A stretch of DNA of 64,000 nucleotides from NCBI RefSeq assembly GCF_002224645.1, contig NZ_CP022121.1, positions 2,882,501-2,946,500 on the forward strand, written 5' to 3'. Position 1 is the first letter of the stretch. Each line of letters begins with the position of its first letter. The notes below the pieces were generated by a model. The model searched no databases. It was given only the letters and a program-made list of their open reading frames with translations, and had not been told where the DNA came from. Both the position numbers and the translations under genes were made by a program. Of the stretch, positions 1-64,000 are shown in pieces. The DNA is from Dehalobacterium formicoaceticum. Lineage in GTDB: Bacteria; Bacillota; Dehalobacteriia; Dehalobacteriales; Dehalobacteriaceae.

Positions 1-212
1 GCACTTGATCAGTTTATCAAACTAATCTCTCATTGTCAATCACTATTTTCTTGGTGTTCTTAGTGATTGCTGGACTGCTCCCTCGAGTGCTTTATAAGGT
101 TAACAAAGTTTCTTCACAAAGTCAATGGTTTTTTCTATGGAAACTTATGGCGGAAATTTCCTTATAATATAAACTGATCAGATAAAATCAACTCAACAGG
201 TTACAATTCATT
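1..212. other. window edge, no supported gene
   Basis: The first 63 bases are open in plus frame 1 up to a TAG, which could be the last 20 codons of a gene entering from outside the window, but this is too short to identify. The rest is AT-rich and shows no RNA gene or clear terminator for the HAD gene that ends at 213 on the minus strand. Confidence 0.3.
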
Positions 213-848
213 CTAAATTTCTGCGTAGGAATTGATATAGTAATCGCAAACTGTTTGGATCTCTCCTTTGTTTTGTACAGAGTATTTATCAGCTACGCCG
301 ACAACACAAAAACCGGCATTCTTAGCAGTTTTAATACAAGTCAGGCAATCTTCAAAAACCACGGCTTCTTTTGGATGACAACCTAATTTTTCTGCAGCTG
401 CATAATAGATTTGAGGGCTTTCTTTACTGTATCCCACATCCGAACATGTTAAAATAAAATCAAAATGATTCCCTATGCCTAATCGAAGCAAAACATCACG
501 GGTAGTGCTGTAATCATTGGCTGTTGCAATGCCCATTTTTACTTTATCTGATTTGAGTTTTTCTAAGAACTCCCTAACATTAGGTTTCAAAGGAATTTCA
601 TGTTTGTACTTTTCCTCGACCTTTTTATGAACGAACCAGATTATTTCCTGAACTGAGAGCGGCAGTGAAAATTTTTCTTTTAGATATTCTGCCATTTGTT
701 GAGTGTTCATGGGCATCAATATCTCACTAAGATTCTCAGGAGGAACAATTTCATAATAAGCCAAAATTTCGTTACCTAATTTACCCCAGAATTCCATGGA
801 ATCGATGAGCGTGCCATCCAAATCAAAAATGGCATATTTTATTTTCAT
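213..848 (-). CDS. HAD-superfamily hydrolase, beta-phosphoglucomutase-like
   Basis: Predicted soluble phosphatase or phosphomutase of the haloacid dehalogenase superfamily, 211 residues. Motif I is visible at the N-terminus as FDLDGTLID (nucleophile Asp plus acid/base Asp), followed by a helical cap of about 70 residues. Motif II is the Thr of GIATAND, and motif III/IV lies in the Lys of YSKESPQIYY followed by VVFEDC. The FEDC version and the cap position fit subfamily IA (PGMB/Gph-like). I start at the ATG at 848: an upstream TTG at 869 is in frame, but the AAAGGA lies between the two and serves the ATG. It is a single gene. The substrate cannot be told from sequence; many members act on sugar phosphates or phosphoglycolate. 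Confidence 0.85.
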   Translation of the reverse strand: MKIKYAIFDLDGTLIDSMEFWGKLGNEILAYYEIVPPENLSEILMPMNTQQMAEYLKEKFSLPLSVQEIIWFVHKKVEEKYKHEIPLKPNVREFLEKLKSDKVKMGIATANDYSTTRDVLLRLGIGNHFDFILTCSDVGYSKESPQIYYAAAEKLGCHPKEAVVFEDCLTCIKTAKNAGFCVVGVADKYSVQNKGEIQTVCDYYINSYAEI

Positions 849-1030
849 TTTACTAAACAATCCTTTCAATATTCCTGAAAAATTATAAACCCTCTAGCCA
901 GCATTATAAGACAGAACGAAATATATTCCAATAGATCCAGAAGTATTTTATACCATTCATAGCAATATTTAAATAAAAGTTATCTTAAACGCTTTTAACC
1001 TAAAACCTCTTACCAATTCCTATAATATCA

Positions 1031-1059
1031 AAAGGGAATCGAAACTGATTCCCTTTTTT
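1031..1059 (-). terminator. bidirectional hairpin after fba
   Basis: AAGGGAATC and GATTCCCTT form a 9-bp stem around a 6-nt loop, with T runs on both sides. It lies 38 bp past the fba stop codon. Confidence 0.75.
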
Positions 1060-1096
1060 GCAGATGTTTCTATGATATTATTGTGTGATTTTATCA

Positions 1097-2026
1097 TTAT
1101 GCTTTGCCGTTACAACCCAGGACATTGACCAGCTTATTTCTGACCAATCCCTTGATAGCTGCTCTGGCTGGGGACAGATATTGTCTGGGGTCAAAGTGAT
1201 CCGGATGATCTGCAAAATGTTTTCGAATATTGGCAGTCATGGCCAGTCTTAAATCAGAGTCAATGTTAATCTTACATACAGCCATAGAAGCAGCCTTACG
1301 CAGCATGTCTTCCGGCACACCTTTAGCGCCCGGCATATTGCCCCCGTATGTGTTGATCATTTCCACGAATTCCGGGATTACAGAGGAAGCACCGTGAAGT
1401 ACGATGGGGAAACCCGATAAACGGTTCTGAACTTCTTCCAGAATGTCAAACCTTAATTGAGGTTCACCTTTAAATTTAAAGGCGCCATGGCTGGTTCCAA
1501 TGGCGATGGCCAAGGAATCCACACCCGTTTTTTTCACAAATTCCTCTACCTGATCCGGATCTGTATAAGATGAATCTTTTTCCGAAACATTGACTGCATC
1601 TTCTACACCCGCCAGTCTGCCTAGTTCACCTTCTACCACAACACCCTTATCATGGGCATAATCAGTTACCTGTTTCGTAAGCTTAATGTTCTCTTCAAAG
1701 GAAAGATGAGAGCCATCAATCATTACCGAGGTAAATCCTCCCTCAATACATGATTTGCATAATTCAAAGGAATCTCCATGATCTAAATGAACACAGATAG
1801 GGAGATCTGTTTCAATCAAGGCAGCCTCAATTAATTTCATCAAATAGGTATGATTAGCATATTTTCTGGCACCTGCAGATACTTGTAGAATCAAAGGAGC
1901 ATTTTCTTCCTTGGCTGCTTCCGTGATTCCCTGAATGATTTCCATGTTGTTGACATTGAAGGCTCCAATGGCATAACCGCCTTCGTAGGCTTTTTTAAAC
2001 ATATCTGTTGACGTTACTAATGGCAT
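1097..2026 (-). CDS. fba: class II fructose-bisphosphate aldolase
   Basis: Zn-dependent aldolase interconverting fructose-1,6-bisphosphate with DHAP and glyceraldehyde-3-phosphate, cytosolic, 309 residues. The class II signature is complete: HLDHGDSFE near residue 80 (catalytic Asp, Zn His), VEGELG near 131 (metal Glu), IGTSHG near 177 (Zn His), VLHGASS near 209 (third Zn His) and INIDSDLR near 254 for phosphate binding. The longer insertion around NMPGAKGVPED is typical of the class IIB group related to tagatose-bisphosphate aldolases. The start is the ATG at 2026: AAGGAG lies 8 nt upstream, whereas the in-frame GTG 9 nt further up overlaps that ribosome binding site. It is monocistronic with its own terminator. 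With the class III FBPase at 7.5-9.4 kb it gives the cell a gluconeogenic route. Confidence 0.97.
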   Translation of the reverse strand: MPLVTSTDMFKKAYEGGYAIGAFNVNNMEIIQGITEAAKEENAPLILQVSAGARKYANHTYLMKLIEAALIETDLPICVHLDHGDSFELCKSCIEGGFTSVMIDGSHLSFEENIKLTKQVTDYAHDKGVVVEGELGRLAGVEDAVNVSEKDSSYTDPDQVEEFVKKTGVDSLAIAIGTSHGAFKFKGEPQLRFDILEEVQNRLSGFPIVLHGASSVIPEFVEMINTYGGNMPGAKGVPEDMLRKAASMAVCKINIDSDLRLAMTANIRKHFADHPDHFDPRQYLSPARAAIKGLVRNKLVNVLGCNGKA

Positions 2027-2361
2027 TTTTACCACTCCTTATTTAGATAAATTCGTGTAAATATATATTATTTTGCTTTGAATTAATTGAGTCCAATTTT
2101 AACTGCTTTTTATTAATTGATTCTGCATCTTCATATGTATATGTCCCGAGATCTTTTTATATTCATATTAAAAAAGTTATCACCCTTATTACAAAACCTT
2201 GAAGTGAATATTTTAATCTCAATCAGATTATCAAAGATATCATACTACTTAATTATTATACTATATTTACAGCTTATGTTACACAATTTGATGAAAATTT
2301 TCAAAATAAAAAATGACACAGCAATAACCTCCCCTGTGTCATGATATTACACCTTATCAAT
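2027..2361. other. AT-rich intergenic region
   Basis: This holds the fba upstream region. A short plus-strand open frame at 2117-2344 has no ribosome binding site, no recognisable sequence and high A+T, so I do not call it. No confident promoter or RNA motif was found. Confidence 0.5.
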
Positions 2362-2520
2362 CTATCCCATATAAGCAATAGCATCGATTTCAATATTCAC
2401 GTCTTTTGGCAATCTGCTGACCTCAACACAAACCCGTGCAATAAATTTTATAAAATTTTTATTTGTCCGATCATACAGTTGTTTAAAACAGTTTCCAGCT
2501 GCAATTGATTATCTACCATC
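2362..2520 (-). pseudogene. RidA/YjgF-family C-terminal remnant
   Basis: About 45 codons at the 3' end read as a good RidA (YjgF/YER057c/UK114) C-terminus: ARVCVEVSRLPKDVNIEID then AIAYMG and a stop. The active family has the signature [AT]RxxVEVxxLPxxxxVEIEAIA; the arginine that binds substrate carboxylate (in ARV) is present. Upstream of about 2505 the frame meets a stop and no start or N-terminal two-thirds can be found, so this is a truncated gene. RidA deaminates reactive enamine/imine intermediates made by PLP enzymes. It abuts the glcF stop at 2528. Confidence 0.7.
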
Positions 2521-2527
2521 ACGAAGC

Positions 2528-3754
2528 TCAAATCACCTGACTAATATGCATCGCTTGGAACTTGTTTCCACCCTTTTGGGCAGCCTTGTTTAATTGAATC
2601 AGGCAAATCGGGCACTCCGTAACCACGATTTGTGCTTGACTTGCTTCAATATTAAGTCTTTTTTTGTCTAATACGGCGTTAGCAATTTCCGGATAATCCG
2701 TATGAAAAGTACCGGAGCCACCGCAGCAAACATCAGCTTCATTCATTTCAATATAATTCCCTGCTGATTTCAATAGCTCCCTCGGCTGCTTCTTCACACC
2801 CTGACCTCGTCCCAGATGACACGGTTCATGAAAGGTGATCTTCACGTCCAGATGATGCTCTGGTTTGTAGCCCACCTTGACCAGAAACTCCGATAAGCTC
2901 ATGATCTTTTTGCTGAAATTCTCAGCTGCTTCCCGCCATTTCGGATCATCTGCGAAATAGGCGGCAATATGTTTCAAAGTACTGCTGCAGCTGGCGCAAT
3001 CACTCACCACTACATCGGCATTTTCAAATAGTTGGATATTCTTCTTGGCCAATTCAAAAAAATCATTTTGTAAGCCATGTGAAATATGGGGTAAGCCGCA
3101 GCAAACATTATCAATAAGCTGAACTTTTGTCAATGTATTAAGGATTCTGATGGTATCAGCAGCAGCTTCCGGAAATAACATCTCCATGCCACAGCCACGA
3201 AAATAGGCAATCTTCGTATCTTTATCAAGAGTTGTCTCCCGGGTCAGAGCTGAACCTTTTAAAGCTGCCGGTCCGCCAAAATGTTTTAAATAATCATCCC
3301 GGGTAACCTTATGGGGTGCCATACCATAGGGCACAAAGCGGTTTAACTTAACTTTTTTAATGAGACTTAAGCTGCCGGCAGACATTTTTATTGCAGTTCG
3401 ATCTTTCAGTATCTTTCCTATTATCTTATATTTAAATCCGGGACCGCCTTTTTTGTCTGCAAAGTATTGCCGCATATTCATCATTACTTCATCCGTTTTT
3501 ACCTTGTTGGGACAATTGCTGACACAAGTACCGCAGAGCAGACACATGTTCACAGTATCAGAAACCTGACCGTCCGCTTCAATCCCTCCTTCAACGAGGG
3601 CGCGTGCAATATTATTTTTACCCCGGGCACTCACTTTTTCTATGTCTTTAACCCCGAAAAGGGGACAAACAGGCAAGCAGGTCCCGCAACGGTCACATTG
3701 CCTTACAATCTCTTTTATTTCATTTAATAATTTTTCTCCCTTTGGTTTGATCAT
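2528..3754 (-). CDS. glcF: (Fe-S)-binding oxidoreductase subunit, GlcF/LutA-like
   Basis: Electron-transfer subunit expected to partner the FAD protein encoded just upstream. It has 408 residues. Two 4Fe-4S ferredoxin motifs lie at the N-terminus: C20, C23, C26, C30 (CDRCGTCLPVCP) and C71, C74, C77, C81 (CLLCGTCVSNCP). Two CCG domains follow: one ending in NVCCGLP near residue 220, and one running from HEPCHLGRG to DVCCGGSGTF near 315-350. This is the glycolate oxidase iron-sulfur (GlcF) layout; in lactate utilisation (LutA/LldE) the ferredoxin part is separate. ATG with AAGGAG 8 nt upstream. It follows glcD by 48 bp and is probably co-transcribed. The exact 2-hydroxyacid (glycolate or D-lactate) is inferred only. 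Confidence 0.88.
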   Translation of the reverse strand: MIKPKGEKLLNEIKEIVRQCDRCGTCLPVCPLFGVKDIEKVSARGKNNIARALVEGGIEADGQVSDTVNMCLLCGTCVSNCPNKVKTDEVMMNMRQYFADKKGGPGFKYKIIGKILKDRTAIKMSAGSLSLIKKVKLNRFVPYGMAPHKVTRDDYLKHFGGPAALKGSALTRETTLDKDTKIAYFRGCGMEMLFPEAAADTIRILNTLTKVQLIDNVCCGLPHISHGLQNDFFELAKKNIQLFENADVVVSDCASCSSTLKHIAAYFADDPKWREAAENFSKKIMSLSEFLVKVGYKPEHHLDVKITFHEPCHLGRGQGVKKQPRELLKSAGNYIEMNEADVCCGGSGTFHTDYPEIANAVLDKKRLNIEASQAQIVVTECPICLIQLNKAAQKGGNKFQAMHISQVI

Positions 3755-3802
3755 TTTTTTGTCTCCTTATGTCATATCTCTAACTTGAGCGCTGCTCTTT
3801 AA

Positions 3803-5194
3803 TTAAGGCCATATTTTCCCCGGATTTAATAGTCCTTTCGGGTCAAAGGCTTGTTTCACAGCCTTTAGCGCCGAGACTCCCACCTCACCCAAGGCATGAA
3901 CAATGTGATCCCGTTTGGTGATGCCGATTCCGTGTTCCCCGGATAATGTGCCGCCCAAATCAATTGCGGCGTCAAAAATTTCGTTGACTGCCAGGTGGAC
4001 ACGTTTCTCTTCCTCTGGATTGGACAAATCACAAAGGATCGAGGGATGTACATTGCCGTCCCCGGCATGACCGTAAACGGCGATGGTCAATTGGTACTTA
4101 TCTGCAATCTTACCGATCCGACGTACCACCTCGGGGAAAGCATCTCTGGGCACAGAAACATCTTCGCCCAGTCGGTTTGGTGCCATGGCTCCGATGGCTG
4201 AACTTAAACCACGGCGGATCGCCCAAATCTCCTCAGCCTCTTCCGTTGAAGCAGCAATGCGTACTTCAATCACATTAAACTGAGCGGCAATTTCAGAGAT
4301 TTGCTGAGCTTGCTTGTTCAGTTCCTCTTTATCGTCTCCATCGATTTCAATAACGAGACAAGCTTCAATCGAAGGACTGATATCCATCCGATTGTGTCTG
4401 GCTACTGCCTGCAAACTCATTTTGTCCATTAATTCTGCTGAGGAAGGCACCACCCCGGATTGGAGCATACGATGAATAGTATTACAGGCTTCATCCAAGG
4501 TTTTAAACATCAGCTGCATGGTATTACGTACCTTGGGCATCGGGATTAAGCGCAAAATGATCTTGGTAACAATACCTAAGGTTCCTTCCGATCCGGTAAA
4601 TAAATCGGTAAGGTTGTAACCGGTAACATTCTTTATCGCCTTACCCCCGGTATGAAGCACCCTCCCATCCGGCAGGACCACTTCCAGACCCATCACATAA
4701 TTACCCGTTACTCCATATTTGACGGCACGCATGCCTCCGGCATTCTCTGCGACATTGCCGCCAATGGTGGAGTATTTCCAGCTGCCTGGATCCGGGGGAT
4801 AGAAGAGTCCTTTTTCTGCACAGTAATTATACAGATCGATGGTCCTGACACCCGGTTCTGTGGTCACCATCATGTTGCGTTCATCAAGTTCAATAATATT
4901 TTTCATGCGATCCAAAACCAAAGAAATGCCGCCATGTAGGGGAATGCTTCCTCCGGTGCGGCCGGTGGCAGCACCCCGAGGTGTAACGTTAATATCATTT
5001 TCGTATGCAAGCTTCATCACTGCGGAAACTTCTCTTGTGGTAAGAGGTCGTACCACCAGATAAGGCTTATTGGGCGGTAATAATGGGACAAAAGATGAAT
5101 CATATGAGTAACTGAACAAATCCAAATCGGAATCCAGTACATGTTCATCCCCGACAATAGCACGGATTTTATCTTTTATTTCTTTACTTATCAT
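3803..5194 (-). CDS. glcD: FAD-linked 2-hydroxyacid oxidase, GlcD-like
   Basis: Flavoprotein that oxidises glycolate, D-lactate or a similar 2-hydroxyacid, 463 residues. The FAD-binding PCMH fold shows PRGAATGRTGGS in the first hundred residues, TTEPGVRT, the PPDPGS and GGNVAENAGG segments and KNVTGYNLTDLFTGSEGTLGI by mid-protein. The C-terminal FAD-oxidase domain has GHAGDGNVHPSI and SGEHGIGITKRD, the usual catalytic His region. I start at the ATG at 5194, preceded by GAGAGGAAG; an in-frame TTG at 5245 would add 17 residues but has no ribosome binding site. It forms a two-gene unit with glcF. Electrons presumably pass to GlcF and then to a quinone or electron-transferring flavoprotein. An alternative is a D-lactate dehydrogenase working with EtfAB, though no etf genes are here. 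Confidence 0.9.
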   Translation of the reverse strand: MISKEIKDKIRAIVGDEHVLDSDLDLFSYSYDSSFVPLLPPNKPYLVVRPLTTREVSAVMKLAYENDINVTPRGAATGRTGGSIPLHGGISLVLDRMKNIIELDERNMMVTTEPGVRTIDLYNYCAEKGLFYPPDPGSWKYSTIGGNVAENAGGMRAVKYGVTGNYVMGLEVVLPDGRVLHTGGKAIKNVTGYNLTDLFTGSEGTLGIVTKIILRLIPMPKVRNTMQLMFKTLDEACNTIHRMLQSGVVPSSAELMDKMSLQAVARHNRMDISPSIEACLVIEIDGDDKEELNKQAQQISEIAAQFNVIEVRIAASTEEAEEIWAIRRGLSSAIGAMAPNRLGEDVSVPRDAFPEVVRRIGKIADKYQLTIAVYGHAGDGNVHPSILCDLSNPEEEKRVHLAVNEIFDAAIDLGGTLSGEHGIGITKRDHIVHALGEVGVSALKAVKQAFDPKGLLNPGKIWP

Positions 5195-5373
5195 CTTAAG
5201 GTTTTCTTCCTCTCTGGAAAAGATCTCTGTTAATTTTATCTGCAAACATTATGCGTAAGTAAATAAAGCTTCAAAACACAAATACAGATATCTTATTCAA
5301 ACATACTCTACATATTATACATTAATTTTCAGGATTGTCATATAAAGAAAACTTAAGTTCCTGGATAAGGATT

Positions 5374-5441
5374 ACTAAGCATCAGATGGAGCAAAAACTC
5401 CACCTAATGCCAAGAACTCAGTTTATGCTTTCTGAAAGTAC
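5374..5441. repeat. hairpin repeat with TTTCTGAAAGTAC tail
   Basis: CATCAGATGGAG and CTCCACCTAATG form a 12-nt stem with two mismatches around CAAAAA, followed by CCAAGAACTCAGTTTATG and the small palindrome CTTTCTGAAAGTAC. Related sequence is found at 9570, 10799, 10911 and 59537. The tail motif recurs at 23009, 45864 and 55897, always next to the end of a minus-strand operon. Confidence 0.55.
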
Positions 5442-5451
5442 AAAAATTGTT

Positions 5452-6593
5452 TTATCTGGAATTTCTGATGCTGCCTTTCCATAAAGTTTTTTCTTCAAAA
5501 ATGATATTAAACTCTTTTTCAAACTTCTTGATTAAATGCTTTTCCTTTTCTGTGACCAAAGATAAAGCAATACCCTCTTTTCCGCTTCTGCCGGTTCTGC
5601 CCGCCCGATTCAGATACTCTTTTGCGTCTTTCGGTAAATCCAAATTAAAAATATGGGTCAATCCTTGAATATCCAGACCCCGAGCTGCAATATCCGAGGC
5701 AACCAAAAGTTGAATCTCCCCTTTTCTAAAGCCTGCCAAAGCGGATTTTCGTTCTTCTTTTGAGGCTTTGCCAAATAGGCCAAAAGCTTTATAATGATGA
5801 TATTGTAATTTTGCTGTGGCAACCTGGACATCTTCCGTGGAATTTAAAAATACAATCGCCTTAGTCGGTTGAATCGCAGCAACAAGTTTTCTTAACGTTT
5901 CTAATTTTTCTCTCCGCTCAACGGTAAAATACCAGTGGGTAATCGCAGGATTGATCAATTGCTTCTGATTAAGGCTGATCATCCTGATATCTTTCATAAT
6001 TTTGTGTGCGGCTTGAAGAGCTTTCTCATCCATATTTGCGGAAAAGACCATGATTTGACGGTCTCTCATAGTAGACTTAATGACATCCTGAACCGAGTTA
6101 AAATGCTCGGAATCCAATAAACGATCACCTTCATCAATCACAATGGTTTTAATGGTCTGAGCGTTAATTTTTCTCTTTTTAACAGTTCTAGAATTCTTAC
6201 CCCAGTCCCAACGATGATATGAGGCTTATCACGCAGCTTTTCTATTTGCCGGGCAATGTTCACGTTACCAATGATTGGAAGAGAGGTCATTGCTATCCCG
6301 GAATTTTCTCTTAAAATTTTGATCTCTTTGTCAATCTGCAGTGCCAGCTCATAGGTAGGTGCTAAAATGATAGCTTGCGTTTCCCTCTTTCCACAATCAG
6401 TTTTTTGAAACAATGGCAGCAGATAGGCCAATGTTTTTCCGCTTCCTGTAAATGATTGTCCGATCAGATCCTGATTTGCCAGTGCCAGAGGAATTGCTTC
6501 ACGCTGAATATCTGTGGGTTCAAGAATTTCTCTCATTTTTAAACCTGCGATCAGTTGGGGATTTAATCCTAATGCTTCGAATGAATACGACAT
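5452..6593 (-). pseudogene. DEAD-box RNA helicase, frameshifted
   Basis: ATP-dependent RNA helicase of about 380 residues, read in two frames. The N-terminal part (6593 down to about 6170) has the Q-motif region, motif I FTGSGKT, motif Ia PTYELALQ and a VGTGVRI in place of TPGR. The C-terminal part restarts in the -1 frame with KINAQTIKTIVIDEGDRLLD, motif III as SAN, IVFLNST, ASDIAARGLDIQG and the motif VI arginines in HIFNLDL...RAGRTGRSG. The two parts join without a gap at an A-rich run (positions 6164-6180), so a single missing base explains the break. Motif II is DEGD rather than DEAD and motif III SAN rather than SAT. A good AGGAG precedes the ATG. It may be a sequencing error in a homopolymer or a true frameshift. 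Confidence 0.85.
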
Positions 6594-6694
6594 TTTTTCT
6601 CCTATGGAAAATTATTTTCTTCAGAATAGCATAAAAGTACCCACCAGTCCATCAACTTAAAAAAAATCATACTCGATTTAATAAGGAGATTTAT

Positions 6695-7438
6695 ATGAAT
6701 TTTATAATCTTTGACTTAGAGTTGAATCAAGATTTTTCTTCTTCAGATAATTTTGATGGCAAAATATCATCCTTCCCCTTTGAAATCATTCAAATTGGTG
6801 CCGTAAAACTAGATAAAGATCTAAAGACGATGGCTACGTTTAATCGTTTTGTCAAGCCAACCATTTATCAAAAAATAAGTCCTTTTATTGCATCATTGAC
6901 CGGTATTACTACAGAACAATTAATAAAAGAGGAAACTTTTCCTGCCGTTTATCAATCCTATGCAGAATTTATCGGCGGAGCAGATTCCATATTTTGTATT
7001 TGGGGTATGTCGGATATAAAAGAAATTTTCAATAATGTGAAATATCATCACATAAATCCGGAGCTCTTACCCAAAAGGTATCTGAATCTGCAGCCTTTTA
7101 TGGCCAGTCATTTTAATCTGCCCAAGAAAACCATGCTGCGCCTGCAACATGCGGTTGAACTGCTCCGGATTCCCATGACCCAACCATTCCATGATGCCTT
7201 TCATGATGCTTATTACACTACTCAAGTATTTAAAAAAATATATCATCCCTCCATGGAACCAAAACTCTATGATCCGTCTCATATTAGGATCAGACCAAAA
7301 CTACAAAAAAGAGAGATTGATTTTGATCAGCTGATCAAGCAATTTGAAAAAATGTATGCCCGGGAGATGACAGCGGAGGAGCAAAGCATGATTTCGCTGG
7401 CATATAAAATGGGGAGGACAAATCAGTTTTTAAAATAA
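6695..7438 (+). CDS. DEDD-type 3'-5' exonuclease, KapD-like
   Basis: Predicted 3'-5' exonuclease of the RNase T/DnaQ fold, 247 residues. The ExoI motif is FDLELN at residues 5-10 (Asp and Glu metal ligands), ExoII lies near SDIKEIFNNV (Asp) and ExoIII is HDAFHDAYYT near residue 168 (His and Asp). It is most like the stand-alone KapD group found in sporulating Firmicutes, whose B. subtilis member inhibits the KinA sporulation pathway; the substrate here is unknown. ATG with AAGGAG 8 nt upstream. It is divergent from the helicase upstream and convergent with fbp downstream, so it is one of few plus-strand genes in this half. Confidence 0.85.
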   Translation: MNFIIFDLELNQDFSSSDNFDGKISSFPFEIIQIGAVKLDKDLKTMATFNRFVKPTIYQKISPFIASLTGITTEQLIKEETFPAVYQSYAEFIGGADSIFCIWGMSDIKEIFNNVKYHHINPELLPKRYLNLQPFMASHFNLPKKTMLRLQHAVELLRIPMTQPFHDAFHDAYYTTQVFKKIYHPSMEPKLYDPSHIRIRPKLQKREIDFDQLIKQFEKMYAREMTAEEQSMISLAYKMGRTNQFLK

Positions 7439-7466
7439 TCCACATCCTCCCCTTATCATCTCCTCA

Positions 7467-9440
7467 TTAAATTTTTTCCTTAATCACGCCTTTATGGAAT
7501 GCACTTAAGAGCATTTCCAGGTAATAGATCTGTTTTTTAAGATTCGAGCCAATATCGGTATCGGAGATCTTTTTCCGATCAACTACCTTTTCAACTACCC
7601 GGACTGTGGAGCGGATATCAATGCCATCATTCACAGCTTTTTCTACAGATTCAAAAGGTTCATGACTTGCTAGTAGAAGACCGTAAGAATTATAAATCAA
7701 GGTATATCCGGCGATTCCTGTTTCCTTTTGATAAGCTTTAGCAAAACCACCGTCAATCACCAAAAGCTTCCCGTTGGCTTTGATTGGATTTTCCCCTTTA
7801 CCCACTTTTACCGGGACATGTCCGTTGATAATATGTCCCGTCTCAGGATCCAATCCAAACTCCTCCAGAATCATCTTGGCAGTCTTTTCCTCATTTACCA
7901 ACAAATAATAAGGGGTATAGTTCTCTTTATGGGGTTTTTTGTCATCTACGAGATACCTTTCCAGGGTGGCCATCTTATCCTTGCCGAAGAGGGGGGAATC
8001 CTGATGGCACCATAGATACCAGAGAAAATCAGTAGAATTATTTTTCTTTTCTCTGCCAAAGTATGCTTCCCTGGCCATCTGCTCCATTTGATCCAGCAGT
8101 TCCTTACCGGTTTTTTCCAAACCCTTCAGTTTGATCTTTTTAAAGGTTCCATCCGGATTCATGGGAATGGAGGCATGAAATAACAGGTTGTTGTTATATC
8201 TCAGATAGATGCTCCCTTTGGCGAACATAAACCGAATATGTTTTTGCAGCTTTTCACTTTTTAGAAAAGAATATCTAAGCTTGTCGATCACTGATTTTTC
8301 TTCCGCCGTCAGCTTCCAGGGTTCTTTGGGGTCAATGGTGGGGAAGGTCCGGAGATTAAGTTTGTAGACATCGCTCCCAATGGTAATGGTATAGTCATCG
8401 TAGTTGATTTTATCCAAAAGCAACCGATCCTGCATTTCATATTCCGGATGGTTTAAAACCGTTTCGTGCTCCAGTTTGAATTGAATGATAGAGATCGCCT
8501 TATGCATTTTGGCAAGTAAATCTATGTCTGCATCAGGTACGATATCATCGGCGCTTAATTTCGGTTTAAATTTTTGGCAATTATCTCCCTGATAAGTGTT
8601 CATGGCAAAAGTGGCCAGAGGAAAGAGATTAATGCCATAGCCCTCTTCCAGGATATCCATGTTGGCATATCTAAGACTAATACGCAAGACGTTGGAAATA
8701 CAGGAGCGATCCCCTGCCGCTGCACCCATCCAGAGAATATCATGATTGCCCCATTGAATATCCGCAGAATGGTGATTTATTAAGGTATCCATAATAATAT
8801 GGGGTCCCGGCCCTCTGTCGTAAACATCGCCGATAATATGAAGATGATCCACTGTCAGTCTTTTGATTACTGCGGAGATCGCGATAATAAAATCATCCGC
8901 CCGATCCAATTCTACAATGGTTTGAATGATTTGATTGTAGTAATCTTTTTTATTAAAACGGTACTCATCCTCATGAAGCAGCTCTTCAATGATGTAGGCA
9001 AAATCCACCGGCAGTGCCTTGCGCACCTTGGAACGGGTATATTTTGATGAAGCATCCCTGCATACTTGAATCAACCGGTAAATGGAGATTTCATACCAGT
9101 CAGAAAGGTTCTCCTCTTGATCTTTCACCAGCTGAAGCTTTTCTTCGGGATAGTAGATCAGGGAGGCTAAGTCATTGATCTCATTTTGGGAAAGAAACTT
9201 ACCCAGGGTGTCAATAATTCTTCTTTTTACGACGCCGGATCCATTATTCATTACATGGTTAAAGGCTTCGTATTCTCCATGCAGATCCGTCAGAAAATGC
9301 TCCGTCCCTTTAGGAAGATTCAAAATGGATTTGAGATTGATCACCTCAGTGGCAGCCTTGGAGATGGTAGGAAATCTGCGAGACAATAGTTCAAGGTAAT
9401 CCTGTTCTGCAATCAGTTCTTTCACGTTGAATTGGTTCAT
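7467..9440 (-). CDS. fbp: class III fructose-1,6-bisphosphatase
   Basis: Mn-dependent phosphatase converting fructose-1,6-bisphosphate to fructose-6-phosphate in gluconeogenesis, 657 residues, the usual size of the Firmicutes class III (YydE/Fbp) family. The calcineurin-like metal site is present: DLHGEYEAF (D52, H54), GDVYDRGPG (D205, D208), GNHDI (N232, H233) and NGHVPVK late in the protein. VIDGGFAKAY precedes the C-terminal region. I start at the ATG at 9440, which has GGAGG 8 nt upstream; an in-frame ATG 15 nt further up overlaps the GGAGG. Transcribed alone. It pairs functionally with the class II aldolase at 1.1 kb. Confidence 0.97.
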   Translation of the reverse strand: MNQFNVKELIAEQDYLELLSRRFPTISKAATEVINLKSILNLPKGTEHFLTDLHGEYEAFNHVMNNGSGVVKRRIIDTLGKFLSQNEINDLASLIYYPEEKLQLVKDQEENLSDWYEISIYRLIQVCRDASSKYTRSKVRKALPVDFAYIIEELLHEDEYRFNKKDYYNQIIQTIVELDRADDFIIAISAVIKRLTVDHLHIIGDVYDRGPGPHIIMDTLINHHSADIQWGNHDILWMGAAAGDRSCISNVLRISLRYANMDILEEGYGINLFPLATFAMNTYQGDNCQKFKPKLSADDIVPDADIDLLAKMHKAISIIQFKLEHETVLNHPEYEMQDRLLLDKINYDDYTITIGSDVYKLNLRTFPTIDPKEPWKLTAEEKSVIDKLRYSFLKSEKLQKHIRFMFAKGSIYLRYNNNLLFHASIPMNPDGTFKKIKLKGLEKTGKELLDQMEQMAREAYFGREKKNNSTDFLWYLWCHQDSPLFGKDKMATLERYLVDDKKPHKENYTPYYLLVNEEKTAKMILEEFGLDPETGHIINGHVPVKVGKGENPIKANGKLLVIDGGFAKAYQKETGIAGYTLIYNSYGLLLASHEPFESVEKAVNDGIDIRSTVRVVEKVVDRKKISDTDIGSNLKKQIYYLEMLLSAFHKGVIKEKI

Positions 9441-9638
9441 ATTACAGCCCTCCATTAAAAAGCATGACTTATACCCGAAAACTGCCGGGTACTGCTCACA
9501 TCTTATTAAATATTCAACGATATTGCTTGATTTCCTTTAATATCCATCCATTATTTTTCGACAAAAATATCTTGGCATTCATCTGATGAAATAATCATCA
9601 TTATATTGCAACAACGGCTCTGTATACCTTATTTTTGA

Positions 9639-9672
9639 TAAGAACCATGGCTTAATAAACCATGGTTCTTAA
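9639..9672 (-). terminator. palindromic terminator after ilvE
   Basis: TAAGAACCATGG and CCATGGTTCTTA form a perfect 12-bp stem around a short loop, 6 bp past the ilvE stop. The T run on the minus side is weak, so it may also act as a simple palindrome. Confidence 0.6.
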
Positions 9673-9677
9673 AATAA

Positions 9678-10745
9678 CTATTTTATCTTTAATGTCCAAT
9701 TAAAGGGATCTTCTAAAACACCTGTCTGGATACCGGTAATCGTATCGTATATCCTGGTTGCTATTTCTCCGGTTTTTCCATCATTGATGGAAATGATTTT
9801 TCCTTGGTAATTGAGTTCACCAATGGGAGAAATGACAGCAGCAGTCCCGGTACCAAAAGCTTCCTCTAGTTTGCCCTGGGCATGAGCTTCATAAATTTCA
9901 TCAATACTGATCCTTCTTTCCTGAACAGGAATGCCCCAGTGCTTGAGCAGTTTTATGGTGGTATCACGGGTGATCCCGGCCAGAATGCTGCCCTCTAAGG
10001 CCGGAGTGATCACTTCACCGCCCACTTTGAAGAATACATTCATCGTACCAACTTCTTCAATGTATTTTTTTTCAATCCCATCCAGCCATAAAACCTGAGT
10101 ATAACCTCGTTCTTTGGCAACTTCCTGCGCCTTGATACTGGCTGCATAGTTCCCGGGAGTCTTGGTATATCCCAGACCTCCTTTTACAGCACGCACATAG
10201 TTATCTTCCACATAAATTTTTACCGGATCAATCCCTTCAGGATAATATGATCCCACCGGAGATAGTATCACCATAAAACTGTACGTATGGGAAGGTCTCA
10301 CACCTAAATGGGGATCCGTGGCGAAAACAAAAGGACGAATATAAAGGGAGGTGTTTTCACCCTCAGGAATCCAGTCCTGTTCCATTTCTACCAGCTTGCG
10401 AATCGCGGAAACAGCAAATTCTACATCAAGAGTAGGAATACAAAGACGCTCATTGGAGATATTCATGCGCTCCATGTTGGCATGAGGCCTGAAGAGCAAA
10501 ACGTGATGATCTTTAGTTTTGTATGCTTTTAAACCTTCAAATGTAGCCTGTCCATAGTGAACAACCATGACGGAAGGATCAAGTTCTAAAGGACCATAAG
10601 GGATGATCCGGGGGCTGTGCCATCCCCTTCCCTCTTTATAATCCATAACAAACATATGATCTGTAAAATAATTTCCGAAACCTAATTCGGACAGCTGAGG
10701 CTTTTCCTTAGGTTGTAGTGTTTTTTGAATCTTGATTTCATCCAT
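9678..10745 (-). CDS. ilvE: branched-chain amino acid aminotransferase
   Basis: PLP enzyme transferring the amino group between leucine, isoleucine or valine and 2-oxoglutarate, 355 residues, fold type IV. The PLP lysine is K195 in YTKTPGNYAAS, and EEVGTMNVFF near 231 and FGTGTAAVISPIG near 315 are the cofactor and substrate signatures. GQATFEGLKAY lies near 65. The length and KTPGNY/EVGTMN versions match the BCAT group shared by Gram-positive bacteria and eukaryotes (ilvE/BCAT2 type), rather than the E. coli ~310-residue type. ATG with AAGGAG 13 nt upstream, which is longer than usual. Single gene with its own terminator. The leader upstream contains an inverted repeat (10799-10952) rather than a recognisable T-box. 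Confidence 0.96.
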   Translation of the reverse strand: MDEIKIQKTLQPKEKPQLSELGFGNYFTDHMFVMDYKEGRGWHSPRIIPYGPLELDPSVMVVHYGQATFEGLKAYKTKDHHVLLFRPHANMERMNISNERLCIPTLDVEFAVSAIRKLVEMEQDWIPEGENTSLYIRPFVFATDPHLGVRPSHTYSFMVILSPVGSYYPEGIDPVKIYVEDNYVRAVKGGLGYTKTPGNYAASIKAQEVAKERGYTQVLWLDGIEKKYIEEVGTMNVFFKVGGEVITPALEGSILAGITRDTTIKLLKHWGIPVQERRISIDEIYEAHAQGKLEEAFGTGTAAVISPIGELNYQGKIISINDGKTGEIATRIYDTITGIQTGVLEDPFNWTLKIK

Positions 10746-10798
10746 GATAATATGGTCACTCCTTCTGCGACATCTATAATATTAACAGAATTCCCGGC

Positions 10799-10952
10799 AT
10801 CAGATAGTGTTTTAGTCCTTTTGATGCTAAGAAATCGTTGCCCAGCAACTTAGGATCCTTTACCCCCCAAGTCAATAAACTGGGATTAGGGACAATTAAT
10901 TACCCAATGATTTCTTGGTATCAAGTGGAGTTTTTATTCCATCTGATGCTTA
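10799..10952. repeat. inverted-repeat element upstream of ilvE
   Basis: GCATCAGATAGTG...GATGCTAAGAAATCG at 10799-10838 is repeated in inverted orientation at about 10911-10952 as GATTTCTTGGTATC...ATCTGATGC. The pair bounds about 70 bp of unrelated sequence. Each arm matches the hairpin repeat at 5374. The element could be a small non-autonomous mobile unit or a paired REP-like sequence. No coding sequence lies inside the 400-bp gap between ilvE and the Cys-rich gene. Confidence 0.5.
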
Positions 10953-11105
10953 GAATTAGTTATCGGATTAATTCTCTATTAATATATAATATCACATATA
11001 TCTCTTGATTTGTTTACTTTTTCATTACAAATTTAAAAAAGATGATAAAGGTAATCGATACCCATTCATCAACTTGAAGGACTGGCCGGATAAGATGAAA
11101 GAGAA

Positions 11106-11138
11106 AAGAGCAGGGCATATTTTGCTCCCTGCTCTTAC
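11106..11138 (-). terminator. terminator of aminotransferase operon
   Basis: AAGAGCAGGG and CCCTGCTCTT form a 10-bp stem followed by TTTTCTC on the minus strand, 11 bp past the Cys-rich gene. Confidence 0.8.
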
Positions 11139-11148
11139 TCTGTATAAA

Positions 11149-11490
11149 TTAATCATAAAACATGCTTCCCACTTCCGCAGCCTCTAGTTTCACGGCACAG
11201 TCGTTGCTGCACACAGGACGGCCGTTAATGCCACCCCATTTGTCCCAGAGATATTCCGCTGCATCAATGGTTTTTTTACAATAAGCGCATTTCTCCACCA
11301 TTTTAGGACGGTATGATCCGCAAACCTCCGGCATATAGGTCTCATTCCACTTATGTACTTTACCGCTTTTAATAATTTCCTCACGGAGAGTACAATCGAT
11401 CTCATATGGTTTAGAGACTTGATCCCAAGGAGAATTGTTATGATGAACTATAACGCCATTCATACAATTGAGACATGTTTTTCTACCCAA
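11149..11490 (-). CDS. small cysteine-rich protein, unknown
   Basis: Unrecognised 113-residue protein. It has ten cysteines including CLNC near the N-terminus, CAYC near residue 68 and two more near 93 and 97 (VCSNDC), a layout that suggests one or two zinc ribbons. The sequence YLWDKWGG...RPVCSNDCA resembles treble-clef zinc fingers. No signal peptide or membrane segment. The start is a TTG at 11490 with AAAGGA 8 nt upstream; the next ATG would remove the CLNC pair. It lies 25 bp after the aminotransferase gene and before a shared terminator, so the two are probably co-transcribed. Function unknown. Confidence 0.65.
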   Translation of the reverse strand: MGRKTCLNCMNGVIVHHNNSPWDQVSKPYEIDCTLREEIIKSGKVHKWNETYMPEVCGSYRPKMVEKCAYCKKTIDAAEYLWDKWGGINGRPVCSNDCAVKLEAAEVGSMFYD

Positions 11491-11515
11491 TTAAATCAGT
11501 CCTTTAAGACAATCC

Positions 11516-12907
11516 TTATTTACTGGCTTTTTCCAGAGCCACGCGAACAGCATCCACAATCCGATCCAGAATCGCTTCATCGGCAACTAAAGCCGGGGCA
11601 AAGGTTAAGGTGTTGTTCAAATTATTATGGAAGCTGCGGTTGGTGCGTCCGATGAGCACGCCCTCTGCCGTAACATCAGCCATGACTTTGCCCATTCTTG
11701 CTTCGTCTAATGGTTCCTTGGTTGCTTTATCCGCCACCAACTCAACTCCGGCAAATAAGCCTTTACCACGCACTTGACCTACTATCGGCAGATCAGCCAG
11801 TTCATTTAACCTGCCAATTAAATATTCACCCATTTTAGTACTGTTTTCAAGAAGATTCTCTTCTTCCATGATGTGCACGTTTTCCAAACCTGCTGCTAGG
11901 CTGCCGGTGCATCCGCCGTAGGTAGAGATATCTCTGAAGAAATCCATAGGCTTATCGGCATTTTCCAAGAAGGTATCAAACACTCCTTGTTTCGTTACTG
12001 TAGCCGACAAAGCAGCGTAAGCACTGGCCATTCCTTTGGCCATGGTCACCATATCCGGATCTACATCAAAATGCTGATAACCAAACCATTTACCGGTGCG
12101 GCCAAAACCATTAACTACTTCGTCCATAATCAGCAGGACATCATATTTTTGACAAATCTTTTGTACCATGGGATAGTATTCAGGGACCGGCATGATAATG
12201 CCGCCGCCGGCAGTGATAGGCTCAACGATATAAGCACCTACCGTATCCGGACCTTCTTTTAAAATCACATCTTCCAAAGCCTTAGCACAGTCGATATCAC
12301 AACCGGGATATTCTTTGCCAAAGGGGCAGCGATAACAGCAGGCATGGGGTACTTTTTCAAAGCCCGGTACAAACGGCCCATAATCTTCCCGACGTTGTTC
12401 CTGACCGGTGGCACTTAATGCAGCAATCGTGGTGCCATGGTAATCACGATCCCGATAGAGAATTTTGGTTTTATCTTTGCCGGGATATTTTTTTCGATTC
12501 CCTTGACGTACCATTTTAAAAGCTTTTTCGTTGGCTTCCGAACCGCTGTTGGAGAAATAAACCTTAGACATCCCTGGCATTTTAGAAATAATTTTGTCTG
12601 CTAACAGAATTGCGGGAATATTTCCGGCGGAGCCGGCATAATACGCCATAGTTTTTAATTGTTCATAAACCACCTTGGCAATAGATTCCCGGCCATAACC
12701 TACATTGACACACCATACGCCGCCGGAAGTAGCATCCACATACTCTTTGCCGCGGATGTCCTTGATAATCAAGCCATCCCCTTCCGTTATAATCATGGGA
12801 TCCTTAGATTCAAAGACCTTATGTTGTGTTAAATGATGCCAAAAGTGGTCTTTATCCATTTTGATCATTTCATCCGCATTAAAATTTTTAGGATCAAGGT
12901 TTACCAT
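11516..12907 (-). CDS. class III aminotransferase, taurine/omega-amino acid:pyruvate type
   Basis: PLP-dependent omega-aminotransferase, 463 residues. Visible are the phosphate-binding SNSGSEANEKAFKM near 119, RDRDYHGTT near 152, the Asp that holds the PLP nitrogen (D262 in MDEVVNGFGRTGKWF) and the PLP lysine K291 in MAKGMAS. An unusual cysteine cluster sits at 190-207 (ACCYRC, then Cys at 203 and 207), which might bind a metal. The overall pattern (DHFWHHLTQH, GGVWCVNVGYGR) is like taurine-pyruvate and beta-alanine-pyruvate aminotransferases. No sulfoacetaldehyde or taurine-transport gene is nearby, so the substrate stays open. ATG with GGGGGG 7 nt upstream. It heads a two-gene unit with the Cys-rich protein. 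Confidence 0.88.
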   Translation of the reverse strand: MVNLDPKNFNADEMIKMDKDHFWHHLTQHKVFESKDPMIITEGDGLIIKDIRGKEYVDATSGGVWCVNVGYGRESIAKVVYEQLKTMAYYAGSAGNIPAILLADKIISKMPGMSKVYFSNSGSEANEKAFKMVRQGNRKKYPGKDKTKILYRDRDYHGTTIAALSATGQEQRREDYGPFVPGFEKVPHACCYRCPFGKEYPGCDIDCAKALEDVILKEGPDTVGAYIVEPITAGGGIIMPVPEYYPMVQKICQKYDVLLIMDEVVNGFGRTGKWFGYQHFDVDPDMVTMAKGMASAYAALSATVTKQGVFDTFLENADKPMDFFRDISTYGGCTGSLAAGLENVHIMEEENLLENSTKMGEYLIGRLNELADLPIVGQVRGKGLFAGVELVADKATKEPLDEARMGKVMADVTAEGVLIGRTNRSFHNNLNNTLTFAPALVADEAILDRIVDAVRVALEKASK

Positions 12908-13139
12908 TATAATTCCCCCCGTTTTTTATAATATTTAATGAAATAGGCATATCATTTTAATAGAATAATACTAATCGTCCTTCATATCAAATCCTTATAT
13001 CTTGTATCCTATTCTATCAAAAACAGGGGAAATTTTTATTATCAGATTGTTAATTCTTATGTCCGGTTTACCTTACACAATGTCTTATCAAAAAACAAAT
13101 AAAAAACAGGCTCTGTTATAAATGTGGGTCCAAAATAAT
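12908..13139. other. intergenic, no gene seen
   Basis: AT-rich upstream region of the aminotransferase. GGCTCTGTTATAAA at about 13109 resembles ends of some insertion sequences, but no partner end was found. Confidence 0.35.
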
Positions 13140-13610
13140 TCACCCATATAAAGCCCGGCAACCCGTGGTAACCCCCGGTTTCATCTCAGATTCAACAAAC
13201 TTTTCTTTTGTGACCTCAGATATGTATCCATAAACTGATCAGGACCATATAAATAAGTTATCATCTGATTGGATTAACTTGTTTACATTGATACTTTTAG
13301 GAACATTCATCCACAGATCTACACCATTGAATGTTCTGGTACGTAGCCTTAAATTTTTATTCCACCTGGCCATACCCATAAATTTGATTTCCTCTTGACC
13401 CTTAAACAAAAAGTAGCAAGATGATGACTCTTCAGCTAAACCCCCACCTTTCCATCATTCGGGGAGCATACTTGCATCAAAGTCCCTGCATATCGGCTCA
13501 TGGTCGTCTGCCTTATCCACCATAAGTCCATGGGATAATTGGATTTCAAACAGTTTTTCCCCTTGTGACAGGCTACTTAAGTCATTTAAGGAATTACAAG
13601 AATATGTCAC
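13140..13610 (-). pseudogene. degraded ORF of unknown family, two internal TGA codons
   Basis: A continuous 157-codon frame from GTG at 13610 to TGA at 13140 contains only two internal stops, both TGA (at about 13455 and 13239). The readable segments include LFEIQLSHGLMVDKADDHEP, then YFLFKGQEEIKFMGMARWNK and GVDLWMNVPKSINVNKL. I do not recognise the family. Frame length in this AT-rich context and the lack of TAA/TAG suggest a former gene with point mutations. It lies next to the hairpin cluster at 13613, within an accessory region. Confidence 0.45.
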
Positions 13611-13612
13611 GG

Positions 13613-13740
13613 TACCACCCGTTCAACGGGTGGCTTGATTTTAGCCCTATAAGGGCATAGTACCTGCTGCGCCTAAAGGCGCGGTTTCGCTAGCCTAGCC
13701 CTATTACCAGCTGCCACTAAAGGGGTTAATTTACCTTGTC
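13613..13740. repeat. cluster of short perfect hairpins
   Basis: Three adjacent perfect palindromes: ACCACCCGTTCAACGGGTGG (13614-13633), AGCCCTATAAGGGC (13643-13656) and GCGCCTAAAGGCGC (13669-13682), then GGTTTCGCTAGCC. Such hairpin strings are typical of the ends of IS200/IS605-type elements and their non-autonomous derivatives, but no transposase is present. The remainder to 13898 shows no gene. Confidence 0.5.
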
Positions 13741-13898
13741 TTCGATGATATCCGCTTCTCATCTCATCTAAGACAACAATTAAAGGGGGACATGGTACCT
13801 GTACCCGCGTCCCCTACTGAAGAGGTATTTTTGCATTACAGAAATTGAGATATTTAAATAGCCAAGCAAAATTGGGGATATGGTTAGCAAGCCCTAAT

Positions 13899-14249
13899 TC
13901 ATCCCTTTCTAATGGTTAAATTAATCACGTGTTGCTGATTTGAATTACGTATGTTATCTAGGTGTTCATGATACTCCTTATCTAACGTTTCGTATCTTGA
14001 AATTGCAATTAAAAACTTTCCCAATTCATACAATGCATTGTCTGTTCCAGCGATAGAAATATTAATTTTGCCATTCTTAACAAAATCATCTTTTGTTTCA
14101 TCAAAAATTTCATCTTCAGAAACATCAATTTTTAGTTCATCAGTAAATAACGGTTCTTTGACACCTCCGTTAAAAATACCTTTAAGTTCATCCTGTTTAC
14201 CAATAAAATAATTTAAATCTACTTCAATTGTTTCTGTAATTTTTTTCAT
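13899..14249 (-). CDS. putative immunity protein for the RHS toxin
   Basis: Small acidic protein of 116 residues without signal peptide or membrane segment. The C-terminal half (SIAGTDNALYELGKFLIAIS, then a His-rich EYHEHLDNI) resembles the general form of small immunity proteins found after polymorphic toxins, but I cannot assign a named family. It starts 22 bp after the toxin gene with GGAG 8 nt before ATG, which implies co-transcription. The role is inferred from position (toxin C-terminus, then a small cytosolic protein) rather than from a motif. Confidence 0.6.
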   Translation of the reverse strand: MKKITETIEVDLNYFIGKQDELKGIFNGGVKEPLFTDELKIDVSEDEIFDETKDDFVKNGKINISIAGTDNALYELGKFLIAISRYETLDKEYHEHLDNIRNSNQQHVINLTIRKG

Positions 14250-14271
14250 TTTTTTCGCTCCATGAAATATT

Positions 14272-17200
14272 TTATCTCATTTTATCTAAAAGATTAAAAG
14301 CCTTTTTTACCCATCTAATTATATCGGGATCATTTCCAATTGTTTTCGATAGATTTGTTAAATCATCAATTGAATTAACATAAATCTTTTGTGGTCCGCC
14401 TTTACCTTTAATTTGTATGTGAACATTACCAGTACTCTTACCTGTTGGCATCTCCATATCAACTCTAACTTTGTTACCCCTTATCTCCTTGTTACCCAAT
14501 GTTCGCGAATTTCCGCCAGTAAATCCATTATTATTAGCCATCCCAATTAACATTTTATTAAATGCTACATCAGAATTGTCTCCACCTTGCCCAGCTTTCC
14601 CACTAACACCTCCTAAAAATACGTCAAAAATCACAAATTCTGCAGTTTTGCTAGCACCTGTCTTAATTGGATGGTCAGCTGCGAATCTTATTTGGTCGGC
14701 CTCATATTCCATGGCAGTTTGAATTGCTACTTTTTCTGAATTAGTAATTATTCCCCTTTTATATGCTTTTTCAGCATCCCACCAAAAATCGCTATAAATT
14801 TTTATTGAATCTTGAACATCCTGGTGATATTTTCCGTCATCTGCCTTTTTAAAGCCTGTCGGATCACTATAATTAATAGGATCATTTTCACAATAGGTGT
14901 ACAGATTCAAACTCAATGGGTTTGTAATACTACCCTCGTAGGAATCCTCCGCTATAAACCGCCCAATACTCGGATCATAATACCTTGACCGGAGATAATA
15001 GTTCCCAGTCTCATCATCATAGTATTCCCCGGCATACCTTATCGGGTTTGATATTTGTTCAGTCTTATTCAGAATATTGCCCCATTCATCATAGGTATAA
15101 CTGTTTTTTATGTTACCGTTTTCATCTACTACTTGCACCACATCTCCGTGACCATTATATAAGTAATAGTAATATGTTCCATTTATCTTCCTTGCTAATG
15201 GCTGATGTCCCCATACATTTTGAGCTGTCACTTGGCCTGATGCATTGCCCTCGGCGATTACCCTTCCATTGTAATCACTGTAATATTGTACCGTTTCCGT
15301 TGGACCGGTCTTTTTACTTCGTATTCCCTCCGGTTTATACTCATAACTGTATGTCTTGGTCCCGGTAACAAAGGTGTCCTGCCTGTCAAATGGATCATAG
15401 GTAAATGTTCCCGTTATTTCATTTTCAAAGGGTAAATTTCCTGTTACAAACTCCCGATTCCCCCGGCTGTCATAACTATATTTGGTAAGACCATTGCTGT
15501 TCGTAATCTCTTCCAAGCGATTCAATTGATCATAATCATAGGTGACGGAGCTTCCGTTATTATTTGCCGTCACGATATTTCCATTATAATCATAGCTGTA
15601 ACTATAGCTGGAAATGACTGTGGTTCCTTTTTTATTTACGATTCCTGTTAATCTGTTAAGATCATCATAGGTAAAGTCAGTAGTTATCAAGGATCCGGGG
15701 TAAACTATTCTTTTAATCATGCCGTCGTTATAATACTGATAATCAAATACCTTGCCGTCAACGGTTACTTTATCCAGCCTGTTAAGGGTGTCATAATCAT
15801 AATCCGCCGCTAAAAGAAATGGGTCTGTGATCCGGGTGTTGCTCCCGTTATTGTCATATGCATATTGGGTAATGATATTGCCCGGCCGGCTTTCTTTTTT
15901 TAACCGTCCATTATCATAGTATTCATAGGATGTCGTTCCGCTGCTGTCAGTAACTGTTCTGATATTTGTAATATCATTGTAAGTATATACCATGCTTTCG
16001 CCGCTGCTGCTTTCACTTAAAATTCGGTTTCTGGAGTCATATGTATAAAAGGTTTCCCTGCCTGTTCGGTCAATTGCCTTTTCCAGGTTCCCCCCGTGAT
16101 CATAAATATAGTACTCCGTCTTTTGATTGGGGTCTGTTGCTGCAATCAGACGCCCTAATTCATCATAATATTTTCGGGCAAAAAATCCATCCGGATAAAT
16201 GATTTTTGTTATATTGTTTTGGTGATCGTATTCATATTTTGTAGATTCTCCCCGGGCATTTTTTACTTCCGTCATTCTGCCTAAGGAATCATAGAAATAT
16301 TCGGTTTGATTCAGATTTGGATCCTTAACATATTTTAAATTACCCATGTAGTCATAACTATAGTAATTATTCACCGCTATACTATTTAGCATTGATGTTT
16401 CCTGAGTTACATTCCCCAGCTTATCATGGTATTCAATTGTCAGATCCTGTTCCTCGTTAATAATTATTTTTTTTCGCTGAACATCATCATAAACAATTTC
16501 ACTATATGTAAGATCGGGGTTAATAATTTTAATGATCCGGTTAAAAATGTCATATTGATATTCATTTTTATTCCCTTTGCCGTCCTCCATCCAATCCCTT
16601 TGAAAGAATAGGTTATAATGATATTCATTTATGGTAACCCATGTCCCATTTTGCTTCTCCTGCTCTTTAATCAAATTACCAAGCCCATCATAGATATTCC
16701 TTTTTTGATAGCCATTTTCCATTGTCGCTGTAACAATATTAAGGACATCATCATAGACAAGAACCTGTTCTGTTGCATCAGGATTAATGATTGCAGTCAG
16801 CCTTCCAAGGTTATCATATTCATATTGAGTATGATTGTCTGCTCCATCCCAGTAATCCGATACTCTGCCTGTATTAAAATCATAATCATAATTTTCTTCA
16901 ATTGTTGCTTTATTTCCTTTATAATCTGTGGTTTCTACAGATATCCCGGTCAGGTATCCTTTATCATACGCCGGACTATAGGTATAATTCGTTATTATAT
17001 CTGTTCCGTCAGCTTTGGATGTCGTTTCTACAATAAGGTTCCCATTGTCATCATCGTAACCATAATCGGTTATGATTGACTCATCTGCACCATTTTGTAT
17101 TAGTATTTGCTTCTTTCGCTCCATATTACCGGTCTCATGGTCTATGGTAAACTCCGTTCTTTGTTCGGTTTCAGCGTCCATGAAGCTGGACATGCTGGTC

Positions 17201-19761
17201 ATGATATGAAATTTGTTGTCATAGGTATATTCAGTTTGATGTCTGTATGGATCGGTAACGGTTAAAAGATCCCCAAATGAGTTATAGTTCCAGCTGGTTT
17301 CAATTGTGTCTGAATTACCTGATTCATTTAATTTTTTTACTTTCTCTTTTGATAGCAATTGATTCGAGTCATATTCGTATATATATTCTCTAAGCAAGGT
17401 AGTACCATTTTTCTTGACTGTTTTTTTCGTTAACAAGTGTTTGCTGTTAAAGTAGTATTCTGTCTGGGTATTATTGGCATCTGTTTCCAGAACCCGGTAA
17501 GTGAAGGTATCCGGCAGCTCTTTCGGATCCGGATATGTCGGATAACCGCTATACTCCCCATTATAGCTGTAATTAATTGTGTTGTAAGCCAGACTGCTTT
17601 GTTTATCCTCACGTTTAATTACCCGATAATATTCGTAGGAACCCTCGTTGCCGAAATTACCTACTGCTTTTTCAAAGGTATATTCCGTTGATGCCGATGT
17701 GGGGTAAGTTACTTTCCCAAGGTTGGCATAAATATTCTGCTCACCCCTGTATGTTTTGCTGAAAAAGGTAAATTTACCTGTGTCATAGGTATAATCAAAG
17801 CTGGTCTCTCTGCCTTTTTGGTCTTTAATTTTTTTCAAAACATATTCACCTGACTTGTTAGGTACAGGATCTAAGATACATTCAATATAAGTATTATCAG
17901 GACAAGTTATTTTTATTGTCTTTCCCGGAGATGTTGATCGGGAATTAATGGTTACAACCCTGCCCAGAGTATCGGTAATTTTTGAGATAACAGGGTGATC
18001 GTTAATCGGGGAATGTTCAAATTTAATGGTATTGCCATAACGATCTTTAATGCCAAGATACCGGCCGTCTTTGGCAAAATATTCTCTGGCCCCATTTTTA
18101 TGTATTAAAACATAGTATGAATTCTTTTGTCCATTGGAAAAGTTGCCGTAATCCCTTTCAATTTTTATGTCCTCAAGATAATAATCTACCAGATTGTTTG
18201 ATGATCCTGGGGAAATATCTATCTCGTATACACTCCCATCGCCCAAATGCAAGTACTCCTTATCCCCATCATCTTCAATGGATGGAAATCCATAGGACCA
18301 CCCGGAACCCAAGTTATTGTTTAATTCTGCAAAAGTATCGGCTTCCGTATCATTATAATAATCCCACTCAACATCTGAGACAACCTGATATATATCTCCA
18401 TAGTAGTCTACAATAAGATCGGTACCATCAGACCAATAATCATAAACAATGTATGATTGATCTACCCAATTATTTAAGGCAGTTTCCGCTTGAGACAAGG
18501 TATCATATATTCCAATTAATTGGTATTCAATATCTGCCTGATTATAGTCCCCTGTTCCAATACCATCACGGTAATAATAACCTTCAGCGCCACCCCATAC
18601 CTCGTATTGATAAGAATAATCTATCTCAGCGCCGCATACAGGCTTATATAAACTTGATTGTGCTGAATCATACTGGAGAGTGATATTTAGGTCTAAGCCG
18701 TTTCTCCCCGGTAAATCAAGCAGGTTTACATCATATTGCAGTGTCCCGTTATTTGCAACGATTTTCTCTTCTTGATTTGCTTGAAAATGAAAGGGTGATG
18801 TAAAATATCGATCAAATTGGATTTCACTCCCGCTCATCATTGAAGCTGTCCCATCAGAGCTGTTCTGAATAAATTCGTAATAGAGAACCTTGTTTTTCAG
18901 ATCTTGGGGTTTAATTCCTTTTTCCTGTACGCCGTTTATAAGTTGCTCAAGATCCACGAAATAGTCATCGGCAAATTCTTTTAAGGTTTCAATATCCTCC
19001 GGCAGAAGTTCTTCATAGTTCTCTATATTCAAATCCTTCCGGGCTGTCCCATCTTTAATAATATCATTTACATCAAGTTCAAGGGCTTCTGCTGCAGCCA
19101 GCGCTTTTTTTATTTGATCCGTAGTATAGCCCTTCAAAAACAGGCCTTTGGCCTGTTCTGTTTTTATTTCATTACTTTTACTTGTACGAATTAAATGTTG
19201 AAATCTTCTCAATTCTTTGTTCAGTTCAACCAGATCATTGTTATTCAATAATAATTGAGCAGCTTCATCAATACTAAATTCAAATTCTTTTGTTATATTT
19301 GCAATTTTTAATGATTCCAACAGATTATAACCATCTTGCGCACAATTAGTCATTGTGCTGGGATCCACACCAAAAAAATCACAAATAATTTTCTTTTCTT
19401 CATCTGTTGCTTCACTAAAGCTTTTTAACCGCGATAATAATTGGAAAGCTGATAAAGAATCATTTGGTTGCTGTTGCTCTTCCTCATCTACTATTTTTGT
19501 TGGCTCCTCATCTTTTATTGGCTCTTCTTCAAACGGTTCAGCTTCTTTTTCCACATTGTCATCTGTTAGCTGATCGGTATCATCTGTAATATTCTCAATG
19601 ATATTTTCCTCGTCACTATGCACTGGTTCATTTACACTATTCTCTATTGTATCAACTGCATCTTCCATAGGAGTCATTCCAGAATTCTCTGCCAATGCCG
19701 GAACAATGCCGTATGATAAGAATACCAGCAATATTAATAAGCATAATAGATCTTTTCGCAT
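14272..19761 (-). CDS. RHS/YD-repeat polymorphic toxin
   Basis: Secreted 1829-residue protein. A Sec signal peptide (MRKDLLCLLILLVFLSYG, cleaved near ALA-ENS) is followed by an acidic Asp/Glu-rich linker (about 30-100), a helical region to about 310, then dozens of YD repeats of the GxxxxYxYDxxGRL kind to about 1560. The RHS core ends with YYYLYNGHGDVVQVVD, the GRFIAEDSYEG segment and NDPINYSDPTGF at about 1633, beyond which the sequence is variable in this family. The last 197 residues are the presumed toxin: an Ala-rich helix, a Gly/Asn-rich linker and GNKVRVDMEMPTGKSTGNVH, similar in style to BECR-fold RNase toxins. Gram-positive RHS proteins (WapA type) mediate contact-dependent inhibition. 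ATG with GAGG 9 nt upstream; followed by a putative immunity gene. Confidence 0.88.
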   Translation of the reverse strand: MRKDLLCLLILLVFLSYGIVPALAENSGMTPMEDAVDTIENSVNEPVHSDEENIIENITDDTDQLTDDNVEKEAEPFEEEPIKDEEPTKIVDEEEQQQPNDSLSAFQLLSRLKSFSEATDEEKKIICDFFGVDPSTMTNCAQDGYNLLESLKIANITKEFEFSIDEAAQLLLNNNDLVELNKELRRFQHLIRTSKSNEIKTEQAKGLFLKGYTTDQIKKALAAAEALELDVNDIIKDGTARKDLNIENYEELLPEDIETLKEFADDYFVDLEQLINGVQEKGIKPQDLKNKVLYYEFIQNSSDGTASMMSGSEIQFDRYFTSPFHFQANQEEKIVANNGTLQYDVNLLDLPGRNGLDLNITLQYDSAQSSLYKPVCGAEIDYSYQYEVWGGAEGYYYRDGIGTGDYNQADIEYQLIGIYDTLSQAETALNNWVDQSYIVYDYWSDGTDLIVDYYGDIYQVVSDVEWDYYNDTEADTFAELNNNLGSGWSYGFPSIEDDGDKEYLHLGDGSVYEIDISPGSSNNLVDYYLEDIKIERDYGNFSNGQKNSYYVLIHKNGAREYFAKDGRYLGIKDRYGNTIKFEHSPINDHPVISKITDTLGRVVTINSRSTSPGKTIKITCPDNTYIECILDPVPNKSGEYVLKKIKDQKGRETSFDYTYDTGKFTFFSKTYRGEQNIYANLGKVTYPTSASTEYTFEKAVGNFGNEGSYEYYRVIKREDKQSSLAYNTINYSYNGEYSGYPTYPDPKELPDTFTYRVLETDANNTQTEYYFNSKHLLTKKTVKKNGTTLLREYIYEYDSNQLLSKEKVKKLNESGNSDTIETSWNYNSFGDLLTVTDPYRHQTEYTYDNKFHIMTSMSSFMDAETEQRTEFTIDHETGNMERKKQILIQNGADESIITDYGYDDDNGNLIVETTSKADGTDIITNYTYSPAYDKGYLTGISVETTDYKGNKATIEENYDYDFNTGRVSDYWDGADNHTQYEYDNLGRLTAIINPDATEQVLVYDDVLNIVTATMENGYQKRNIYDGLGNLIKEQEKQNGTWVTINEYHYNLFFQRDWMEDGKGNKNEYQYDIFNRIIKIINPDLTYSEIVYDDVQRKKIIINEEQDLTIEYHDKLGNVTQETSMLNSIAVNNYYSYDYMGNLKYVKDPNLNQTEYFYDSLGRMTEVKNARGESTKYEYDHQNNITKIIYPDGFFARKYYDELGRLIAATDPNQKTEYYIYDHGGNLEKAIDRTGRETFYTYDSRNRILSESSSGESMVYTYNDITNIRTVTDSSGTTSYEYYDNGRLKKESRPGNIITQYAYDNNGSNTRITDPFLLAADYDYDTLNRLDKVTVDGKVFDYQYYNDGMIKRIVYPGSLITTDFTYDDLNRLTGIVNKKGTTVISSYSYSYDYNGNIVTANNNGSSVTYDYDQLNRLEEITNSNGLTKYSYDSRGNREFVTGNLPFENEITGTFTYDPFDRQDTFVTGTKTYSYEYKPEGIRSKKTGPTETVQYYSDYNGRVIAEGNASGQVTAQNVWGHQPLARKINGTYYYYLYNGHGDVVQVVDENGNIKNSYTYDEWGNILNKTEQISNPIRYAGEYYDDETGNYYLRSRYYDPSIGRFIAEDSYEGSITNPLSLNLYTYCENDPINYSDPTGFKKADDGKYHQDVQDSIKIYSDFWWDAEKAYKRGIITNSEKVAIQTAMEYEADQIRFAADHPIKTGASKTAEFVIFDVFLGGVSGKAGQGGDNSDVAFNKMLIGMANNNGFTGGNSRTLGNKEIRGNKVRVDMEMPTGKSTGNVHIQIKGKGGPQKIYVNSIDDLTNLSKTIGNDPDIIRWVKKAFNLLDKMR

Positions 19762-19815
19762 ACCAAACTTCCTCTCCCTGTATCTAATACCAGGCTATAT
19801 ATAGTCTTATTTGAT

Positions 19816-22417
19816 TTAATTCATCCTTTGTTTTGATATCAAATTACCTTCATCATCATACAGATAGTTCCATATAACCTGACCATTACGAATAATTGAA
19901 GTCAGACGGTTATTAGCATCATACTGATAAGTTACACCGCCCATCTTTACCTGTACTGGCAATAGCCGGTTATATATCGTCCCGTCACCAAGCTGCCCAT
20001 AGTAGTTATGGCCCCATCCCCAAATAGTTCCATCGCTTTTTAGACCAAGAGAATGACCATATCCCGCTGATATCGCCACTAAATTACTTAGATTCATTAC
20101 TTCTACCGGAGGATTTCTTGGCGATGTGGTTCAGTCTCCAATTTGACCGTAATAATTCATTCCCCAAGCGTAAGCTTTACCATTGTCTTTTAACGCTAAA
20201 TTATGTTCTAACCCCCCGGATATTGCGGTCATGTCACTTAATGTAGGTACCTCTACGGGTACTGCTCCATCCCCTGACCAGCCCCAAAACCAAACCGATC
20301 CATCAGATGTGACAGACAGGGAATGACCATCATCGGCAGCAACCCCCACTACTCCGGTTAAACCTTCTATCTGTACCGGTGAATATCTGTTTGTTGTCGA
20401 ATTGTCGCCAAGCTGTCCTTCATTATTTTTTCCCCAAGACCAGATCGTTCCATCGCTTTTTAATGCTAAATTCCTTCCGCAATTGCTATAGCATTGGTTA
20501 GTCCTGATACTTGAACCGGAGTAAAATTGCAATCACATTGGTCAGTCCTGATACTTGAACCGGGGTATTTCTACTTGTTATTGTCCCATCGCCAAGCTGT
20601 CCGTAGCTATTGAATCCCCATGTCCATACTGTGCCATCACTCTTTAATGCTATGCTATGATGCAAACAAGCATAAACTGCAGTTATATTATTTAAACCTG
20701 AGACCTGGACAGGTACTGTCTTATTTTGCTTTGTTCCATCCCCAAGTTGACCATATTCATTACCGCCCCATGACCATACAATACCATCTTGTAATAAAAG
20801 GCTATGATTCATCCCTGCAGATATTTGTTTAGATTCATATCCCACAGTCGATTCAGTGAAAATCTGAACTTCTGGTTCTGTTGAATATGTCTCAGTAGTA
20901 TTTATGATACCGGTGCTCCCGTTTATGTCAATCACTTCATCATTAACAATACCTTTCACCGCATTTTCAACATTTATCTTACTGCTATTATAAGTTTTTC
21001 CTATTAGTGAAGACATCTTGTCAGAGAAATTAAGGATTTTACTTCTGATTTCATCTTTACTTAATTGTGAATTTTGTCCCAATAATAGTGCTATTTCTCC
21101 AGAAACAAAAGCTGCTGCCATTGAAGTTCCATCTTTAAAGCCCACATCGTTCCCCGGGATCGTACTTATAATGTTTTCTCCGGGAGCTGCAATATCCACA
21201 GAGGCTTGTCCATAATTTGAAAAAGCAGATAAAAACCCTTCATCGTTTATCGAAGCAACTGTTATTATATTATCTAAATCAAAGGAAGCAGGAAAAACTG
21301 ATTGTTTATCAATATCCCAACCATTATTGCCCGCCGCTGCTACAAAAATTAAGTTTGATTCTCTCATTACCCCTTTCAAGGCATTATTTTCGAAAGCAGA
21401 ACTCCAACTACAATTGGCAATCTGAGCTCCCATTTGAGAGGCATATTCTATTGCGTCAATAATGTCACTGGTGTAAGCCTCACCATCTGCAAAAACTTTG
21501 AGTGGCATAATCTTTGCCCCGGGAGAGATACCGGCAATTTCAGTTTCATTATCCTTCTCTGACCCAATTATTCCTGCAATATGTGTTCCGTGCCATTCAT
21601 TTTTACTCACATTCTGAACTTTATTGGAATTATCAGTAAAATTCCAGCCATTAACATCGTCAACATACCCATTGCCATCATCATCTATACCGTTACCTGC
21701 TATTTCCCCTTTATTTTTCCAAATATTATTTTCTAGGTCATAATGTGAAACATCAATACCGGTATCAAGCAGAGCAACAACTGCTCCCTGTCCTGTGCTT
21801 TCCCCCCAGGCAGGAACTACGTTAGCATCAAAACCATGTAATTTATCTCCCTGTAAAACAGGTTTCGCTTCGTTATTTTTAAGATCATTATTTTCTTCGT
21901 CAATTTCCTGATTTACAGGCTCTGTTTCCATATATATTGGATATTGGTTAAATAATCCCCATTGTTCCCCAAAATACATATCCTCGGAAGCCAAGCTCAA
22001 TTTATAATCGGGTTGAATAAACTCTATCTCTTCGTTAAGGGATATCTTATCTATGACCTTTTTAGGGTTAAGTTTCTTGGTGGTATATATCACTTCGATA
22101 TTTTTCTTTTTTGTTTTTTTGTAACTTTTAACCATGTCTTTCAGACTTCCGGATATTTTATCTTTACCTTGATCGTTGTTATTGTCTTTAAACTTAACAA
22201 TGAAGCGGTTAGTCCAAAATGCTTCGGGTACTTCCTCAGCTTGAATGTTCATTTGAAGATCTCGTAACTTCTCCACGTCATTTAATAATTTTTCCTGCTC
22301 AGCTGTTTTGTTGTCTTCAGTATTCAATTGTTCAACTGCAAATACAGAAATACTTGACATAATCAGGCTAAAAAGCACAATAATTATAAGAAAGTTTTTG
22401 CAAATACTATTTTTCAC
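19816..22417 (-). pseudogene. subtilase-RCC1-YD surface protein, broken by several lesions
   Basis: About 870-residue secreted protein split into three reading pieces. The first has a signal peptide, a pro-region, and a complete S8 protease domain with Asp218 (LLDTGID), His276 (WHGTHIAG), Asn364 (AAGNN) and Ser432 (GTSMAAAF). RCC1 beta-propeller repeats (ALKSDGTVWTWG...YGQLGDGT) begin near residue 530. Lesion one: near 20536 two near-identical 36-base stretches sit 44 bp apart, so a repeat was deleted and the frame lost. Lesion two: one base missing near 20484. Lesion three: in-frame TGA at 20131 where repeats predict Gly. The last piece ends in two YD repeats like the downstream RHS protein. 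The start is GTG at 22417 with AAGGAG 9 nt upstream; the TTG 18 nt earlier overlaps it. Confidence 0.85.
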
Positions 22418-22936
22418 CTTGGTCCTCTCCTTCAATTCTCGATTATATCTGATTGTTACGCTTTCAATCTAACGAATAATGACTAGGGTACCCACCCCTC
22501 TGTGTTACAATAGTTGTCAGGGAGCGAAAACAATCTTTTAAAATTTGAGGTAATTGATTATCATTAACTACTATTCATATTTTCTCTTTCTCCATCCACC
22601 GCAATTATCTTTTTAGTACTTTTTTAAGCATGTACACATATTTTTCCATCATCATGGATCCGCCATTCTTATTAATTATAAAAAACGCAATTTGTACAAT
22701 ATTTGACATTCGGCATTTACCATTGATTCCCTTTTATGAATTTACGACATATTTTGACAAATAATGATTATAATCGACATTTTCAACCAAGAGAACGTTT
22801 CCTTGATTTGCCCCTCTGATTTATGCATTATGCGCCATGCGCGCGATGCAAACAAGAAAAACCGGGCTAAAGTCCCAATGTAATAATGTTAAGAATAAGA
22901 CAGGGTAAATACTATATTCAAAATTTATCAGAAACA
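22418..22936. other. intergenic, no gene seen
   Basis: Upstream region of the subtilase-RCC1 gene and tail of the nuo operon. AT-rich, with CCGGGCTAAAGTCCC near 22861 as a possible short repeat. A minus-strand frame of 69 codons at 22821-23030 covers the terminators and is not considered real. Confidence 0.5.
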
Positions 22937-22966
22937 CAAAAAAGGGGAACCTATCTGGTCCCCTAA
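22937..22966 (-). terminator. second nuo operon terminator
   Basis: GGGGACC and GGTTCCCC pair around AGATA, followed by TTTTTTG on the minus strand. Confidence 0.8.
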
Positions 22967-23021
22967 ACTTATACTCCCTCATTAAAATTAAAATAATATT
23001 TTCTCCCTGAAAGTACAAAAG

Positions 23022-23053
23022 GAAAGACACCTCCCTTAAAAGGAAAGTGTCTC
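23022..23053 (-). terminator. first nuo operon terminator
   Basis: GAGACACTTTCC and GGGAGGTGTC pair imperfectly around TTTTAA, followed by TTTCCTTTTG and then the conserved TACTTTCAG motif. It lies 11 bp past the nuoN stop. Confidence 0.75.
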
Positions 23054-23063
23054 TGTGAACTTC

Positions 23064-24491
23064 TTACATGGGAAAAAACAACTGAGCTACCTTAGTTACG
23101 ATACTGGTCAAAGGTGCTGGATAAACCCCTAAGAAAAGGGAGAAAAAAGCACAGACATACATGACCGTTTTGGTACCCACCGGAATAGGAATGGTGGTCT
23201 CTTCTGCCGGTTCACCAAAGAACATCACCTTGGCTACGATCAGGTAGTAATATGCAGAAACCATGCTCATACCAATCCCTAAGAAAGCCAGCCAAAGATA
23301 ACCCTGGTCGATAACGGCGGTAAAGAGATAAAATTTACCTACAAACCCTGCCATGGGAGGAATACCCCCCAGGGAAAGCAAGCATAATAAGAGCACGGCT
23401 GAAATCACCGGAGACCGTTTCCACATCCCGGTATAATCCTTGATTTCGTCACTCCCGGTGTAATTGCCAAATGCAGTAATACAGGCGAAAGCCCCCGCAT
23501 TGGCAAAGACATAGATCAGGGCGTAATACATAATAGCGGAAACACCTAAATCGGTGAAAGCCACTAAGCCCATTAAGAGATAACCGGCATGGGCAATACT
23601 GGAATAGGCCAGCATTCTTTTAATATTGGTTTGAGGAATCGCCACAAAGTTCCCCAAAACGATGGTTAAAGCGCATAGTATAATCACTAAAATCATCCAT
23701 ACATCCCTGGTATCCGGAATAACGGTCATAAACATACGCAACATGGCGGCCAAAGCAGCCGTTTTAGAGCCCACAGCCAGGAAAGCCGTAACAGGTGTCG
23801 GTGCACCTTCGTAAATATCCGGAGACCACATATGAAAAGGCACCATCGAGATTTTAAAACCGAAGGCAGCAATTAAGAAAACGAGTCCCATCACCGTGAA
23901 AGGCTGCAATGAACCGGCTGAAAGCATGGCCAGTACATCAGCGTATTGGGTGGAACCGGCCATTCCGTAAAGAATACTCAAGCCGTAAAGAAGAACTGCA
24001 GAAGACATGGCACTTAAGAGCATGTACTTCATCCCTGCCTCGGAAGACTTTTTATCCCCATGACGAAAAGCGGTAAGCACGATAAAGGGAATTGTCATCA
24101 TTTCCAAGGCAACGTAAAAGATGATAAAATCTGCTGCCGAAACCATGAGCATCATGCCCAGCAAAGCAAAGACCATCAACGCGAAGAACTCACCCTGATG
24201 ATAACCCAGCTTTTCCACGTAGCTTACGGAAAACATGGCGATCAATAAAGCGGCCACGAGGAAAGTGATCTTAAAGAAACTGCTGAAGGGATCCACCACA
24301 TACATAGCTCCAAAGGCCGTACCTGAAACACCGTGCAGAGTACAAGCAATAATCAGGGTAACGGCTAAACTGAAACAGGTAAAATAGCCAATGCCCTTCT
24401 TTTGCCCGGCAGGGGTCACAAGACCCAGCACCAAAATAAACAGAGATAATAGGGCAACAATTATTTCAGTTGTTAAGAGTTCCAGATTCAT
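23064..24491 (-). CDS. nuoN: NADH-quinone oxidoreductase subunit N
   Basis: Antiporter-like membrane subunit of complex I, 475 residues with about 14 transmembrane helices; it forms one proton channel of the membrane arm. The conserved Glu in helix 5 lies in YVALEMMTIPFIV near residue 128, and the MWSPDIYEGAPTPVTAFL segment with Lys in GSKTAA and the IKRMLAYSSIAHAGY loop are typical of the Mrp/NuoL-M-N family. The start ATG overlaps the nuoM stop (TAATG). Last gene of the eleven-gene operon, followed by two terminators. Confidence 0.97.
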   Translation of the reverse strand: MNLELLTTEIIVALLSLFILVLGLVTPAGQKKGIGYFTCFSLAVTLIIACTLHGVSGTAFGAMYVVDPFSSFFKITFLVAALLIAMFSVSYVEKLGYHQGEFFALMVFALLGMMLMVSAADFIIFYVALEMMTIPFIVLTAFRHGDKKSSEAGMKYMLLSAMSSAVLLYGLSILYGMAGSTQYADVLAMLSAGSLQPFTVMGLVFLIAAFGFKISMVPFHMWSPDIYEGAPTPVTAFLAVGSKTAALAAMLRMFMTVIPDTRDVWMILVIILCALTIVLGNFVAIPQTNIKRMLAYSSIAHAGYLLMGLVAFTDLGVSAIMYYALIYVFANAGAFACITAFGNYTGSDEIKDYTGMWKRSPVISAVLLLCLLSLGGIPPMAGFVGKFYLFTAVIDQGYLWLAFLGIGMSMVSAYYYLIVAKVMFFGEPAEETTIPIPVGTKTVMYVCAFFSLFLGVYPAPLTSIVTKVAQLFFPM

Positions 24492-25996
24492 TAGAATATC
24501 CCTCCCATCTTGAAGGCGGCGACTTTCTCCGCGAGAGGTACGACACCGTTATTAATCAAGTTCATCAACAAATCAGGGAAAACCCCCAATAGGATTAAAG
24601 TCCCGGAAAGAATCACAAAGGGAACAATCTCCACTCCTTTGGCGTCCGGCAATGCATCCCAACGAGGATTTCTGGGGCCGAAGAAGACCCGCATCATAAC
24701 CCGAAGAACATAAATGGCCGTAACTACAATGGCAAAAATAGAAATCACCGCTCGTACCGGATAAACCTGGATCGCACCGGTAAAGATGGAAAACTCCGCG
24801 ACGAAGTTAAAGAGACCAGGTAACCCCAGAGAGGCTAAACCGGCAATCAGGAAACTATAAGCCACCCGGGGCATTTGGTGAGCTAAACCACCAAAATCCG
24901 CAATCTGCCTGGTATGAGCCTTATGATAAATATTACCCACAATGGAGAAGAATAGAGCGGTCATAATTCCGTGGGCAAACATTTGGGCCACGGCGCCATC
25001 AATACCCACCGTATTTAAGGAGGCGATCCCTAACAACACATAACCCATGTGACTCACGGAAGAGTATCCAATGACAAATTTCAAGTCCTTCTGCACCATG
25101 GCAACAAATGCGCCGTAGGTGGCATTTACCGTACAAAGGGTAGCAATTAAAGGTGCCCAATAATGAGCCCCTTCCGGGAAGCAGAAAAGACCTACCCGGA
25201 TTAAACCATAACCACCCAGTTTCATCAATACTCCGGCGTGCAGCATACTCACTGCCGTAGGTGCCGCCACGTGACCATCGGGAGACCAGGTGTGTAAAGG
25301 CCACATGGGAACCAGGAAGCCAAATCCGACCATCATCAGGAAGAAAGCAAATTTTTGGAAGAATGGATCGTACTTAATACTGGCCAAGGTAGCAATATCA
25401 AAGGTACGTATGCCTAACCCCTTCACCGGATCCGCCACATAGAGGAACATGGCGATGGCACCCATAAGAATAAAGGCACTCCCCACCAAAAGATACAGGG
25501 TTAATTTCATGGCCGCATATTCTTTGCGGGTACTACCCCAAACCCCAATCAGGATATACATAGGGATCACCGCCACCTCAAAGAAGAGGTAAAAGAAGAA
25601 CAGATCCCTGGAAGCAAAAACTCCAAAAACACCGGACACCAGGACCAGGAGGAAAATAAAGAATTCCTTGATGCGATGGTGCATATCCCAGGAAGCAAAA
25701 ACTCCCGTAAAGATCACCAAAGCGGTCAAAAGGATTAATGGCAGACTGATTCCGTCCACTCCTAAGGAAAAGCGAATCCCAAACTCATTAACCCAGGGAA
25801 TATCCAGGTTGAACTGCATCCCTCCCTTGGCCACATCATAGTTCAAATAACAAACAATAGAGGCCACCAGTGAGATAAAGGTGAAGAGGGCTGCGGTGCA
25901 TTTAATGATCACCTCTTCTTTATCCGGGATAAACAAAATCGTCAAAGCGCCGAAAATCGGTGCCAGAATAATAATCGCTAATAATAAAGAGGACAT
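24491..25996 (-). CDS. nuoM: NADH-quinone oxidoreductase subunit M
   Basis: Antiporter-like complex I subunit of 501 residues with about 14 transmembrane helices. The key Glu of helix 5 is in YLFFEVAVIPMYILIGVWG near residue 138; PMWPLHTWSPDGHVAAPT and DLKFVIGYSSVSHMGYV are the helix 7-8 and 10-11 signatures with the conserved Lys. It transports protons as part of the distal membrane arm. It is linked to nuoL by a one-base overlap (TAATG) and to nuoN by the same arrangement, which points to translational coupling. Confidence 0.97.
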   Translation of the reverse strand: MSSLLLAIIILAPIFGALTILFIPDKEEVIIKCTAALFTFISLVASIVCYLNYDVAKGGMQFNLDIPWVNEFGIRFSLGVDGISLPLILLTALVIFTGVFASWDMHHRIKEFFIFLLVLVSGVFGVFASRDLFFFYLFFEVAVIPMYILIGVWGSTRKEYAAMKLTLYLLVGSAFILMGAIAMFLYVADPVKGLGIRTFDIATLASIKYDPFFQKFAFFLMMVGFGFLVPMWPLHTWSPDGHVAAPTAVSMLHAGVLMKLGGYGLIRVGLFCFPEGAHYWAPLIATLCTVNATYGAFVAMVQKDLKFVIGYSSVSHMGYVLLGIASLNTVGIDGAVAQMFAHGIMTALFFSIVGNIYHKAHTRQIADFGGLAHQMPRVAYSFLIAGLASLGLPGLFNFVAEFSIFTGAIQVYPVRAVISIFAIVVTAIYVLRVMMRVFFGPRNPRWDALPDAKGVEIVPFVILSGTLILLGVFPDLLMNLINNGVVPLAEKVAAFKMGGIF

Positions 25997-27885
25997 TATT
26001 TCATCACACCTCCCAGCACAGGAGTCGTCATCAAGAGAACAATTAAAATAATTGCTCCAAAGATCACTAAAGCATAATTCTGCAAATTACCTGTATGGAT
26101 AAAGCGCATCCAGCCACCGGTATAGCGTACGCCATCGCCGATGCCGTCAGCCACTCCATCCACCACTTTCCGATCCGTTTGGTTGCAGAGCCAGGCAATA
26201 CCCATCATCACTTTATCAAAGAGAAAGGCATAAAGCTCATCAATATAGAATTTGTTCCAAAGCAACTTATAAATCGGACCAAATTTCGCAGCCATTTGAT
26301 CTGTATCCACCATTTTCTTGTAGTAGATCAAATAAGCCAGGAGGATACCGCCTAGAGCAAAAAGTGTAGAGGTTAGAGCGATGGTCATATTGATTTCCCC
26401 GTGATGAGGATGACCGAAGAAAACCATTTCTCCATAACCCATTTGCAGTAATCCCCAACCGGCAAAGATGGCAAAGAAAGATAAAATGATCAGGGGAACC
26501 GTCATCCAGGGAGAGGATTCATGGGCATGATGGTCCGTTCTTTTCCCACCAAAAAAGGCGACAAAAATCAAACGGAACATATAAAAAGCAGTCATACCTG
26601 CCACAATCGTTGCTACCCAGTAAAGTCCGGTATAGCCTGCACTGTAGGCAGCCAGTAAAACCTCATCTTTGCTCCAGAACCCGGCTAAAGGGAAAATTCC
26701 GGCTAAAGCCAAAGCCCCGATGACAAAGGTCCAGGTAGTAATGGGCATTTTCTTAGAAAGTCCGCCCATTTCAAAAATATCCTGGGTATGGACGGCATGA
26801 ATCACGCTGCCGGCACAAAGGAAGAGCATACATTTAAAGAATGCATGGGTAGTCAGATGGAACATACCGGCGGTAATACTTCCAACTCCGATCGCCATCA
26901 CCATGTAACCCAACTGGCTTAAGGTAGAATAAGCCAAAATTCTCTTAATATCCCGCTGTACCAGAGCCAGGCTGGCAGCAAATATGGAAGTAAAGCCTCC
27001 GATATAAGCAATGAAGGTCATCGTTTCCGGAGATCCCTGGAAAAGGACAAAGCCTCTGGCTAAGAGATAAACCCCGGCGGCTACCATGGTCGCGGCGTGC
27101 AGGATGGAAGAAACGGGTGTCGGCCCTTCCATGGCATCGGGCAGCCAAACATGCATGGGGAATTGGGCAGATTTGGCCATAGGACCGGCAAAGATCAGCA
27201 AAGTGATCAAAGTCAGAGTGGCAGCCCCTATTCCGTGGTTGCCCGTGGTAAGAATCTGAGATAATTCCCCAAAATTAAAGGTCTGAAAATTAACATAAAG
27301 GAGAATAATCCCCATCATAAAGCCAAAATCGCCCCATCGGTTGGTAATAAAGGCTTTATTGGCTGCTTTGGCAGCGGAGGGCCGTTCAAACCAAAAACCA
27401 ATCAGGAGGTAGGAACATAAACCCACCAATTCCCAGCCAAAGAACATTTCAAAGAAATTATTGGCGATCACCAGGACCAACATGGAGAATACAAAAAGGG
27501 ACATATAGGCAAAATAACGGGAGAAACCAGGATCTCCATGCATATATCCTACCGAATAGATAATCACCAAAGTGGCGATAAATGTCACCACAAACAACAT
27601 AACTGCGGAAAGCGGGTCAATTAAAATACCCATATCAATATTTAAACCCGTATATTGTTCCAAAGCAGACAACCTTAACCATGGCAAAGATACCTCATAA
27701 GGCTCGGCCATGGAAATGCCTTTTTGGATTGTTTCAATCAGCACACCCACGGAGATCACCAGAGAGGCGCCGACCCCGGCTAAAGCCACGCCAACACTAA
27801 GTCTCTTCGCCTTTTTCGTGAGAAAAATAATCAAGGTATAGGCGATCAGAGGAAAAACGGGTATTAACCAAGCATTTTCTATCAT
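25996..27885 (-). CDS. nuoL: NADH-quinone oxidoreductase subunit L
   Basis: The largest antiporter-like complex I subunit, 629 residues, with about 16 transmembrane segments. FFGWELVGLCSYLLIGFW near residue 145 carries the helix 5 Glu; FPMHVWLPDAMEGPTPVSS and DIKRILAYSTLSQLGYM are diagnostic. The region after about residue 470 includes the expected long amphipathic helix running along the membrane arm and a final transmembrane anchor (ALVIFGAIILIVLLM). ATG with GGCAGGTG upstream; 30 bp after nuoK. Confidence 0.97.
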   Translation of the reverse strand: MIENAWLIPVFPLIAYTLIIFLTKKAKRLSVGVALAGVGASLVISVGVLIETIQKGISMAEPYEVSLPWLRLSALEQYTGLNIDMGILIDPLSAVMLFVVTFIATLVIIYSVGYMHGDPGFSRYFAYMSLFVFSMLVLVIANNFFEMFFGWELVGLCSYLLIGFWFERPSAAKAANKAFITNRWGDFGFMMGIILLYVNFQTFNFGELSQILTTGNHGIGAATLTLITLLIFAGPMAKSAQFPMHVWLPDAMEGPTPVSSILHAATMVAAGVYLLARGFVLFQGSPETMTFIAYIGGFTSIFAASLALVQRDIKRILAYSTLSQLGYMVMAIGVGSITAGMFHLTTHAFFKCMLFLCAGSVIHAVHTQDIFEMGGLSKKMPITTWTFVIGALALAGIFPLAGFWSKDEVLLAAYSAGYTGLYWVATIVAGMTAFYMFRLIFVAFFGGKRTDHHAHESSPWMTVPLIILSFFAIFAGWGLLQMGYGEMVFFGHPHHGEINMTIALTSTLFALGGILLAYLIYYKKMVDTDQMAAKFGPIYKLLWNKFYIDELYAFLFDKVMMGIAWLCNQTDRKVVDGVADGIGDGVRYTGGWMRFIHTGNLQNYALVIFGAIILIVLLMTTPVLGGVMK

Positions 27886-27915
27886 TGTAATTTCACCTGC
27901 CTTATACTTTGATTT

Positions 27916-28224
27916 TTACCACTTCAACCAGTCTAAATTATCCAAATCAGTGGAGTAACGGTCACGATAAATGCTTAGGACTATGGCTAAGCCTACAGCA
28001 ACCTCTGCCGCTGCCACGACGATGACAAAAATGGCAAAGACATGTCCTACCAGCTGATTGGGCACGAGAAAACGGTTAAAAGCAATGAGATTAATGTTCA
28101 CTGAATTGAGCATCAGCTCAATGCCCATCAAAACAGCCACCGCATTTCGTTTACCAATGGCACCAAAAAGTCCAATACAAAAAAGTGCCGCCGCTAACAT
28201 CAAATAATGTTCCAAGGTAATCAT
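27916..28224 (-). CDS. nuoK: NADH-quinone oxidoreductase subunit K
   Basis: Three-helix complex I subunit of 102 residues, homologous to MrpC. The Glu in [17 protein letters not shown] (helix 2, about residue 36) and a second acidic residue in helix 3 ([13 protein letters not shown]) form part of the proton path between NuoH and NuoN. Its start overlaps the nuoJ stop by four bases. Confidence 0.97.
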
Positions 28225-28715
28225 CGGTTTTGTCTCGCTCCTTTCCCCACAATAATGGCTCCCACCAGTGCGGCTAAAAGCAGCAAAGCTGCCGTTTCAA
28301 AAGGTATTACATAAACATTCATCATTAACTCTGCAATGGGACCTACGGTACTTTCCGGTACAGAACCATTGGAAACAGGCCAAAAACTGGTAAAGATCAA
28401 ACGACCTAAAATGATAAAGAGTCCCAATGAAACCAAAATACTGCCCCATTTGTGCTTGCTGTAAAGATTACTTTCCTTAATGTCTCCCCGGGGAGTCAAC
28501 ATCACCCCGAAAACCAGGAGAATAGATATCGCTCCTACGTAAACCAGAACCTGAACCGCCGCCAGAAAGTCGGCAGAAAGAGTCAGATAAATCCCCGCTA
28601 CACCCAGAAAAGTGACCACCATATAGATAGCGCTATGCACCAGGTTTTTGGATAGGACCATAGCAAGAGCAAAAATAATGATCACCCCGGACAACACGCC
28701 GAAAGCAACGGTCAT
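28221..28715 (-). CDS. nuoJ: NADH-quinone oxidoreductase subunit J
   Basis: Five-helix membrane subunit of 164 residues. [40 protein letters not shown] matches the highly conserved helix 3 region, which takes part in conformational coupling in complex I; the Tyr and Gly of VYVGAI are present. ATG follows GGAGGGG by 6 nt and overlaps the nuoI stop by four bases. Confidence 0.97.
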
Positions 28716-29167
28716 GAAGCATCCCCTCCTTTATCCTCTGCATCCTCTTCCGTGGGGGCTTTAGGAGTTACCGCGCTCGTCCCTGCCGGGTATTTACGAT
28801 ACATAATGTTCTTGGTATTATCCCGGGTATAAGCGGCCAGCTCAAAATTCTGATCAGCTGCAATAGCATCTGTCGGGCAAATTTCCTCACAAAGACCGCA
28901 AAAGAGGCAATATTGCAGGTTCATTATATATTCCGTTAAGACTTTTTTATTGTTTTCATCCTTTTCACTTGTTAAGGTGATCACCTCATTTGGACAAGCC
29001 CTAACGCACATGCCGCAGGAAATGCATTTTTCCGGATCAATGCGAAAACGGGACTTCACTGCCGGAGGCAAATTAGGCTTCACTTCCGGATACTCCTGGG
29101 TAACCTTCGGTGCCACATAATGCTTAAAGGTCACGCCAAGTCCTTTCAATAAACCTTCACCGTTCAT
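28712..29167 (-). CDS. nuoI: NADH-quinone oxidoreductase subunit I
   Basis: Peripheral-arm subunit with two 4Fe-4S clusters (N6a, N6b), 151 residues. Ligands are C48, C51, C54, C58 (CISCGMCVRACP) and C87, C90, C93, C97 (CLFCGLCEEICP). With nuoEFG absent, this subunit or its neighbour is a likely docking point for an external donor such as ferredoxin. I start at the ATG at 29167, two bases after the nuoH stop; a GTG at 29179 is in frame but lies inside the ribosome binding region. Confidence 0.96.
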   Translation of the reverse strand: MNGEGLLKGLGVTFKHYVAPKVTQEYPEVKPNLPPAVKSRFRIDPEKCISCGMCVRACPNEVITLTSEKDENNKKVLTEYIMNLQYCLFCGLCEEICPTDAIAADQNFELAAYTRDNTKNIMYRKYPAGTSAVTPKAPTEEDAEDKGGDAS

Positions 29168-29169
29168 TT

Positions 29170-30216
29170 TTACCACCACCCCATGGTACGGATCATCTCA
29201 TAAGCTTTTATGCCGATGCCCGTAACCAGAATATTTGCCAAGGAGATTGGAAGAAGCACCTTCCAATTAAAGTGCATCATATGGTCAATTCTGATTCTGG
29301 GGAAAGTCCAGCGTGCCCACATGAAGACAAAAATTAAAACATAGGTTTTAATAATAAACCACAACCAGCCGGGCAGCAACGGCCCTTGCCAGCCGCCTAA
29401 AAAGACAGTTGCCCCAATGGCGGACATAAGCAACAGATTAGCATACTCCGCCAAATAAAAGAGGGCAAAACGACCGGCTGAATATTCCGTATGGTAACCG
29501 GCAACCAGTTCCTGCTCCCCTTCCGGCAGGTCAAAGGGACCCCGGTTGATTTCCGCATTACCGGCAATCATGAAAATGATAAAAGCAATCGGCTGCAAGA
29601 TGATATTCCAAACCCCTTGCTGAGCTTCCACAATCGCGGACATTTGCAGAGAACCGGTAATCATGACTACGCCCAAAAAGGAAAATACATAGGGAATTTC
29701 GTAACTGATCATTTGGGCTACGGCCCGCATCCCCCCTAAAAGAGGATACTTACTGCCCGAGCCCCAGCCGGCCATCAAAAGCACCATCGTGGTTACCGAA
29801 GAAACAGCCAGAATATAAAATATACCAATATTAAAATCTAAGGCATTCATTCCCTGACCAAAAGGAATGACGACAAAGACCAATAAAGAAGGTACAAACA
29901 TGGCATATGCTGCTGCTTTGTATACCATTTTATCGACTCCGGCAGGCACGATATCTTCCTTACCCAGAATCTTTAATACGTCCAGCACAATCTGAAAAAT
30001 TCCCTTAGGGCCGACCCGATTGGGGCCGACACGTTCCTGAAAGAAACCGGCTACCTTACGTTCCATATAAACCAGGAACATGACGTTCAGCAGGACAAAT
30101 ACAACAATGGCAACAAACTTGACTAAGATCATCACCATCCCCACCCAAAAGGCGGATAGGAATCCTGCTAACCATTCACTTAATGCGCCGGCAATATTCA
30201 AAAATAAATTATTCAT
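29170..30216 (-). CDS. nuoH: NADH-quinone oxidoreductase subunit H
   Basis: Membrane subunit that joins the two arms of complex I and forms part of the quinone site, 348 residues with about eight transmembrane helices. VYMERKVAGFFQERVGPNRVGPKG near residue 50 and AEINRGPFDLPEGEQELVAGYHTEYS near 225 are the two classic NuoH signatures, including the charged E-channel residues. ATG with GGGGAG 7 nt upstream. Thirty bases after nuoD. Confidence 0.97.
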   Translation of the reverse strand: MNNLFLNIAGALSEWLAGFLSAFWVGMVMILVKFVAIVVFVLLNVMFLVYMERKVAGFFQERVGPNRVGPKGIFQIVLDVLKILGKEDIVPAGVDKMVYKAAAYAMFVPSLLVFVVIPFGQGMNALDFNIGIFYILAVSSVTTMVLLMAGWGSGSKYPLLGGMRAVAQMISYEIPYVFSFLGVVMITGSLQMSAIVEAQQGVWNIILQPIAFIIFMIAGNAEINRGPFDLPEGEQELVAGYHTEYSAGRFALFYLAEYANLLLMSAIGATVFLGGWQGPLLPGWLWFIIKTYVLIFVFMWARWTFPRIRIDHMMHFNWKVLLPISLANILVTGIGIKAYEMIRTMGWW

Positions 30217-30246
30217 TTATCTTCTCCCCTATATCACCGATTTTTC

Positions 30247-31368
30247 TTACCGATCGACTTCACCTAAAACGATATCAATGGAAGCCAAGGAAGCAATAGC
30301 ATCCTGGAGAATTGTTCCTCGAGCCATCTTGGGAAAAATCCCTAAATTGATAAAAGACGGTGAACGAAGATGCATGCGGTAAGGCTTGGTTCCTCCATCA
30401 CTTACCAAATAAAAGCCGAGAATGCCTTTGGCTCCTTCAATATGACCGTAGGTTTCTCCCGCAGGAATTTTCAATACCTTGGGCACTTTCGCCATTATAT
30501 CGCCCTCGGGCAGTTGATCAATCGCCTGACGGATAATCCTTAAGCTCTGTCGGATTTCTTCCATGCGCACATTATAACGGTCGAAGTTGTCCCCATTTTC
30601 CCCCAGGGCTACATCAAACTCGAATCGGTCATAAATGCTGTACGGCTTCACTTTACGCAAATCAAAGTTCACTCCGGAGGCACGCAAATTGGGGCCGGTA
30701 AGACCATAATCCAACGCTTCTTCACCACTGATGGGAGCAACATTCTTGGTACGGGCTAAAAAGATCTCATTTCCTGTCAGAACATCATCAAATTCTTTAA
30801 TTCTCTTGGGCATTCGCTGTAAAAACTCTTCCAGCTTAGGCAGAAACCCTTCCGGAATATCATTGGGCACCCCGCCCACACGCATGAAGCTCGTAGTCAA
30901 TCGGGAACCGCAGATCATCTCAAAAAGATCCAGGATTTTTTCCCGATCATAAAAAGCATACATCCAGGCAGTATATGCATTCATATCCAGGCCAAAGCTG
31001 GCTACCATCACTAAATGACTGGCAATTCTCTGTAATTCTCCTACAATGACGCGAATGTATTCCGCACGTTCAGGAATTTCCAGGTTCAGAGCTTCTTCTA
31101 AAGTCAAAACATAGCCCCAATTATTCAACATCGCTGCCAGATAATCCATACGATCGGTATAAGGAATAAATTGAGTATAGGTTCTGCTTTCTGCGATCTT
31201 TTCCATACCCCGGTGCAGATACCCTACCACATTCTCTGCATCCACAACATATTCCCCATCCATCGTCAGAACAGCCCGATAAACACCGTGGGTACTGGGG
31301 TGTTGAGGTCCCATATTTAAGATAAATTCCTGGGTGCGAAAATTCCCTTCTTGATTGGCAAGTACCAT
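30247..31368 (-). CDS. nuoD: NADH-quinone oxidoreductase subunit D
   Basis: 49-kDa-type subunit related to the large subunit of NiFe hydrogenases, 373 residues; it lines the quinone cavity with Nuo[15 protein letters not shown] near residue 18 contains the quinone-site His. The hydrogenase-type metal cysteines are absent, as expected for complex I. The C-terminus ends DIVLGEVDR, the standard NuoD ending. It is separate from nuoC, unlike in E. coli. ATG with GAGAGG 8 nt upstream. Confidence 0.97.
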
Positions 31369-31383
31369 TTCTACACCTCTCTT

Positions 31384-31830
31384 CTACTGCCGCGGGGCAG
31401 CTTCCACTTTGAAATCTTTTCTTAAAGGGTGTCCTTCAAAATCATCGGGACAAAGGACACGCTTTAAATCAGGATGATCCGTAAAGATGATTCCCATGAG
31501 ATCATAGGTTTCTCTTTCCATAACATTAGCTGAATTCCAAACAGATACGGCTGATTCTATTTGGGGGTTTTCTTTATCCAGATTGGCCTTAACTCTCAAT
31601 ATTTGTCCATCCTGAAGACTTAATAAATGATAGACTGCCGTGAAACATTCGGGATAATCTACAGCCGTAACATCTTCTAAAAAGGTATAATCTGTGTTCT
31701 CCTTGATTTCCTGTAAAACATCAATGATATCTTCCGCAGCAACAACGAGAGATTTTTCGTCTTCACTCAGCCCAACTTTTGTGCCAAACTTTGTGATTAA
31801 ACCTTCCGCCACGTCTTTAATATTATTCAT
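31384..31830 (-). CDS. nuoC: NADH-quinone oxidoreductase subunit C
   Basis: 30-kDa-type subunit of 148 residues that braces the peripheral arm. [20 protein letters not shown] followed by [12 protein letters not shown] is the complex I 30-kDa signature. The start overlaps the nuoB stop by eight bases and has GGAG about 10 nt upstream. It ends 16 bp before nuoD. Confidence 0.96.
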
Positions 31831-32323
31831 TTGGCTTCAACTCCGTAATTTTCGGATTAAGAATTCTTTGCTTCAACGTAAGCATGCCGTAAATCAACGC
31901 TTCCGGTCGTGGCGGACAACCGGGCACATAGACATCGACAGGAATCAATTGATCCACACCGGGCACCACATTGTAAGAGTCCACAAAAGGACCGCCGCTG
32001 ATCGCGCAGCTACCCATGGCAATAACATATTTAGGTTCCGGCATTTGGTCAAAAATCCTTTTTAGCAAAGGTGCCATTTTGTTTGTCACCGTTCCGGCCA
32101 CAATCATGAGGTCGGCATGACGGGGAGAGGGACGAAAAACCTCATAGCCAAATCTGGCTAAATCATAACGCCCGCCTCCGGCGCCCATCATTTCAATTGC
32201 GCAGCAGGCAAGACCAAAGGTTACCGGCCAGAGAGAATGCCCGCGGGCATAATTCAGGACCTTTTCCACAGAGGCTAAGATCACATTGTCCGGTAATTGT
32301 TCAATGTTTGTGCTTACATCCAT
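31823..32323 (-). CDS. nuoB: NADH-quinone oxidoreductase subunit B
   Basis: Carries the terminal 4Fe-4S cluster N2 that passes electrons to quinone, 166 residues. Ligands are the adjacent C40-C41 (ACCAIEMM), C106 (GSCAISGG) and C136 (PGCPPRPE), the exact complex I pattern. I start at the ATG at 32323 with GGAG 7 nt upstream; the upstream in-frame codons belong to the nuoA end, which overlaps by ten bases. Confidence 0.97.
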
Positions 32324-32670
32324 TCTAATGCTCCTTCCTTCCAGGCATACCATAGGCCTATTACTAAAATTCCGATGAAAATGATCATTTCAATGAAGCC
32401 AAATAATCCCAAGGATTGAAATTTAACAGCCCAGGGATAAAGGAAAATTGTTTCTACATCAAAAACTACGAAAACCAGAGCATACATGAAATAATGGATT
32501 TTAAACTGTACCCAGGTGGGGCCCTGGGTATCAACCCCGCACTCAAAAGCCGTTAATTTCTCCGGGTTTGGACGTTTGCGCCGCAAAATAATGGGTACAA
32601 AGACAACAATAAAAGGAAAGATAATCGAAGCAATAAGATATATGCCTAATTGACCATACTGCTCTAACAT
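32314..32670 (-). CDS. nuoA: NADH-quinone oxidoreductase subunit A
   Basis: Three-helix membrane subunit of 118 residues, first gene of the nuo operon. [24 protein letters not shown] carries the conserved Cys loop and [14 protein letters not shown] the acidic helix 2. ATG with a near-ideal AAAGGAGGTG 5 nt upstream. A consensus-like promoter lies about 65-90 bp before it. Confidence 0.97.
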
Positions 32671-32731
32671 GTTTTCACCTCCTTTATATAAAATTTCTTG
32701 AATTGTATTTAAAAGTCAAAGAGAAAAGGTT

Positions 32732-32760
32732 ATTAAAGTTCTTACTTGATTAATTGTCAA
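32732..32760 (-). promoter_or_regulatory. sigma-A type promoter of nuo operon
   Basis: TTGACA at 32760-32755 and TTTAAT at 32737-32732 on the minus strand are separated by exactly 17 bp. This leaves a leader of roughly 55 nt before nuoA. Confidence 0.7.
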
Positions 32761-32815
32761 ATATATTTAACTTCTTGGTCCATTCACTAACTCCTGCCTA
32801 ATTTCTTGCTTTTAT

Positions 32816-33460
32816 TTAAATCTCTTTTACCTGAAAAGTGACCCGGTGGATCGATGATAGTCCCAATTTAAGAATAGCTGTTCTATGAGCCTGAGTTGGA
32901 TATCCCTTATGTTGCTGAAAACCATAACCGGGAAAGCGCTTCTCATAAAGCTCCATTAAACGGTCCCGGTGGCATTTGGCCAGGATACTGGCGGCAGCGA
33001 CAGATGCGCTTTTCTCATCCCCTTTAATAATACTGGTCTGGGGTAAATCTACTTCCGTCAGCTTCATGGCATCAATTATCAAGTGTTCCGGAGGAAGATG
33101 CAGTTTCTGAACCGCCAGCTTCATCGCAAGTTTTGTTGCCTGATAAATATTGATACGATCAATCTCCCGGGGGATGACCCCGCCAATGGCCCACGACAGG
33201 GCTTTGGCTTTAATTTCCTTTTCCAGGATTTTTCTTTTTTTCTCGCTGACTTTTTTAGAATCGTTTAGTCCTAAGATCCTGCAATCCCGAGGTAAGATCA
33301 CTGCTCCTGCAATAACCGGTCCTGCCAAAGGGCCTCGCCCCACCTCATCTACCCCGGCAATATATCGAATTCCTCTTTGATGTAAAGATTCTTCATATTG
33401 ATTGAGAAGATGAATCCGCTCTATCTCCCGGGAATATTTCTCTGCTGATAAATCCATCAT
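32816..33460 (-). CDS. rnhB: ribonuclease HII
   Basis: Endonuclease that cuts the RNA strand of RNA-DNA hybrids and single ribonucleotides in DNA, 214 residues. The DEDD active site appears as IAGVDEVGRGPLAGPV (Asp, Glu near residues 38-39), LIIDAMK (Asp near 130) and KGDEKSASVAAASILAK (Asp/Glu near 150). The C-terminus HKGYPTQAHR is the usual RNase HII ending. ATG at 33460 has GGAGG 9 nt upstream. It follows rbgA by 22 bp, a common order in Firmicutes (rplS-lepB-rbgA-rnhB). Confidence 0.97.
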   Translation of the reverse strand: MMDLSAEKYSREIERIHLLNQYEESLHQRGIRYIAGVDEVGRGPLAGPVIAGAVILPRDCRILGLNDSKKVSEKKRKILEKEIKAKALSWAIGGVIPREIDRINIYQATKLAMKLAVQKLHLPPEHLIIDAMKLTEVDLPQTSIIKGDEKSASVAAASILAKCHRDRLMELYEKRFPGYGFQQHKGYPTQAHRTAILKLGLSSIHRVTFQVKEI

Positions 33461-33482
33461 CCTCCCTTACCTCCTCTTTATT

Positions 33483-34367
33483 TCATAAGGAAGATCTCGC
33501 TTCTTCAAATTCTCCCGGCTCCTCCAGGGTAAAGGGACCTAATTTCCCCACGCGAAATTCCTGTAAAAGGAGTATCGCCGTTTGATCCATTTTTACCGCA
33601 CCTTTCGCAGCAAGAAGGCCTCTCTTTCGCCCAATCTCTTCCATAAGGGCCCATGTGTCCTGAGGAAACTCCCCAAGCTTATATCGTTTCATTAAAGCGT
33701 CCGGGTGATGCTCCCGGATATAGACCAATAAATCGTAGGCGACATCATCCAGGGAATAAACCAAATCACTGATCGCTCCCGTTGCCGCCAATTTAAAGCC
33801 GGTGACGGGGTCCTCGAATTTTGGCCATAGCAAGCCGGGGGTATCCATTAATTCCAAATCAGTTACCACGCGCACCCATTGGGTTCCCTTGGTCACACCC
33901 GGTTTATTGCCGGTTTTGGTGGATGCTTGGTTCACAAGGGCATTGATCACAGTGGACTTTCCCACATTAGGAATACCGACAATCATCGCCCGCACTGCTC
34001 GCCGACGGCGCCCTTTCTTTTCCAAAGCACTCAGCACCGGTTCTGCCGCCATTTTTACTTCGACAATCAGTTCCTTGATTCCTTGTTTTGCGATGCTATC
34101 GATGGCCACAGCACCCATACCCTGTTTTTTAAAATAAGACAACCATTTTTTGGTGGATTCTTCTTGAGCCAAATCCTTTTTATTTAAAACCATGACCCGT
34201 TTTTTGTTCTTTAACAATGTATCTATAATGGGATTCCTGCTGCTCTGGGGCAGCCGGGCATCCACCACTTCAATAACCACATCCACTAAGCTCAGGTTTT
34301 CCTGAATCTGCTTCTTTGCTTTGGCCATATGGCCGGGATACCATTGAATAGGTGGAGACTTTTCCAT
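33483..34367 (-). CDS. rbgA: ribosome biogenesis GTPase RbgA (YlqF)
   Basis: Circularly permuted GTPase needed for late 50S subunit assembly, 294 residues. The motif order is permuted: G4 NKKDLA near residue 62, then G1 GIPNVGKST near 130, G2 and G3 DTPGLL near 175. The N-terminal IQWYPGHMAKAKK and VVDARLPQSSRNP are diagnostic, and a C-terminal ANTAR-like RNA-binding helix region follows. Start ATG at 34367 with GGGCGGTGA upstream; the GTG nine bases earlier overlaps it. Confidence 0.96.
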   Translation of the reverse strand: MEKSPPIQWYPGHMAKAKKQIQENLSLVDVVIEVVDARLPQSSRNPIIDTLLKNKKRVMVLNKKDLAQEESTKKWLSYFKKQGMGAVAIDSIAKQGIKELIVEVKMAAEPVLSALEKKGRRRRAVRAMIVGIPNVGKSTVINALVNQASTKTGNKPGVTKGTQWVRVVTDLELMDTPGLLWPKFEDPVTGFKLAATGAISDLVYSLDDVAYDLLVYIREHHPDALMKRYKLGEFPQDTWALMEEIGRKRGLLAAKGAVKMDQTAILLLQEFRVGKLGPFTLEEPGEFEEARSSL

Positions 34368-34460
34368 TAAAATCACCGCCCTTTTTTTGTACTCTATTTT
34401 TCTTCTCTAAGCTGCCGCTTCCATTTGCTTTAGAGTGTCATAGACATTCATAGACTGTCC

Positions 34461-35003
34461 CTATGGCAGGCTGGTGACCCGATTGAAAGGCCAATATGTG
34501 ATTGATGCTTTTCCCAGGATTTTGTCTCGGGTTACCATGCCAAAGACCCGGCTGTCCCGGCTGTTATCCCGATGATCCCCTAAGACAAAATATGCTCCTT
34601 CATCCATGGTTATCGGTCCAAAATCGAAAGCTGTCCCCGCCTCAGAAATATAGGATTCCTCCAAAACCTGTCCATTAATCAGTATTTCTCCATTTCTCCC
34701 TTGGATAACTTCTCCCGGGAGAGCGATAATCCTTTTGATATACTGAATTCTTTCATCCATCGGGTAGCGAAAAATTATAATATCGCCTCGCTTCGGATCC
34801 CGAAAACGATAAATCCATTTATTAACCAAAATGCGATCTCCAGGCTGTAGTACCGGTTCCATTGAGGAAGAAGGAATAAAATAGGGCTCCCACAAAAACA
34901 AGCGCATCAGGATGGCCAAGATTACAGCCAAAGAAAGGGCTTCCACTATTTCCCCCCGGCTGCCTTTCAATCCCTGAAAAAAAGAAGAGGATAATTTCTC
35001 CAA
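34461..35003 (-). CDS. lepB: signal peptidase I
   Basis: Membrane-anchored Ser/Lys protease that removes signal peptides, 180 residues. One N-terminal transmembrane helix (AVILAILMRLFLW) precedes the catalytic Ser47 (SSSMEP) and Lys90 (YIKRIIALPGE); the GDHRDNSRDSR box is near residue 143. I choose the TTG at 35003 because GGAGG sits 9 nt upstream and the resulting size matches the B. subtilis SipS class. An open frame reaching 35078 would give 205 residues but has no ribosome binding site. It would export the secreted proteins in this window. Confidence 0.93.
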   Translation of the reverse strand: MEKLSSSFFQGLKGSRGEIVEALSLAVILAILMRLFLWEPYFIPSSSMEPVLQPGDRILVNKWIYRFRDPKRGDIIIFRYPMDERIQYIKRIIALPGEVIQGRNGEILINGQVLEESYISEAGTAFDFGPITMDEGAYFVLGDHRDNSRDSRVFGMVTRDKILGKASITYWPFNRVTSLP

Positions 35004-35130
35004 GAGATATTGCCTCCATTTTGATAATAATCCATTTATCCTTATCATAAGTTTAATTTTGTCTAACAATAATAACAAGTTAAATATTTTGATATTGGTT
35101 GACTTTGTTACTAAAGTTCACATTTAATGA

Positions 35131-35162
35131 GAAAAAGGGACTGATTTTACTCAGTCCCTTTA
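35131..35162 (-). terminator. rplS terminator
   Basis: GGGACTGA and TCAGTCCC form a perfect 8-bp stem around GTAAAA, followed by TTTTT on the minus strand. Confidence 0.9.
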
Positions 35163-35165
35163 TTT

Positions 35166-35507
35166 CTATCGGAGATCCTTAATTCTGGCTGCTTTACCGG
35201 TACGTTCACGTAAGTAGTATAATTTTGCCCGGCGTACCTTACCGCGCCGCATTACTTCAATCTTTTCAATTTTGGGCGAATGAAGCGGGAAAGTTCTTTC
35301 CACACCAACCCCGTACGTAACCCGACGCACCGTAAAGTTCTCGCGGATTCCGCCGCCTTTGCGTCTGATGACAACACCTTCAAAAATCTGAATTCTTTCC
35401 CGGGTTCCTTCCACAACCTTAACGTGTACCCGCACAGTATCACCGGCTCTAAAGGGAGGGATATTGGTTTTAATCTGCTCTTGTTCGATCATTTTAAGTA
35501 AATCCAT
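35166..35507 (-). CDS. rplS: 50S ribosomal protein L19
   Basis: Ribosomal protein at the 30S-50S interface, 113 residues. [29 protein letters not shown] and the basic C-terminus [19 protein letters not shown] are unmistakable. ATG with AGGAGG 7 nt upstream. It is followed at once by a strong terminator, so lepB downstream must use read-through or its own promoter. Confidence 0.98.
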
Positions 35508-35522
35508 CTTTTTTCCTCCTTC

Positions 35523-35580
35523 CTTCCAAGACGTTCATAACCGCATGCTAAATTTGACGCAGCAGAGGACCGTCCGTATC
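35523..35580 (-). promoter_or_regulatory. possible L19 mRNA leader
   Basis: The 5' region of rplS holds GGTCCTCTGCTGCG, then CATGCGGTTATGAACG and CTTGGAAGGAAGGAGG. This is similar, from memory, to the L19 leader motif of Firmicutes (Rfam RF00556), which lets L19 repress its own synthesis. A covariance search was not possible. Confidence 0.4.
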
Positions 35581-35665
35581 TCATGGCAATTTTGCCAAAA
35601 CAAATTATATCATATTAATCCCTCTTCTTGCAAGCAGTTAAAAAATTAACCGGGCTCTCATATCT

Positions 35666-36688
35666 CTATTCAACATGAGAGACATATGCGCCATAGCCTT
35701 CCTTTTCCATTTCCTTTAAAGGAATAAAACGCAGGGCAGCACTATTGATACAATATCGCAAACCCCCTCTTTCCTTCGGCCCGTCAGGAAAGACATGGCC
35801 TAAATGAGAATCCCCAACCGTGCTTCGTACTTCCACCCTGCTCATACCATACTTAAGATCAGCCACCTCTTTTAACACCTTTTCATCCACTGGGCGGGTA
35901 AAGCTGGGCCATCCACAGCCGGAATCAAATTTATCCGCGGATAGAAAGAGAGGCGCTCCGGTCACAATATCCACATAGATCCCCGGTTCATGATGGTTCC
36001 AAAACTCATTTTGGAAGGGCGGCTCCGTATGACTTTCCTGGGTCACCCGAAATTGTATCGGGGAAAGATTCTTTTTCAATTCCGCGAGCTCAGGCTTACG
36101 ATACCGGGATGTATCTGTTTCTGCTATCGGCTGATGCAAAGTGGCAAAGCTGATATGGCAATATCCCCCTGGATTCTTCTCTAAGTATTGTTGGTGATAT
36201 TCTTCTGCCGGGTAATAGTTCTCTAATTTTTCGATCACGGTGGCAATAGGCGCCTGATATTTTCTTTTCTGAGCAGCTAAAGCTTCTTCCAGCACCGGAC
36301 GATCCTCTTCCTTCTGATAATAGATGGCGGTGCGGTACTGAGTCCCCACATCGGGACCCTGGCGGTTGAAGGTGGTGGGATCAATAATGAGAAAAAAGTG
36401 GTGCAGCAAGGTTTTCAAACTGACCCGTTCCGGATCATACCTGAGATGCACCGTCTCGGCATGGCCGCTGGATGATAAATCATAATATGAGGGATTTTCC
36501 GTTTTCCCGTTGGCATAGCCCACGGAAGTTTCCGCCACTCCGTAAATCCGGGCAAAATAGGCCTCTACTCCCCAAAAGCATCCCCCGGCAAACCAGATAT
36601 CCTTAAGGGCAGTCGGATCAAAGTCAACCCCCAGGTTGGGATTATCAGGCATATGTGATCGACGCAAATTTCCAGGATCATGGTTCAT
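35666..36688 (-). CDS. msrAB: peptide methionine sulfoxide reductase MsrA-MsrB fusion
   Basis: Bifunctional repair enzyme reducing both S- and R-methionine sulfoxide, 340 residues. The MsrA domain comes first with the catalytic Cys37 in [12 protein letters not shown], and Tyr/Glu residues in the following segments. The MsrB domain (about 200-340) has [18 protein letters not shown] and the catalytic Cys313 in [11 protein letters not shown]. The zinc-binding CxxC pairs of many MsrB proteins are missing. Start ATG at 36688 with AAAGGTGG 8 nt upstream. No signal peptide, so it acts in the cytoplasm. Confidence 0.96.
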
Positions 36689-36710
36689 CTTTTTACCACC
36701 TTTCTCATTT

Positions 36711-36753
36711 AAAAACACTTTCCATCTCATATTAGCTGAGATGAAAAGTGTTG
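36711..36753 (-). terminator. terminator after dehydratase activase-like gene
   Basis: AACACTTTTCATCTC and GAGATGGAAAGTGTT form a long stem around AGCTAATAT, followed by TTTTTAAA on the minus strand. Confidence 0.85.
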
Positions 36754-36767
36754 TCAAATTCACCTTT

Positions 36768-39700
36768 TTAACTTCTGGTAAAGCTTACCAGGCTGGAGTT
36801 CGGCTGATACAAATCCTGGTCGAAATCCTTTCGTTCCAAAAGGCTCTTTTCCTTTTCTTTGGAGAGATTTTCAAAGGCGGTGGCAATCATCAGCTTAATC
36901 CGATTCAGTTGGTTCACTTCGCTGGCCCCGGGGTCATAATCAATGGCCACAATATTGGTACCGGGATAGACCCGTTTCAATTCCTTAATCATGCCTTTTC
37001 CCGTTACATGATTGGGGAGACAGGCAAAGGGCTGCATGCAGATAATGTTCTTCACCCCGTTATGAATCAGCTCTACCATTTCACCGGTCAAAAACCAGCC
37101 TTCTCCCGTATGATGTCCTAATGACACTACAGGAGCAGCTCCTTCAGCCAAATCATAAATATTGGCCGGAGTATAAAACTTATCACTTTGGGCTAATGCT
37201 TCAATATAATGGCGTTGATAACGTTCAATGATTTTAATCACGCCCGCGCCTACGATTTGAGAAAGCTTACTCCCTGCTAAATATTTATAGTTATACTCCT
37301 TATCGTATAGACAATAAAGCAGGAAATCCATCAGGCTGGGCATCACCGCTTCCCCACCTTCGTTTTCAACTACCTGAACCACCTCATTATTGGCGGTGGG
37401 ATGAAACTTGACGAGAATTTCTCCTACCAGGCCAACCTTCGGCTTTTGCTCATTGGTAATTTCCAGGTTATCAAACTCTTGCACAATCTGCCAGATGTTT
37501 TCTTTAAAGATGTTTTTATCCTTGGAGGCAAGAGATGCTTTGCAAAGGGTGACCCATTTATCATAAAGCTGATTGGCAGAGCCTTTAATGCGCTCATAAG
37601 GACGGACCCGGTATAAAACATTCATCAACAGATCCCCGTAAACAATGGCCATCATGGCTTTGTCCAAGAGAGGCCAGGTATACTTCCAACCCGGGTTTTT
37701 CTCCATACCGTTGGGATTGACAGAAATTACGGGAATCTCCGGGAAACCTGCATCCCGTAAAGCCTTTCTTAAAAGACTGATATAATTGGTTGCCCGACAG
37801 CCGCCACCGGTTTGAGACATGACCACAGAAGTGTTATTTAAATCATACTCTCCGGATTTTAGTGCTTCAATTAATTGGCCGATCACGATTATCGTCGGAT
37901 AACAGGCATCGTTATTGACATACTTTAAACCTTCATCAATGGCTTTATGGTCAATGGAGGGGAGCACTACCAAATTGTATCCGTTCAAACGAAAAGCTTC
38001 CTCCAAAAATTGAAAATGAATGGGGGACATTTCCGGACACAATATCGTATGGTTTTTCTTCATCTCCTCAGTAAAAGGATTTGGTCGATACTTATTATCT
38101 ACTGCTTTTAATTGATAACCGTTTTGCTCCCGTTCCGCCATAGCTGCTTTTAGGGAGCGGATGCGAATGCGGGCAGCCCCCAGATTATTCCCCTCATCGA
38201 TCTTTAATGTGGTGTAAATTTTAGAGTTTCCTTGTAGAATTTCCTGAACCTGGTCCGTGGTTACCGCATCTAATCCGCAGCCGAAGGAATTTAACTGTAC
38301 CAATTCCAAATCAGTTTGCTGGGCTACAAAGCCGGCCACCCGGTACATCCGAGAATGATAGACCCATTGATCCACCACCCGGAGAGGACGTTCCACATGG
38401 CCTAAATGGGCCAGAGAATCCTCGGTAAAAACCGCCAGCCCCAAGGAATTGATCATTTCCGGGATGCCGTGATGAATCTGGGGATCCAAATGATAAGGCC
38501 GTCCCGCCAGGACAATACCCTTTACCCCCTTTTCCCGGATGGAAGAAAGGGCTTCCTCCCCAGCCTGTTCAATCTCATTTTTAAAGGAATTTTGTTCCCG
38601 GAAAGCCTTTTGCACTGCTGCCTTGACTTCCCTTTTGGTCACGTGGAAAGGCGCTAATTCCTCATAGAGACGGGTGATCAAGCGTTTCTCATGGGCAAAG
38701 GGTAAAAAGGGCTTCAGATAGCGGATCCCTTTTTCCCGCAGCACATCAACATTATTTTTAATCACCTCGGGATAGGAAATCACTATAGGACAATTGAAAT
38801 GGTTGGGAGCTCCTTCATCTTCCTTTCTTTCATGGGTGATACAGGGGTAAAATATAAAGTCCAACCCCTTTTCCACCAGGTCCATCACATGACCGTGCAC
38901 CAGTTTTCCCGGATAGCAAACGGATTCCGAAGGGATAGTTTCAATCCCTTTCTCGTAAATCTTATTGGAGGAGCGATCGGAAAGTACCACCTGAAAACCC
39001 AGATCAGTAAAGAAAGTAAACCAAAAAGGATAATTCTCATAGATATTGAGAACCCGGGGTAAACCCACCCGACCTCGTTTTGCTTCTTCTTCTTTTAATG
39101 GCTGATAGCTAAAAAGACGCTCATATTTATACTGAAAAAGATTGGGTATGCTGCTTTCGGTTTTGGCGGCACCGCTTCCCTTTTCACACCGGTTTCCGGA
39201 AATGAACTTTGTGCCGTCTCCGAACTTATTAATGGTCAAAAGGCAACGGTTAGCACAGCGGCCGCACCTGGCGGCGGAAGTATCCAACCGGAAAGATTCC
39301 AGTTCCTCTGCACCTAACAACCGGGTATGAACCTCTGGTATATATCGTTCCCGGGCGATTAAGGCAGCGCCAAAAGCACCCATAATGCCGGCAATATCAG
39401 GACGCACTGCTTCCCGCTCCGAAAGGAGCTCAAAACTCCTTAAAACGGCATCGTTATAAAAGGTACCGCCCTGGACAACTATTTTCTCACCCAGTTCCTG
39501 AGGATTTCTCACCTTGATGACTTTAAATAAAGCGTTTTTAATCACCGAATAGGATAAACCGGCAGAGATATCGGCAACAGTTGCCCCTTCCTTTTGGGCT
39601 TGTTTAACCCGGGAATTCATAAAAACAGTACACCGGGAACCTAAATCCACCGGTTTTTCAGCTCCTAAAGCTTCCTGAGCAAATTTTTCAATTCCCATAT

Positions 39701-41081
39701 CCAGGGAATTAGCAAAGGTATCTAAAAAGGAACCGCAGCCTGAAGAACAGGCCTCATTTAGTAAAATACTATCGATGATCCCTTCTTTGATTTTGAGGCA
39801 TTTCATATCCTGACCGCCGATATCCAGGACAAAATCTACTCCGGGGCAGAAAAAGTCTGCCGCCTTATAGTGGGCGATGGTTTCAATTTCCCCGATATCA
39901 ATATTCAGGGCACTTTTCAATAGACCTTCCCCGTACCCGGTAACGGCACTATGAACAATTCGGGCTCCAGTAGGTAACTGGCGGTACATCTCCTTCAATA
40001 CCTTAATGGTGGATTTAATGGGACTCCCCTCATTACTGCCATAATACGTATAGAGAAGAGCACCCTGATCATCTGTCAAAGCAACCTTAGTTGTAGTGGA
40101 TCCGGCATCAATCCCCAGAAAGCAATCGCCCTGGTATGTGGTTAAGTCATTTCTGGGGACGGCAGTCTGACTATGGCGTGCTTTAAAAGATGCGTAATCA
40201 TCCCGGGAGGCAAAAAGAGGTGCTAATTTATTGGTTTCAAGCAGGGAAACCTGCTCCAGAGCTTCCAGTCTCTTAATTAGAGTCTGAAATGAGATGGGCT
40301 CCTCTTCGATCGAAGACAAAGCCGCCCCCAAGGCAACAAACAACTGGGAATTATCGGGAAAAATGACCTGTTCCGGCTTTAACTGCAGGGTTTCGATGAA
40401 GCGGTTTCTCAGCTCTGAAAGAAAATAGAGGGGTCCTCCCAAAAAAGCGACGTTTCCTTTAATCGGACGACCGCAGGCCAATCCGCTGATAGTTTGAATT
40501 ACTACCGATTGTAATATGGAGACAGCGATATCTTCCTTGGCTACCCCCTCATTTAAGAGCGGTTGGACGTCGGTCTTGGCAAACACGCCGCACCGGGCGG
40601 CAATCGGGTAAATGGTCTGGGCATTTTTTGCCAGTTCATTTAAGCCCGCGGCATCTACATGCAAAAGAGAGGCCATTTGATCAATGAAAGAACCGGTACC
40701 CCCGGCGCAAGTTCCGTTCATGCGCTGATCGATCCCATTATGAAAGTAAGTGATTTTGGCATCCTCTCCTCCCAGTTCAATCGCCACATCTGTTTGAGGA
40801 AAATAAGTCCTGATAGCCTTGGTGGAGGCGATTACTTCTTGAGTAAAAGGTACTCCAATGCTCTGGGCCAGTCCCATCCCCCCTGACCCTGTAATGACAA
40901 GAGTAAAATGGGCATGCTGAATTACATGGTAAGCATCCTTTAAGATCTCCTCCAGCTTTTTTTTAATATCAGCATAATGTCTTTCATATCTGCTAAAAAT
41001 CACCTTATTATTACTATTCAAGATCACCATCTTCACTGTTGTCGATCCAATGTCAACTCCAACATGAAACATACTCCCCAT
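36768..41081 (-). CDS. giant acyl-CoA dehydratase activase-like protein (BadF/BadG + DUF2229)
   Basis: Protein of 1437 residues belonging to the large activator-related family of 2-hydroxyacyl-CoA dehydratases. Two ASKHA ATPase modules lie in tandem: the first with [11 protein letters not shown] near residue 9 and Cys125/Cys164 for a 4Fe-4S cluster ([15 protein letters not shown]), the second with [13 protein letters not shown] near 323 and Cys445/Cys449 (NEACSSGCG). A cysteine motif [11 protein letters not shown] follows near 650, then the DUF2229 region ([14 protein letters not shown]) and a dehydratase-like C-terminal half ([25 protein letters not shown]). Known activators use ATP to fire an electron into the dehydratase; this family is thought to be related but is mostly uncharacterised. 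Start ATG at 41081 with GAGAGG 7-10 nt upstream. No HgdAB genes are nearby. Confidence 0.85.
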
Positions 41082-41293
41082 GGGATCACCTCTCCTAGTA
41101 TCTCTCTCTACGTAATTGAAGTTACTAAACAACTTTCTCAAATATCTTTTTTAATATCTTATCTTAACTTAAGATATTAATAATCCTGATAATTTGTACT
41201 TTTTGTTCTTAATTATATATATCTCTATTATACGGTATAATCATTTTTTTCGCCAGCAACTATCATTAACAGGGATTAAATACCTTCAATTAA

Positions 41294-41337
41294 CAAAAAA
41301 TTCATAGTAGCTTTGATCTCCAGTCAAAGCTATGAAA
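41294..41337 (-). terminator. terminator of GGDEF/HD-GYP gene
   Basis: TTCATAGCTTTGA and TCAAAGCTACTATGAA pair with a 2-nt bulge, followed by TTTTTTG on the minus strand. The remainder of the gap (41082-41421) shows no gene. Confidence 0.8.
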
Positions 41338-41421
41338 TAAAATTCATCCTGGTTTAGTCCTCTAAGATAATTTATTCCGGCAACAGCTGATTGATAACCT
41401 TTAACCTGAACTCTTACCAAG

Positions 41422-41621
41422 TCATTGAGGGAAATTTGCCTCTTTCATCATCTGGATAAATTCCTTTAAAATCCATGGATCATAATAGGTTCCGCTGTAA
41501 CCTGCCAAATCTTCCAGGGCTGCCTCTATAGACATGGCGCATTGGTACGCCCTGTTGGTGGTCATGGCATCATAACTGTCCACAATGCGTAAAATGCGCG
41601 CCCCCAAGGGAATTTCCTCAC
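41422..41621 (-). pseudogene. C-terminal piece of IS-split HD-GYP protein
   Basis: About 64 codons reading EEIPLGARILRIVDSYDAM then TTNRAYQ, the standard end of an HD-GYP domain (conserved DxYDAMTxxRxY). It continues in frame from the codon interrupted at 44294 when the IS21 element and one copy of the 6-bp duplication are removed. It lacks a start of its own. Confidence 0.93.
41616..41621. repeat. left target-site duplication of IS21 element
   Basis: CCTCAC here equals 44294-44299 and flanks the element directly. Confidence 0.92.
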
Positions 41622-41825
41622 TGTATTTGTCAACTTAAAATTAGGCCATATAGTCATTTAATTTTCGGCCACTAAGAAAAAAAAATTTAGTCGTTTCATA
41701 AGCATATTTAGTTTTCAAAGAGCATTGTTTCACGATGAATGCTAACGCGCTATCGCTTGTTACATCCTGTATAAATGTTTATCAAAAACATGATAAACCT
41801 TTATACAGGGTTATTGTTTTTTTCT

Positions 41826-42605
41826 TCATGCCAGTTGCTGTTGTTGTAACCACTCCTTCGTTTCTTTCATGCGGTACGAGTTTCCATTCATGTTGACGAT
41901 GTATGACTGATGCGTCAACCGGTCAATCATGGCCGCCGTCATCACGGGATCCTGAAAAATTTCACCCCATCGTTCGAAGGATAAGTTGGTTGTGATGATT
42001 GTCGATTTGCGACCAGCCCTCAGCGACAAATGGGTAAACAATAATTCAGATCCTTCCTTATCAAAAGATATATAACCCATTTCATCGGCAATAACCAAAT
42101 CATATTTTTCAAAGCGGTTCTGGAAGGCTCGAAGAGTTTGCTCTGCTCGGCATTCTTTAATCCGGTTAATGAGGAGGGGAACAGTTGTAAACCATACTTT
42201 ATATCCCTCCAGGCAGGCCTTTAAGCCTAGCCCAATACTCACATGCGTCTTGCCTGTTCCCGGGTTCCCCGCCAGAATAATGTTGCGCCCCTCCTGAATA
42301 AACTCTAATGTTTTCAGCTGCTTTAACTTCTTTTGGGCATCATCTGGCAAATCCGCGATGACCAAATCTTCAAGGTACTTTTTATGTGTAAATTCAGCCA
42401 GACGAATGCGATTATGCCGCGAGGCTTCCCGACGAGCATCACATTCCTTCTCCAGTAACTGCGCCAGAAATGCTTCATAACTGGCATCCTGCTGCGTTGA
42501 CTCCCGAACTTGCTCATCCAAATGCTTACGAATCATAGGGAGTCTCAGTTCTTTGCTATATTCCAATATCGCTTCCTTAAACGCCTTGCGCGGCGCGTTA
42601 CTCAT
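41826..42605 (-). CDS. istB: IS21 helper ATPase IstB
   Basis: AAA+ ATPase of 259 residues that loads target DNA for the IstA transposase. Walker A is AGNPGTGKTHVSIG near residue 112, Walker B LVIADEMGYIS near 170, and the sensor region ITTNLSFERWGEIF near 207. The DnaC-like fold with an N-terminal helical region is standard. Its ATG overlaps the istA stop (ATGA) with AAAGGAGG 7 nt upstream, so translation is coupled. Confidence 0.97.
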   Translation of the reverse strand: MSNAPRKAFKEAILEYSKELRLPMIRKHLDEQVRESTQQDASYEAFLAQLLEKECDARREASRHNRIRLAEFTHKKYLEDLVIADLPDDAQKKLKQLKTLEFIQEGRNIILAGNPGTGKTHVSIGLGLKACLEGYKVWFTTVPLLINRIKECRAEQTLRAFQNRFEKYDLVIADEMGYISFDKEGSELLFTHLSLRAGRKSTIITTNLSFERWGEIFQDPVMTAAMIDRLTHQSYIVNMNGNSYRMKETKEWLQQQQLA

Positions 42606-44182
42606 GCAACGTCCTCCTTTGCTTTTGGTGTATGGGTATCAAACATGTCATCGTACATGCGAAGCTGCTGTGCTGACCGCTCTACAATCTCTTTTCCCGT
42701 TTTCGAGAGATTTGGTTGAACAACAGGCATCGCGTCACGATTCCTAGCACAAAGCACTTTAATTTTATCCGTAGTCACTTGAGCCGGATGAATTTTCTCC
42801 AGCTCCCGAATAGCTTGCTCGACTTCCGCAAATGGGACATCGTCTCGAATATATTGCAATAGCTGTATAAATTCCTTGTCTTGTTTGGTATAATATGTTT
42901 CGTATATTTCTTTTATCCTTTTAGGAGCCTGCTGCCATGCCGCACTACCGGCAAATGCACCAGGTTTTTTCCTTAGCGTATCCAAATAATGATTCAGATC
43001 AAGCCGCCACTCGTGGTTGCCGGTTAATCGCACATGCTCCGCTACCAAGGATTCCTGATGGAAGCATCGCACCCGGGTCGCATATGCTTTAATCATGATC
43101 GATTCACCTACCAAATGATCCGGTACTGAGTAACGATTCTGATCAACGATGATGGTGGAATATTTGTTCACCCGTCCATAAATCACGCGAGCTGCATCAA
43201 ATGGTGGAAGGGTGGGCAGCAATGCGGGGCGCTCTTCTTCCAATCGTTCCTCCGCCGTCTGGCCGTTGTACTCATCATGGGACTTACGATTACGCTTAGT
43301 GCACACATCCTGCAAATATTGATTTGCCTCCTCCAGGGATTCAAATTCGTCCCGAAAAGCGAAGGCTTTTCGGCGAACGACCTCGACGCTTCGCTCCACA
43401 TGACCTTTTTCGTTGCCCTTGCGAATATTGCAAAACCGATACTGAAAACCATAGTAGAGCGACAATTGAAGCAATCCTTGCGTCGGCTCCTTCTCCGTTC
43501 CAATAAACCTTTTCACCGCGACTTTCATGTTATCGTACACCATGGTACGATACACTTGGCCGATATGCTGGAAAAACAGGGCGTGTGCTTCCTGAAAACA
43601 CTCTGTTGTTTGTTTGGTGAACAGATAAGCAAAGCGATAGTTCCCGTAAGCCGTTGTGAATACGGCCATCTGAAAAACTTGAAATTTTCCATTAATTTTT
43701 AGTTTAACCTCACCCCAATCAAATTCGCAAATGTCTCCAAGTTCATACAGAGCCTTAATAAACGCTTCCTTTGGTTTCCGTTCCAAGCTTCTAATGGTTC
43801 GAAGAACGGTACTGTAACTTAGTTGAGTACCCTCGGCTTCCAGTGCTTCAAAGATATCAATGGCTTTTTTTTGCTGCTTGTGCCGCCCCTGATTTCGCTT
43901 AGTTTCATTCTCGTCAAGATAGAACTGGATCCTGTTCACAACCTCGTCAGTCATTTTTCTTTTGGGTCGAATGCCCACAGTATACTTGGGGGCAGAAGTG
44001 AGGGTGTCGACTAGTGCCTGGATATCTGCCGACCCGCTCGACAATAATTGCTGTCTCCCTTCCTCATATTGTCCAATGTACTTTCCTACGGTGTCCCGAT
44101 TGATCCCTGTTATTTTCGCAATTTCCCGGCGCGATTTCCCTTCATGAATATGCATCATTAAAATTTGTTGCTTGATGTTCAT
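42602..44182 (-). CDS. istA: IS21 transposase IstA
   Basis: DDE transposase of 526 residues. An N-terminal helix-turn-helix (SRREIAKITGINRDTVGKYI) for end binding is followed by an RNase H-like integrase core: first Asp in CEFDWGEVKL, second in MVYDNMKVAV, Glu in KGNEKGHVERSVE. A C-terminal Mu-type beta-barrel domain (KYSTIIVDQNRYSVP) follows. Start ATG at 44182 with GGGAGAG 9 nt upstream. It appears intact. Confidence 0.97.
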   Translation of the reverse strand: MNIKQQILMMHIHEGKSRREIAKITGINRDTVGKYIGQYEEGRQQLLSSGSADIQALVDTLTSAPKYTVGIRPKRKMTDEVVNRIQFYLDENETKRNQGRHKQQKKAIDIFEALEAEGTQLSYSTVLRTIRSLERKPKEAFIKALYELGDICEFDWGEVKLKINGKFQVFQMAVFTTAYGNYRFAYLFTKQTTECFQEAHALFFQHIGQVYRTMVYDNMKVAVKRFIGTEKEPTQGLLQLSLYYGFQYRFCNIRKGNEKGHVERSVEVVRRKAFAFRDEFESLEEANQYLQDVCTKRNRKSHDEYNGQTAEERLEEERPALLPTLPPFDAARVIYGRVNKYSTIIVDQNRYSVPDHLVGESIMIKAYATRVRCFHQESLVAEHVRLTGNHEWRLDLNHYLDTLRKKPGAFAGSAAWQQAPKRIKEIYETYYTKQDKEFIQLLQYIRDDVPFAEVEQAIRELEKIHPAQVTTDKIKVLCARNRDAMPVVQPNLSKTGKEIVERSAQQLRMYDDMFDTHTPKAKEDVA

Positions 44183-44293
44183 TGTGATCATCTCTCCCAG
44201 CCCCTACCTGTTGAATTTCCTCTCAAGTAGGTTAATCTATTGTGGCCGGTTTTTCAATGACTACGGTGGCCTACTATTAGATTACCATAGACA

Positions 44294-44299
44294 CCTCAC
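44294..44299. repeat. right target-site duplication of IS21 element
   Basis: CCTCAC, identical to 41616-41621. Confidence 0.92.
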
Positions 44300-45740
44300 C
44301 TTTGATCCCTTCCGGATATCCTGTCCCATCAAAATTTTCATGGTGGTAACAAATAATATCCGCTAAAATATTCAAAGATTTAAGGGGTGCAATAATATCT
44401 GCCCCCCACCCGGGATGGAGACGAAACAATTCCCATTCCTTCTTGGTAAGCTTACCTTGTTTATTTAAAATTTCCCGGGGAATTTCCATCTTACCGATAT
44501 CGTGAAGTAAAGCCCCGGAGGTAATTTGCTGGATCAATAATCCCTCTAATTCCAGACGCAGAGCCAGTCTTTTGGCCAGATCCATGACTCGGAGAGAATG
44601 ACCATAAGTATAATCATCTTTGGCATTGATAATCATGGTAAAAGCGCTGATGGAATTAAAGAGTTCCTTTTCTTCATCCTTTAAGAATAAGGAGATTTGA
44701 TCAAAATCAGAGTAGTAGCTTTCGACCCGGTTTTTGCTGATAAATTTGGCTCGATACAAAGCTTCATCAGCCTTTTTGATTAGTTTTTCTCTATTAAGTG
44801 CATGGAGAGGGTAAGCTGCTACCCCAATAGAGATAGTCAGCCTTCCTTGGGGTAAGATCTCAGCTCCATAAAAAACATGATTTTGAATCTTTTGGTTCAG
44901 CTCTTCCCCTACAGCTTTTCCCTGTGCCAAATTAATTCCAGGTAAAATCACGGCAAATTCCTCACCGCCGTATCGGGCACAAAAGCCTCTTTCTCCGATG
45001 GTCTCCTGAAATATTTGGGCCAAATCGCAGAGAACCTTATCCCCTTCCTGATGTCCGTAAGCGTCATTATACTGTTTGAAATAATCAATATCCAGCATCA
45101 TTAAAGTTAGGCAGGAATCCTTTTTACTTGCTTTTTTGATTTCCTGCTTTAAAATACTTTGAAAACTGCGATGATTAAAAATATCCGTTAAACCGTCATG
45201 AGTGGCCAGACGTTCCAACTCATTGCGGTAAGCAAATTCATTTTCCGCCAGATTACCTAATAGCCAAGCCAGTAAAAAGATAACGCCGGCGAGGACAATA
45301 TCTATATCCAGTGTAATAAATTGGTGGGCATAACTGCTGGTAAACAAGGGCACGCACGAAACTAAGGCAAAGAAATAAGCAGTTCGCACTCCATACTTCA
45401 GGGCCATGGTAATGACCGGCATAAATAAAACGATTTTAAACAGGGACTCCTGCTCCTGGATTAAAAAATATCCCACCACTCCGATATAAAAGGTCATAAT
45501 GAGAAGATCCCAAAGAACAATGTAATGGGGCACTTTTAAATCTATCTTTTGGAGCAAAGGACAGAGGGTAAATAAGAACACAAATATGAAGAGATTTCCT
45601 TTATGAAATAATATATTATCGAAAGATAAATTAAACACTCTAAATAATAAAATTCCCGTCAATAAAAAAAAGAGAATTTGTGTTAAAATAATATATTTAT
45701 ATAAAAATTCATGATTTTTGATTTGGAAATATTTCATCAT
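44294..45740 (-). pseudogene. GGDEF/HD-GYP membrane protein, N-terminal part, split by IS21
   Basis: Predicted c-di-GMP enzyme carrying both a synthase and a hydrolase domain. Six transmembrane segments occupy about residues 15-180. The GGDEF domain (about 190-350) has the active signature GGEEF (RYGGEEFAVILPG). The HD-GYP domain (from about 375) shows HDIGKMEIP and HHENFDGTGYPEGIKGE, where the reading stops and runs into the IS for five codons. Removing the IS and one TSD restores a protein of about 545 residues with no frame change. The truncation removes only the last helix region, so partial activity cannot be excluded. Start uncertain: ATG pair at 45740 with a weak GGGAT upstream. Confidence 0.93.
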
Positions 45741-45828
45741 GCGATTATATCCCAACTTTCTTAAGTGATGAAATAAACAGCACAAATTAACCTTCCGTAT
45801 CGTAAAGAAAACTTGGTTACGCTACGCA

Positions 45829-45877
45829 AGCCGAAGGCTTAGGGGAAGCCTTCGGTGCACTTATACTTTTTGAAAGT
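45829..45877. repeat. hairpin plus TTTTTGAAAGTAC motif
   Basis: AGCCGAAGGCTT and AAGCCTTCGGT form an 11-bp stem around AGGGG, followed by CACTTATACTTTTTGAAAGTAC. The arrangement (hairpin, then TTATRCTTTYTGAAAGTACAAAA) parallels the element at 5374-5441 although the hairpin sequence differs. Confidence 0.5.
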
Positions 45878-45912
45878 ACAAAAAAAGGGGCGGCCTGGAG
45901 CGCCTCTTTTTA
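45878..45912 (-). terminator. terminator of agr-like cassette
   Basis: GAGGCG and CGCCCC pair around CTCCAGGC with a flanking AAAAA/TTTTTTT. It lies about 50 bp past the agrD stop. Confidence 0.8.
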
Positions 45913-45961
45913 TGATAAGGTATGGTTTCTCTTTTGCATCTATCATGATGATATTAGTCAT

Positions 45962-46084
45962 TTATTTCTGCAAGCTTTTCGGTACCTCCGGCTGATATCC
46001 CCAGAAAGCACATGCAAAAACAGAACTGGCACTGGCCAGAAGCATTAATAGGGAGGATAGGGCAATTAATAAAGTTTTCTTCAT
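45962..46084 (-). CDS. agrD: AgrD-like cyclic lactone autoinducer precursor
   Basis: A 40-residue precursor of a quorum-sensing cyclic peptide. It has a hydrophobic leader MKKTLLIALSSLLMLL followed by ASASSVFA, then the core CAFWG and the recognition tail YQPEVPKSLQK. The tail matches the clostridial AgrD consensus (C...[YF][EQ]PExPxxL). The Cys at residue 25 would form the thiolactone with the residue at 29 or 30. AgrB, encoded just upstream, would cut the tail and close the ring. The ATG has GGAGG about 10 nt upstream. Too short for most gene callers. The leader looks unusually like a Sec signal peptide (V-F-A before Cys). Confidence 0.88.
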   Translation of the reverse strand: MKKTLLIALSSLLMLLASASSVFACAFWGYQPEVPKSLQK

Positions 46085-46136
46085 ATTCTCCACCTCCATT
46101 CTCTTTAATCTGCCTGCTTTTAATTTCCTTTCTTGC

Positions 46137-46709
46137 TCAATGGGTATTAAAAACAGGAAAAAGGGTACATGATTGAATCAAAATCCCTACAGTCACTGCA
46201 ACCTTGATCGTTGTTGATTCCAGGCTTATGACCAACAGCAGCATCAAGAGTATAAAAAGAATCGATCCCAGTTTTAATCGTTTTTTTAATTTTAAGTCAT
46301 GAATGGGTTTGGCCGGGGAATCAACCGGAGCATAAAGGAATACCACAATCAGGGCAAAAACAAATGGCAGTATGAAGAATCCCATTGCCGGAGCTACCCT
46401 TTGAGACAATTGAAAACCAAGGGCAGAGGCCAGTCCGTATCCTAAGGAGCTGAAAAGCATACACTTAATAGGTGTGGCGGCATGTACACCGCCGGAAAAC
46501 CTGCGCAGCACACCTCCGGCCAGAGCAGTAATGGCTGCCGGCAAAGCCGCCCCAAAAAGTGCACCTACCAAGACGATCAGCACAAAACCGGTGATGGCCA
46601 ACAGGATATTATCAAGAGAATAGGCAATGACAGTTTCTTTTTCCTGATCCAGGTTGAGCTCCTGACCCAGATAACTGGCGATCCCCGTGCTTAATTTTGA
46701 ATAACCCAT
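46137..46709 (-). CDS. agrB: AgrB-like peptide-processing protease
   Basis: Membrane cysteine endopeptidase that processes AgrD and begins export of the cyclic peptide, 190 residues with about five to six transmembrane segments. The catalytic residues are present in GGVLRRFSGGVHAATPIKC: Arg70, His76 and Cys83, against Arg70, His77 and Cys84 in S. aureus AgrB. Start ATG at 46709 with GAAGGAAAG upstream; an in-frame ATG at 46745 lies inside the preceding gene. It starts one base after the preceding gene's stop and is followed by agrD 52 bp later. Confidence 0.93.
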   Translation of the reverse strand: MGYSKLSTGIASYLGQELNLDQEKETVIAYSLDNILLAITGFVLIVLVGALFGAALPAAITALAGGVLRRFSGGVHAATPIKCMLFSSLGYGLASALGFQLSQRVAPAMGFFILPFVFALIVVFLYAPVDSPAKPIHDLKLKKRLKLGSILFILLMLLLVISLESTTIKVAVTVGILIQSCTLFPVFNTH

Positions 46710-46710
46710 T

Positions 46711-47160
46711 TTATCTTTCCTTCCATATAAATCTTTTGATTCCATAAGCCAAGCCTAAAATAATGAAGATCTCCGGCCAACCGGTAACGATAATTAAAAA
46801 ATCGTTATTCTTTACCTCATCCATTGATAAGTTTAACAGGGATAATGTTAAAGAGCGGGAGCCTGCCTCTATAAATACAAGCATAAAATATGTAATTAGT
46901 ACTGTAGAAACGGAGCGCAGAACATCGATTTTTGCATAAACAGTCAAATAAAAGGTAAATAAGCCGACGATAATTAAAGTATGAACCCCAAAAGTGATGG
47001 GTAATAAACGAATCAAAAAGGTGGTAAAAGCCAAAAATACTCCGATAAGTGCAATTCTTGGCCATTCAAAATTAATCCGGGCTATGGCATAAGCTAACGC
47101 CACCAAAGCAATGTATTCAGGAATGCCATAAAAAATTAAACGAAAAACTGACATTTCCAT
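46711..47160 (-). CDS. small multi-pass membrane protein of agr cassette, unknown
   Basis: Protein of 149 residues with about five predicted transmembrane helices (SVFRLIFYGIPEYIALVALAY; IALIGVFLAFTTFLIRLL; TLIIVGLFTFYLTVYA; STVLITYFMLVFIEA; FLIIVTGWPEIFIILGLAY) and a short basic tail. I do not recognise it as a named family. Its topology and its place next to agrBD recall the N-terminal peptide-sensing domain of AgrC-type histidine kinases, but no kinase follows. Start ATG at 47160 with GGGGG 8 nt upstream. The stop is one base before agrB, so the three genes are one unit. A peptide receptor or an export helper are both possible. Confidence 0.8.
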   Translation of the reverse strand: MEMSVFRLIFYGIPEYIALVALAYAIARINFEWPRIALIGVFLAFTTFLIRLLPITFGVHTLIIVGLFTFYLTVYAKIDVLRSVSTVLITYFMLVFIEAGSRSLTLSLLNLSMDEVKNNDFLIIVTGWPEIFIILGLAYGIKRFIWKER

Positions 47161-47272
47161 ATTAGAAACCCCCATTATGTCATTTCACAAGGTGTTGTTT
47201 TAATACTTTATTCATCTTTTTCTCCTCTTTTTATCTTTTTCGACAGATTTTCCTGTATTCCTGCTTTTCTCC

Positions 47273-48130
47273 CTAATCAAAGGCAAGACCTAAATAAGCT
47301 CCCCGCTCTGACCCCAACCCTAAAGGAAATGTTCCTGTCTCTCTGATCATGGCAAAGGGACGCTGAGTTCCGGGGGTACGAAATATGATTTTCTCTGCAG
47401 CAAGAATTTGAGCAATTTTTTTCAGAGCTTCGGCAAGGAACTTTTCCGGAAGCAGAATTTCTTTGATAAGATATTCCGACTTACCTACCCCTTCAATAGC
47501 CGCACATCCTTGAACCCCAGGCATGTCCAAAGCGTAGAGATTCCCTCCTGAGCTTTGGGACAAAGATTGTTGGTAAAAAATTTCTCTTTCTTCATAGGAA
47601 ATATAAATCTTATCCAGTAAAAATTTATTTCTCCTTTTATTATAAAGATCAGGTGTAATCTTTGTCATTCTCAAAGGAAATTGTTTCTCTTCTTTGATCC
47701 CTTCATCCTTGTTCCAAACGGCCTCCCTCAAATAAAACCCTTCCCGATATCCTTGTTTCCGATAAAAATCAAATAGTGCCTGATGAGCAGGCACTAAAAC
47801 CGTAAAATCATCTTTCATTTCTTCCGCATAGCGATGGGTATAGTCCATCAGCCGGGTGGCCAAGCCTCTTTTTTGAAACGCAGGATGGGTGGCAATGGCA
47901 TAAAGCATGCGGCCGGTCAGGGATTCCTCTCGGGGAAGCTGCAGCTTAACAGGGATCATGGTCAACATGGCAGCCAGTTTCTCCTCAGTCCATAAAAGCA
48001 TGGTTTCTTCTTTCCGATAACGATGCTGATAGTAATAATCAATAAAAGATAGACTATCCCCAAAACAAAGGCGCCAGATTTCTTTCTGTTCCCCAATATC
48101 TCCATCTTCGGCCAATCTTATTTTTATCAT
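47273..48130 (-). CDS. GNAT acetyltransferase
   Basis: N-acetyltransferase of 285 residues. The GNAT core lies at the N-terminus: GRMLYAIATHPAFQKRGLATRLM holds the acetyl-CoA loop (Q/RxxGxG/A) near residue 88, and FDFYRKQGYREGFYLRE follows. The C-terminal 130 residues form a second region resembling the extra domain of Eis-like acetyltransferases. Acceptor unknown. ATG with GGAGG 11 nt upstream. It follows the DUF2156 gene by 35 bp. Confidence 0.88.
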   Translation of the reverse strand: MIKIRLAEDGDIGEQKEIWRLCFGDSLSFIDYYYQHRYRKEETMLLWTEEKLAAMLTMIPVKLQLPREESLTGRMLYAIATHPAFQKRGLATRLMDYTHRYAEEMKDDFTVLVPAHQALFDFYRKQGYREGFYLREAVWNKDEGIKEEKQFPLRMTKITPDLYNKRRNKFLLDKIYISYEEREIFYQQSLSQSSGGNLYALDMPGVQGCAAIEGVGKSEYLIKEILLPEKFLAEALKKIAQILAAEKIIFRTPGTQRPFAMIRETGTFPLGLGSERGAYLGLAFD

Positions 48131-48165
48131 CCCGGTCTTTCCCTCCTGCCGAACACCTGCTTTGA

Positions 48166-49080
48166 TCAGTTAATGTATCTACCTAAGTATTTTTCCTCAA
48201 ATTTTACAGGATAGTAAGATAATTTGGCTTTTCTCAACCCCGGATAGCCCATATCCTCTTCCCGGTTGACATAAAGGATTTGAGGATGTTTTTCTTGGAT
48301 CAAGGCGGCAAATTCCCGGTTAATCATTTGATAAGCACCCTGGATTTCCCCAAAGGCTTTTTCTACATTAATATCAAAGGTATTTGAATTTAATTGCCCC
48401 CCCATGGTATAGGCTATCACCCGGCCCGCGGAGCGAATCAATCCCCCTTCCAGACTTAGTTCCTGGAAATATTTATAACAGCGGCGTACCGCACAATACT
48501 CATCAGATAAATGTTGATCCTCCAGGCAGCCGTTAAGACGACACCATTGAACGTTCATTTCCCAGCATTCCTCAATATTGTCCATGGTAATCGGTTCAAA
48601 GGTCCAATCATTATTCTCTTTAAAGCGGTTGATATGATTTCTTTTGGCCGATAGTTTTTTCCCGGAAAGGGTCACTAACTTCTCCAAAAGATAAACATAG
48701 TCAAAACTTTCCTGGGTTTCCTTGAATTCAAATTTTTCTGGAAAGATACGCTTCATGTCCGTCACATTCTCCGGTGACAGTCCATACAAAACAAAGGGAT
48801 GACCGGCATCATCTGCATCCTTTTTCATTTCTTCCAGCACCTTTTGAGGATCTCCCCCTCCTGCGGGAAAGAAATAATATGGAGTTGCTTCTCCGGAATC
48901 ATTTGTAATGGTACCTTTTACCACCAGATGATTTTCTACCTGGGCGATGCGATAGCAATAAATGTTCACCCAGGCAAACAAATTGGTAAAACTCTGATGG
49001 CAGCTCCCAAAATCAGCCGCCCTTAACAAGGGGTCCACCCAAGCTTTATCCTGAAGCTCAACCTTTTTAAAATTAATCAT
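48166..49080 (-). CDS. DUF2156-domain protein
   Basis: 304-residue soluble protein of the DUF2156 family, which has a double-GNAT fold related to the catalytic part of lysyl-phosphatidylglycerol synthases. Typical segments are the N-terminal SCHQSFTNLFAWVNIYCYRIA, SAKRNHINRFKENNDWTFEPI near 145 and EDMGYPGLRKAKLSYYPVKFEEKY at the end. No membrane helices, so unlike MprF it is cytosolic. Substrate unknown. ATG with TGAGG upstream. Probably co-transcribed with the acetyltransferase. Confidence 0.9.
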   Translation of the reverse strand: MINFKKVELQDKAWVDPLLRAADFGSCHQSFTNLFAWVNIYCYRIAQVENHLVVKGTITNDSGEATPYYFFPAGGGDPQKVLEEMKKDADDAGHPFVLYGLSPENVTDMKRIFPEKFEFKETQESFDYVYLLEKLVTLSGKKLSAKRNHINRFKENNDWTFEPITMDNIEECWEMNVQWCRLNGCLEDQHLSDEYCAVRRCYKYFQELSLEGGLIRSAGRVIAYTMGGQLNSNTFDINVEKAFGEIQGAYQMINREFAALIQEKHPQILYVNREEDMGYPGLRKAKLSYYPVKFEEKYLGRYIN

Positions 49081-49137
49081 TCAGTTTAGTTCCTCATTTC
49101 ATTTCCTGATATTCGGCACCTTTTAATGTAAACCATT

Positions 49138-49473
49138 TTAAGGTTTAATATAGCAAAAACCAGCCGTTTGAAGTTTTATTAATTCCACAATGCCGGCGGG
49201 AACGATCTGTACAAAATCAGGTAAAGAGGGAATATCAACATTGTTGCCCTGAAGAGCATTACGGCAGGCAGAAAAAGACACTCCTTGGGCAGCTAGCTTG
49301 CTCATACGTTCTCTTATTGCACCTTCCTGGGCAAAATCCCGTACCGCTTCAGCATTTGCCACCACCGACTATTCCATTTCTTCCCCGGATTTCAGGGTAT
49401 TTTCCACATTGGTAAGCAACAAACCCCATTTTGCACTTTCATCAATATGAAACAACCCTTTATATTCAGCCAA
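49138..49473 (-). pseudogene. DsrE-family protein interrupted by in-frame TAG
   Basis: A 111-residue DsrE/DsrF-like protein. Reading starts at TTG (49473) with GGAGG 8 nt upstream, gives AEYKGLFHIDESAKWGLLLT and so on to SGEEME, then a TAG at about 49368, and continues in the same frame with VVANAEAVRDFAQEG...VSFSACRNALQG (the family Cys) and IVPAGIVELIKLQTAGFCYIKP. Such small sulfur-relay-like proteins share this VVxxxEAVxxF...CxxAL...P.GVxELxxLQ pattern. The break is either a point mutation, an error or recoding. Confidence 0.75.
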
Positions 49474-49609
49474 TTAAAACGCCTCCTTTTTATTTACTCA
49501 TGATTATAACATAAAGTTCAAGTCCATGAGAAGGGCACCTTCCCTGGTACAACATAAAATTCCGTATAGATTTTTTTTATTTGAAAATACTAGCATTGGA
49601 GGTGTTGAT

Positions 49610-50107
49610 ATGACTATTTCTTTAACATCAAAAGAACGATCTTTATTGGAAGATCAAAAAAGCCATGAAGAGCTATGCATCCAAAAATACACTGGTTATG
49701 CCAGGCAGGCCTCGGATCCTCAATTGCAAAACCTTTTTCAAAATCATGCTAAAATCGAACAAGAACATTTAAACACGATTAACCAGCTGCTAAGCGGTCA
49801 AATCCCCGCGATGAATCAACAGCAAAATCAAGGGCAAGGCCAACAACAATCTCAGCAACAAACCCAGCAAAGCACGAACAGTTTCCAGGCATATGGGACG
49901 CCAGCCTTCCAGCCAACAGATATGGAAATGTGCAATGATCTGCTGATGACAGAAAAATATGTATCCGGTACCTACGACACCACGATTTTTGAATCCCGGG
50001 ACACCCAGATGCGCCAGGTTCTAAATCATATTCAGAAAGAAGAACAGGAACACGGTGATGCCATTTTTAAATACATGGAAAGCAAAGGGATGTATACTCC
50101 CCAATAA
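49610..50107 (+). CDS. spore coat protein, CotF-like
   Basis: 165-residue ferritin-like helical protein of the CotF family, found in endospore formers. Two paired-helix halves (LTSKERSLLEDQKSHEELCIQKY and TDMEMCNDLLMTEKYVSGTY) are joined by a Gln-rich linker of about 35 residues (QQQNQGQGQQQSQQQTQQ). Conserved Glu/His pairs (EQEHLNTI, KEEQEHGDAIF) look like ferritin-type metal positions. ATG at 49610 with GGAGG 7 nt upstream; an earlier ATG at 49526 has none. Followed by its own terminator. It supports the view that the organism sporulates. Confidence 0.88.
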   Translation: MTISLTSKERSLLEDQKSHEELCIQKYTGYARQASDPQLQNLFQNHAKIEQEHLNTINQLLSGQIPAMNQQQNQGQGQQQSQQQTQQSTNSFQAYGTPAFQPTDMEMCNDLLMTEKYVSGTYDTTIFESRDTQMRQVLNHIQKEEQEHGDAIFKYMESKGMYTPQ

Positions 50108-50129
50108 TGGGGAGCAACATCCCTTTTTT
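50087..50129 (+). terminator. terminator overlapping the CotF-like stop
   Basis: GGGATGT...ACATCCC encloses CTCCCC...GGGGAG, giving a two-part stem around AATAAT, followed by TTTTTT. The stop codon is in the loop. Confidence 0.9.
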
Positions 50130-50207
50130 CTTGATTTTCTTCTATCAGCTTACCGCCATGTTGACGATGCAGTTTTTCGCCGTTTTGCGGAGTCTGCTTC
50201 ATTTTAA

Positions 50208-50654
50208 TCATTCTATCTGGCTTTTATCGGTATCTGATAATATCAGCATGGTAAAGGTTTCTAACATCCCATCGATTTTCAGCATCTCATCATGGAGGGC
50301 TGTAATTTGATCAGTGATCCCGGCCCTGATCTTCAGCATGATACACCATTGTCCCGTAACACGGTAACATTTTTCGATGGTTAAACCGGGAATTTGGATC
50401 CGGATGATTTGTTCCATCATGTCATTAAAATCCTTCGTATGCACATTAAGAAAGATTACCGCTTGTATTCCCTGACCGGCTTGACTCCAATTGATTTCCG
50501 CACAGTAGCCTTTGATAATATGGTTTTGTTCCAGTTTGGCCACCCTGTGGTGAATGGCCGGACGTGAAATATTCAGTCTTTTGCTGATTTCTTCATGAGA
50601 CATTCTGCCGTTATGCTCTAATAATTTAAGGATTTTATGATCTACATCATCCAT
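50208..50654 (-). CDS. Lrp/AsnC-family transcriptional regulator
   Basis: 148-residue feast/famine regulator. An N-terminal helix-turn-helix (MSHEEISKRLNISRPAIHHRVAKLE) with the usual LDxxDxxIL-like beginning is followed by the RAM ligand-binding domain (YRVTGQWCIMLKI). It would bind DNA as a dimer or octamer in response to an amino acid. ATG with AGGAGG 6 nt upstream. Last of a possible acyl-CoA ligase, protease, regulator unit (gaps of 34 and 20 bp). Confidence 0.92.
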   Translation of the reverse strand: MDDVDHKILKLLEHNGRMSHEEISKRLNISRPAIHHRVAKLEQNHIIKGYCAEINWSQAGQGIQAVIFLNVHTKDFNDMMEQIIRIQIPGLTIEKCYRVTGQWCIMLKIRAGITDQITALHDEMLKIDGMLETFTMLILSDTDKSQIE

Positions 50655-50674
50655 ATGATTCCTCCTGATTACAA

Positions 50675-51508
50675 TTAAGACTGCTTAAGTTCCAAAAGCT
50701 GCACGGGGATCGCCAAGGCACGGTACTCTTTTTGACCGTTCCTTTCAAAAGACGTGCTGGCAAAGATAATGCCCACCACTTCCCCCTGATTGTTTAGCAC
50801 TGGGCTTCCGCTGTTTCCTGGATTGATCGGGATGTCAATATCAAAAATGGGCACGTTGTTTTCTCCCCAATCGTAAAACTGCCCTACCTGACCCCGCTGA
50901 GAAATCTTTTCAAAACCGAGGGGATTACCGATAATGGTGACTGTATCCCCTCTTTGCACCAGTTTTGACTTATTAAGGGGCAAGGTAGGCAGATTATCAG
51001 CCGAAAGCTCAATCACAGCCACATCTGCTCCGGGAACGACTTCATAGGACTGGACAAAATATTTTCTGCCGTCTCCAAAGGAGACTGTAACTCTATCAGC
51101 ATTGGTAACAATATGATGATTGGTAATAATCCTGCCGCTTGGAGAAATATTAAAACCTGTACCGCGACTGATGCCTAAATCCGCTTCTCTGGTGCGGAAA
51201 GCCTCAATACTGACGACCGCCGGCTTGCTCGCCAGGACGATTTCATCTTTTAAAAGTTCTCGATTCTGACTTAAAAAGGTCATTCTATCGGACAAAAGAG
51301 AAGAAAGATTCGGCATTTGCATGGCTGTAAAAGCCAATATAATCAAGATACCGACCAAGCGTAAGAACCATTTGCCGCGACCGGGAACCTCCAAGTATTC
51401 ATCAGAGCCATCATTGGAAATATTTTCCCCAATATCTTCCGCTTCATTTTCCTCTAACAAATCTCCGTCTATATCCGGGTCGATCTCTTTTTTGAAATCA
51501 CGATCCAT
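50675..51508 (-). CDS. membrane-anchored trypsin-like serine protease, HtrA type without PDZ
   Basis: 277-residue S1C protease. An acidic cytoplasmic N-terminus (about 45 residues) is followed by one transmembrane helix (FLRLVGILIILAF) and an extracytoplasmic catalytic domain. The triad is His132 (TNHHIV), Asp162 (GADVAVIEL) and Ser233 (NPGNSGSPVLN). The protein ends right after the protease domain, so no PDZ domain is present, unlike DegP or HtrA. A role in surface protein quality control is likely. ATG with AAAGGAGG 6 nt upstream. Confidence 0.9.
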   Translation of the reverse strand: MDRDFKKEIDPDIDGDLLEENEAEDIGENISNDGSDEYLEVPGRGKWFLRLVGILIILAFTAMQMPNLSSLLSDRMTFLSQNRELLKDEIVLASKPAVVSIEAFRTREADLGISRGTGFNISPSGRIITNHHIVTNADRVTVSFGDGRKYFVQSYEVVPGADVAVIELSADNLPTLPLNKSKLVQRGDTVTIIGNPLGFEKISQRGQVGQFYDWGENNVPIFDIDIPINPGNSGSPVLNNQGEVVGIIFASTSFERNGQKEYRALAIPVQLLELKQS

Positions 51509-51542
51509 GGAAAGCCTCCTTTCCCCGGCACCAGGATCTTGC

Positions 51543-53177
51543 TTAGTTGCTGATTTGAGCCTCTACCGCGCTCCCACCCCAATATTTTTCCCGCAGTTTC
51601 GGTTTTTCAATTTTCCCCGTGAGATTGCGTAACACAACATCAAAAATAATTTTGCGGGGACGCTTGTAACGGGGTAAATCCATACAGAATTCCATAATTT
51701 CTTCCTCTGTACACTGGAAACCTGGTTTCAGTTCAATGATGGCTGCGGCAATTTCACCAATACGGTGGTCCGGAAGACCAATGACCGCCACATCTTTAAT
51801 GGCTTCGTGTTTATGAAGAAAATCCTCGATCTGCACCGGATAAATATTTTCACCGCCGCTGATAATAACATCCTTTTTCCGGTCTACCAAATAAATAAAA
51901 CCATCTTCATCCATACGGGCCATATCCCCGGTAAAAAGCCAGCCGTTCTTAAGTACAGCTTCGGTAGCTTCCGGATCCCGATAATAGCATTTCATAAGCC
52001 CCGGTCCTTTGACAATCAGTTCTCCTACCTCGCCCTGATCAGTCAGGTTGCCTGCCTCGTCAACAATCATAGCTTCCCAGGTAAACCCAGGTTTTCCGAT
52101 CGCCCCCACCTTGTGGATGTTCTCCATTCCTAAATGAACACAACCGGGGCCAATGGATTCACTTAGCCCGTAATTGGTATCATAGAGTTGATGGGGAAAA
52201 TATTTTTGCCAGCGGTGAATCAAACTGGGCGGTACCGGCTGCGCACCGATATGCATCAGACGCCACTGCTCCAGCTGATAATCCTCCAGCTTTACATCAC
52301 CCCGATCCAAAGCATCTAAAATATCCTGCGCCCAAGGCACAAGGAGCCAGACAATGGTTGCTTTTTCTTCAGAAACTGCATTCAAAATCCATTCCGGTTT
52401 CACACCCCGCAGCAACACGGCTTTACTGCCCGCCAAAAAACTGCCAAACCAATGCATTTTGGCGCCGGTATGGTAGAGTGGGGGAATTAAGAGAAAATTA
52501 TCCTCCCGGGTTTGCTGATGGTGGTTTTGTTCCGTCTCACAGGCGGAAACCAAACTACGGTGACTATGAAGGATTGCTTTCGGAAAACCTGTGGTTCCGG
52601 AGGAAAAATATATTGCCCCGTCATCTTCATCTGACAATGGGATCTCAGGTGAGGAAACGCTAAAATTTCCCACTAATTGTTCATAACATTCCGCAAAAGA
52701 AGGACAATCCTCACCTACAAAGAACCGCAGCTTCACTTGAGGGATATGATCACTGATGTTCTCTACCCGGCCAATGAATTCCGGACCAAAAACCAGTACA
52801 TCCGCTTCCGCTAATTCCAGGCAGTATTTGATCTCCTCTGCCGTATAACGATAATTTAAAGGAACGGCCAAGGCCCCGGTTTTTAGAATCCCAAAATAAA
52901 TGGGCAGCCACTCCAGACAATTCATCAAGAGAATAGCTACCTTATCTCCTTTTTTAATTCCTCGTTCGAGAAGAAGATTGGCAAATCGATTGGCTTTTTC
53001 GTCAAATTCGTGCCAGGTAAGCACACAACGGTATTTTGATACCGGATTGGGTTCAATCAGCTCGTAATCCCGCCAAGTCACTTCCCGCTTCTCTTTCAGC
53101 TCCGGATTTATTTCAATGAGACAAACCTCATCTCCATATAAATTAGCATTGCGGGCAAGTATTTCTGTTATGGGCAT
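51543..53177 (-). CDS. acyl-CoA synthetase (AMP-forming)
   Basis: Ligase that activates a carboxylic acid to acyl-CoA by way of acyl-AMP, 544 residues. The adenylation core has the P-loop YFSSGTTGFPKAILHSH near residue 190, NYGLSESIGPG near 335, and the hinge GWLFTGDMARMDEDGFIYLVDRKKD with SGGENIYPVQIED near 440. The catalytic Lys in the last part (RKIIFDVVLRNLTGKIEKPKLR) is present. Domain pattern fits medium/long-chain or aromatic acid ligases; the exact substrate is unknown. ATG with GGAGG 11 nt upstream. Confidence 0.92.
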   Translation of the reverse strand: MPITEILARNANLYGDEVCLIEINPELKEKREVTWRDYELIEPNPVSKYRCVLTWHEFDEKANRFANLLLERGIKKGDKVAILLMNCLEWLPIYFGILKTGALAVPLNYRYTAEEIKYCLELAEADVLVFGPEFIGRVENISDHIPQVKLRFFVGEDCPSFAECYEQLVGNFSVSSPEIPLSDEDDGAIYFSSGTTGFPKAILHSHRSLVSACETEQNHHQQTREDNFLLIPPLYHTGAKMHWFGSFLAGSKAVLLRGVKPEWILNAVSEEKATIVWLLVPWAQDILDALDRGDVKLEDYQLEQWRLMHIGAQPVPPSLIHRWQKYFPHQLYDTNYGLSESIGPGCVHLGMENIHKVGAIGKPGFTWEAMIVDEAGNLTDQGEVGELIVKGPGLMKCYYRDPEATEAVLKNGWLFTGDMARMDEDGFIYLVDRKKDVIISGGENIYPVQIEDFLHKHEAIKDVAVIGLPDHRIGEIAAAIIELKPGFQCTEEEIMEFCMDLPRYKRPRKIIFDVVLRNLTGKIEKPKLREKYWGGSAVEAQISN

Positions 53178-53273
53178 TATCTTTTATTCCTCCCTTTTAT
53201 TTTTATATTTGATTATATCATTAATCCCCCATATTGTTATAGCTAAAAATCAAAACCAAGATATTTCCTATGC

Positions 53274-54530
53274 TTAAGATCTTATTTGCCCGCTCCCATA
53301 AATAATGTACTTGATGGTGGTCAAAGCTTCTAATCCCATAGGTCCCCGAGCGTGAAGCTTTTGAGTGCTGATGCCGATTTCCGCGCCAAAACCAAATTGG
53401 GCACCATCGGTAAAACGAGTGGAAGCGTTGACATAGACTGCCGCTGCATCCACTTCTTCCAGAAATTTTTGAGCACGGCCATAATGATTGGTAACAATGG
53501 CTTCAGAATGCTTCGTCCCATATGTGTGGATATGAGCCAAAGCCTCATCCAAGTTCTCCACCACTTTCACTGCCAGAATCAGATCCAGATATTCCGTACT
53601 CCAATCCGCTTCCTGTGCCGGGGTAAGCCCGGGGAGAAGGGTACATGTTCTGGCGCAGCCCCTTAATTCCACACCCAGATCCTCCAGCTTTTCCTGAAGG
53701 GCAGGGAGAATGAGCGGGGCAATTTCACCATGAACCAAAAGCGTTTCCATGGCATTACACACCCCCGGCCGATGAGTCTTGGCATTGACAGCAATCCTGA
53801 CTGCCATTTCCGGATCCGCATCCTGATCAATATAGGTATGACAGTTGCCCACGCCGGTTTCAATTACAGGTACAGTGGCATGCTGCACCACATGCTGAAT
53901 CAACCCCGCTCCTCCCCGGGGAATGATCACATCCAGATACTCTTTCATTTGAATCATGCGATCCACTTCTTCCCGATCCCGGGAGGCTACAAATTGAATA
54001 CAACCTTCTGGAAATCCGGATTCCTTAAGCCCTTGACGCAAGATCCTTGTTAGAACTTGATTAGAGAAAAAAGCCTCGGAGCCTCCTTTCAGAATCACAG
54101 CATTACCCGTTTTTAGGCATAAACCGGCGGCATCTGCCGTGACATTAGGCCGGGCTTCATAAATCATGCCCACTACTCCCAAGGGCACCCTTTTTTTGCC
54201 AATCACGAGACCGTTCGGTCTCTTTTGCATGCCGAGAACCTCACCAATGGGATCGTCCAAATTGATCAAAGCTTGAAGACCGTCCGCCATCTCCTGAATA
54301 CGCTTTTCATTGAGCATTAAGCGATCCAACAGAGGGCCGGGCAAACCTTTTTCCCGTCCTAAAGCCATATCCTTTTCGTTTTCCTCCAGGATGCAGGAGG
54401 TGTTTTGCACCAAAGCTGCGCCCATTCTTGCCAAAGCCTGATTTTTTTCCGTTGCAGATGCCAGGTTTAAGAACTGTGCTGCCTCCTGTCCCGTTTTGCC
54501 GATTTCTTGCCAACGTTCTTGCCAATTCAT
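53274..54530 (-). CDS. proA: gamma-glutamyl phosphate reductase
   Basis: Second step of proline synthesis: NADPH-dependent reduction of gamma-glutamyl phosphate to glutamate semialdehyde. 418 residues in the aldehyde dehydrogenase fold, with the catalytic Cys258 in HRPGVCNAMETLL, the nucleotide-binding GVVGMIYEARPNVT near 118 and GGSEAFFSN near 149. ATG at 54530 with AAGGTG 6 nt upstream; the GTG nine bases earlier overlaps the site. It begins 10 bp after proB. Confidence 0.97.
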   Translation of the reverse strand: MNWQERWQEIGKTGQEAAQFLNLASATEKNQALARMGAALVQNTSCILEENEKDMALGREKGLPGPLLDRLMLNEKRIQEMADGLQALINLDDPIGEVLGMQKRPNGLVIGKKRVPLGVVGMIYEARPNVTADAAGLCLKTGNAVILKGGSEAFFSNQVLTRILRQGLKESGFPEGCIQFVASRDREEVDRMIQMKEYLDVIIPRGGAGLIQHVVQHATVPVIETGVGNCHTYIDQDADPEMAVRIAVNAKTHRPGVCNAMETLLVHGEIAPLILPALQEKLEDLGVELRGCARTCTLLPGLTPAQEADWSTEYLDLILAVKVVENLDEALAHIHTYGTKHSEAIVTNHYGRAQKFLEEVDAAAVYVNASTRFTDGAQFGFGAEIGISTQKLHARGPMGLEALTTIKYIIYGSGQIRS

Positions 54531-54540
54531 TTTTTTCACC

Positions 54541-55677
54541 TTAACCTTTCAGTACCATATTATTCCGGTGGACGATATAATCATAATCTTTAAAGCCTAA
54601 GATTCCTTCAATATCCTGTGATTGATGTCCCATAATTTTTCGCACGTTTTCCCCATCATAATCTACAATACCCCTGGCTAATTCCTGATGATCAGCTGTC
54701 TGAATGCTAACGATATCTCCCGGTTCAAAATGCCCTTCCACGCCGACCACTCCAATGGGTAAAAGGCTTTTCCCTCCTGTGCAGATAGCTTCCCGGGCTC
54801 CTTGGTCCACTAATAAAACACCACGAATTTCAGCTCCGTAGGCAATCCATCTTTTTCGATGGTGCAGCTTGTATTCTTTGGGGAGAAAAAGAGTGCCCAC
54901 CTCCCGTCCTTCCAGGATATCATCAAATAGGGTCAGATCCTTTCCCTGGGTGATCACCGTGGGAATACCGGAATTACCGGCAATTCTGGCTGCCTGAATT
55001 TTTGTCTGCATCCCGCCGCTTCCCAATTGGCTCCCTGCCCCCCCGGCCAGAGCTTCGATCTCCGGTGTAATCTCCCGAATCAAAGGAATCAGTTGAGCAT
55101 CAGGACAGGTTTTTGGGTTCCCGGTATATAGACCGTCAATATCAGAAAGGATAATCAGCAAATCCGCATCTACCAGACCGGCCACCATGGCCGCCAGAGT
55201 ATCGTTATCCCCAAAACGGATTTCCTCCCAGGCTACCGTATCATTTTCATTAATGATGGGGATGATCCCCATGGTCAAAAGGGTATGCAAGGTATTCCTG
55301 GCATTGATATAACTCCTGCGCCGGGCAATATCCCCCTTGGTCAGCAAAATCTGAGCAATCGTTTGTCCGTATTCACTGAACATTTTCTCATACATATGAA
55401 GCAAAAGGCCTTGGCCAACAGCAGCAGCTGCCTGTTTTTCCGGAATGCTTTTGGGTTTTTTGCACATCCCCAGCTTATCACGGCCAACCCCTACGGCACC
55501 GGAGGTGACTAAAATGACTTCCTTGCCCTGATGCTCGGCATTAGTTAATTTGCGTGCCAATTTATCAATTAAGTCCAAATCCATTTTCCCTGTGCTGCAG
55601 GTCAATGTTGTCGATCCCACCTTGACCACGATTCTTTTTGCTGTGCTTAAGCAGCGTCTGGAAAATGATATCTCCAT
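54541..55677 (-). CDS. proB: glutamate 5-kinase with PUA domain
   Basis: First and feedback-regulated step of proline synthesis, 378 residues. The amino acid kinase domain starts RIVVKVGSTTLT and contains VTSGAVGVGRDKLG, FGDNDTLAAMVAGLVDADLLIILSDIDGLY and GGMQTKIQAARIA. The C-terminal PUA domain (about 280-378) has GVVGVEGHFEPGDIVSI. ATG at 55677 with AAAGG 9 nt upstream. Two-gene operon proBA. Confidence 0.97.
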   Translation of the reverse strand: MEISFSRRCLSTAKRIVVKVGSTTLTCSTGKMDLDLIDKLARKLTNAEHQGKEVILVTSGAVGVGRDKLGMCKKPKSIPEKQAAAAVGQGLLLHMYEKMFSEYGQTIAQILLTKGDIARRRSYINARNTLHTLLTMGIIPIINENDTVAWEEIRFGDNDTLAAMVAGLVDADLLIILSDIDGLYTGNPKTCPDAQLIPLIREITPEIEALAGGAGSQLGSGGMQTKIQAARIAGNSGIPTVITQGKDLTLFDDILEGREVGTLFLPKEYKLHHRKRWIAYGAEIRGVLLVDQGAREAICTGGKSLLPIGVVGVEGHFEPGDIVSIQTADHQELARGIVDYDGENVRKIMGHQSQDIEGILGFKDYDYIVHRNNMVLKG

Positions 55678-55913
55678 GATCCTCATCCTTTCTGCTCTTA
55701 ACTGTTCTTAATTATAACCGAATGGTAAAGGTATATTATTTCATTATATTTCATAGAGAAGAAAATTCAATTCTTTTTCACTTAAATAATGTTAAAATAC
55801 AAACTTTGACAAAATATGTTTTTATCTTCGGAGTAACCAGGAAAGTTTCGTATCAATGTTATCATGAGAAATCAGAAAAAATGACCTCATTGATACCTTC
55901 TGAAAGTAAAACA

Positions 55914-55948
55914 AAGAACCTCCACCGGAGGAAGAGTGGAGGTTCTTT
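55914..55948 (-). terminator. terminator of Big_5 surface protein gene
   Basis: AAAGAACCTCCAC and GTGGAGGTTCTTT form a perfect 13-bp stem around TCTTCCTCCG, followed on the minus strand by GTTTTACTTTCAGAAGG, another copy of the tail motif. Confidence 0.9.
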
Positions 55949-55981
55949 AGCGCTAGTTTCTGGATTTATTGTATATAAAGC

Positions 55982-58720
55982 TTATTTCGTGTTGATAAAC
56001 ACAGTCTTGACATTGTTATCCCAGCGCACATCAGCACCTAAAGATTCTCCGGCAAAGCGGAGGGGAATCATCACCCTGCCGTCAATGGAAACAGGAGGTA
56101 CATCCAGAGTAATCGCCTTGCCGTTACGATAGGCCGTGCTTCTTCCTACATAAAGAACCACCGTGTTATTGCCTAATTTCGCCGTAACCTTTTTCTCCGT
56201 TTGCTGATAATCCACAGTGGCATTTAAGGATTCGAACAGGGCACGGAAAGGAATCATCACCCGGCCGTTTTTCAAATAAGGATAGGCATCGGTAAATTCT
56301 ACATTATTACCGTTCACCAGGACCAGGGGACGAGCAGAGGTTCCTTGCAGTCTCACCGTGGTAAAGGACCAATTTACTGCCTTGACACTGATTCCATTAG
56401 AACCTTTGGCCTTGTCAGTAATGTAAACAGTATATTGAGTGTCAAATTTCAGATTGTTCTTAGGGTTCAGGGTAACCGTACGGTTGGTAGAATTATAACT
56501 CACATCCGCCGGGACCGACTGACCGCTTCTCGTTTCTCTCAGATAAACAGAAGAACTGTCAATGGTATTGGCCCTCATGGCCTGGGAGAAAGTGGCTCTG
56601 ATACTCTGCCCCACCGCCACATTTTGGGCACCGGAAGAAGGTACAAAGCTGCCGGCTGCCAATGTTTCCTTCTCTGTGGTAAAGATCCAGTTGGTGGCAG
56701 ACAATCTATTGCCGTCCTCATCCCGAATCCCGTTGGTTAAATAGATGCGATAATCCGTATCGCTTGCCAGATTGGATTTCGGCGTTAATGTCACCGTCCG
56801 ACTGGAATTTGAATAAGACAAGGTGGCATTGATATTAGTGGAGCTTCCAGCTTTGCGGAGATAAACCGTACTTCCTGTGATGGAAGAGGACCTTAGTTTT
56901 TGTGAGAATTTAATCGTGATTTCCTTGTCTACCGGAAAATCATCCTCTCCCGGTTCCGGATCCCGATCTCTGATATGCAGGTCATCCTCACTTATCGTAT
57001 CAAAGGACCATTGCTCTGCCGCAATATAATCACGATCAGAGTCCCGTACATCACTGGTAACATAAACGGTATAAGTTTCATCGTAATCCAATTCATTGCG
57101 CGGAGTCAATGTTACGACCCGAGTAGAGCTGTTATAACTCACATCCGCCTTGACAGCAGTATTGCTTCCGGACCGTCTCAGATAGATGCTGTCACTATCA
57201 ATGGAAGAAGTATTCATCGCACGGGAAAACTTAAAGCTCACAGTGCTTTCCACCGGTACATTCTTGGCATTAGGCGCCGGATTTTTACTGGAAATCGTCA
57301 CGGAATTGGCACTTCCCGTAGTAAAGCTCCAGTTGGTGGCGGAAACACCATTTCCTGACGAATCCTTAGCACCGCTAGTGACATAAACAGTATAAGAGGT
57401 GGATCTTGCTAAATCTGATCTGGGATCAAGGGAAACAGTACGAGTCGAACTATTGTAGTTCAGATCAGCGGATATTTTCGAACTGGAGCCTGCACGGGTA
57501 AGATAAATATTGTTCCCGTTAATCGTACCGGAATTCATGGCTTTGGAAAACTTAAAGGTAACGGTGGCATTTAACGGAATATTTTTCCCACCGGAGGCGG
57601 GATACTGACTCTGAACAGTCGGTGCCGACCCGGCGGTGGTGGTAAAGCTCCAGGAGCTTGCACCCAGCGTCTTCCCAGACGTATCTTTGATCGTATTGCC
57701 TGATACCGCTACCGTATATTGAGTGCCAAGTTCCAGAGATGAAATGGGATCAATGGTAATCGTCCCCTGACCTGCGCTGTTGGAACTGCGGGGAACAATG
57801 GTTGCCGGTATCGTACTGCTACCTTTTTTTAGCGTGACGGCACCGCCGGTCACTGTGTTTACATCCAAAGGTTTACTTAAGGTAATCACAATATCCGTCG
57901 TCACCGGTACATCCTTCGCCCCGGAGGCAGGTAACCGTTCTTCGATAGTAGGGTTGCTTGAGGGGTCAGAACCGGTGGTAAAGGACCAGGTGGCCGCGGA
58001 AATTCCATTTCCCGCTAAATCCTTCAGTCCATTTTCTCTTATGTTCACATTATAAGAAGTGTTATAGGAAAATCTGCTGCCCGGAGTCAAGGTAATCGTC
58101 CGTTGATCATTGCTCAGACTAATGCTGGCAGATTTCCCAGAAATGTAAATATTCGAAGATGTCACCGTGTTCGGGTCGATTTTTTCATTAAAGGTGACCT
58201 CAACCACATCGTTGACTGATACATTCTTGGCACCGCCGGCGGGAGACTGACTGCTGATTCTTGGTGCTGCGGTATCCATAGCTCCAATGGCCAGTGTGAA
58301 AGAAACCGTATCTAATAAGGTTTTGTTATTCCCTTTCATCCCATATAATACTAGTTCAATATTATAGTCTCTGTTTGCGGCAGAAAAAGTGTAGGGAGAG
58401 AAAGTGATGGAACTCCCGGAAATATCCCGCTCCGTAGAGAGATTCCCTGTCCCGGGATCCTGAATAGCCAGGCTGATACGATAACTGTCATAACCTGCTA
58501 CATCAATATTCGCCCTTAAAGTGTACTCCAAGTTCTGGACAAAATCCTGGTCAATGGTCTCCCCATTGATTTGATTTCTGTCATAGGAGGTACCGTTAAT
58601 GATCACCTTGGTAATCGTGTTGGATCCTGCTGCCAGACTCCCCACGGCGGTGAGCAAGAATAGACAGGCGCAGCATAAAACCAAAGCCCATACCTTGCTG
58701 TACTTCCTTTGTAAAATCAT
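55982..58720 (-). CDS. secreted protein with six Big_5 repeats and a copper amine oxidase N-like domain
   Basis: 912-residue extracellular protein. A Sec signal peptide (VLCCACLFLLTAVGSLAAG) precedes an N-terminal domain to about 150. Six SbsA-like Ig (Big_5) repeats of about 105 residues follow, each with the NVPV...FSxxMN...Y...ATNWSFTT pattern. A C-terminal copper amine oxidase N-like domain (LKNGRVMIPFRALFESLNATVDY and SIDGRVMIPLRFAGESLGADV) closes the protein; in Firmicutes this domain sits in cell-surface proteins and is not an oxidase. Probable role: cell-wall associated stalk or adhesin. Start ATG at 58720 with GGAGG 7 nt upstream; a TTG 18 nt earlier overlaps it. Monocistronic. Confidence 0.9.
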   Translation of the reverse strand: MILQRKYSKVWALVLCCACLFLLTAVGSLAAGSNTITKVIINGTSYDRNQINGETIDQDFVQNLEYTLRANIDVAGYDSYRISLAIQDPGTGNLSTERDISGSSITFSPYTFSAANRDYNIELVLYGMKGNNKTLLDTVSFTLAIGAMDTAAPRISSQSPAGGAKNVSVNDVVEVTFNEKIDPNTVTSSNIYISGKSASISLSNDQRTITLTPGSRFSYNTSYNVNIRENGLKDLAGNGISAATWSFTTGSDPSSNPTIEERLPASGAKDVPVTTDIVITLSKPLDVNTVTGGAVTLKKGSSTIPATIVPRSSNSAGQGTITIDPISSLELGTQYTVAVSGNTIKDTSGKTLGASSWSFTTTAGSAPTVQSQYPASGGKNIPLNATVTFKFSKAMNSGTINGNNIYLTRAGSSSKISADLNYNSSTRTVSLDPRSDLARSTSYTVYVTSGAKDSSGNGVSATNWSFTTGSANSVTISSKNPAPNAKNVPVESTVSFKFSRAMNTSSIDSDSIYLRRSGSNTAVKADVSYNSSTRVVTLTPRNELDYDETYTVYVTSDVRDSDRDYIAAEQWSFDTISEDDLHIRDRDPEPGEDDFPVDKEITIKFSQKLRSSSITGSTVYLRKAGSSTNINATLSYSNSSRTVTLTPKSNLASDTDYRIYLTNGIRDEDGNRLSATNWIFTTEKETLAAGSFVPSSGAQNVAVGQSIRATFSQAMRANTIDSSSVYLRETRSGQSVPADVSYNSTNRTVTLNPKNNLKFDTQYTVYITDKAKGSNGISVKAVNWSFTTVRLQGTSARPLVLVNGNNVEFTDAYPYLKNGRVMIPFRALFESLNATVDYQQTEKKVTAKLGNNTVVLYVGRSTAYRNGKAITLDVPPVSIDGRVMIPLRFAGESLGADVRWDNNVKTVFINTK

Positions 58721-58836
58721 AATAAAGCCTCCTCTCAATAAATCGCTTTTTAGCGTTTATATCTTAGACGTAGATTTTGGCAAAAGGGTTCCCAGATAAT
58801 TATTAAAATATTTTTAATAATTCAGTATTAATTACC

Positions 58837-59373
58837 TCATTTGACTAATTTATCCAATAGGTTCTGTTTTTCCAAAAGAAATAAGATTGGTGCCAAAAGC
58901 AGACCCCCTGTCACTCCTTGGGTGATATTTGGAATGACTCCTAATACTGCCACAGGAAATCCGTACAGAATGCTCTCAAAGGCCAGATAGCCCAAGACCA
59001 TCACTAAACTGCCTGAAAACACCGCCAAGGAAAATACAATCATTTTCTTGCTCTGACTAGGCTTATGTTTGGTCAAGGATAGATAAATCAGACCTACGAT
59101 CATGGCATCCATTGCCTTAATGATCAGGGAAGCCGGGGCGTAAATCACGTAACCCGCCAAAATGTCTGCCAGCAGGGATCCTAATCCGGCAGCGACAGCA
59201 CCATAGAGGGGGCCTAGAAGAATGCCGCAGAGATAGACGACACTGTCTCCCACGTGAATGTACCCTTTGGTAGGGGTGGGGATGCGTATCGCCATGGTGC
59301 CTACCACCACAAGGGCAGCCATTAATCCGGAATAAACGAGCAGCTTGAGCTTTGAAGTATTTGAAGTATTCAT
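58837..59373 (-). CDS. ECF transporter S component
   Basis: Substrate-binding membrane subunit of an energy-coupling factor transporter, 178 residues with about five to six helices. It begins LLVYSGLMAALVVVGTMAIRIP and contains GYIHVGDSVVYLCGILLGPLYGAVAAGLGS and the LAGYVIYAPASLIIKAMDA helix, matching the family of vitamin and related transporters that includes riboflavin-type S components (PF07155-like). No EcfA or EcfT genes are nearby, so it must share a module encoded elsewhere. Substrate not predictable; no riboswitch was seen upstream. Start ATG at 59373 with GGAGG 10 nt upstream; the ATG 18 nt earlier overlaps it. Confidence 0.9.
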   Translation of the reverse strand: MNTSNTSKLKLLVYSGLMAALVVVGTMAIRIPTPTKGYIHVGDSVVYLCGILLGPLYGAVAAGLGSLLADILAGYVIYAPASLIIKAMDAMIVGLIYLSLTKHKPSQSKKMIVFSLAVFSGSLVMVLGYLAFESILYGFPVAVLGVIPNITQGVTGGLLLAPILFLLEKQNLLDKLVK

Positions 59374-59511
59374 GATCTCTTCTCCTCCCATAGATTAAGA
59401 TAAAGTTGAAAAATATTCGGAGATAATCCAAGTTTTATCCGGATATCTTCTTATTGATAAATATTATAAAGCAAATTTAGTAAATTAAAAGTAGATTTTA
59501 TTCTTTTGTTC

Positions 59512-59540
59512 TTGACAAAATGTTTATTTCATAATAGGAT
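59512..59540 (+). promoter_or_regulatory. promoter of T-box/trpB2 transcript
   Basis: TTGACA (59512-59517) and TAGGAT (59535-59540) are separated by 17 bp. It would start transcription near 59547, about 350 bp before the gene and upstream of the T-box. Confidence 0.55.
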
Positions 59541-59565
59541 GATGCCAAGAACTTTGTTTATGAAC
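59537..59565. repeat. partial copy of hairpin repeat
   Basis: GATGATGCCAAGAACTTTGTTTATG matches the middle of the element at 5374-5441 (AATGCCAAGAACTCAGTTTATG) with few changes. The hairpin arm is missing. Confidence 0.45.
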
Positions 59566-59634
59566 CTGAAAATCCCTGAAAATAGATATTTATAAACCGT
59601 TGATTGAGAATAGTAACATTAAAGCAGTTTATCT

Positions 59635-59860
59635 TCAGAGAGTCGCAGATGGTGGGATTGCGGCGATAATGTTTATTGTGAATGGACTCAAGAGGGCGAT
59701 GCAGAAATGATTTTAAAAGTATGCGAGCCGGGAGCTTCACCCGTTATCAAGGGAGCGTGTATGATTGTACACGAAATGAGGGGCGTATTTTACGCAATTT
59801 GGGTGGTACCGCAGAGATCATAGTCTTTGTCCTAAAATTTAGGATAAAGGCTTTTTTTAT
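59635..59860 (+). promoter_or_regulatory. tryptophan-type T-box riboswitch
   Basis: tRNA-sensing leader. Stem I carries AGAGAGTCG, CAGATGGTGG (AG-box-like) and GCGGCG, and the specifier loop GAATGGACTC presents the codon TGG (59683-59685), so uncharged tRNA-Trp is the predicted signal. The T-box sequence GGGTGGTACCGC lies at 59801-59812 and would pair with the tRNA acceptor end in the antiterminator. A terminator with stem AGTCTTTGTCCTAAAATTTA then GGATAAAGGCT followed by TTTTTT ends at about 59858. It controls the TrpB2-like gene 37 bp downstream. Confidence 0.92.
59822..59860 (+). terminator. T-box controlled terminator
   Basis: AGTCTTT/AAAGGCT plus TCCTAAA/TTTAGGA stem with a run of seven T. 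It forms when tRNA-Trp is charged. Confidence 0.9.
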
Positions 59861-59896
59861 TTAAAATAATAAACAAAAAGAAGGGAAGGAACAGAA

Positions 59897-61267
59897 ATGG
59901 CAAATATACCTTATAAAATTTATTTATCGGAAGAGGAGATGCCCAAAGCATGGTATAATTTGAAAGCTGTGATGAAAGAACTGCCGCCCCCTTTTATTAA
60001 TCCTGCGACCTCAAAACCCTGCACAGCTGAAGAATTGAATCATGTTTTCTGCACAGAACTGGTGGATCAGGAACTGAACACAAGGGATCAATTCATTGAC
60101 ATTCCCGAAGAAGTGCACAATTTCTATAAAATGTATCGTCCTTCTCCTCTAGTCAGAGCTTATTGCTTAGAAAAAAAATTAGATACCCCGGCGGAAATCT
60201 ATTATAAATTTGAGGGCACCAATACCTCCGGTTCCCACAAATTGAACTCCGCTGCCGCTCAAGTTTTTTACGCAAAGAAGCAAGGGCTGACCTCGTTGAC
60301 CACAGAGACAGGTGCCGGCCAATGGGGAACCGCCTTGGCGATGGCTTGTGCTTATTACGATATGCCTTTAATGGTCTATATGGTGAAGGTTTCCGCAGAA
60401 CAGAAACCCTACCGTAAAGCCGTCATCGAAACCTATGGCGGCAAGGTCATCCCCTCCCCCTCTGTTACCACGGAGATTGGCAGAAAAATCCTGGCTCAGC
60501 ATCCTGACACAGGCGGTTCCTTGGGCTGTGCCATTTCTGAAGCCCTGGAAACCTCCATGAAGAAAGAAAACTGCCGTTATGTCCTGGGCAGCGTGCTGGA
60601 TCATGTCCTGCTCCATCAGTCCATTATCGGGGAAGAAACGAAAGCAGCCTGTGAAAAATATGAGATTCAACCTGATATCCTGATCGGCTGCGCCGGCGGC
60701 GGATCCAATTTCGGCGGTTTGATTGCCCCCTTTATGGGAGAAAAAATTGCCGGCAAAAATAATATGGAGATCATTGCCGTAGAACCGGCCTCCTGCCCTT
60801 CTCTGACCCGGGGCAGATATGCCTTTGATTTTGGCGATACGGGACAAACGACACCTTTGATGAAAATGTACACCTTAGGTTCCGGCTTTATCCCTTCTCC
60901 CAACCATGCGGGAGGATTGCGTTTCCATGGGATGAGCCCCATCGTTTCCAAGCTATACCATGACGGCTATTTCAGCGCCCGTTCTGTAGAGCAGACCAAG
61001 GTCTTTGATGCGGCGACCTATTTTGCCCGCTGCGAAGGCATCCTCCCGGCACCAGAATCCGCCCACGCCTTAAAAGTGGCCATGGACGAAGCTATTAAAT
61101 GCAAAGAAACCGGTGAGAAGAAAACCATTCTTTTCGGACTAACCGGTACCGGGTACTTTGATTTATCTGCCTATATGAGCTATAACGACGGCACCATGGA
61201 AGATCACATACCCAGTGATGAAGAACTGGAAAAGGGCTTTGCCACCCTGCCCCAGGTGGAAGCATAA
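59897..61267 (+). CDS. trpB: TrpB2-type tryptophan synthase beta chain
   Basis: PLP enzyme of 456 residues in the TrpB2 branch (longer than the about 400-residue TrpB1), which makes tryptophan from indole and serine, often without TrpA. The PLP lysine is K115 in NTSGSHKLNSA, the catalytic Glu is E137 in TETGAGQWG, and the phosphate site is GCAGGGSNFGG near 258. The N-terminal segment with ELPPPFINPATSKPCT and RPSPLVRA is typical of TrpB2. The ATG has GGAAGG 8 nt upstream. No trpA or other trp gene adjoins it. Its tryptophan T-box means it is switched on by tryptophan shortage, supporting a role in salvage of indole. Confidence 0.94.
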   Translation: MANIPYKIYLSEEEMPKAWYNLKAVMKELPPPFINPATSKPCTAEELNHVFCTELVDQELNTRDQFIDIPEEVHNFYKMYRPSPLVRAYCLEKKLDTPAEIYYKFEGTNTSGSHKLNSAAAQVFYAKKQGLTSLTTETGAGQWGTALAMACAYYDMPLMVYMVKVSAEQKPYRKAVIETYGGKVIPSPSVTTEIGRKILAQHPDTGGSLGCAISEALETSMKKENCRYVLGSVLDHVLLHQSIIGEETKAACEKYEIQPDILIGCAGGGSNFGGLIAPFMGEKIAGKNNMEIIAVEPASCPSLTRGRYAFDFGDTGQTTPLMKMYTLGSGFIPSPNHAGGLRFHGMSPIVSKLYHDGYFSARSVEQTKVFDAATYFARCEGILPAPESAHALKVAMDEAIKCKETGEKKTILFGLTGTGYFDLSAYMSYNDGTMEDHIPSDEELEKGFATLPQVEA

Positions 61268-61291
61268 TAGAAAAATACGAGTAAAAAATAT

Positions 61292-61335
61292 GACCGGTCA
61301 CGAGAGGGTAACAACCCATCAAGGCCGGTCTCTTT
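61292..61335 (+). terminator. terminator after trpB2
   Basis: GACCGG and CCGGTC form the outer stem with inner GGT/ACC pairing, followed by TCTTTAATATTT. Confidence 0.7.
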
Positions 61336-61484
61336 AATATTTAAAAACCATCTGGTCATCACGGGATTTTTCCACCTTGGAAATTCTTTACTCCATATTA
61401 GATCTGCAAAAATTAATCGTCATGATCTTACCGAGTTATGCTATAATAAAATTTAAGTTGCGCACTTAGGAGGTAAAATGGATT

Positions 61485-62276
61485 ATGGATAATAAATTGA
61501 ATTTGCTTATATTTAGCCCTACCGACACGACAGCTAAGACTGTCCGGGCAATCGCCCATGGAATCAACGAAAATTTCAGCGAATATAATATCACCTTGCC
61601 TGATAATCGTAATTCGGAGATCATTTTTAATGAAAACGATGTGGTCATCATTGGAGTGCCTGTCTACGCAGGAAGAGTCCCGGCATTATTGTCCGATTAC
61701 TTTACAAAAATAAAAGGGAACCATACCCTCGCTATATTCGTCGTGGTGTATGGGAACAGGGATTATGATGATGCTTTGTTAGAACTGAAAAACATCTTTG
61801 AGGAACGTGGTTTTATGGGGATCGCAGCCGGTGCTTTCATCGGGGAACATTCTTATACCAACAAAGTTGGAACCGGGAGACCGGATCAGGCTGATTTGGA
61901 ACTGGCTCGGAATTTCGGCATTAAGATTAGAGAAAAATTAACACAACTCAAGGATCATCCTGGGACTGAAACGGCTGCACTAGCTGTTAAAGGAAATTAT
62001 CCCTATAAAGAAAGAACTTCGATGCCGCCTACTAAGCCGGAGACAAGTGATCAGTGCATCTCTTGCGGCATTTGTGCGGAAAATTGCCCAACGGGAGCGA
62101 TTGACATGAAGGATTACAGCGAAGTAGATGCTGCAAAATGCATCAGATGCTGCAGCTGTGTGAAAAAATGCCCGGTTGATGCGAAAGCGTACAATCACGA
62201 GCTTGTCCAAAAAATTACCCAAAACCTGATTGAAAAATTCAGCATGGTAAGACATGAACCTGAGCTTTTTATTTAA
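61485..62276 (+). CDS. EFR1-type flavodoxin/ferredoxin fusion protein
   Basis: 263-residue electron-transfer protein. A flavodoxin-like N-terminal domain (LNLLIFSPTDTTAKTV, IIGVPVYAGRVPALL) binds FMN, and two 4Fe-4S motifs occupy the C-terminal part: C191, C194, C197, C201 (CISCGICAENCP) and C219, C222, C225, C229 (CIRCCSCVKKCP). This EFR1 layout is common in anaerobic Firmicutes; the partners are mostly unknown. The ATG at 61485 has AGGAGG 11 nt upstream. An ATG closer to that site opens only a 4-codon frame (ATG GAT TAT GGA TAA). Confidence 0.93.
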   Translation: MDNKLNLLIFSPTDTTAKTVRAIAHGINENFSEYNITLPDNRNSEIIFNENDVVIIGVPVYAGRVPALLSDYFTKIKGNHTLAIFVVVYGNRDYDDALLELKNIFEERGFMGIAAGAFIGEHSYTNKVGTGRPDQADLELARNFGIKIREKLTQLKDHPGTETAALAVKGNYPYKERTSMPPTKPETSDQCISCGICAENCPTGAIDMKDYSEVDAAKCIRCCSCVKKCPVDAKAYNHELVQKITQNLIEKFSMVRHEPELFI

Positions 62277-62341
62277 TTCGAATGATTATAGCATAGAATG
62301 AAATCTATACTTCGATTGCATGCACACAGGGAGGGATATTG

Positions 62342-62620
62342 TTGTATACGGTACCGGTAATAATGCTGTTCGTTGGTATAGGGCTTCTGGTCTATGGATT
62401 GATGAACCCAAAATCCAATGAAAGTAATGATGCCAAAGTTAATATTCTGCAAAAAAAAGTAAAAAAAATGATCAATAAGACTCCTTCTGCTAATTCTTTA
62501 CAGGTGATAGAATTGCATAATCAAGGCTATTCTTATGGTGAAATTTCCGATATGCTGAATATGAATATCGGATCCGTGCGTCTGATTGTAATGAGATATA
62601 TAAAGGGGAACCAATCATGA
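62342..62620 (+). CDS. small membrane protein with C-terminal helix-turn-helix
   Basis: 92-residue protein: one N-terminal transmembrane helix (VPVIMLFVGIGLLVYGLM), a charged linker and a C-terminal helix-turn-helix of sigma-70 region 4 type (LQVIELHNQGYSYGEISDML then NMNIGSVRLIVMRY). It starts with TTG, with GGAGG 7 nt upstream (a TTG one codon earlier is the alternative). It overlaps the next gene by four bases, so the two are coupled. Unknown function; a membrane-tethered DNA-binding or regulatory role is possible. Confidence 0.75.
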   Translation: MYTVPVIMLFVGIGLLVYGLMNPKSNESNDAKVNILQKKVKKMINKTPSANSLQVIELHNQGYSYGEISDMLNMNIGSVRLIVMRYIKGNQS

Positions 62621-63048
62621 AAATTTCTCGCAAATATTTTCTTGGATTAGGATCAGGATTAATCATCAGCTCCTTGATTATTTTTATCATGTTGGGCAGC
62701 GGAACCTGGCTCTCGGCAGATGAAATGGAGAAATTCAAAGCAGAGTATGTATCCCTCCAGCAAGAAAATAACTCTGCTAATAATTCTCAACAGAAATCCT
62801 CAAATGAAATTGATCCTTCTCTTACCCAAAAGATTCAGTTTACTGTACCCAGTGGAGCAGGTGCAGGAAAAATTGCTGATTTATTGGTGCAGCAAGGCAT
62901 CATCACAGATAAAAAGGCATTTTTGGACGCAGTGGACCAATTAGATATGGCTGATAAATTTCAAACAGGTACATTTACCCTCAGCAAGGATCAATCCGAA
63001 CTCGAAATTATCAACATTCTTATTAAGTCTCCCGATAAAAAAATATGA
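62617..63048 (+). CDS. membrane-anchored MltG N-domain-like protein
   Basis: 143-residue protein with one transmembrane helix (LGSGLIISSLIIFIMLG), a Gln/Ser-rich linker and a LysM-like domain (FTVPSGAGAGKIADLLVQQG then IITDKKAFLDAVDQLDMADKF...GTFTLS) similar to the N-terminal part of endolytic transglycosylase MltG (YceG). The catalytic Glu-bearing domain is absent, so it should not cut peptidoglycan. ATG overlaps the preceding stop. Such short YceG-like proteins are seen in spore-forming Clostridia. Followed by a bidirectional terminator. Confidence 0.8.
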   Translation: MKISRKYFLGLGSGLIISSLIIFIMLGSGTWLSADEMEKFKAEYVSLQQENNSANNSQQKSSNEIDPSLTQKIQFTVPSGAGAGKIADLLVQQGIITDKKAFLDAVDQLDMADKFQTGTFTLSKDQSELEIINILIKSPDKKI

Positions 63049-63055
63049 ATTAAAG

Positions 63056-63104
63056 AAAACGCTGACATGAGCAAAAATGAAATTAGCTCTGTCAGCGTTT
63101 TTTC
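63056..63104. terminator. bidirectional terminator between convergent genes
   Basis: AAAACGCTGACA and TGTCAGCGTTTT form a perfect 12-bp stem with T runs on each side. It serves both the MltG-like gene (plus) and the DUF1657 gene (minus). Confidence 0.9.
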
Positions 63105-63109
63105 GTTTC

Positions 63110-63316
63110 TTAAAATCCTTTGTATTGCGGCTCCTGCTGTTCAATTTGCTGAACCCTGCCTTCCACTTGGTGAATAACCTGCTGAGTGGTCTGGGCTGCG
63201 TACTCAAAGATTGTTTTTGCTTCCTGGTTTTGAGTGCTGAGAGCAAATTGCTCCAGACTGGCCTGAGCGCCTTTTAATGATGCCAGACAAGTTTTTACAT
63301 CGGAAGAAACTGTCAA
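63110..63316 (-). CDS. DUF1657 protein
   Basis: 68-residue helical protein of the DUF1657 family (TVSSDVKTCLASLKGAQASL...EAKTIFEYAAQTTQQVIHQVEGRVQQIEQQEP). Members occur in sporulating Firmicutes next to spoVA-type or DUF421 genes. Start TTG at 63316 with GGGAGG 10 nt upstream. It is divergent from the DUF421 gene, sharing a 155-bp promoter region. Confidence 0.88.
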   Translation of the reverse strand: MTVSSDVKTCLASLKGAQASLEQFALSTQNQEAKTIFEYAAQTTQQVIHQVEGRVQQIEQQEPQYKGF

Positions 63317-63471
63317 GTTTTGATCACCTCCCTGCCTTTGATACCTTATTAGTATTTGTTCGTTTTTAAAAACTAATAAGTGGAATTATATGGCACCTTT
63401 TCTAAGCATGAAACTTCCTTTCCTATGAAATAATAGAATGAATAAATGATTCACGGGGAGGTGTGTTTTTC

Positions 63472-64000
63472 TTGGAGTGGTTGGAAATTATTTGGCGCAC
63501 CATTCTGGTAATCATCATACTTTTTACTTTAACGAAGTTATTAGGAAAACGACAGCTTGGTCAGCTTTCCTATTTTGAGTATATCACCGGTATTACCATT
63601 GGCAGCATTGCGGCCTATGTTTCTATGGATCTGGATATCACCTGGTACTATGGTATTCTTGCCATGGTAGTGTGGACGGCAGTGGTATATGGTTTAGAAT
63701 CTATCACCCTAAAGAGTAAATTTGTCCGGGATATTATCGATGGAAAAGGTGTTGTGCTCATTAAAGATGGAAAAATCATGGAGGATAACTTAACAAAACT
63801 TCATCTGACAGCTGATGATCTTCTGGAGGAAATGAGGGGAAAAAATGTCTTTAAAGTGGCTGATGTAGAATTTGCCGTGTTAGAAGCAAATGGAAAATTT
63901 AACGTCCTGTTAAATAAAGAGAATCAACCCTTAACCCCCAAAGACTTAGGTCTCAAAACGGTGCCAGAACGAGAGCCGCAAACAGTTATTATCGATGGTA
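63472..64000 (+). CDS. DUF421 (YetF-like) membrane protein, partial
   Basis: The first 176 codons of a YetF/YrbG-like protein run off the end of the window. Three transmembrane helices come first (EIIWRTILVIIILFTLTKLLG, YFEYITGITIGSIAAYV, WYYGILAMVVWTAVVYGL), with the typical KRQLGQLSYFEYI motif, followed by the cytoplasmic domain (DGKGVVLIKDGKIMEDNL then LTADDLLEEMRGKNVFKVADVEFAVLE). The start is TTG at 63472 with GGGGAGG 10 nt upstream. DUF421 proteins are linked with the spore membrane and often sit next to DUF1657 genes, as here. Confidence 0.9.
   Translation, partial: MEWLEIIWRTILVIIILFTLTKLLGKRQLGQLSYFEYITGITIGSIAAYVSMDLDITWYYGILAMVVWTAVVYGLESITLKSKFVRDIIDGKGVVLIKDGKIMEDNLTKLHLTADDLLEEMRGKNVFKVADVEFAVLEANGKFNVLLNKENQPLTPKDLGLKTVPEREPQTVIIDG

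What the first reader, a model, noticed from the sequence alone, without database searches (positions are those of the whole stretch)
13899..19761. RHS toxin with an unassigned 197-residue C-terminus and a new candidate immunity gene
The toxin region after DPTGF has an Ala-rich helix, a Gly/Asn linker and a compact basic domain with RVDMEMPTGKSTGNVH. The style resembles BECR-type RNases, but no named Ntox family is clear to me. The following 116-residue acidic protein has no obvious family. Together they could be a new toxin-immunity pair.
Basis: partly seen in the sequence, partly recalled or inferred. Interest (0 to 1): 0.65.

Follow-up and report, generated by a model that had tools for sequence, protein, structure and literature searches.

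The report
RHS toxin with Imm32-type immunity gene
A bacterium carries a secreted weapon protein whose tip looks like an unnamed small toxin, next to a gene that probably protects the bacterium from it; the arrangement is a familiar one, but the toxin tip itself has no name yet.

Summary
An 1829-aa RHS protein (14272-19761, minus strand) ends in a 192-residue tip after DPTGF, and a 116-aa acidic gene follows 22 bp downstream. Chassis homology to RHS paralogues elsewhere in the genome stops at DPTGF, so the tip is a swapped module. The tip matches no Pfam, NCBIfam or PDB sequence. A scan of genome contigs found one relative, in Metabacillus mangrovi (59% over 82 residues). Its next gene is a homologue (45%) of the 116-aa protein, so the pair is conserved in another genus.

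Two close homologues pass Pfam's Imm32 cut-off; the window copy is sub-threshold (E 7e-4). One homologue lies without any detectable tip (orphan immunity). A BECR fold is not supported: the modelled 91-residue core (pLDDT 82) is four strands then a C-terminal helix, with no significant structural match.

Best reading: a new tip family of an ordinary polymorphic toxin, probably a metal-independent RNase, neutralised by an Imm32 protein. The pairing is well supported; the RNase activity is inferred from Imm32's published partners and the tip's basic, single-histidine make-up. New member of a known kind; modest interest.

The parts
14272..19761 (-). RHS polymorphic toxin gene, 1829 aa
   Evidence: ORF; RHS_repeat and Rhs_assc_core; signal-peptide-like first 24 residues read by eye
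14851..19761 (-). chassis, residues 1-1637, ending in DPTGF
   Evidence: homology to paralogues L075 and L076 of the same genome ends at residue 1637
14548..14850 (-). first part of the tip, residues 1638-1738, acidic, 12% Ala
   Evidence: composition; not shared by the Metabacillus relative
14275..14547 (-). toxin core, residues 1739-1829, pI 10.1, modelled as four strands and a C-terminal helix
   Evidence: relative in Metabacillus mangrovi L013; AlphaFold2 pLDDT 81.9, pTM 0.74
14419..14466 (-). motif RVDMEMPTGKSTGNVH, residues 1766-1781
   Evidence: 13 of 16 letters the same in L013
14258..14261 (-). GGAG, ribosome-binding-site-like, 8 nt before the ATG of the immunity gene
   Evidence: read from sequence
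13899..14249 (-). immunity gene, 116 aa, Imm32-related
   Evidence: Imm32 E 7e-4, 19.9 bits, below the cut-off of 27; homologues L013 and L053 over the cut-off; alignment A3

Best explanation
A secreted RHS polymorphic toxin with its cognate immunity gene. The RHS chassis carries a swapped C-terminal tip; after release at or near the DPTGF boundary the basic core of about 90 residues enters a competing cell and acts as a toxin, most likely as a metal-independent RNase using the polar face of its sheet (R1766, D1768, E1770; H1781, Q1783, K1785; K1792, Y1794). The acidic Imm32-type 116-aa protein binds and blocks the core in the producer and its kin. Shown: chassis, module boundary, linkage of tip and immunity gene in two genera, Imm32 homology. 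Inferred: export, cleavage, target cell, enzymatic activity, binding.
For: RHS domains; homology to two paralogues stops at residue 1637; tip and small gene recur adjacent in Metabacillus; Imm32 homology; basic core and acidic partner, pI 10.1 and 4.8; 22-bp gap with a ribosome-binding-site-like GGAG in the window, 6-bp gap in L013; Imm32 partners in Zhang et al. 2012 are Ntox12, Ntox37 and Ntox7, predicted RNases there; a sheet with one polar face and one conserved histidine.
Against: Only two sequences of the tip, so conserved residues say little: 10 of 12 polar against 8 of 10 inward strand positions are identical. No significant structural match. The window Imm32 score is below the cut-off, and the window gene did not show in the Imm32 genome search at E<=0.01. 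The Metabacillus tip is out of frame with the RHS core before it. One immunity homologue has no tip nearby.
Confidence: 0.55

Rival explanations
1. Same toxin-immunity module, but the core is not a metal-independent RNase: it is a DNase, a metal-dependent nuclease or another enzyme, with D1768, E1770 and H1781 as a metal or other active site.
For: D, E and H on neighbouring strands in the model; Imm32 is attached to several unrelated toxins in print, so its presence does not fix the activity.
Against: All three published Imm32 partners are predicted RNases; no match to a metal-dependent nuclease family.
Confidence: 0.35
2. The tip is a very divergent member of Ntox12, Ntox37 or Ntox7, not a family of its own.
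For: It shares the immunity family with them. Imm32-linked tips found here (L014, L052, L071) show a DxD and HxNFE pattern that may be Ntox12 (my inference) and, like the window tip, have strands rich in R, D and H.
Against: Profile comparison of the window tip with those tips gives probability 0.8% over 11 columns; no Pfam or NCBIfam hit; the core is modelled with a C-terminal helix, while Ntox12 and Ntox37 are called all-beta.
Confidence: 0.2
3. A decayed locus: the RHS gene and its partner are remnants that no longer work.
For: Other RHS-type genes of this genome are broken (L075 in several frames; the S8/RCC1 gene just upstream lies in three ORFs), and the Metabacillus copy is out of frame.
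Against: The 1829-aa frame is intact from the leader to the tip, and the immunity gene is intact with a ribosome-binding-site-like sequence.
Confidence: 0.07

Closest known systems
RHS/YD-repeat polymorphic toxins with a signal peptide (the Sec-dependent class of Zhang et al. 2012, PMC3482391; WapA of Bacillus is the example I recall)
   Same: Leader, RHS repeats, Rhs-associated core, DPxG boundary, variable tip, immunity gene behind it
   Different: The tip is of no family in the libraries searched; the gene sits behind a broken S8 protease/RCC1-repeat gene
Imm32 (PF15566)
   Same: Two close homologues score over the curated cut-off, the window protein below it; the HxH of the C-terminal half is shared
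   Different: About 60 N-terminal residues outside the Pfam model; its toxin is not one of the published partners as far as tested
Ntox12, Ntox37, Ntox7 (published Imm32 partners)
   Same: Same immunity family; small domains with conserved charged residues
   Different: No sequence match found; strand-strand-strand-strand-helix model
PUR repeat (PURA) fold
   Same: Similar order of elements; VIA Z 6.6 to 8cht_B, 3.3 A over 75 residues
   Different: Weak (Foldseek E 0.14 for 8chv_B), 11% identity; may be only a common arrangement

Membership tests
RHS polymorphic toxin | RHS repeats and Rhs-associated core before the tip | tested here: met
RHS polymorphic toxin | Chassis shared with paralogues, tip different, boundary at DPxG | tested here: met
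   L075 and L076 homology ends at residue 1637
RHS polymorphic toxin | Immunity gene directly downstream, linked to the tip | tested here: met
   same pair in L013
RHS polymorphic toxin | Export and toxicity to other cells | not testable with these tools
   leader read by eye only
Imm32 | Score over the curated Pfam cut-off of 27 bits | tested here: inconclusive
   window 19.9 bits; homologues at 45% and 39% identity score 27.3 and 37.5 bits
Imm32 | Gene beside a polymorphic toxin tip | tested here: met
   window and L013; not in L053
BECR RNase fold | Helix followed by a four-stranded sheet | tested here: inconclusive
   core modelled as four strands then helix, the first part of the tip not modelled; absence from lists proves nothing
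Ntox12 / Ntox37 / Ntox7 | Sequence match to the family | tested here: inconclusive
   no Pfam or NCBIfam hit up to E 10, but I did not check that each has a model there; the published alignments could not be opened; no match to the Imm32-linked tips that may be Ntox12
Metal-independent RNase | RNA cleavage without metal | not testable with these tools
   inference only

The most novel reading that the evidence does not exclude
The 91-residue core founds a toxin-domain family of its own, with a strand x4 - helix fold not used by described RNase toxins, and is a fourth type of partner for Imm32, so that one immunity family neutralises structurally unrelated toxins.
Probability: 0.3. Interest if true: 0.5.

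Novelty: new member of a known kind. Interest (0 to 1): 0.32.

Why it matters
It adds an unnamed toxin tip to the catalogue of RHS weapons and ties it to Imm32, a family with almost no literature in the library searched. If the tip is a fold of its own, it gives a small, testable case of one immunity family facing unrelated toxins. Otherwise it is one more swap of tip and immunity gene on a shared RHS chassis.

Tried and rejected
Tip relatives beyond Metabacillus: whole tip in 398 genomes of the window's phylum (11 of 398 at E<=0.1, one of them the window genome), core profile in 398 genomes of the phylum (51 of 398 at E<=10, own included) and in 397 genomes of the Metabacillus order (1 of 397, Metabacillus itself). 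I looked at 8 of the 10 foreign matches (L005 and L012, with stops inside, not read; the frames printed there for minus-strand matches are wrong, the tblastn alignments below them are right, and L007 and L010 gave no alignment). Of the 29 foreign loci delivered, 26 went into a script and 25 were printed (L026 dropped for a stop, L048, L050, L051 not read). I judged all to be chance: short pieces, mostly deep inside other proteins. Matches without a locus were not examined.

Plasmids and phages by tblastn with tips and immunity proteins: nothing below E 0.7; a Mesobacillus plasmid match (E 7) was opened and no RHS gene is annotated there. Viral contigs: no relative. PDB by sequence: the match of the small protein to PLL2 lectin (E 7.9e-5) rests on a 20-residue repeated stretch with no stretch passing on its own, and the hyaluronidase match of the tip (E 0.009) is to a phage fibre protein; both rejected. 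NCBIfam blaSPI (E 0.05) and YfiA (E 0.008 on the Metabacillus tip) rejected as far below their cut-offs. PHROGs: only weak unnamed families, best E 0.012. AlphaFold2 of the immunity protein failed (pLDDT 42), so no fold is taken from it. Joining the window tip with the tips of L014/L052/L071 in one family failed. No BECR nuclease that I recognise is listed in the structure searches; that shows no absence.

Full report
What is there. The window (2882501-2946500 of a 3.77-Mb single-contig genome) holds on the minus strand an 1829-aa ORF, 14272-19761, and 22 bp downstream a 116-aa ORF, 13899-14249. The large protein has twelve RHS-repeat stretches (Pfam, E 1.5e-48) and the Rhs-associated core domain at residues 1557-1636 (NCBIfam TIGR03696). 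Its first 24 residues look like a Sec signal peptide (read by eye).

Module boundary. The genome has other RHS loci: 32 RHS-repeat matches in all, in the window and at about 386, 790, 797-804, 1231 and 1849 kb. I fetched the four outside regions. L075 aligns with the window protein at 61% over residues 1376-1637, and the first RHS gene of L076 at 33% over 632-1637; both alignments stop at residue 1637 and different tips follow. The second RHS gene of L076 and that of L077 align up to residue 1629, L078 up to 1636. The tip itself has no relative in those regions (best E 0.16). This is the usual chassis-and-tip build of polymorphic toxins.

The tip. It has two parts: residues 1638-1738, pI 5.3 and 12% Ala, and residues 1739-1829, pI 10.1 and 25% Gly+Asn. 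Pfam, NCBIfam and PDB sequences do not match it. A scan of the genome-contig collection gave 39 pattern matches, one of them a relative: Metabacillus mangrovi L013, 59% over 82 residues; the aligned part covers residues 1742-1829. In L013 the tip is in another frame than the RHS core before it, so that copy is an orphan or broken cassette. Further searches found no other tip (counts under Tried and rejected).

The small gene. Right behind the L013 tip lies a 118-aa ORF that is 45% identical to the window's 116-aa protein. So tip and small gene go together in two genera. The window protein scores 19.9 bits against Imm32 (PF15566; E 7e-4, below the curated cut-off of 27); the L013 protein scores 27.3 bits and a third homologue, L053, 37.5 bits, both over the cut-off. 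H94 and H96 are the same in all three. I conclude that the protein belongs to the wider Imm32 family, with about 60 N-terminal residues outside the Pfam model.

Imm32 elsewhere. In 199 genomes of the window's phylum 2 had an Imm32 match at E<=0.01, one over the cut-off; the window gene itself was not among them at that limit. In 299 genomes of the Metabacillus order 7 had one, 5 over the cut-off. Of those five, read within about 1.5 kb: L056 is the Metabacillus pair; L052 follows a tip of another type; L055 follows a 72-aa ORF of unknown kind; L053 and L054 show no tip upstream. L053 is the close homologue, 39% identical to the window protein; in 16 kb around it no copy of the tip core was found. 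It is an orphan immunity gene, of the sort Zhang et al. describe for polyimmunity loci (passages read), although its small neighbours that I scanned match no Pfam family. A profile of the three immunity proteins found only the window genome among 299 genomes of its phylum.

Structure. The core, modelled from two sequences, is confident for so thin an alignment (pLDDT 81.9, pTM 0.74): strands 14-22, 25-32, 41-48, 51-57, then helices up to residue 90. Foldseek against PDB and viral models gives no match with E below 0.001; VIA-align gives Z 6.6 to a human PURA domain, 3.3 A over 75 residues, which the tool's own note treats as possibly just a common arrangement. PUR, Whirly and ribosomal-protein rows are nucleic-acid binders, a hint at most. 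The order of elements is not that of BECR nucleases as I recall it (helix before sheet), but the tip's first part was not modelled, so BECR stays open. The immunity model failed (pLDDT 42).

Mechanism. Along strands 2, 3 and 4 polar residues alternate with hydrophobic ones: R1766, D1768, E1770; H1781, Q1783, K1785; K1792, Y1794. All eight are identical in the relative, but 10 of 12 polar positions against 8 of 10 inward ones is no contrast. The toxins that Zhang et al. 2012 (PMC3482391; table passages read) list with Imm32 are Ntox12, Ntox37 and Ntox7; Ntox7 is a predicted BECR RNase, and Ntox12 and Ntox37 stand after the heading 'Predicted metal-independent RNase toxins' (I did not read every line between the heading and these rows). 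From that, the basic charge and the single histidine of the core I commit to a metal-independent RNase, at little better than even odds; the toxin-immunity pairing itself I hold at about 0.9.

Known or new. The kind is known. The tip is new to the libraries searched. Imm32-linked tips found here beside genes over the cut-off (L014; L052) and in a Streptomyces plasmid beside an Imm32-like gene that I aligned but did not scan (L071) form another family (alignment of six tips), which does not align with the window tip (hhalign probability 0.8%). Literature: a search for Imm32, PF15566, Ntox12 and 'immunity protein 32' listed 9 papers; PMC3482391 bears on it, PMC12429752 only names the protein in a table (passage read), and the other seven are by their titles on other subjects. 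A search on RHS toxins, immunity proteins and 'Imm32 family' showed 15 of 58 papers, none with the last term. So I found no description of this tip in print, within those searches.

Base composition. Window 42.1% GC; RHS chassis 36-38%, core 33.3%, immunity gene 28.4%. Core and immunity gene are the AT-rich end, in line with a transferred cassette, though 270-base blocks within the RHS gene range from 30 to 42%.

Noticed in passing
window 19816-22435, minus strand: Directly upstream of the RHS gene lies a subtilase (S8) - RCC1-repeat gene in three ORFs (645, 133 and 93 aa), ending in a YD/RHS repeat.
   Followed up: partly
L076 2701-5274 and L077 3-1433, own genome: Two more RCC1-repeat ORFs ending in a YD-type repeat stand just before RHS genes with a signal-like leader, so protease/RCC1 plus RHS may be a repeated unit in this genome.
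   Followed up: no
L076 5808-12245: A second RHS gene (1898-aa open frame) with another tip and a 246-aa gene behind it that matches no Pfam family: a further candidate pair.
   Followed up: no
L014, L052, L071: A family of Imm32-linked tips with DxD, HMNFE and HIYL patterns and no Pfam hit for L014; it may be Ntox12 (inference).
   Followed up: partly
window 12908-13898: About 1 kb behind the immunity gene without an ORF of 60 aa or more on either strand and without an Rfam match.
   Followed up: no
L077 5826-6879: IS3-like transposase frames lie inside an RHS gene of the same genome (read by eye).
   Followed up: no

Follow-up and report, generated by a model that had tools for sequence, protein, structure and literature searches.

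In this study, a cassette of three linked genes from Dehalobacterium formicoaceticum was found to represent what appears to be a genuine, widely distributed variant of agr signalling, in which the sensor is split and the output is mostly c-di-GMP; the output gene is damaged in this organism. The window denotes the whole stretch of 64,000 nucleotides that was analysed (contig NZ_CP022121.1, positions 2,882,501 to 2,946,500), and coordinates refer to it unless another locus is named. Judged from sequence, and with a probability of roughly two in three, a five-helix membrane protein, here called TM5, would sense the cyclic pentapeptide made by AgrBD and would signal to a separate enzyme, which in most cases sets the level of c-di-GMP.

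The genes for TM5, AgrB and AgrD lie in that order on the minus strand, from 47175 to 45962. TM5 (46711-47175, 154 aa), whose homology to the N-termini of GHKL kinases adjoining agrBD makes it the proposed detached peptide-sensor subunit, is separated by 1 bp from agrB (46137-46709, minus strand, 190 aa), the product of which matched Pfam PF04647 with an E-value of 2e-36 (125 bits; cut-off 23). A further 52 bp separate agrB from agrD (45962-46084, minus strand), which encodes a 40-aa signal precursor. The AgrB peptidase/exporter retains R70, H76 and C83, with a His-Cys spacing of seven residues, and an AgrD adjoins it, as belongs to an agr system. The coordinates, strand, gaps and sequences reported for this cassette in the initial annotation were all correct, as was the claim of intact Arg, His and Cys residues in AgrB. 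The expectation that routine annotation would miss AgrD was not borne out, as the precursor scored 39.5 bits against NCBIfam TIGR04223, about twice the cut-off of 19, and should therefore be found. A Rfam riboswitch search detected none at the locus, the only match being a distant T-box leader (59591-59837, plus strand), which precedes a gene for a protein similar to a tryptophan synthase beta-like enzyme. Matches from sigma-70 promoter and terminator scans were no more frequent than in shuffled sequence. Elsewhere in the window, a DEAD-box helicase seems to be encoded by two ORFs with a 4-bp overlap (5452-6593, minus strand; a frameshift or a real pair), and a large YD-repeat protein (14272-19761) is encoded downstream of a subtilase-like protein with RCC1-like repeats that is apparently frameshifted (20131-22435, minus strand).

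The predicted ring of the mature signal is CAFWG (45998-46012, minus strand), with VFA before it and YQPEVPKSLQK after it; its closure and cleavage are presumed. The conserved pattern C/S-x4-Y/H was present in 67 of 70 matched precursors. Directly before the ring, Ala was found in 55 of the 70, much as at a signal-peptidase site; the precursor of the window has VFA there. A Sec-like leader had been suggested for AgrD, and this is real in the lineage of D. formicoaceticum, where V/A-x-A stands before the Cys, but cassettes of the second order examined (the order of Romboutsia) often have a short, amphipathic leader with a similar ring region. The leader type is thus not diagnostic of the system.

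No AgrC kinase or AgrA regulator was detected among the ORFs around the window locus. The absence of this pair, as initially annotated, is accordingly true locally, while kinase and regulator sets occur elsewhere in the genome with other agrD genes. Three further agrB genes are present, one at a canonical AgrC/AgrA locus and two, near-identical to each other, at a locus with TM5, a GHKL kinase and a LytTR regulator; each of these agr loci carries its own, different AgrD. The second agr locus (L134, 5230-17002; 2262229-2274001 of the genome) comprises TM5, a split GHKL kinase of 308 aa and AgrB, followed by an insertion named IS66-like by eye, the near-identical second agrB, an AgrD with Ser for Cys and the LytTR regulator. 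The third (L135, 3510-8873) has a canonical AgrC, a LytTR AgrA and an AgrD with the core CICFIHQP, and its agrB lies about 2.5 kb off, beyond unrelated genes.

TM5 matched no Pfam or NCBIfam family in profile searches, and no relative was found in the PDB by sequence or by fold. Homologues were present in 10 named records, and at all 10 homologous loci of named genomes (including Formimonas, Dichloromethanomonas, Romboutsia and several MAGs) TM5 lay just upstream of agrB and agrD, sometimes as two tandem copies. A profile of 17 sequences (A1) matched 131 of 398 genomes of the phylum and 70 of 297 genomes of the second order. AgrB was present in 166 of the 398 phylum genomes and in 124 of the 131 that have TM5 (Fisher p 2e-56), so that co-occurrence with agrBD, named beforehand as a test for this membrane protein, was confirmed; 42 genomes had AgrB and no TM5 match. 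The TM5 gene is directly upstream of agrB and often overlaps it or ends within 30 bp of it. An AlphaFold2 model predicted five helices (pLDDT 92), and the residues P19, E20, R56, P59, G63, H65 and E103 are invariant. The positive-inside charge pattern would place the C-terminus inside the cell and the conserved R-x2-P-x3-G-x-H turn outside. The homologues, the profile matches and the model rule out a chance ORF.

The family also extends beyond these loci. A divergent TM5 branch (L182, L183 and L185-L188) lacks agrBD, showing that the family is not exclusively agr-linked, and its members possibly have a different ligand or role. In five of these six loci, a membrane protein like an ECF transporter S-component was observed at most about 300 bp from TM5. 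In Romboutsia maritimum (L019, 3197-6250), TM5-agrBD lies directly behind two tandem sporulation-like sigma-factor genes, and the same was seen at L158. No TM5 was found by tblastn in plasmid and phage records, and an IMG/VR match (L136) proved false. In a viral structure library searched with Foldseek, a 158-aa and a 165-aa phage protein were returned with a probability of 1.0 but an E-value of about 0.1, and the same search with the TM5 model returned a 429-aa phage protein named AgrB (probability 0.84). These phage proteins with a predicted TM5-like fold are BFVD entries A0A8S5S981, A0A8S5PKY4 and A0A8S5R960, and the long one named AgrB may be a fused kinase.

The relationship of TM5 to kinases was apparent from about 25 profile matches in the phylum search that fall in open frames of 440-496 aa. 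All 20 of the long proteins examined have an N-terminal TM5 (profile domain E-values from 1e-17 to 1e-23) and a C-terminal GHKL kinase, with SPOB_a and HATPase_c_5 matched by Pfam in the four that were searched, and they mostly adjoin agrB. Standalone and fused TM5 have P19, E20, R56, P59, F62, G63, H65 and E103 in common. Ten more loci, including one of the D. formicoaceticum genome, have a split form in which genes for a short GHKL kinase and AgrB come after a separate TM5. By homology, TM5 is the detached N-terminal sensor region of GHKL kinases found beside agrBD, and the fusions and common invariant residues lend support to the earlier suggestion of a kinase-free peptide receptor. Comparison of TM5 with the canonical AgrC sensor of the same genome gave a hhalign probability under 1%, with the AgrC side represented by a single sequence.

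The genes accompanying TM5 were surveyed at 109 standalone loci from two large Firmicutes groups (69 in the first set and 40 in the second order); these were drawn from the highest-ranking matches, so that the proportions favour forms like the query, and some loci end at contig ends. A gene for a GGDEF/HD-GYP protein, of the type of a c-di-GMP cyclase/phosphodiesterase, was found beside TM5 in 68 of the 109 loci, 66 of which also have agrB and agrD. In the first set, 37 of 69 loci had such a gene on the same strand, usually at a distance of 10-130 bp behind agrD, and all 37 had both agrB and agrD; in the best 40 loci of the second order it was present in 31, 29 of them with agrBD. In most of the remaining first-set loci a PAS/HisKA histidine kinase is found instead, which frequently bears the same 6-TM input domain. 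Cassette relatives with a GGDEF/HD-GYP neighbour are spread over dozens of bacterial families, and 79 of 85 standalone TM5 copies had a same-strand gene for a membrane signalling protein within 2.8 kb. As the D. formicoaceticum genome contains only 6 GGDEF matches, chance adjacency to TM5-agrBD is negligible.

The GGDEF/HD-GYP proteins and many of the HisKA kinases have a homologous 6-TM input domain in common. Of the 84 strongest matches to this domain in the phylum, 59 lay within 5 kb of a TM5 match, and at least six of the other strong matches adjoin an AgrB match. No fold relative of the domain was found in the PDB, and a relationship between it and TM5 was discarded, as hhalign found no similarity. 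In the TM5 tree, the GHKL-partnered forms constitute one clade (support 99), and GGDEF and HisKA partners alternate elsewhere; the partner type changed at least 13 times by parsimony, with at least 3 changes forced by well-supported branches. This alternation, as read from the sequences, fits a sensor that kept its place while the outputs were swapped.

The partner gene in the window, which follows agrD on the same strand and was overlooked in the initial annotation, is interrupted, and the membrane protein described as an orphan has its partner in this adjoining gene. The 5' part (44277-45740, minus strand) encodes the 6-TM input domain (about 45740-45201), for which no Pfam family match was obtained, the GGDEF domain and most of the HD-GYP domain, and ends at a premature stop inside an insertion element. 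Comparison with intact relatives placed the start at about 45740 rather than at the listed 45785. By tblastn, the HD-GYP domain breaks off at about 44298 and resumes at 41613, in a 3' remnant (41440-41615, minus strand) with 64-66% identity to intact relatives. The element between them (41622-44293; 2,672 bp) carries IstA (42602-44191) and IstB (41826-42605), has TG..CA ends and is flanked by a 6-bp target duplication, CCTCAC, at 41616-41621 and 44294-44299. We take it to belong to the IS21 family from the IstA/IstB pair, as judged from sequence, the TG..CA ends and a duplication in the range of 4-8 bp. The motifs RYGGEEF, HDIGK and HHENFDGTGYP all stand before the break, and most partners in other genomes retain GGEEF, HDIGK and HHExxDGxGYP. 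About 60 C-terminal HD-GYP residues are separated by the insertion, and D. formicoaceticum thus lacks a complete HD-GYP domain. Because the HD-GYP half is destroyed and the 6-TM and GGDEF parts remain, signalling in this organism has probably been lost or reduced to a cyclase-only output. Between agrD and the GGDEF gene is a gap of about 220 bp that contains a terminator-like hairpin (GAGGCG..CGCCCC with a T run; 45880-45912, minus strand). The hairpin is present in the lowest-energy structure, with a z-score of -3.5 for the whole 172 nt, and was not among the consensus terminator scan matches.

AgrB proteins cut AgrD, cyclise it and export the product, which is established chemistry of these families. 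In the proposed mechanism, AgrB would accordingly release a cyclic pentapeptide from AgrD, and the peptide would be sensed by TM5 at the outer membrane face, presumably near the invariant R-x2-P-x3-G-x-H turn. The signal would then pass laterally from TM5 to the separate membrane enzyme, through a membrane contact with the 6-TM input domain of the enzyme. The enzyme would be a GGDEF and HD-GYP protein in most cassettes, making the cellular c-di-GMP level the likely output, with the direction of its change left as a presumption, and a PAS/HisKA or GHKL histidine kinase in the others. A broader proposal, with the odds only slightly in its favour, is that split receptors of this type are widespread, TM5 serving as an exchangeable subunit that senses cyclic peptides and docks on a dedicated 6-TM domain, so that a single agrBD signal would, by a swap of partner, drive either a c-di-GMP cyclase/phosphodiesterase or a histidine kinase.

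Alternatively, the 6-TM domain carried by the GGDEF/HD-GYP and HisKA proteins might itself be the peptide receptor, with TM5 as its co-receptor, chaperone or inhibitor. The dedication of this domain to TM5 loci, its presence on different outputs and the confinement of GHKL-partnered TM5 to a single clade, with the 6-TM-partnered forms elsewhere in the tree, are in keeping with this. However, both the fused and the split GHKL kinases have TM5 and no 6-TM profile match, making TM5 the part common to all the receptors, and conservation concentrates in TM5, with 10 invariant columns in A1 (TM5) and none in A3; a 6-TM receptor is therefore considered unlikely. The position of TM5 directly upstream of agrB, often overlapping, would also suit an accessory of AgrD processing or of AIP export that works alongside AgrB. 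In Clostridium perfringens, agrBD shares a transcript with two hypothetical genes that lie upstream of it, and an agrB mutant was complemented only when all four genes were supplied together (PMC2706048), which might reflect such an accessory role or equally a promoter effect. Against this, TM5 is fused to kinases, and 42 genomes have AgrB and no TM5 match. TM5 also occurs without agrBD beside a kinase (L111, L112 and L084), and directly beside a GGDEF/HD-GYP gene at L151 (5092-7287) and L160 (3209-5438), with no agrBD within 5 kb. Such loci, of which the latter two are possibly receivers of signals made elsewhere, argue for a role in sensing and not in processing. The idea of an export partner, raised in the initial annotation, is disfavoured on these grounds, and an accessory function seems quite improbable.

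Conserved gene order may also occur without functional coupling, the c-di-GMP gene then being a passive neighbour, and in the window the hairpin between agrD and the GGDEF gene would allow separate transcription. This is very hard to reconcile with a gene order that recurs in two large groups and in many families, and with a partner type that has switched repeatedly while a signalling enzyme kept the same place. A split receptor, with TM5 as the sensing subunit, is thus the preferred reading.

If this reading is true, peptides secreted by anaerobic Firmicutes act, without a response regulator, on c-di-GMP, which as a messenger decides between motile and sessile life. To our knowledge, no autoinducing-peptide system acting directly on c-di-GMP enzymes was known before, and the split-receptor system would be the first. 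In the open-access subset of the literature, agrB was found together with GGDEF/HD-GYP or c-di-GMP in regulatory or review mentions only, with no such wiring described. Neither TM5 nor the 6-TM input domain has a Pfam match, which makes the system hard to detect in routine annotation.

The cassette resembles staphylococcal agr (agrBDCA) in its AgrB with Arg, His and Cys, in the five-residue ring of AgrD and in its homologous processing enzyme, but the sensor and kinase of AgrC are split or replaced, the output is usually a c-di-GMP enzyme and no AgrA is present at the locus. Many clostridia have agrBD and no evident receptor. Such 'receptorless' agrBD loci (C. difficile Agr1 and C. perfringens agrBD) likewise have no agrCA nearby, whereas the agrBD genes of the cassettes described here have genes for a sensor-like protein and an output enzyme as neighbours. 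The receptor of C. difficile Agr1 (AgrD1) has been described as unknown (PMC8534292, PMC10602386) and as 'elusive' (PMC10602386). TM5 and the output enzyme are testable candidates for the receptor system of such loci; as a sensor-like protein and an output enzyme travel with loci of this kind in many families, the receptor question is directly testable. The integral membrane input domains of the MASE type are similar multi-TM input regions on GGDEF proteins and kinases, and one kinase partner gave a sub-cut-off match to MASE6, but the 6-TM region of the window protein has no such assignment in Pfam and is linked to TM5 and agrBD. Only two quorum signals that are sensed directly, BDSF-RpfR and AI-2-dCACHE, appear in a 2022 census of c-di-GMP stimuli, and neither is a peptide (PMC8846402). 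These cyclases resemble the proposed system in being c-di-GMP enzymes that are direct targets of a quorum signal (PMC8846402); in those cases a fatty acid or a furanone is bound by the PAS or dCACHE domain of the enzyme itself, whereas here a ribosomal cyclic peptide would act through a separate membrane sensor.
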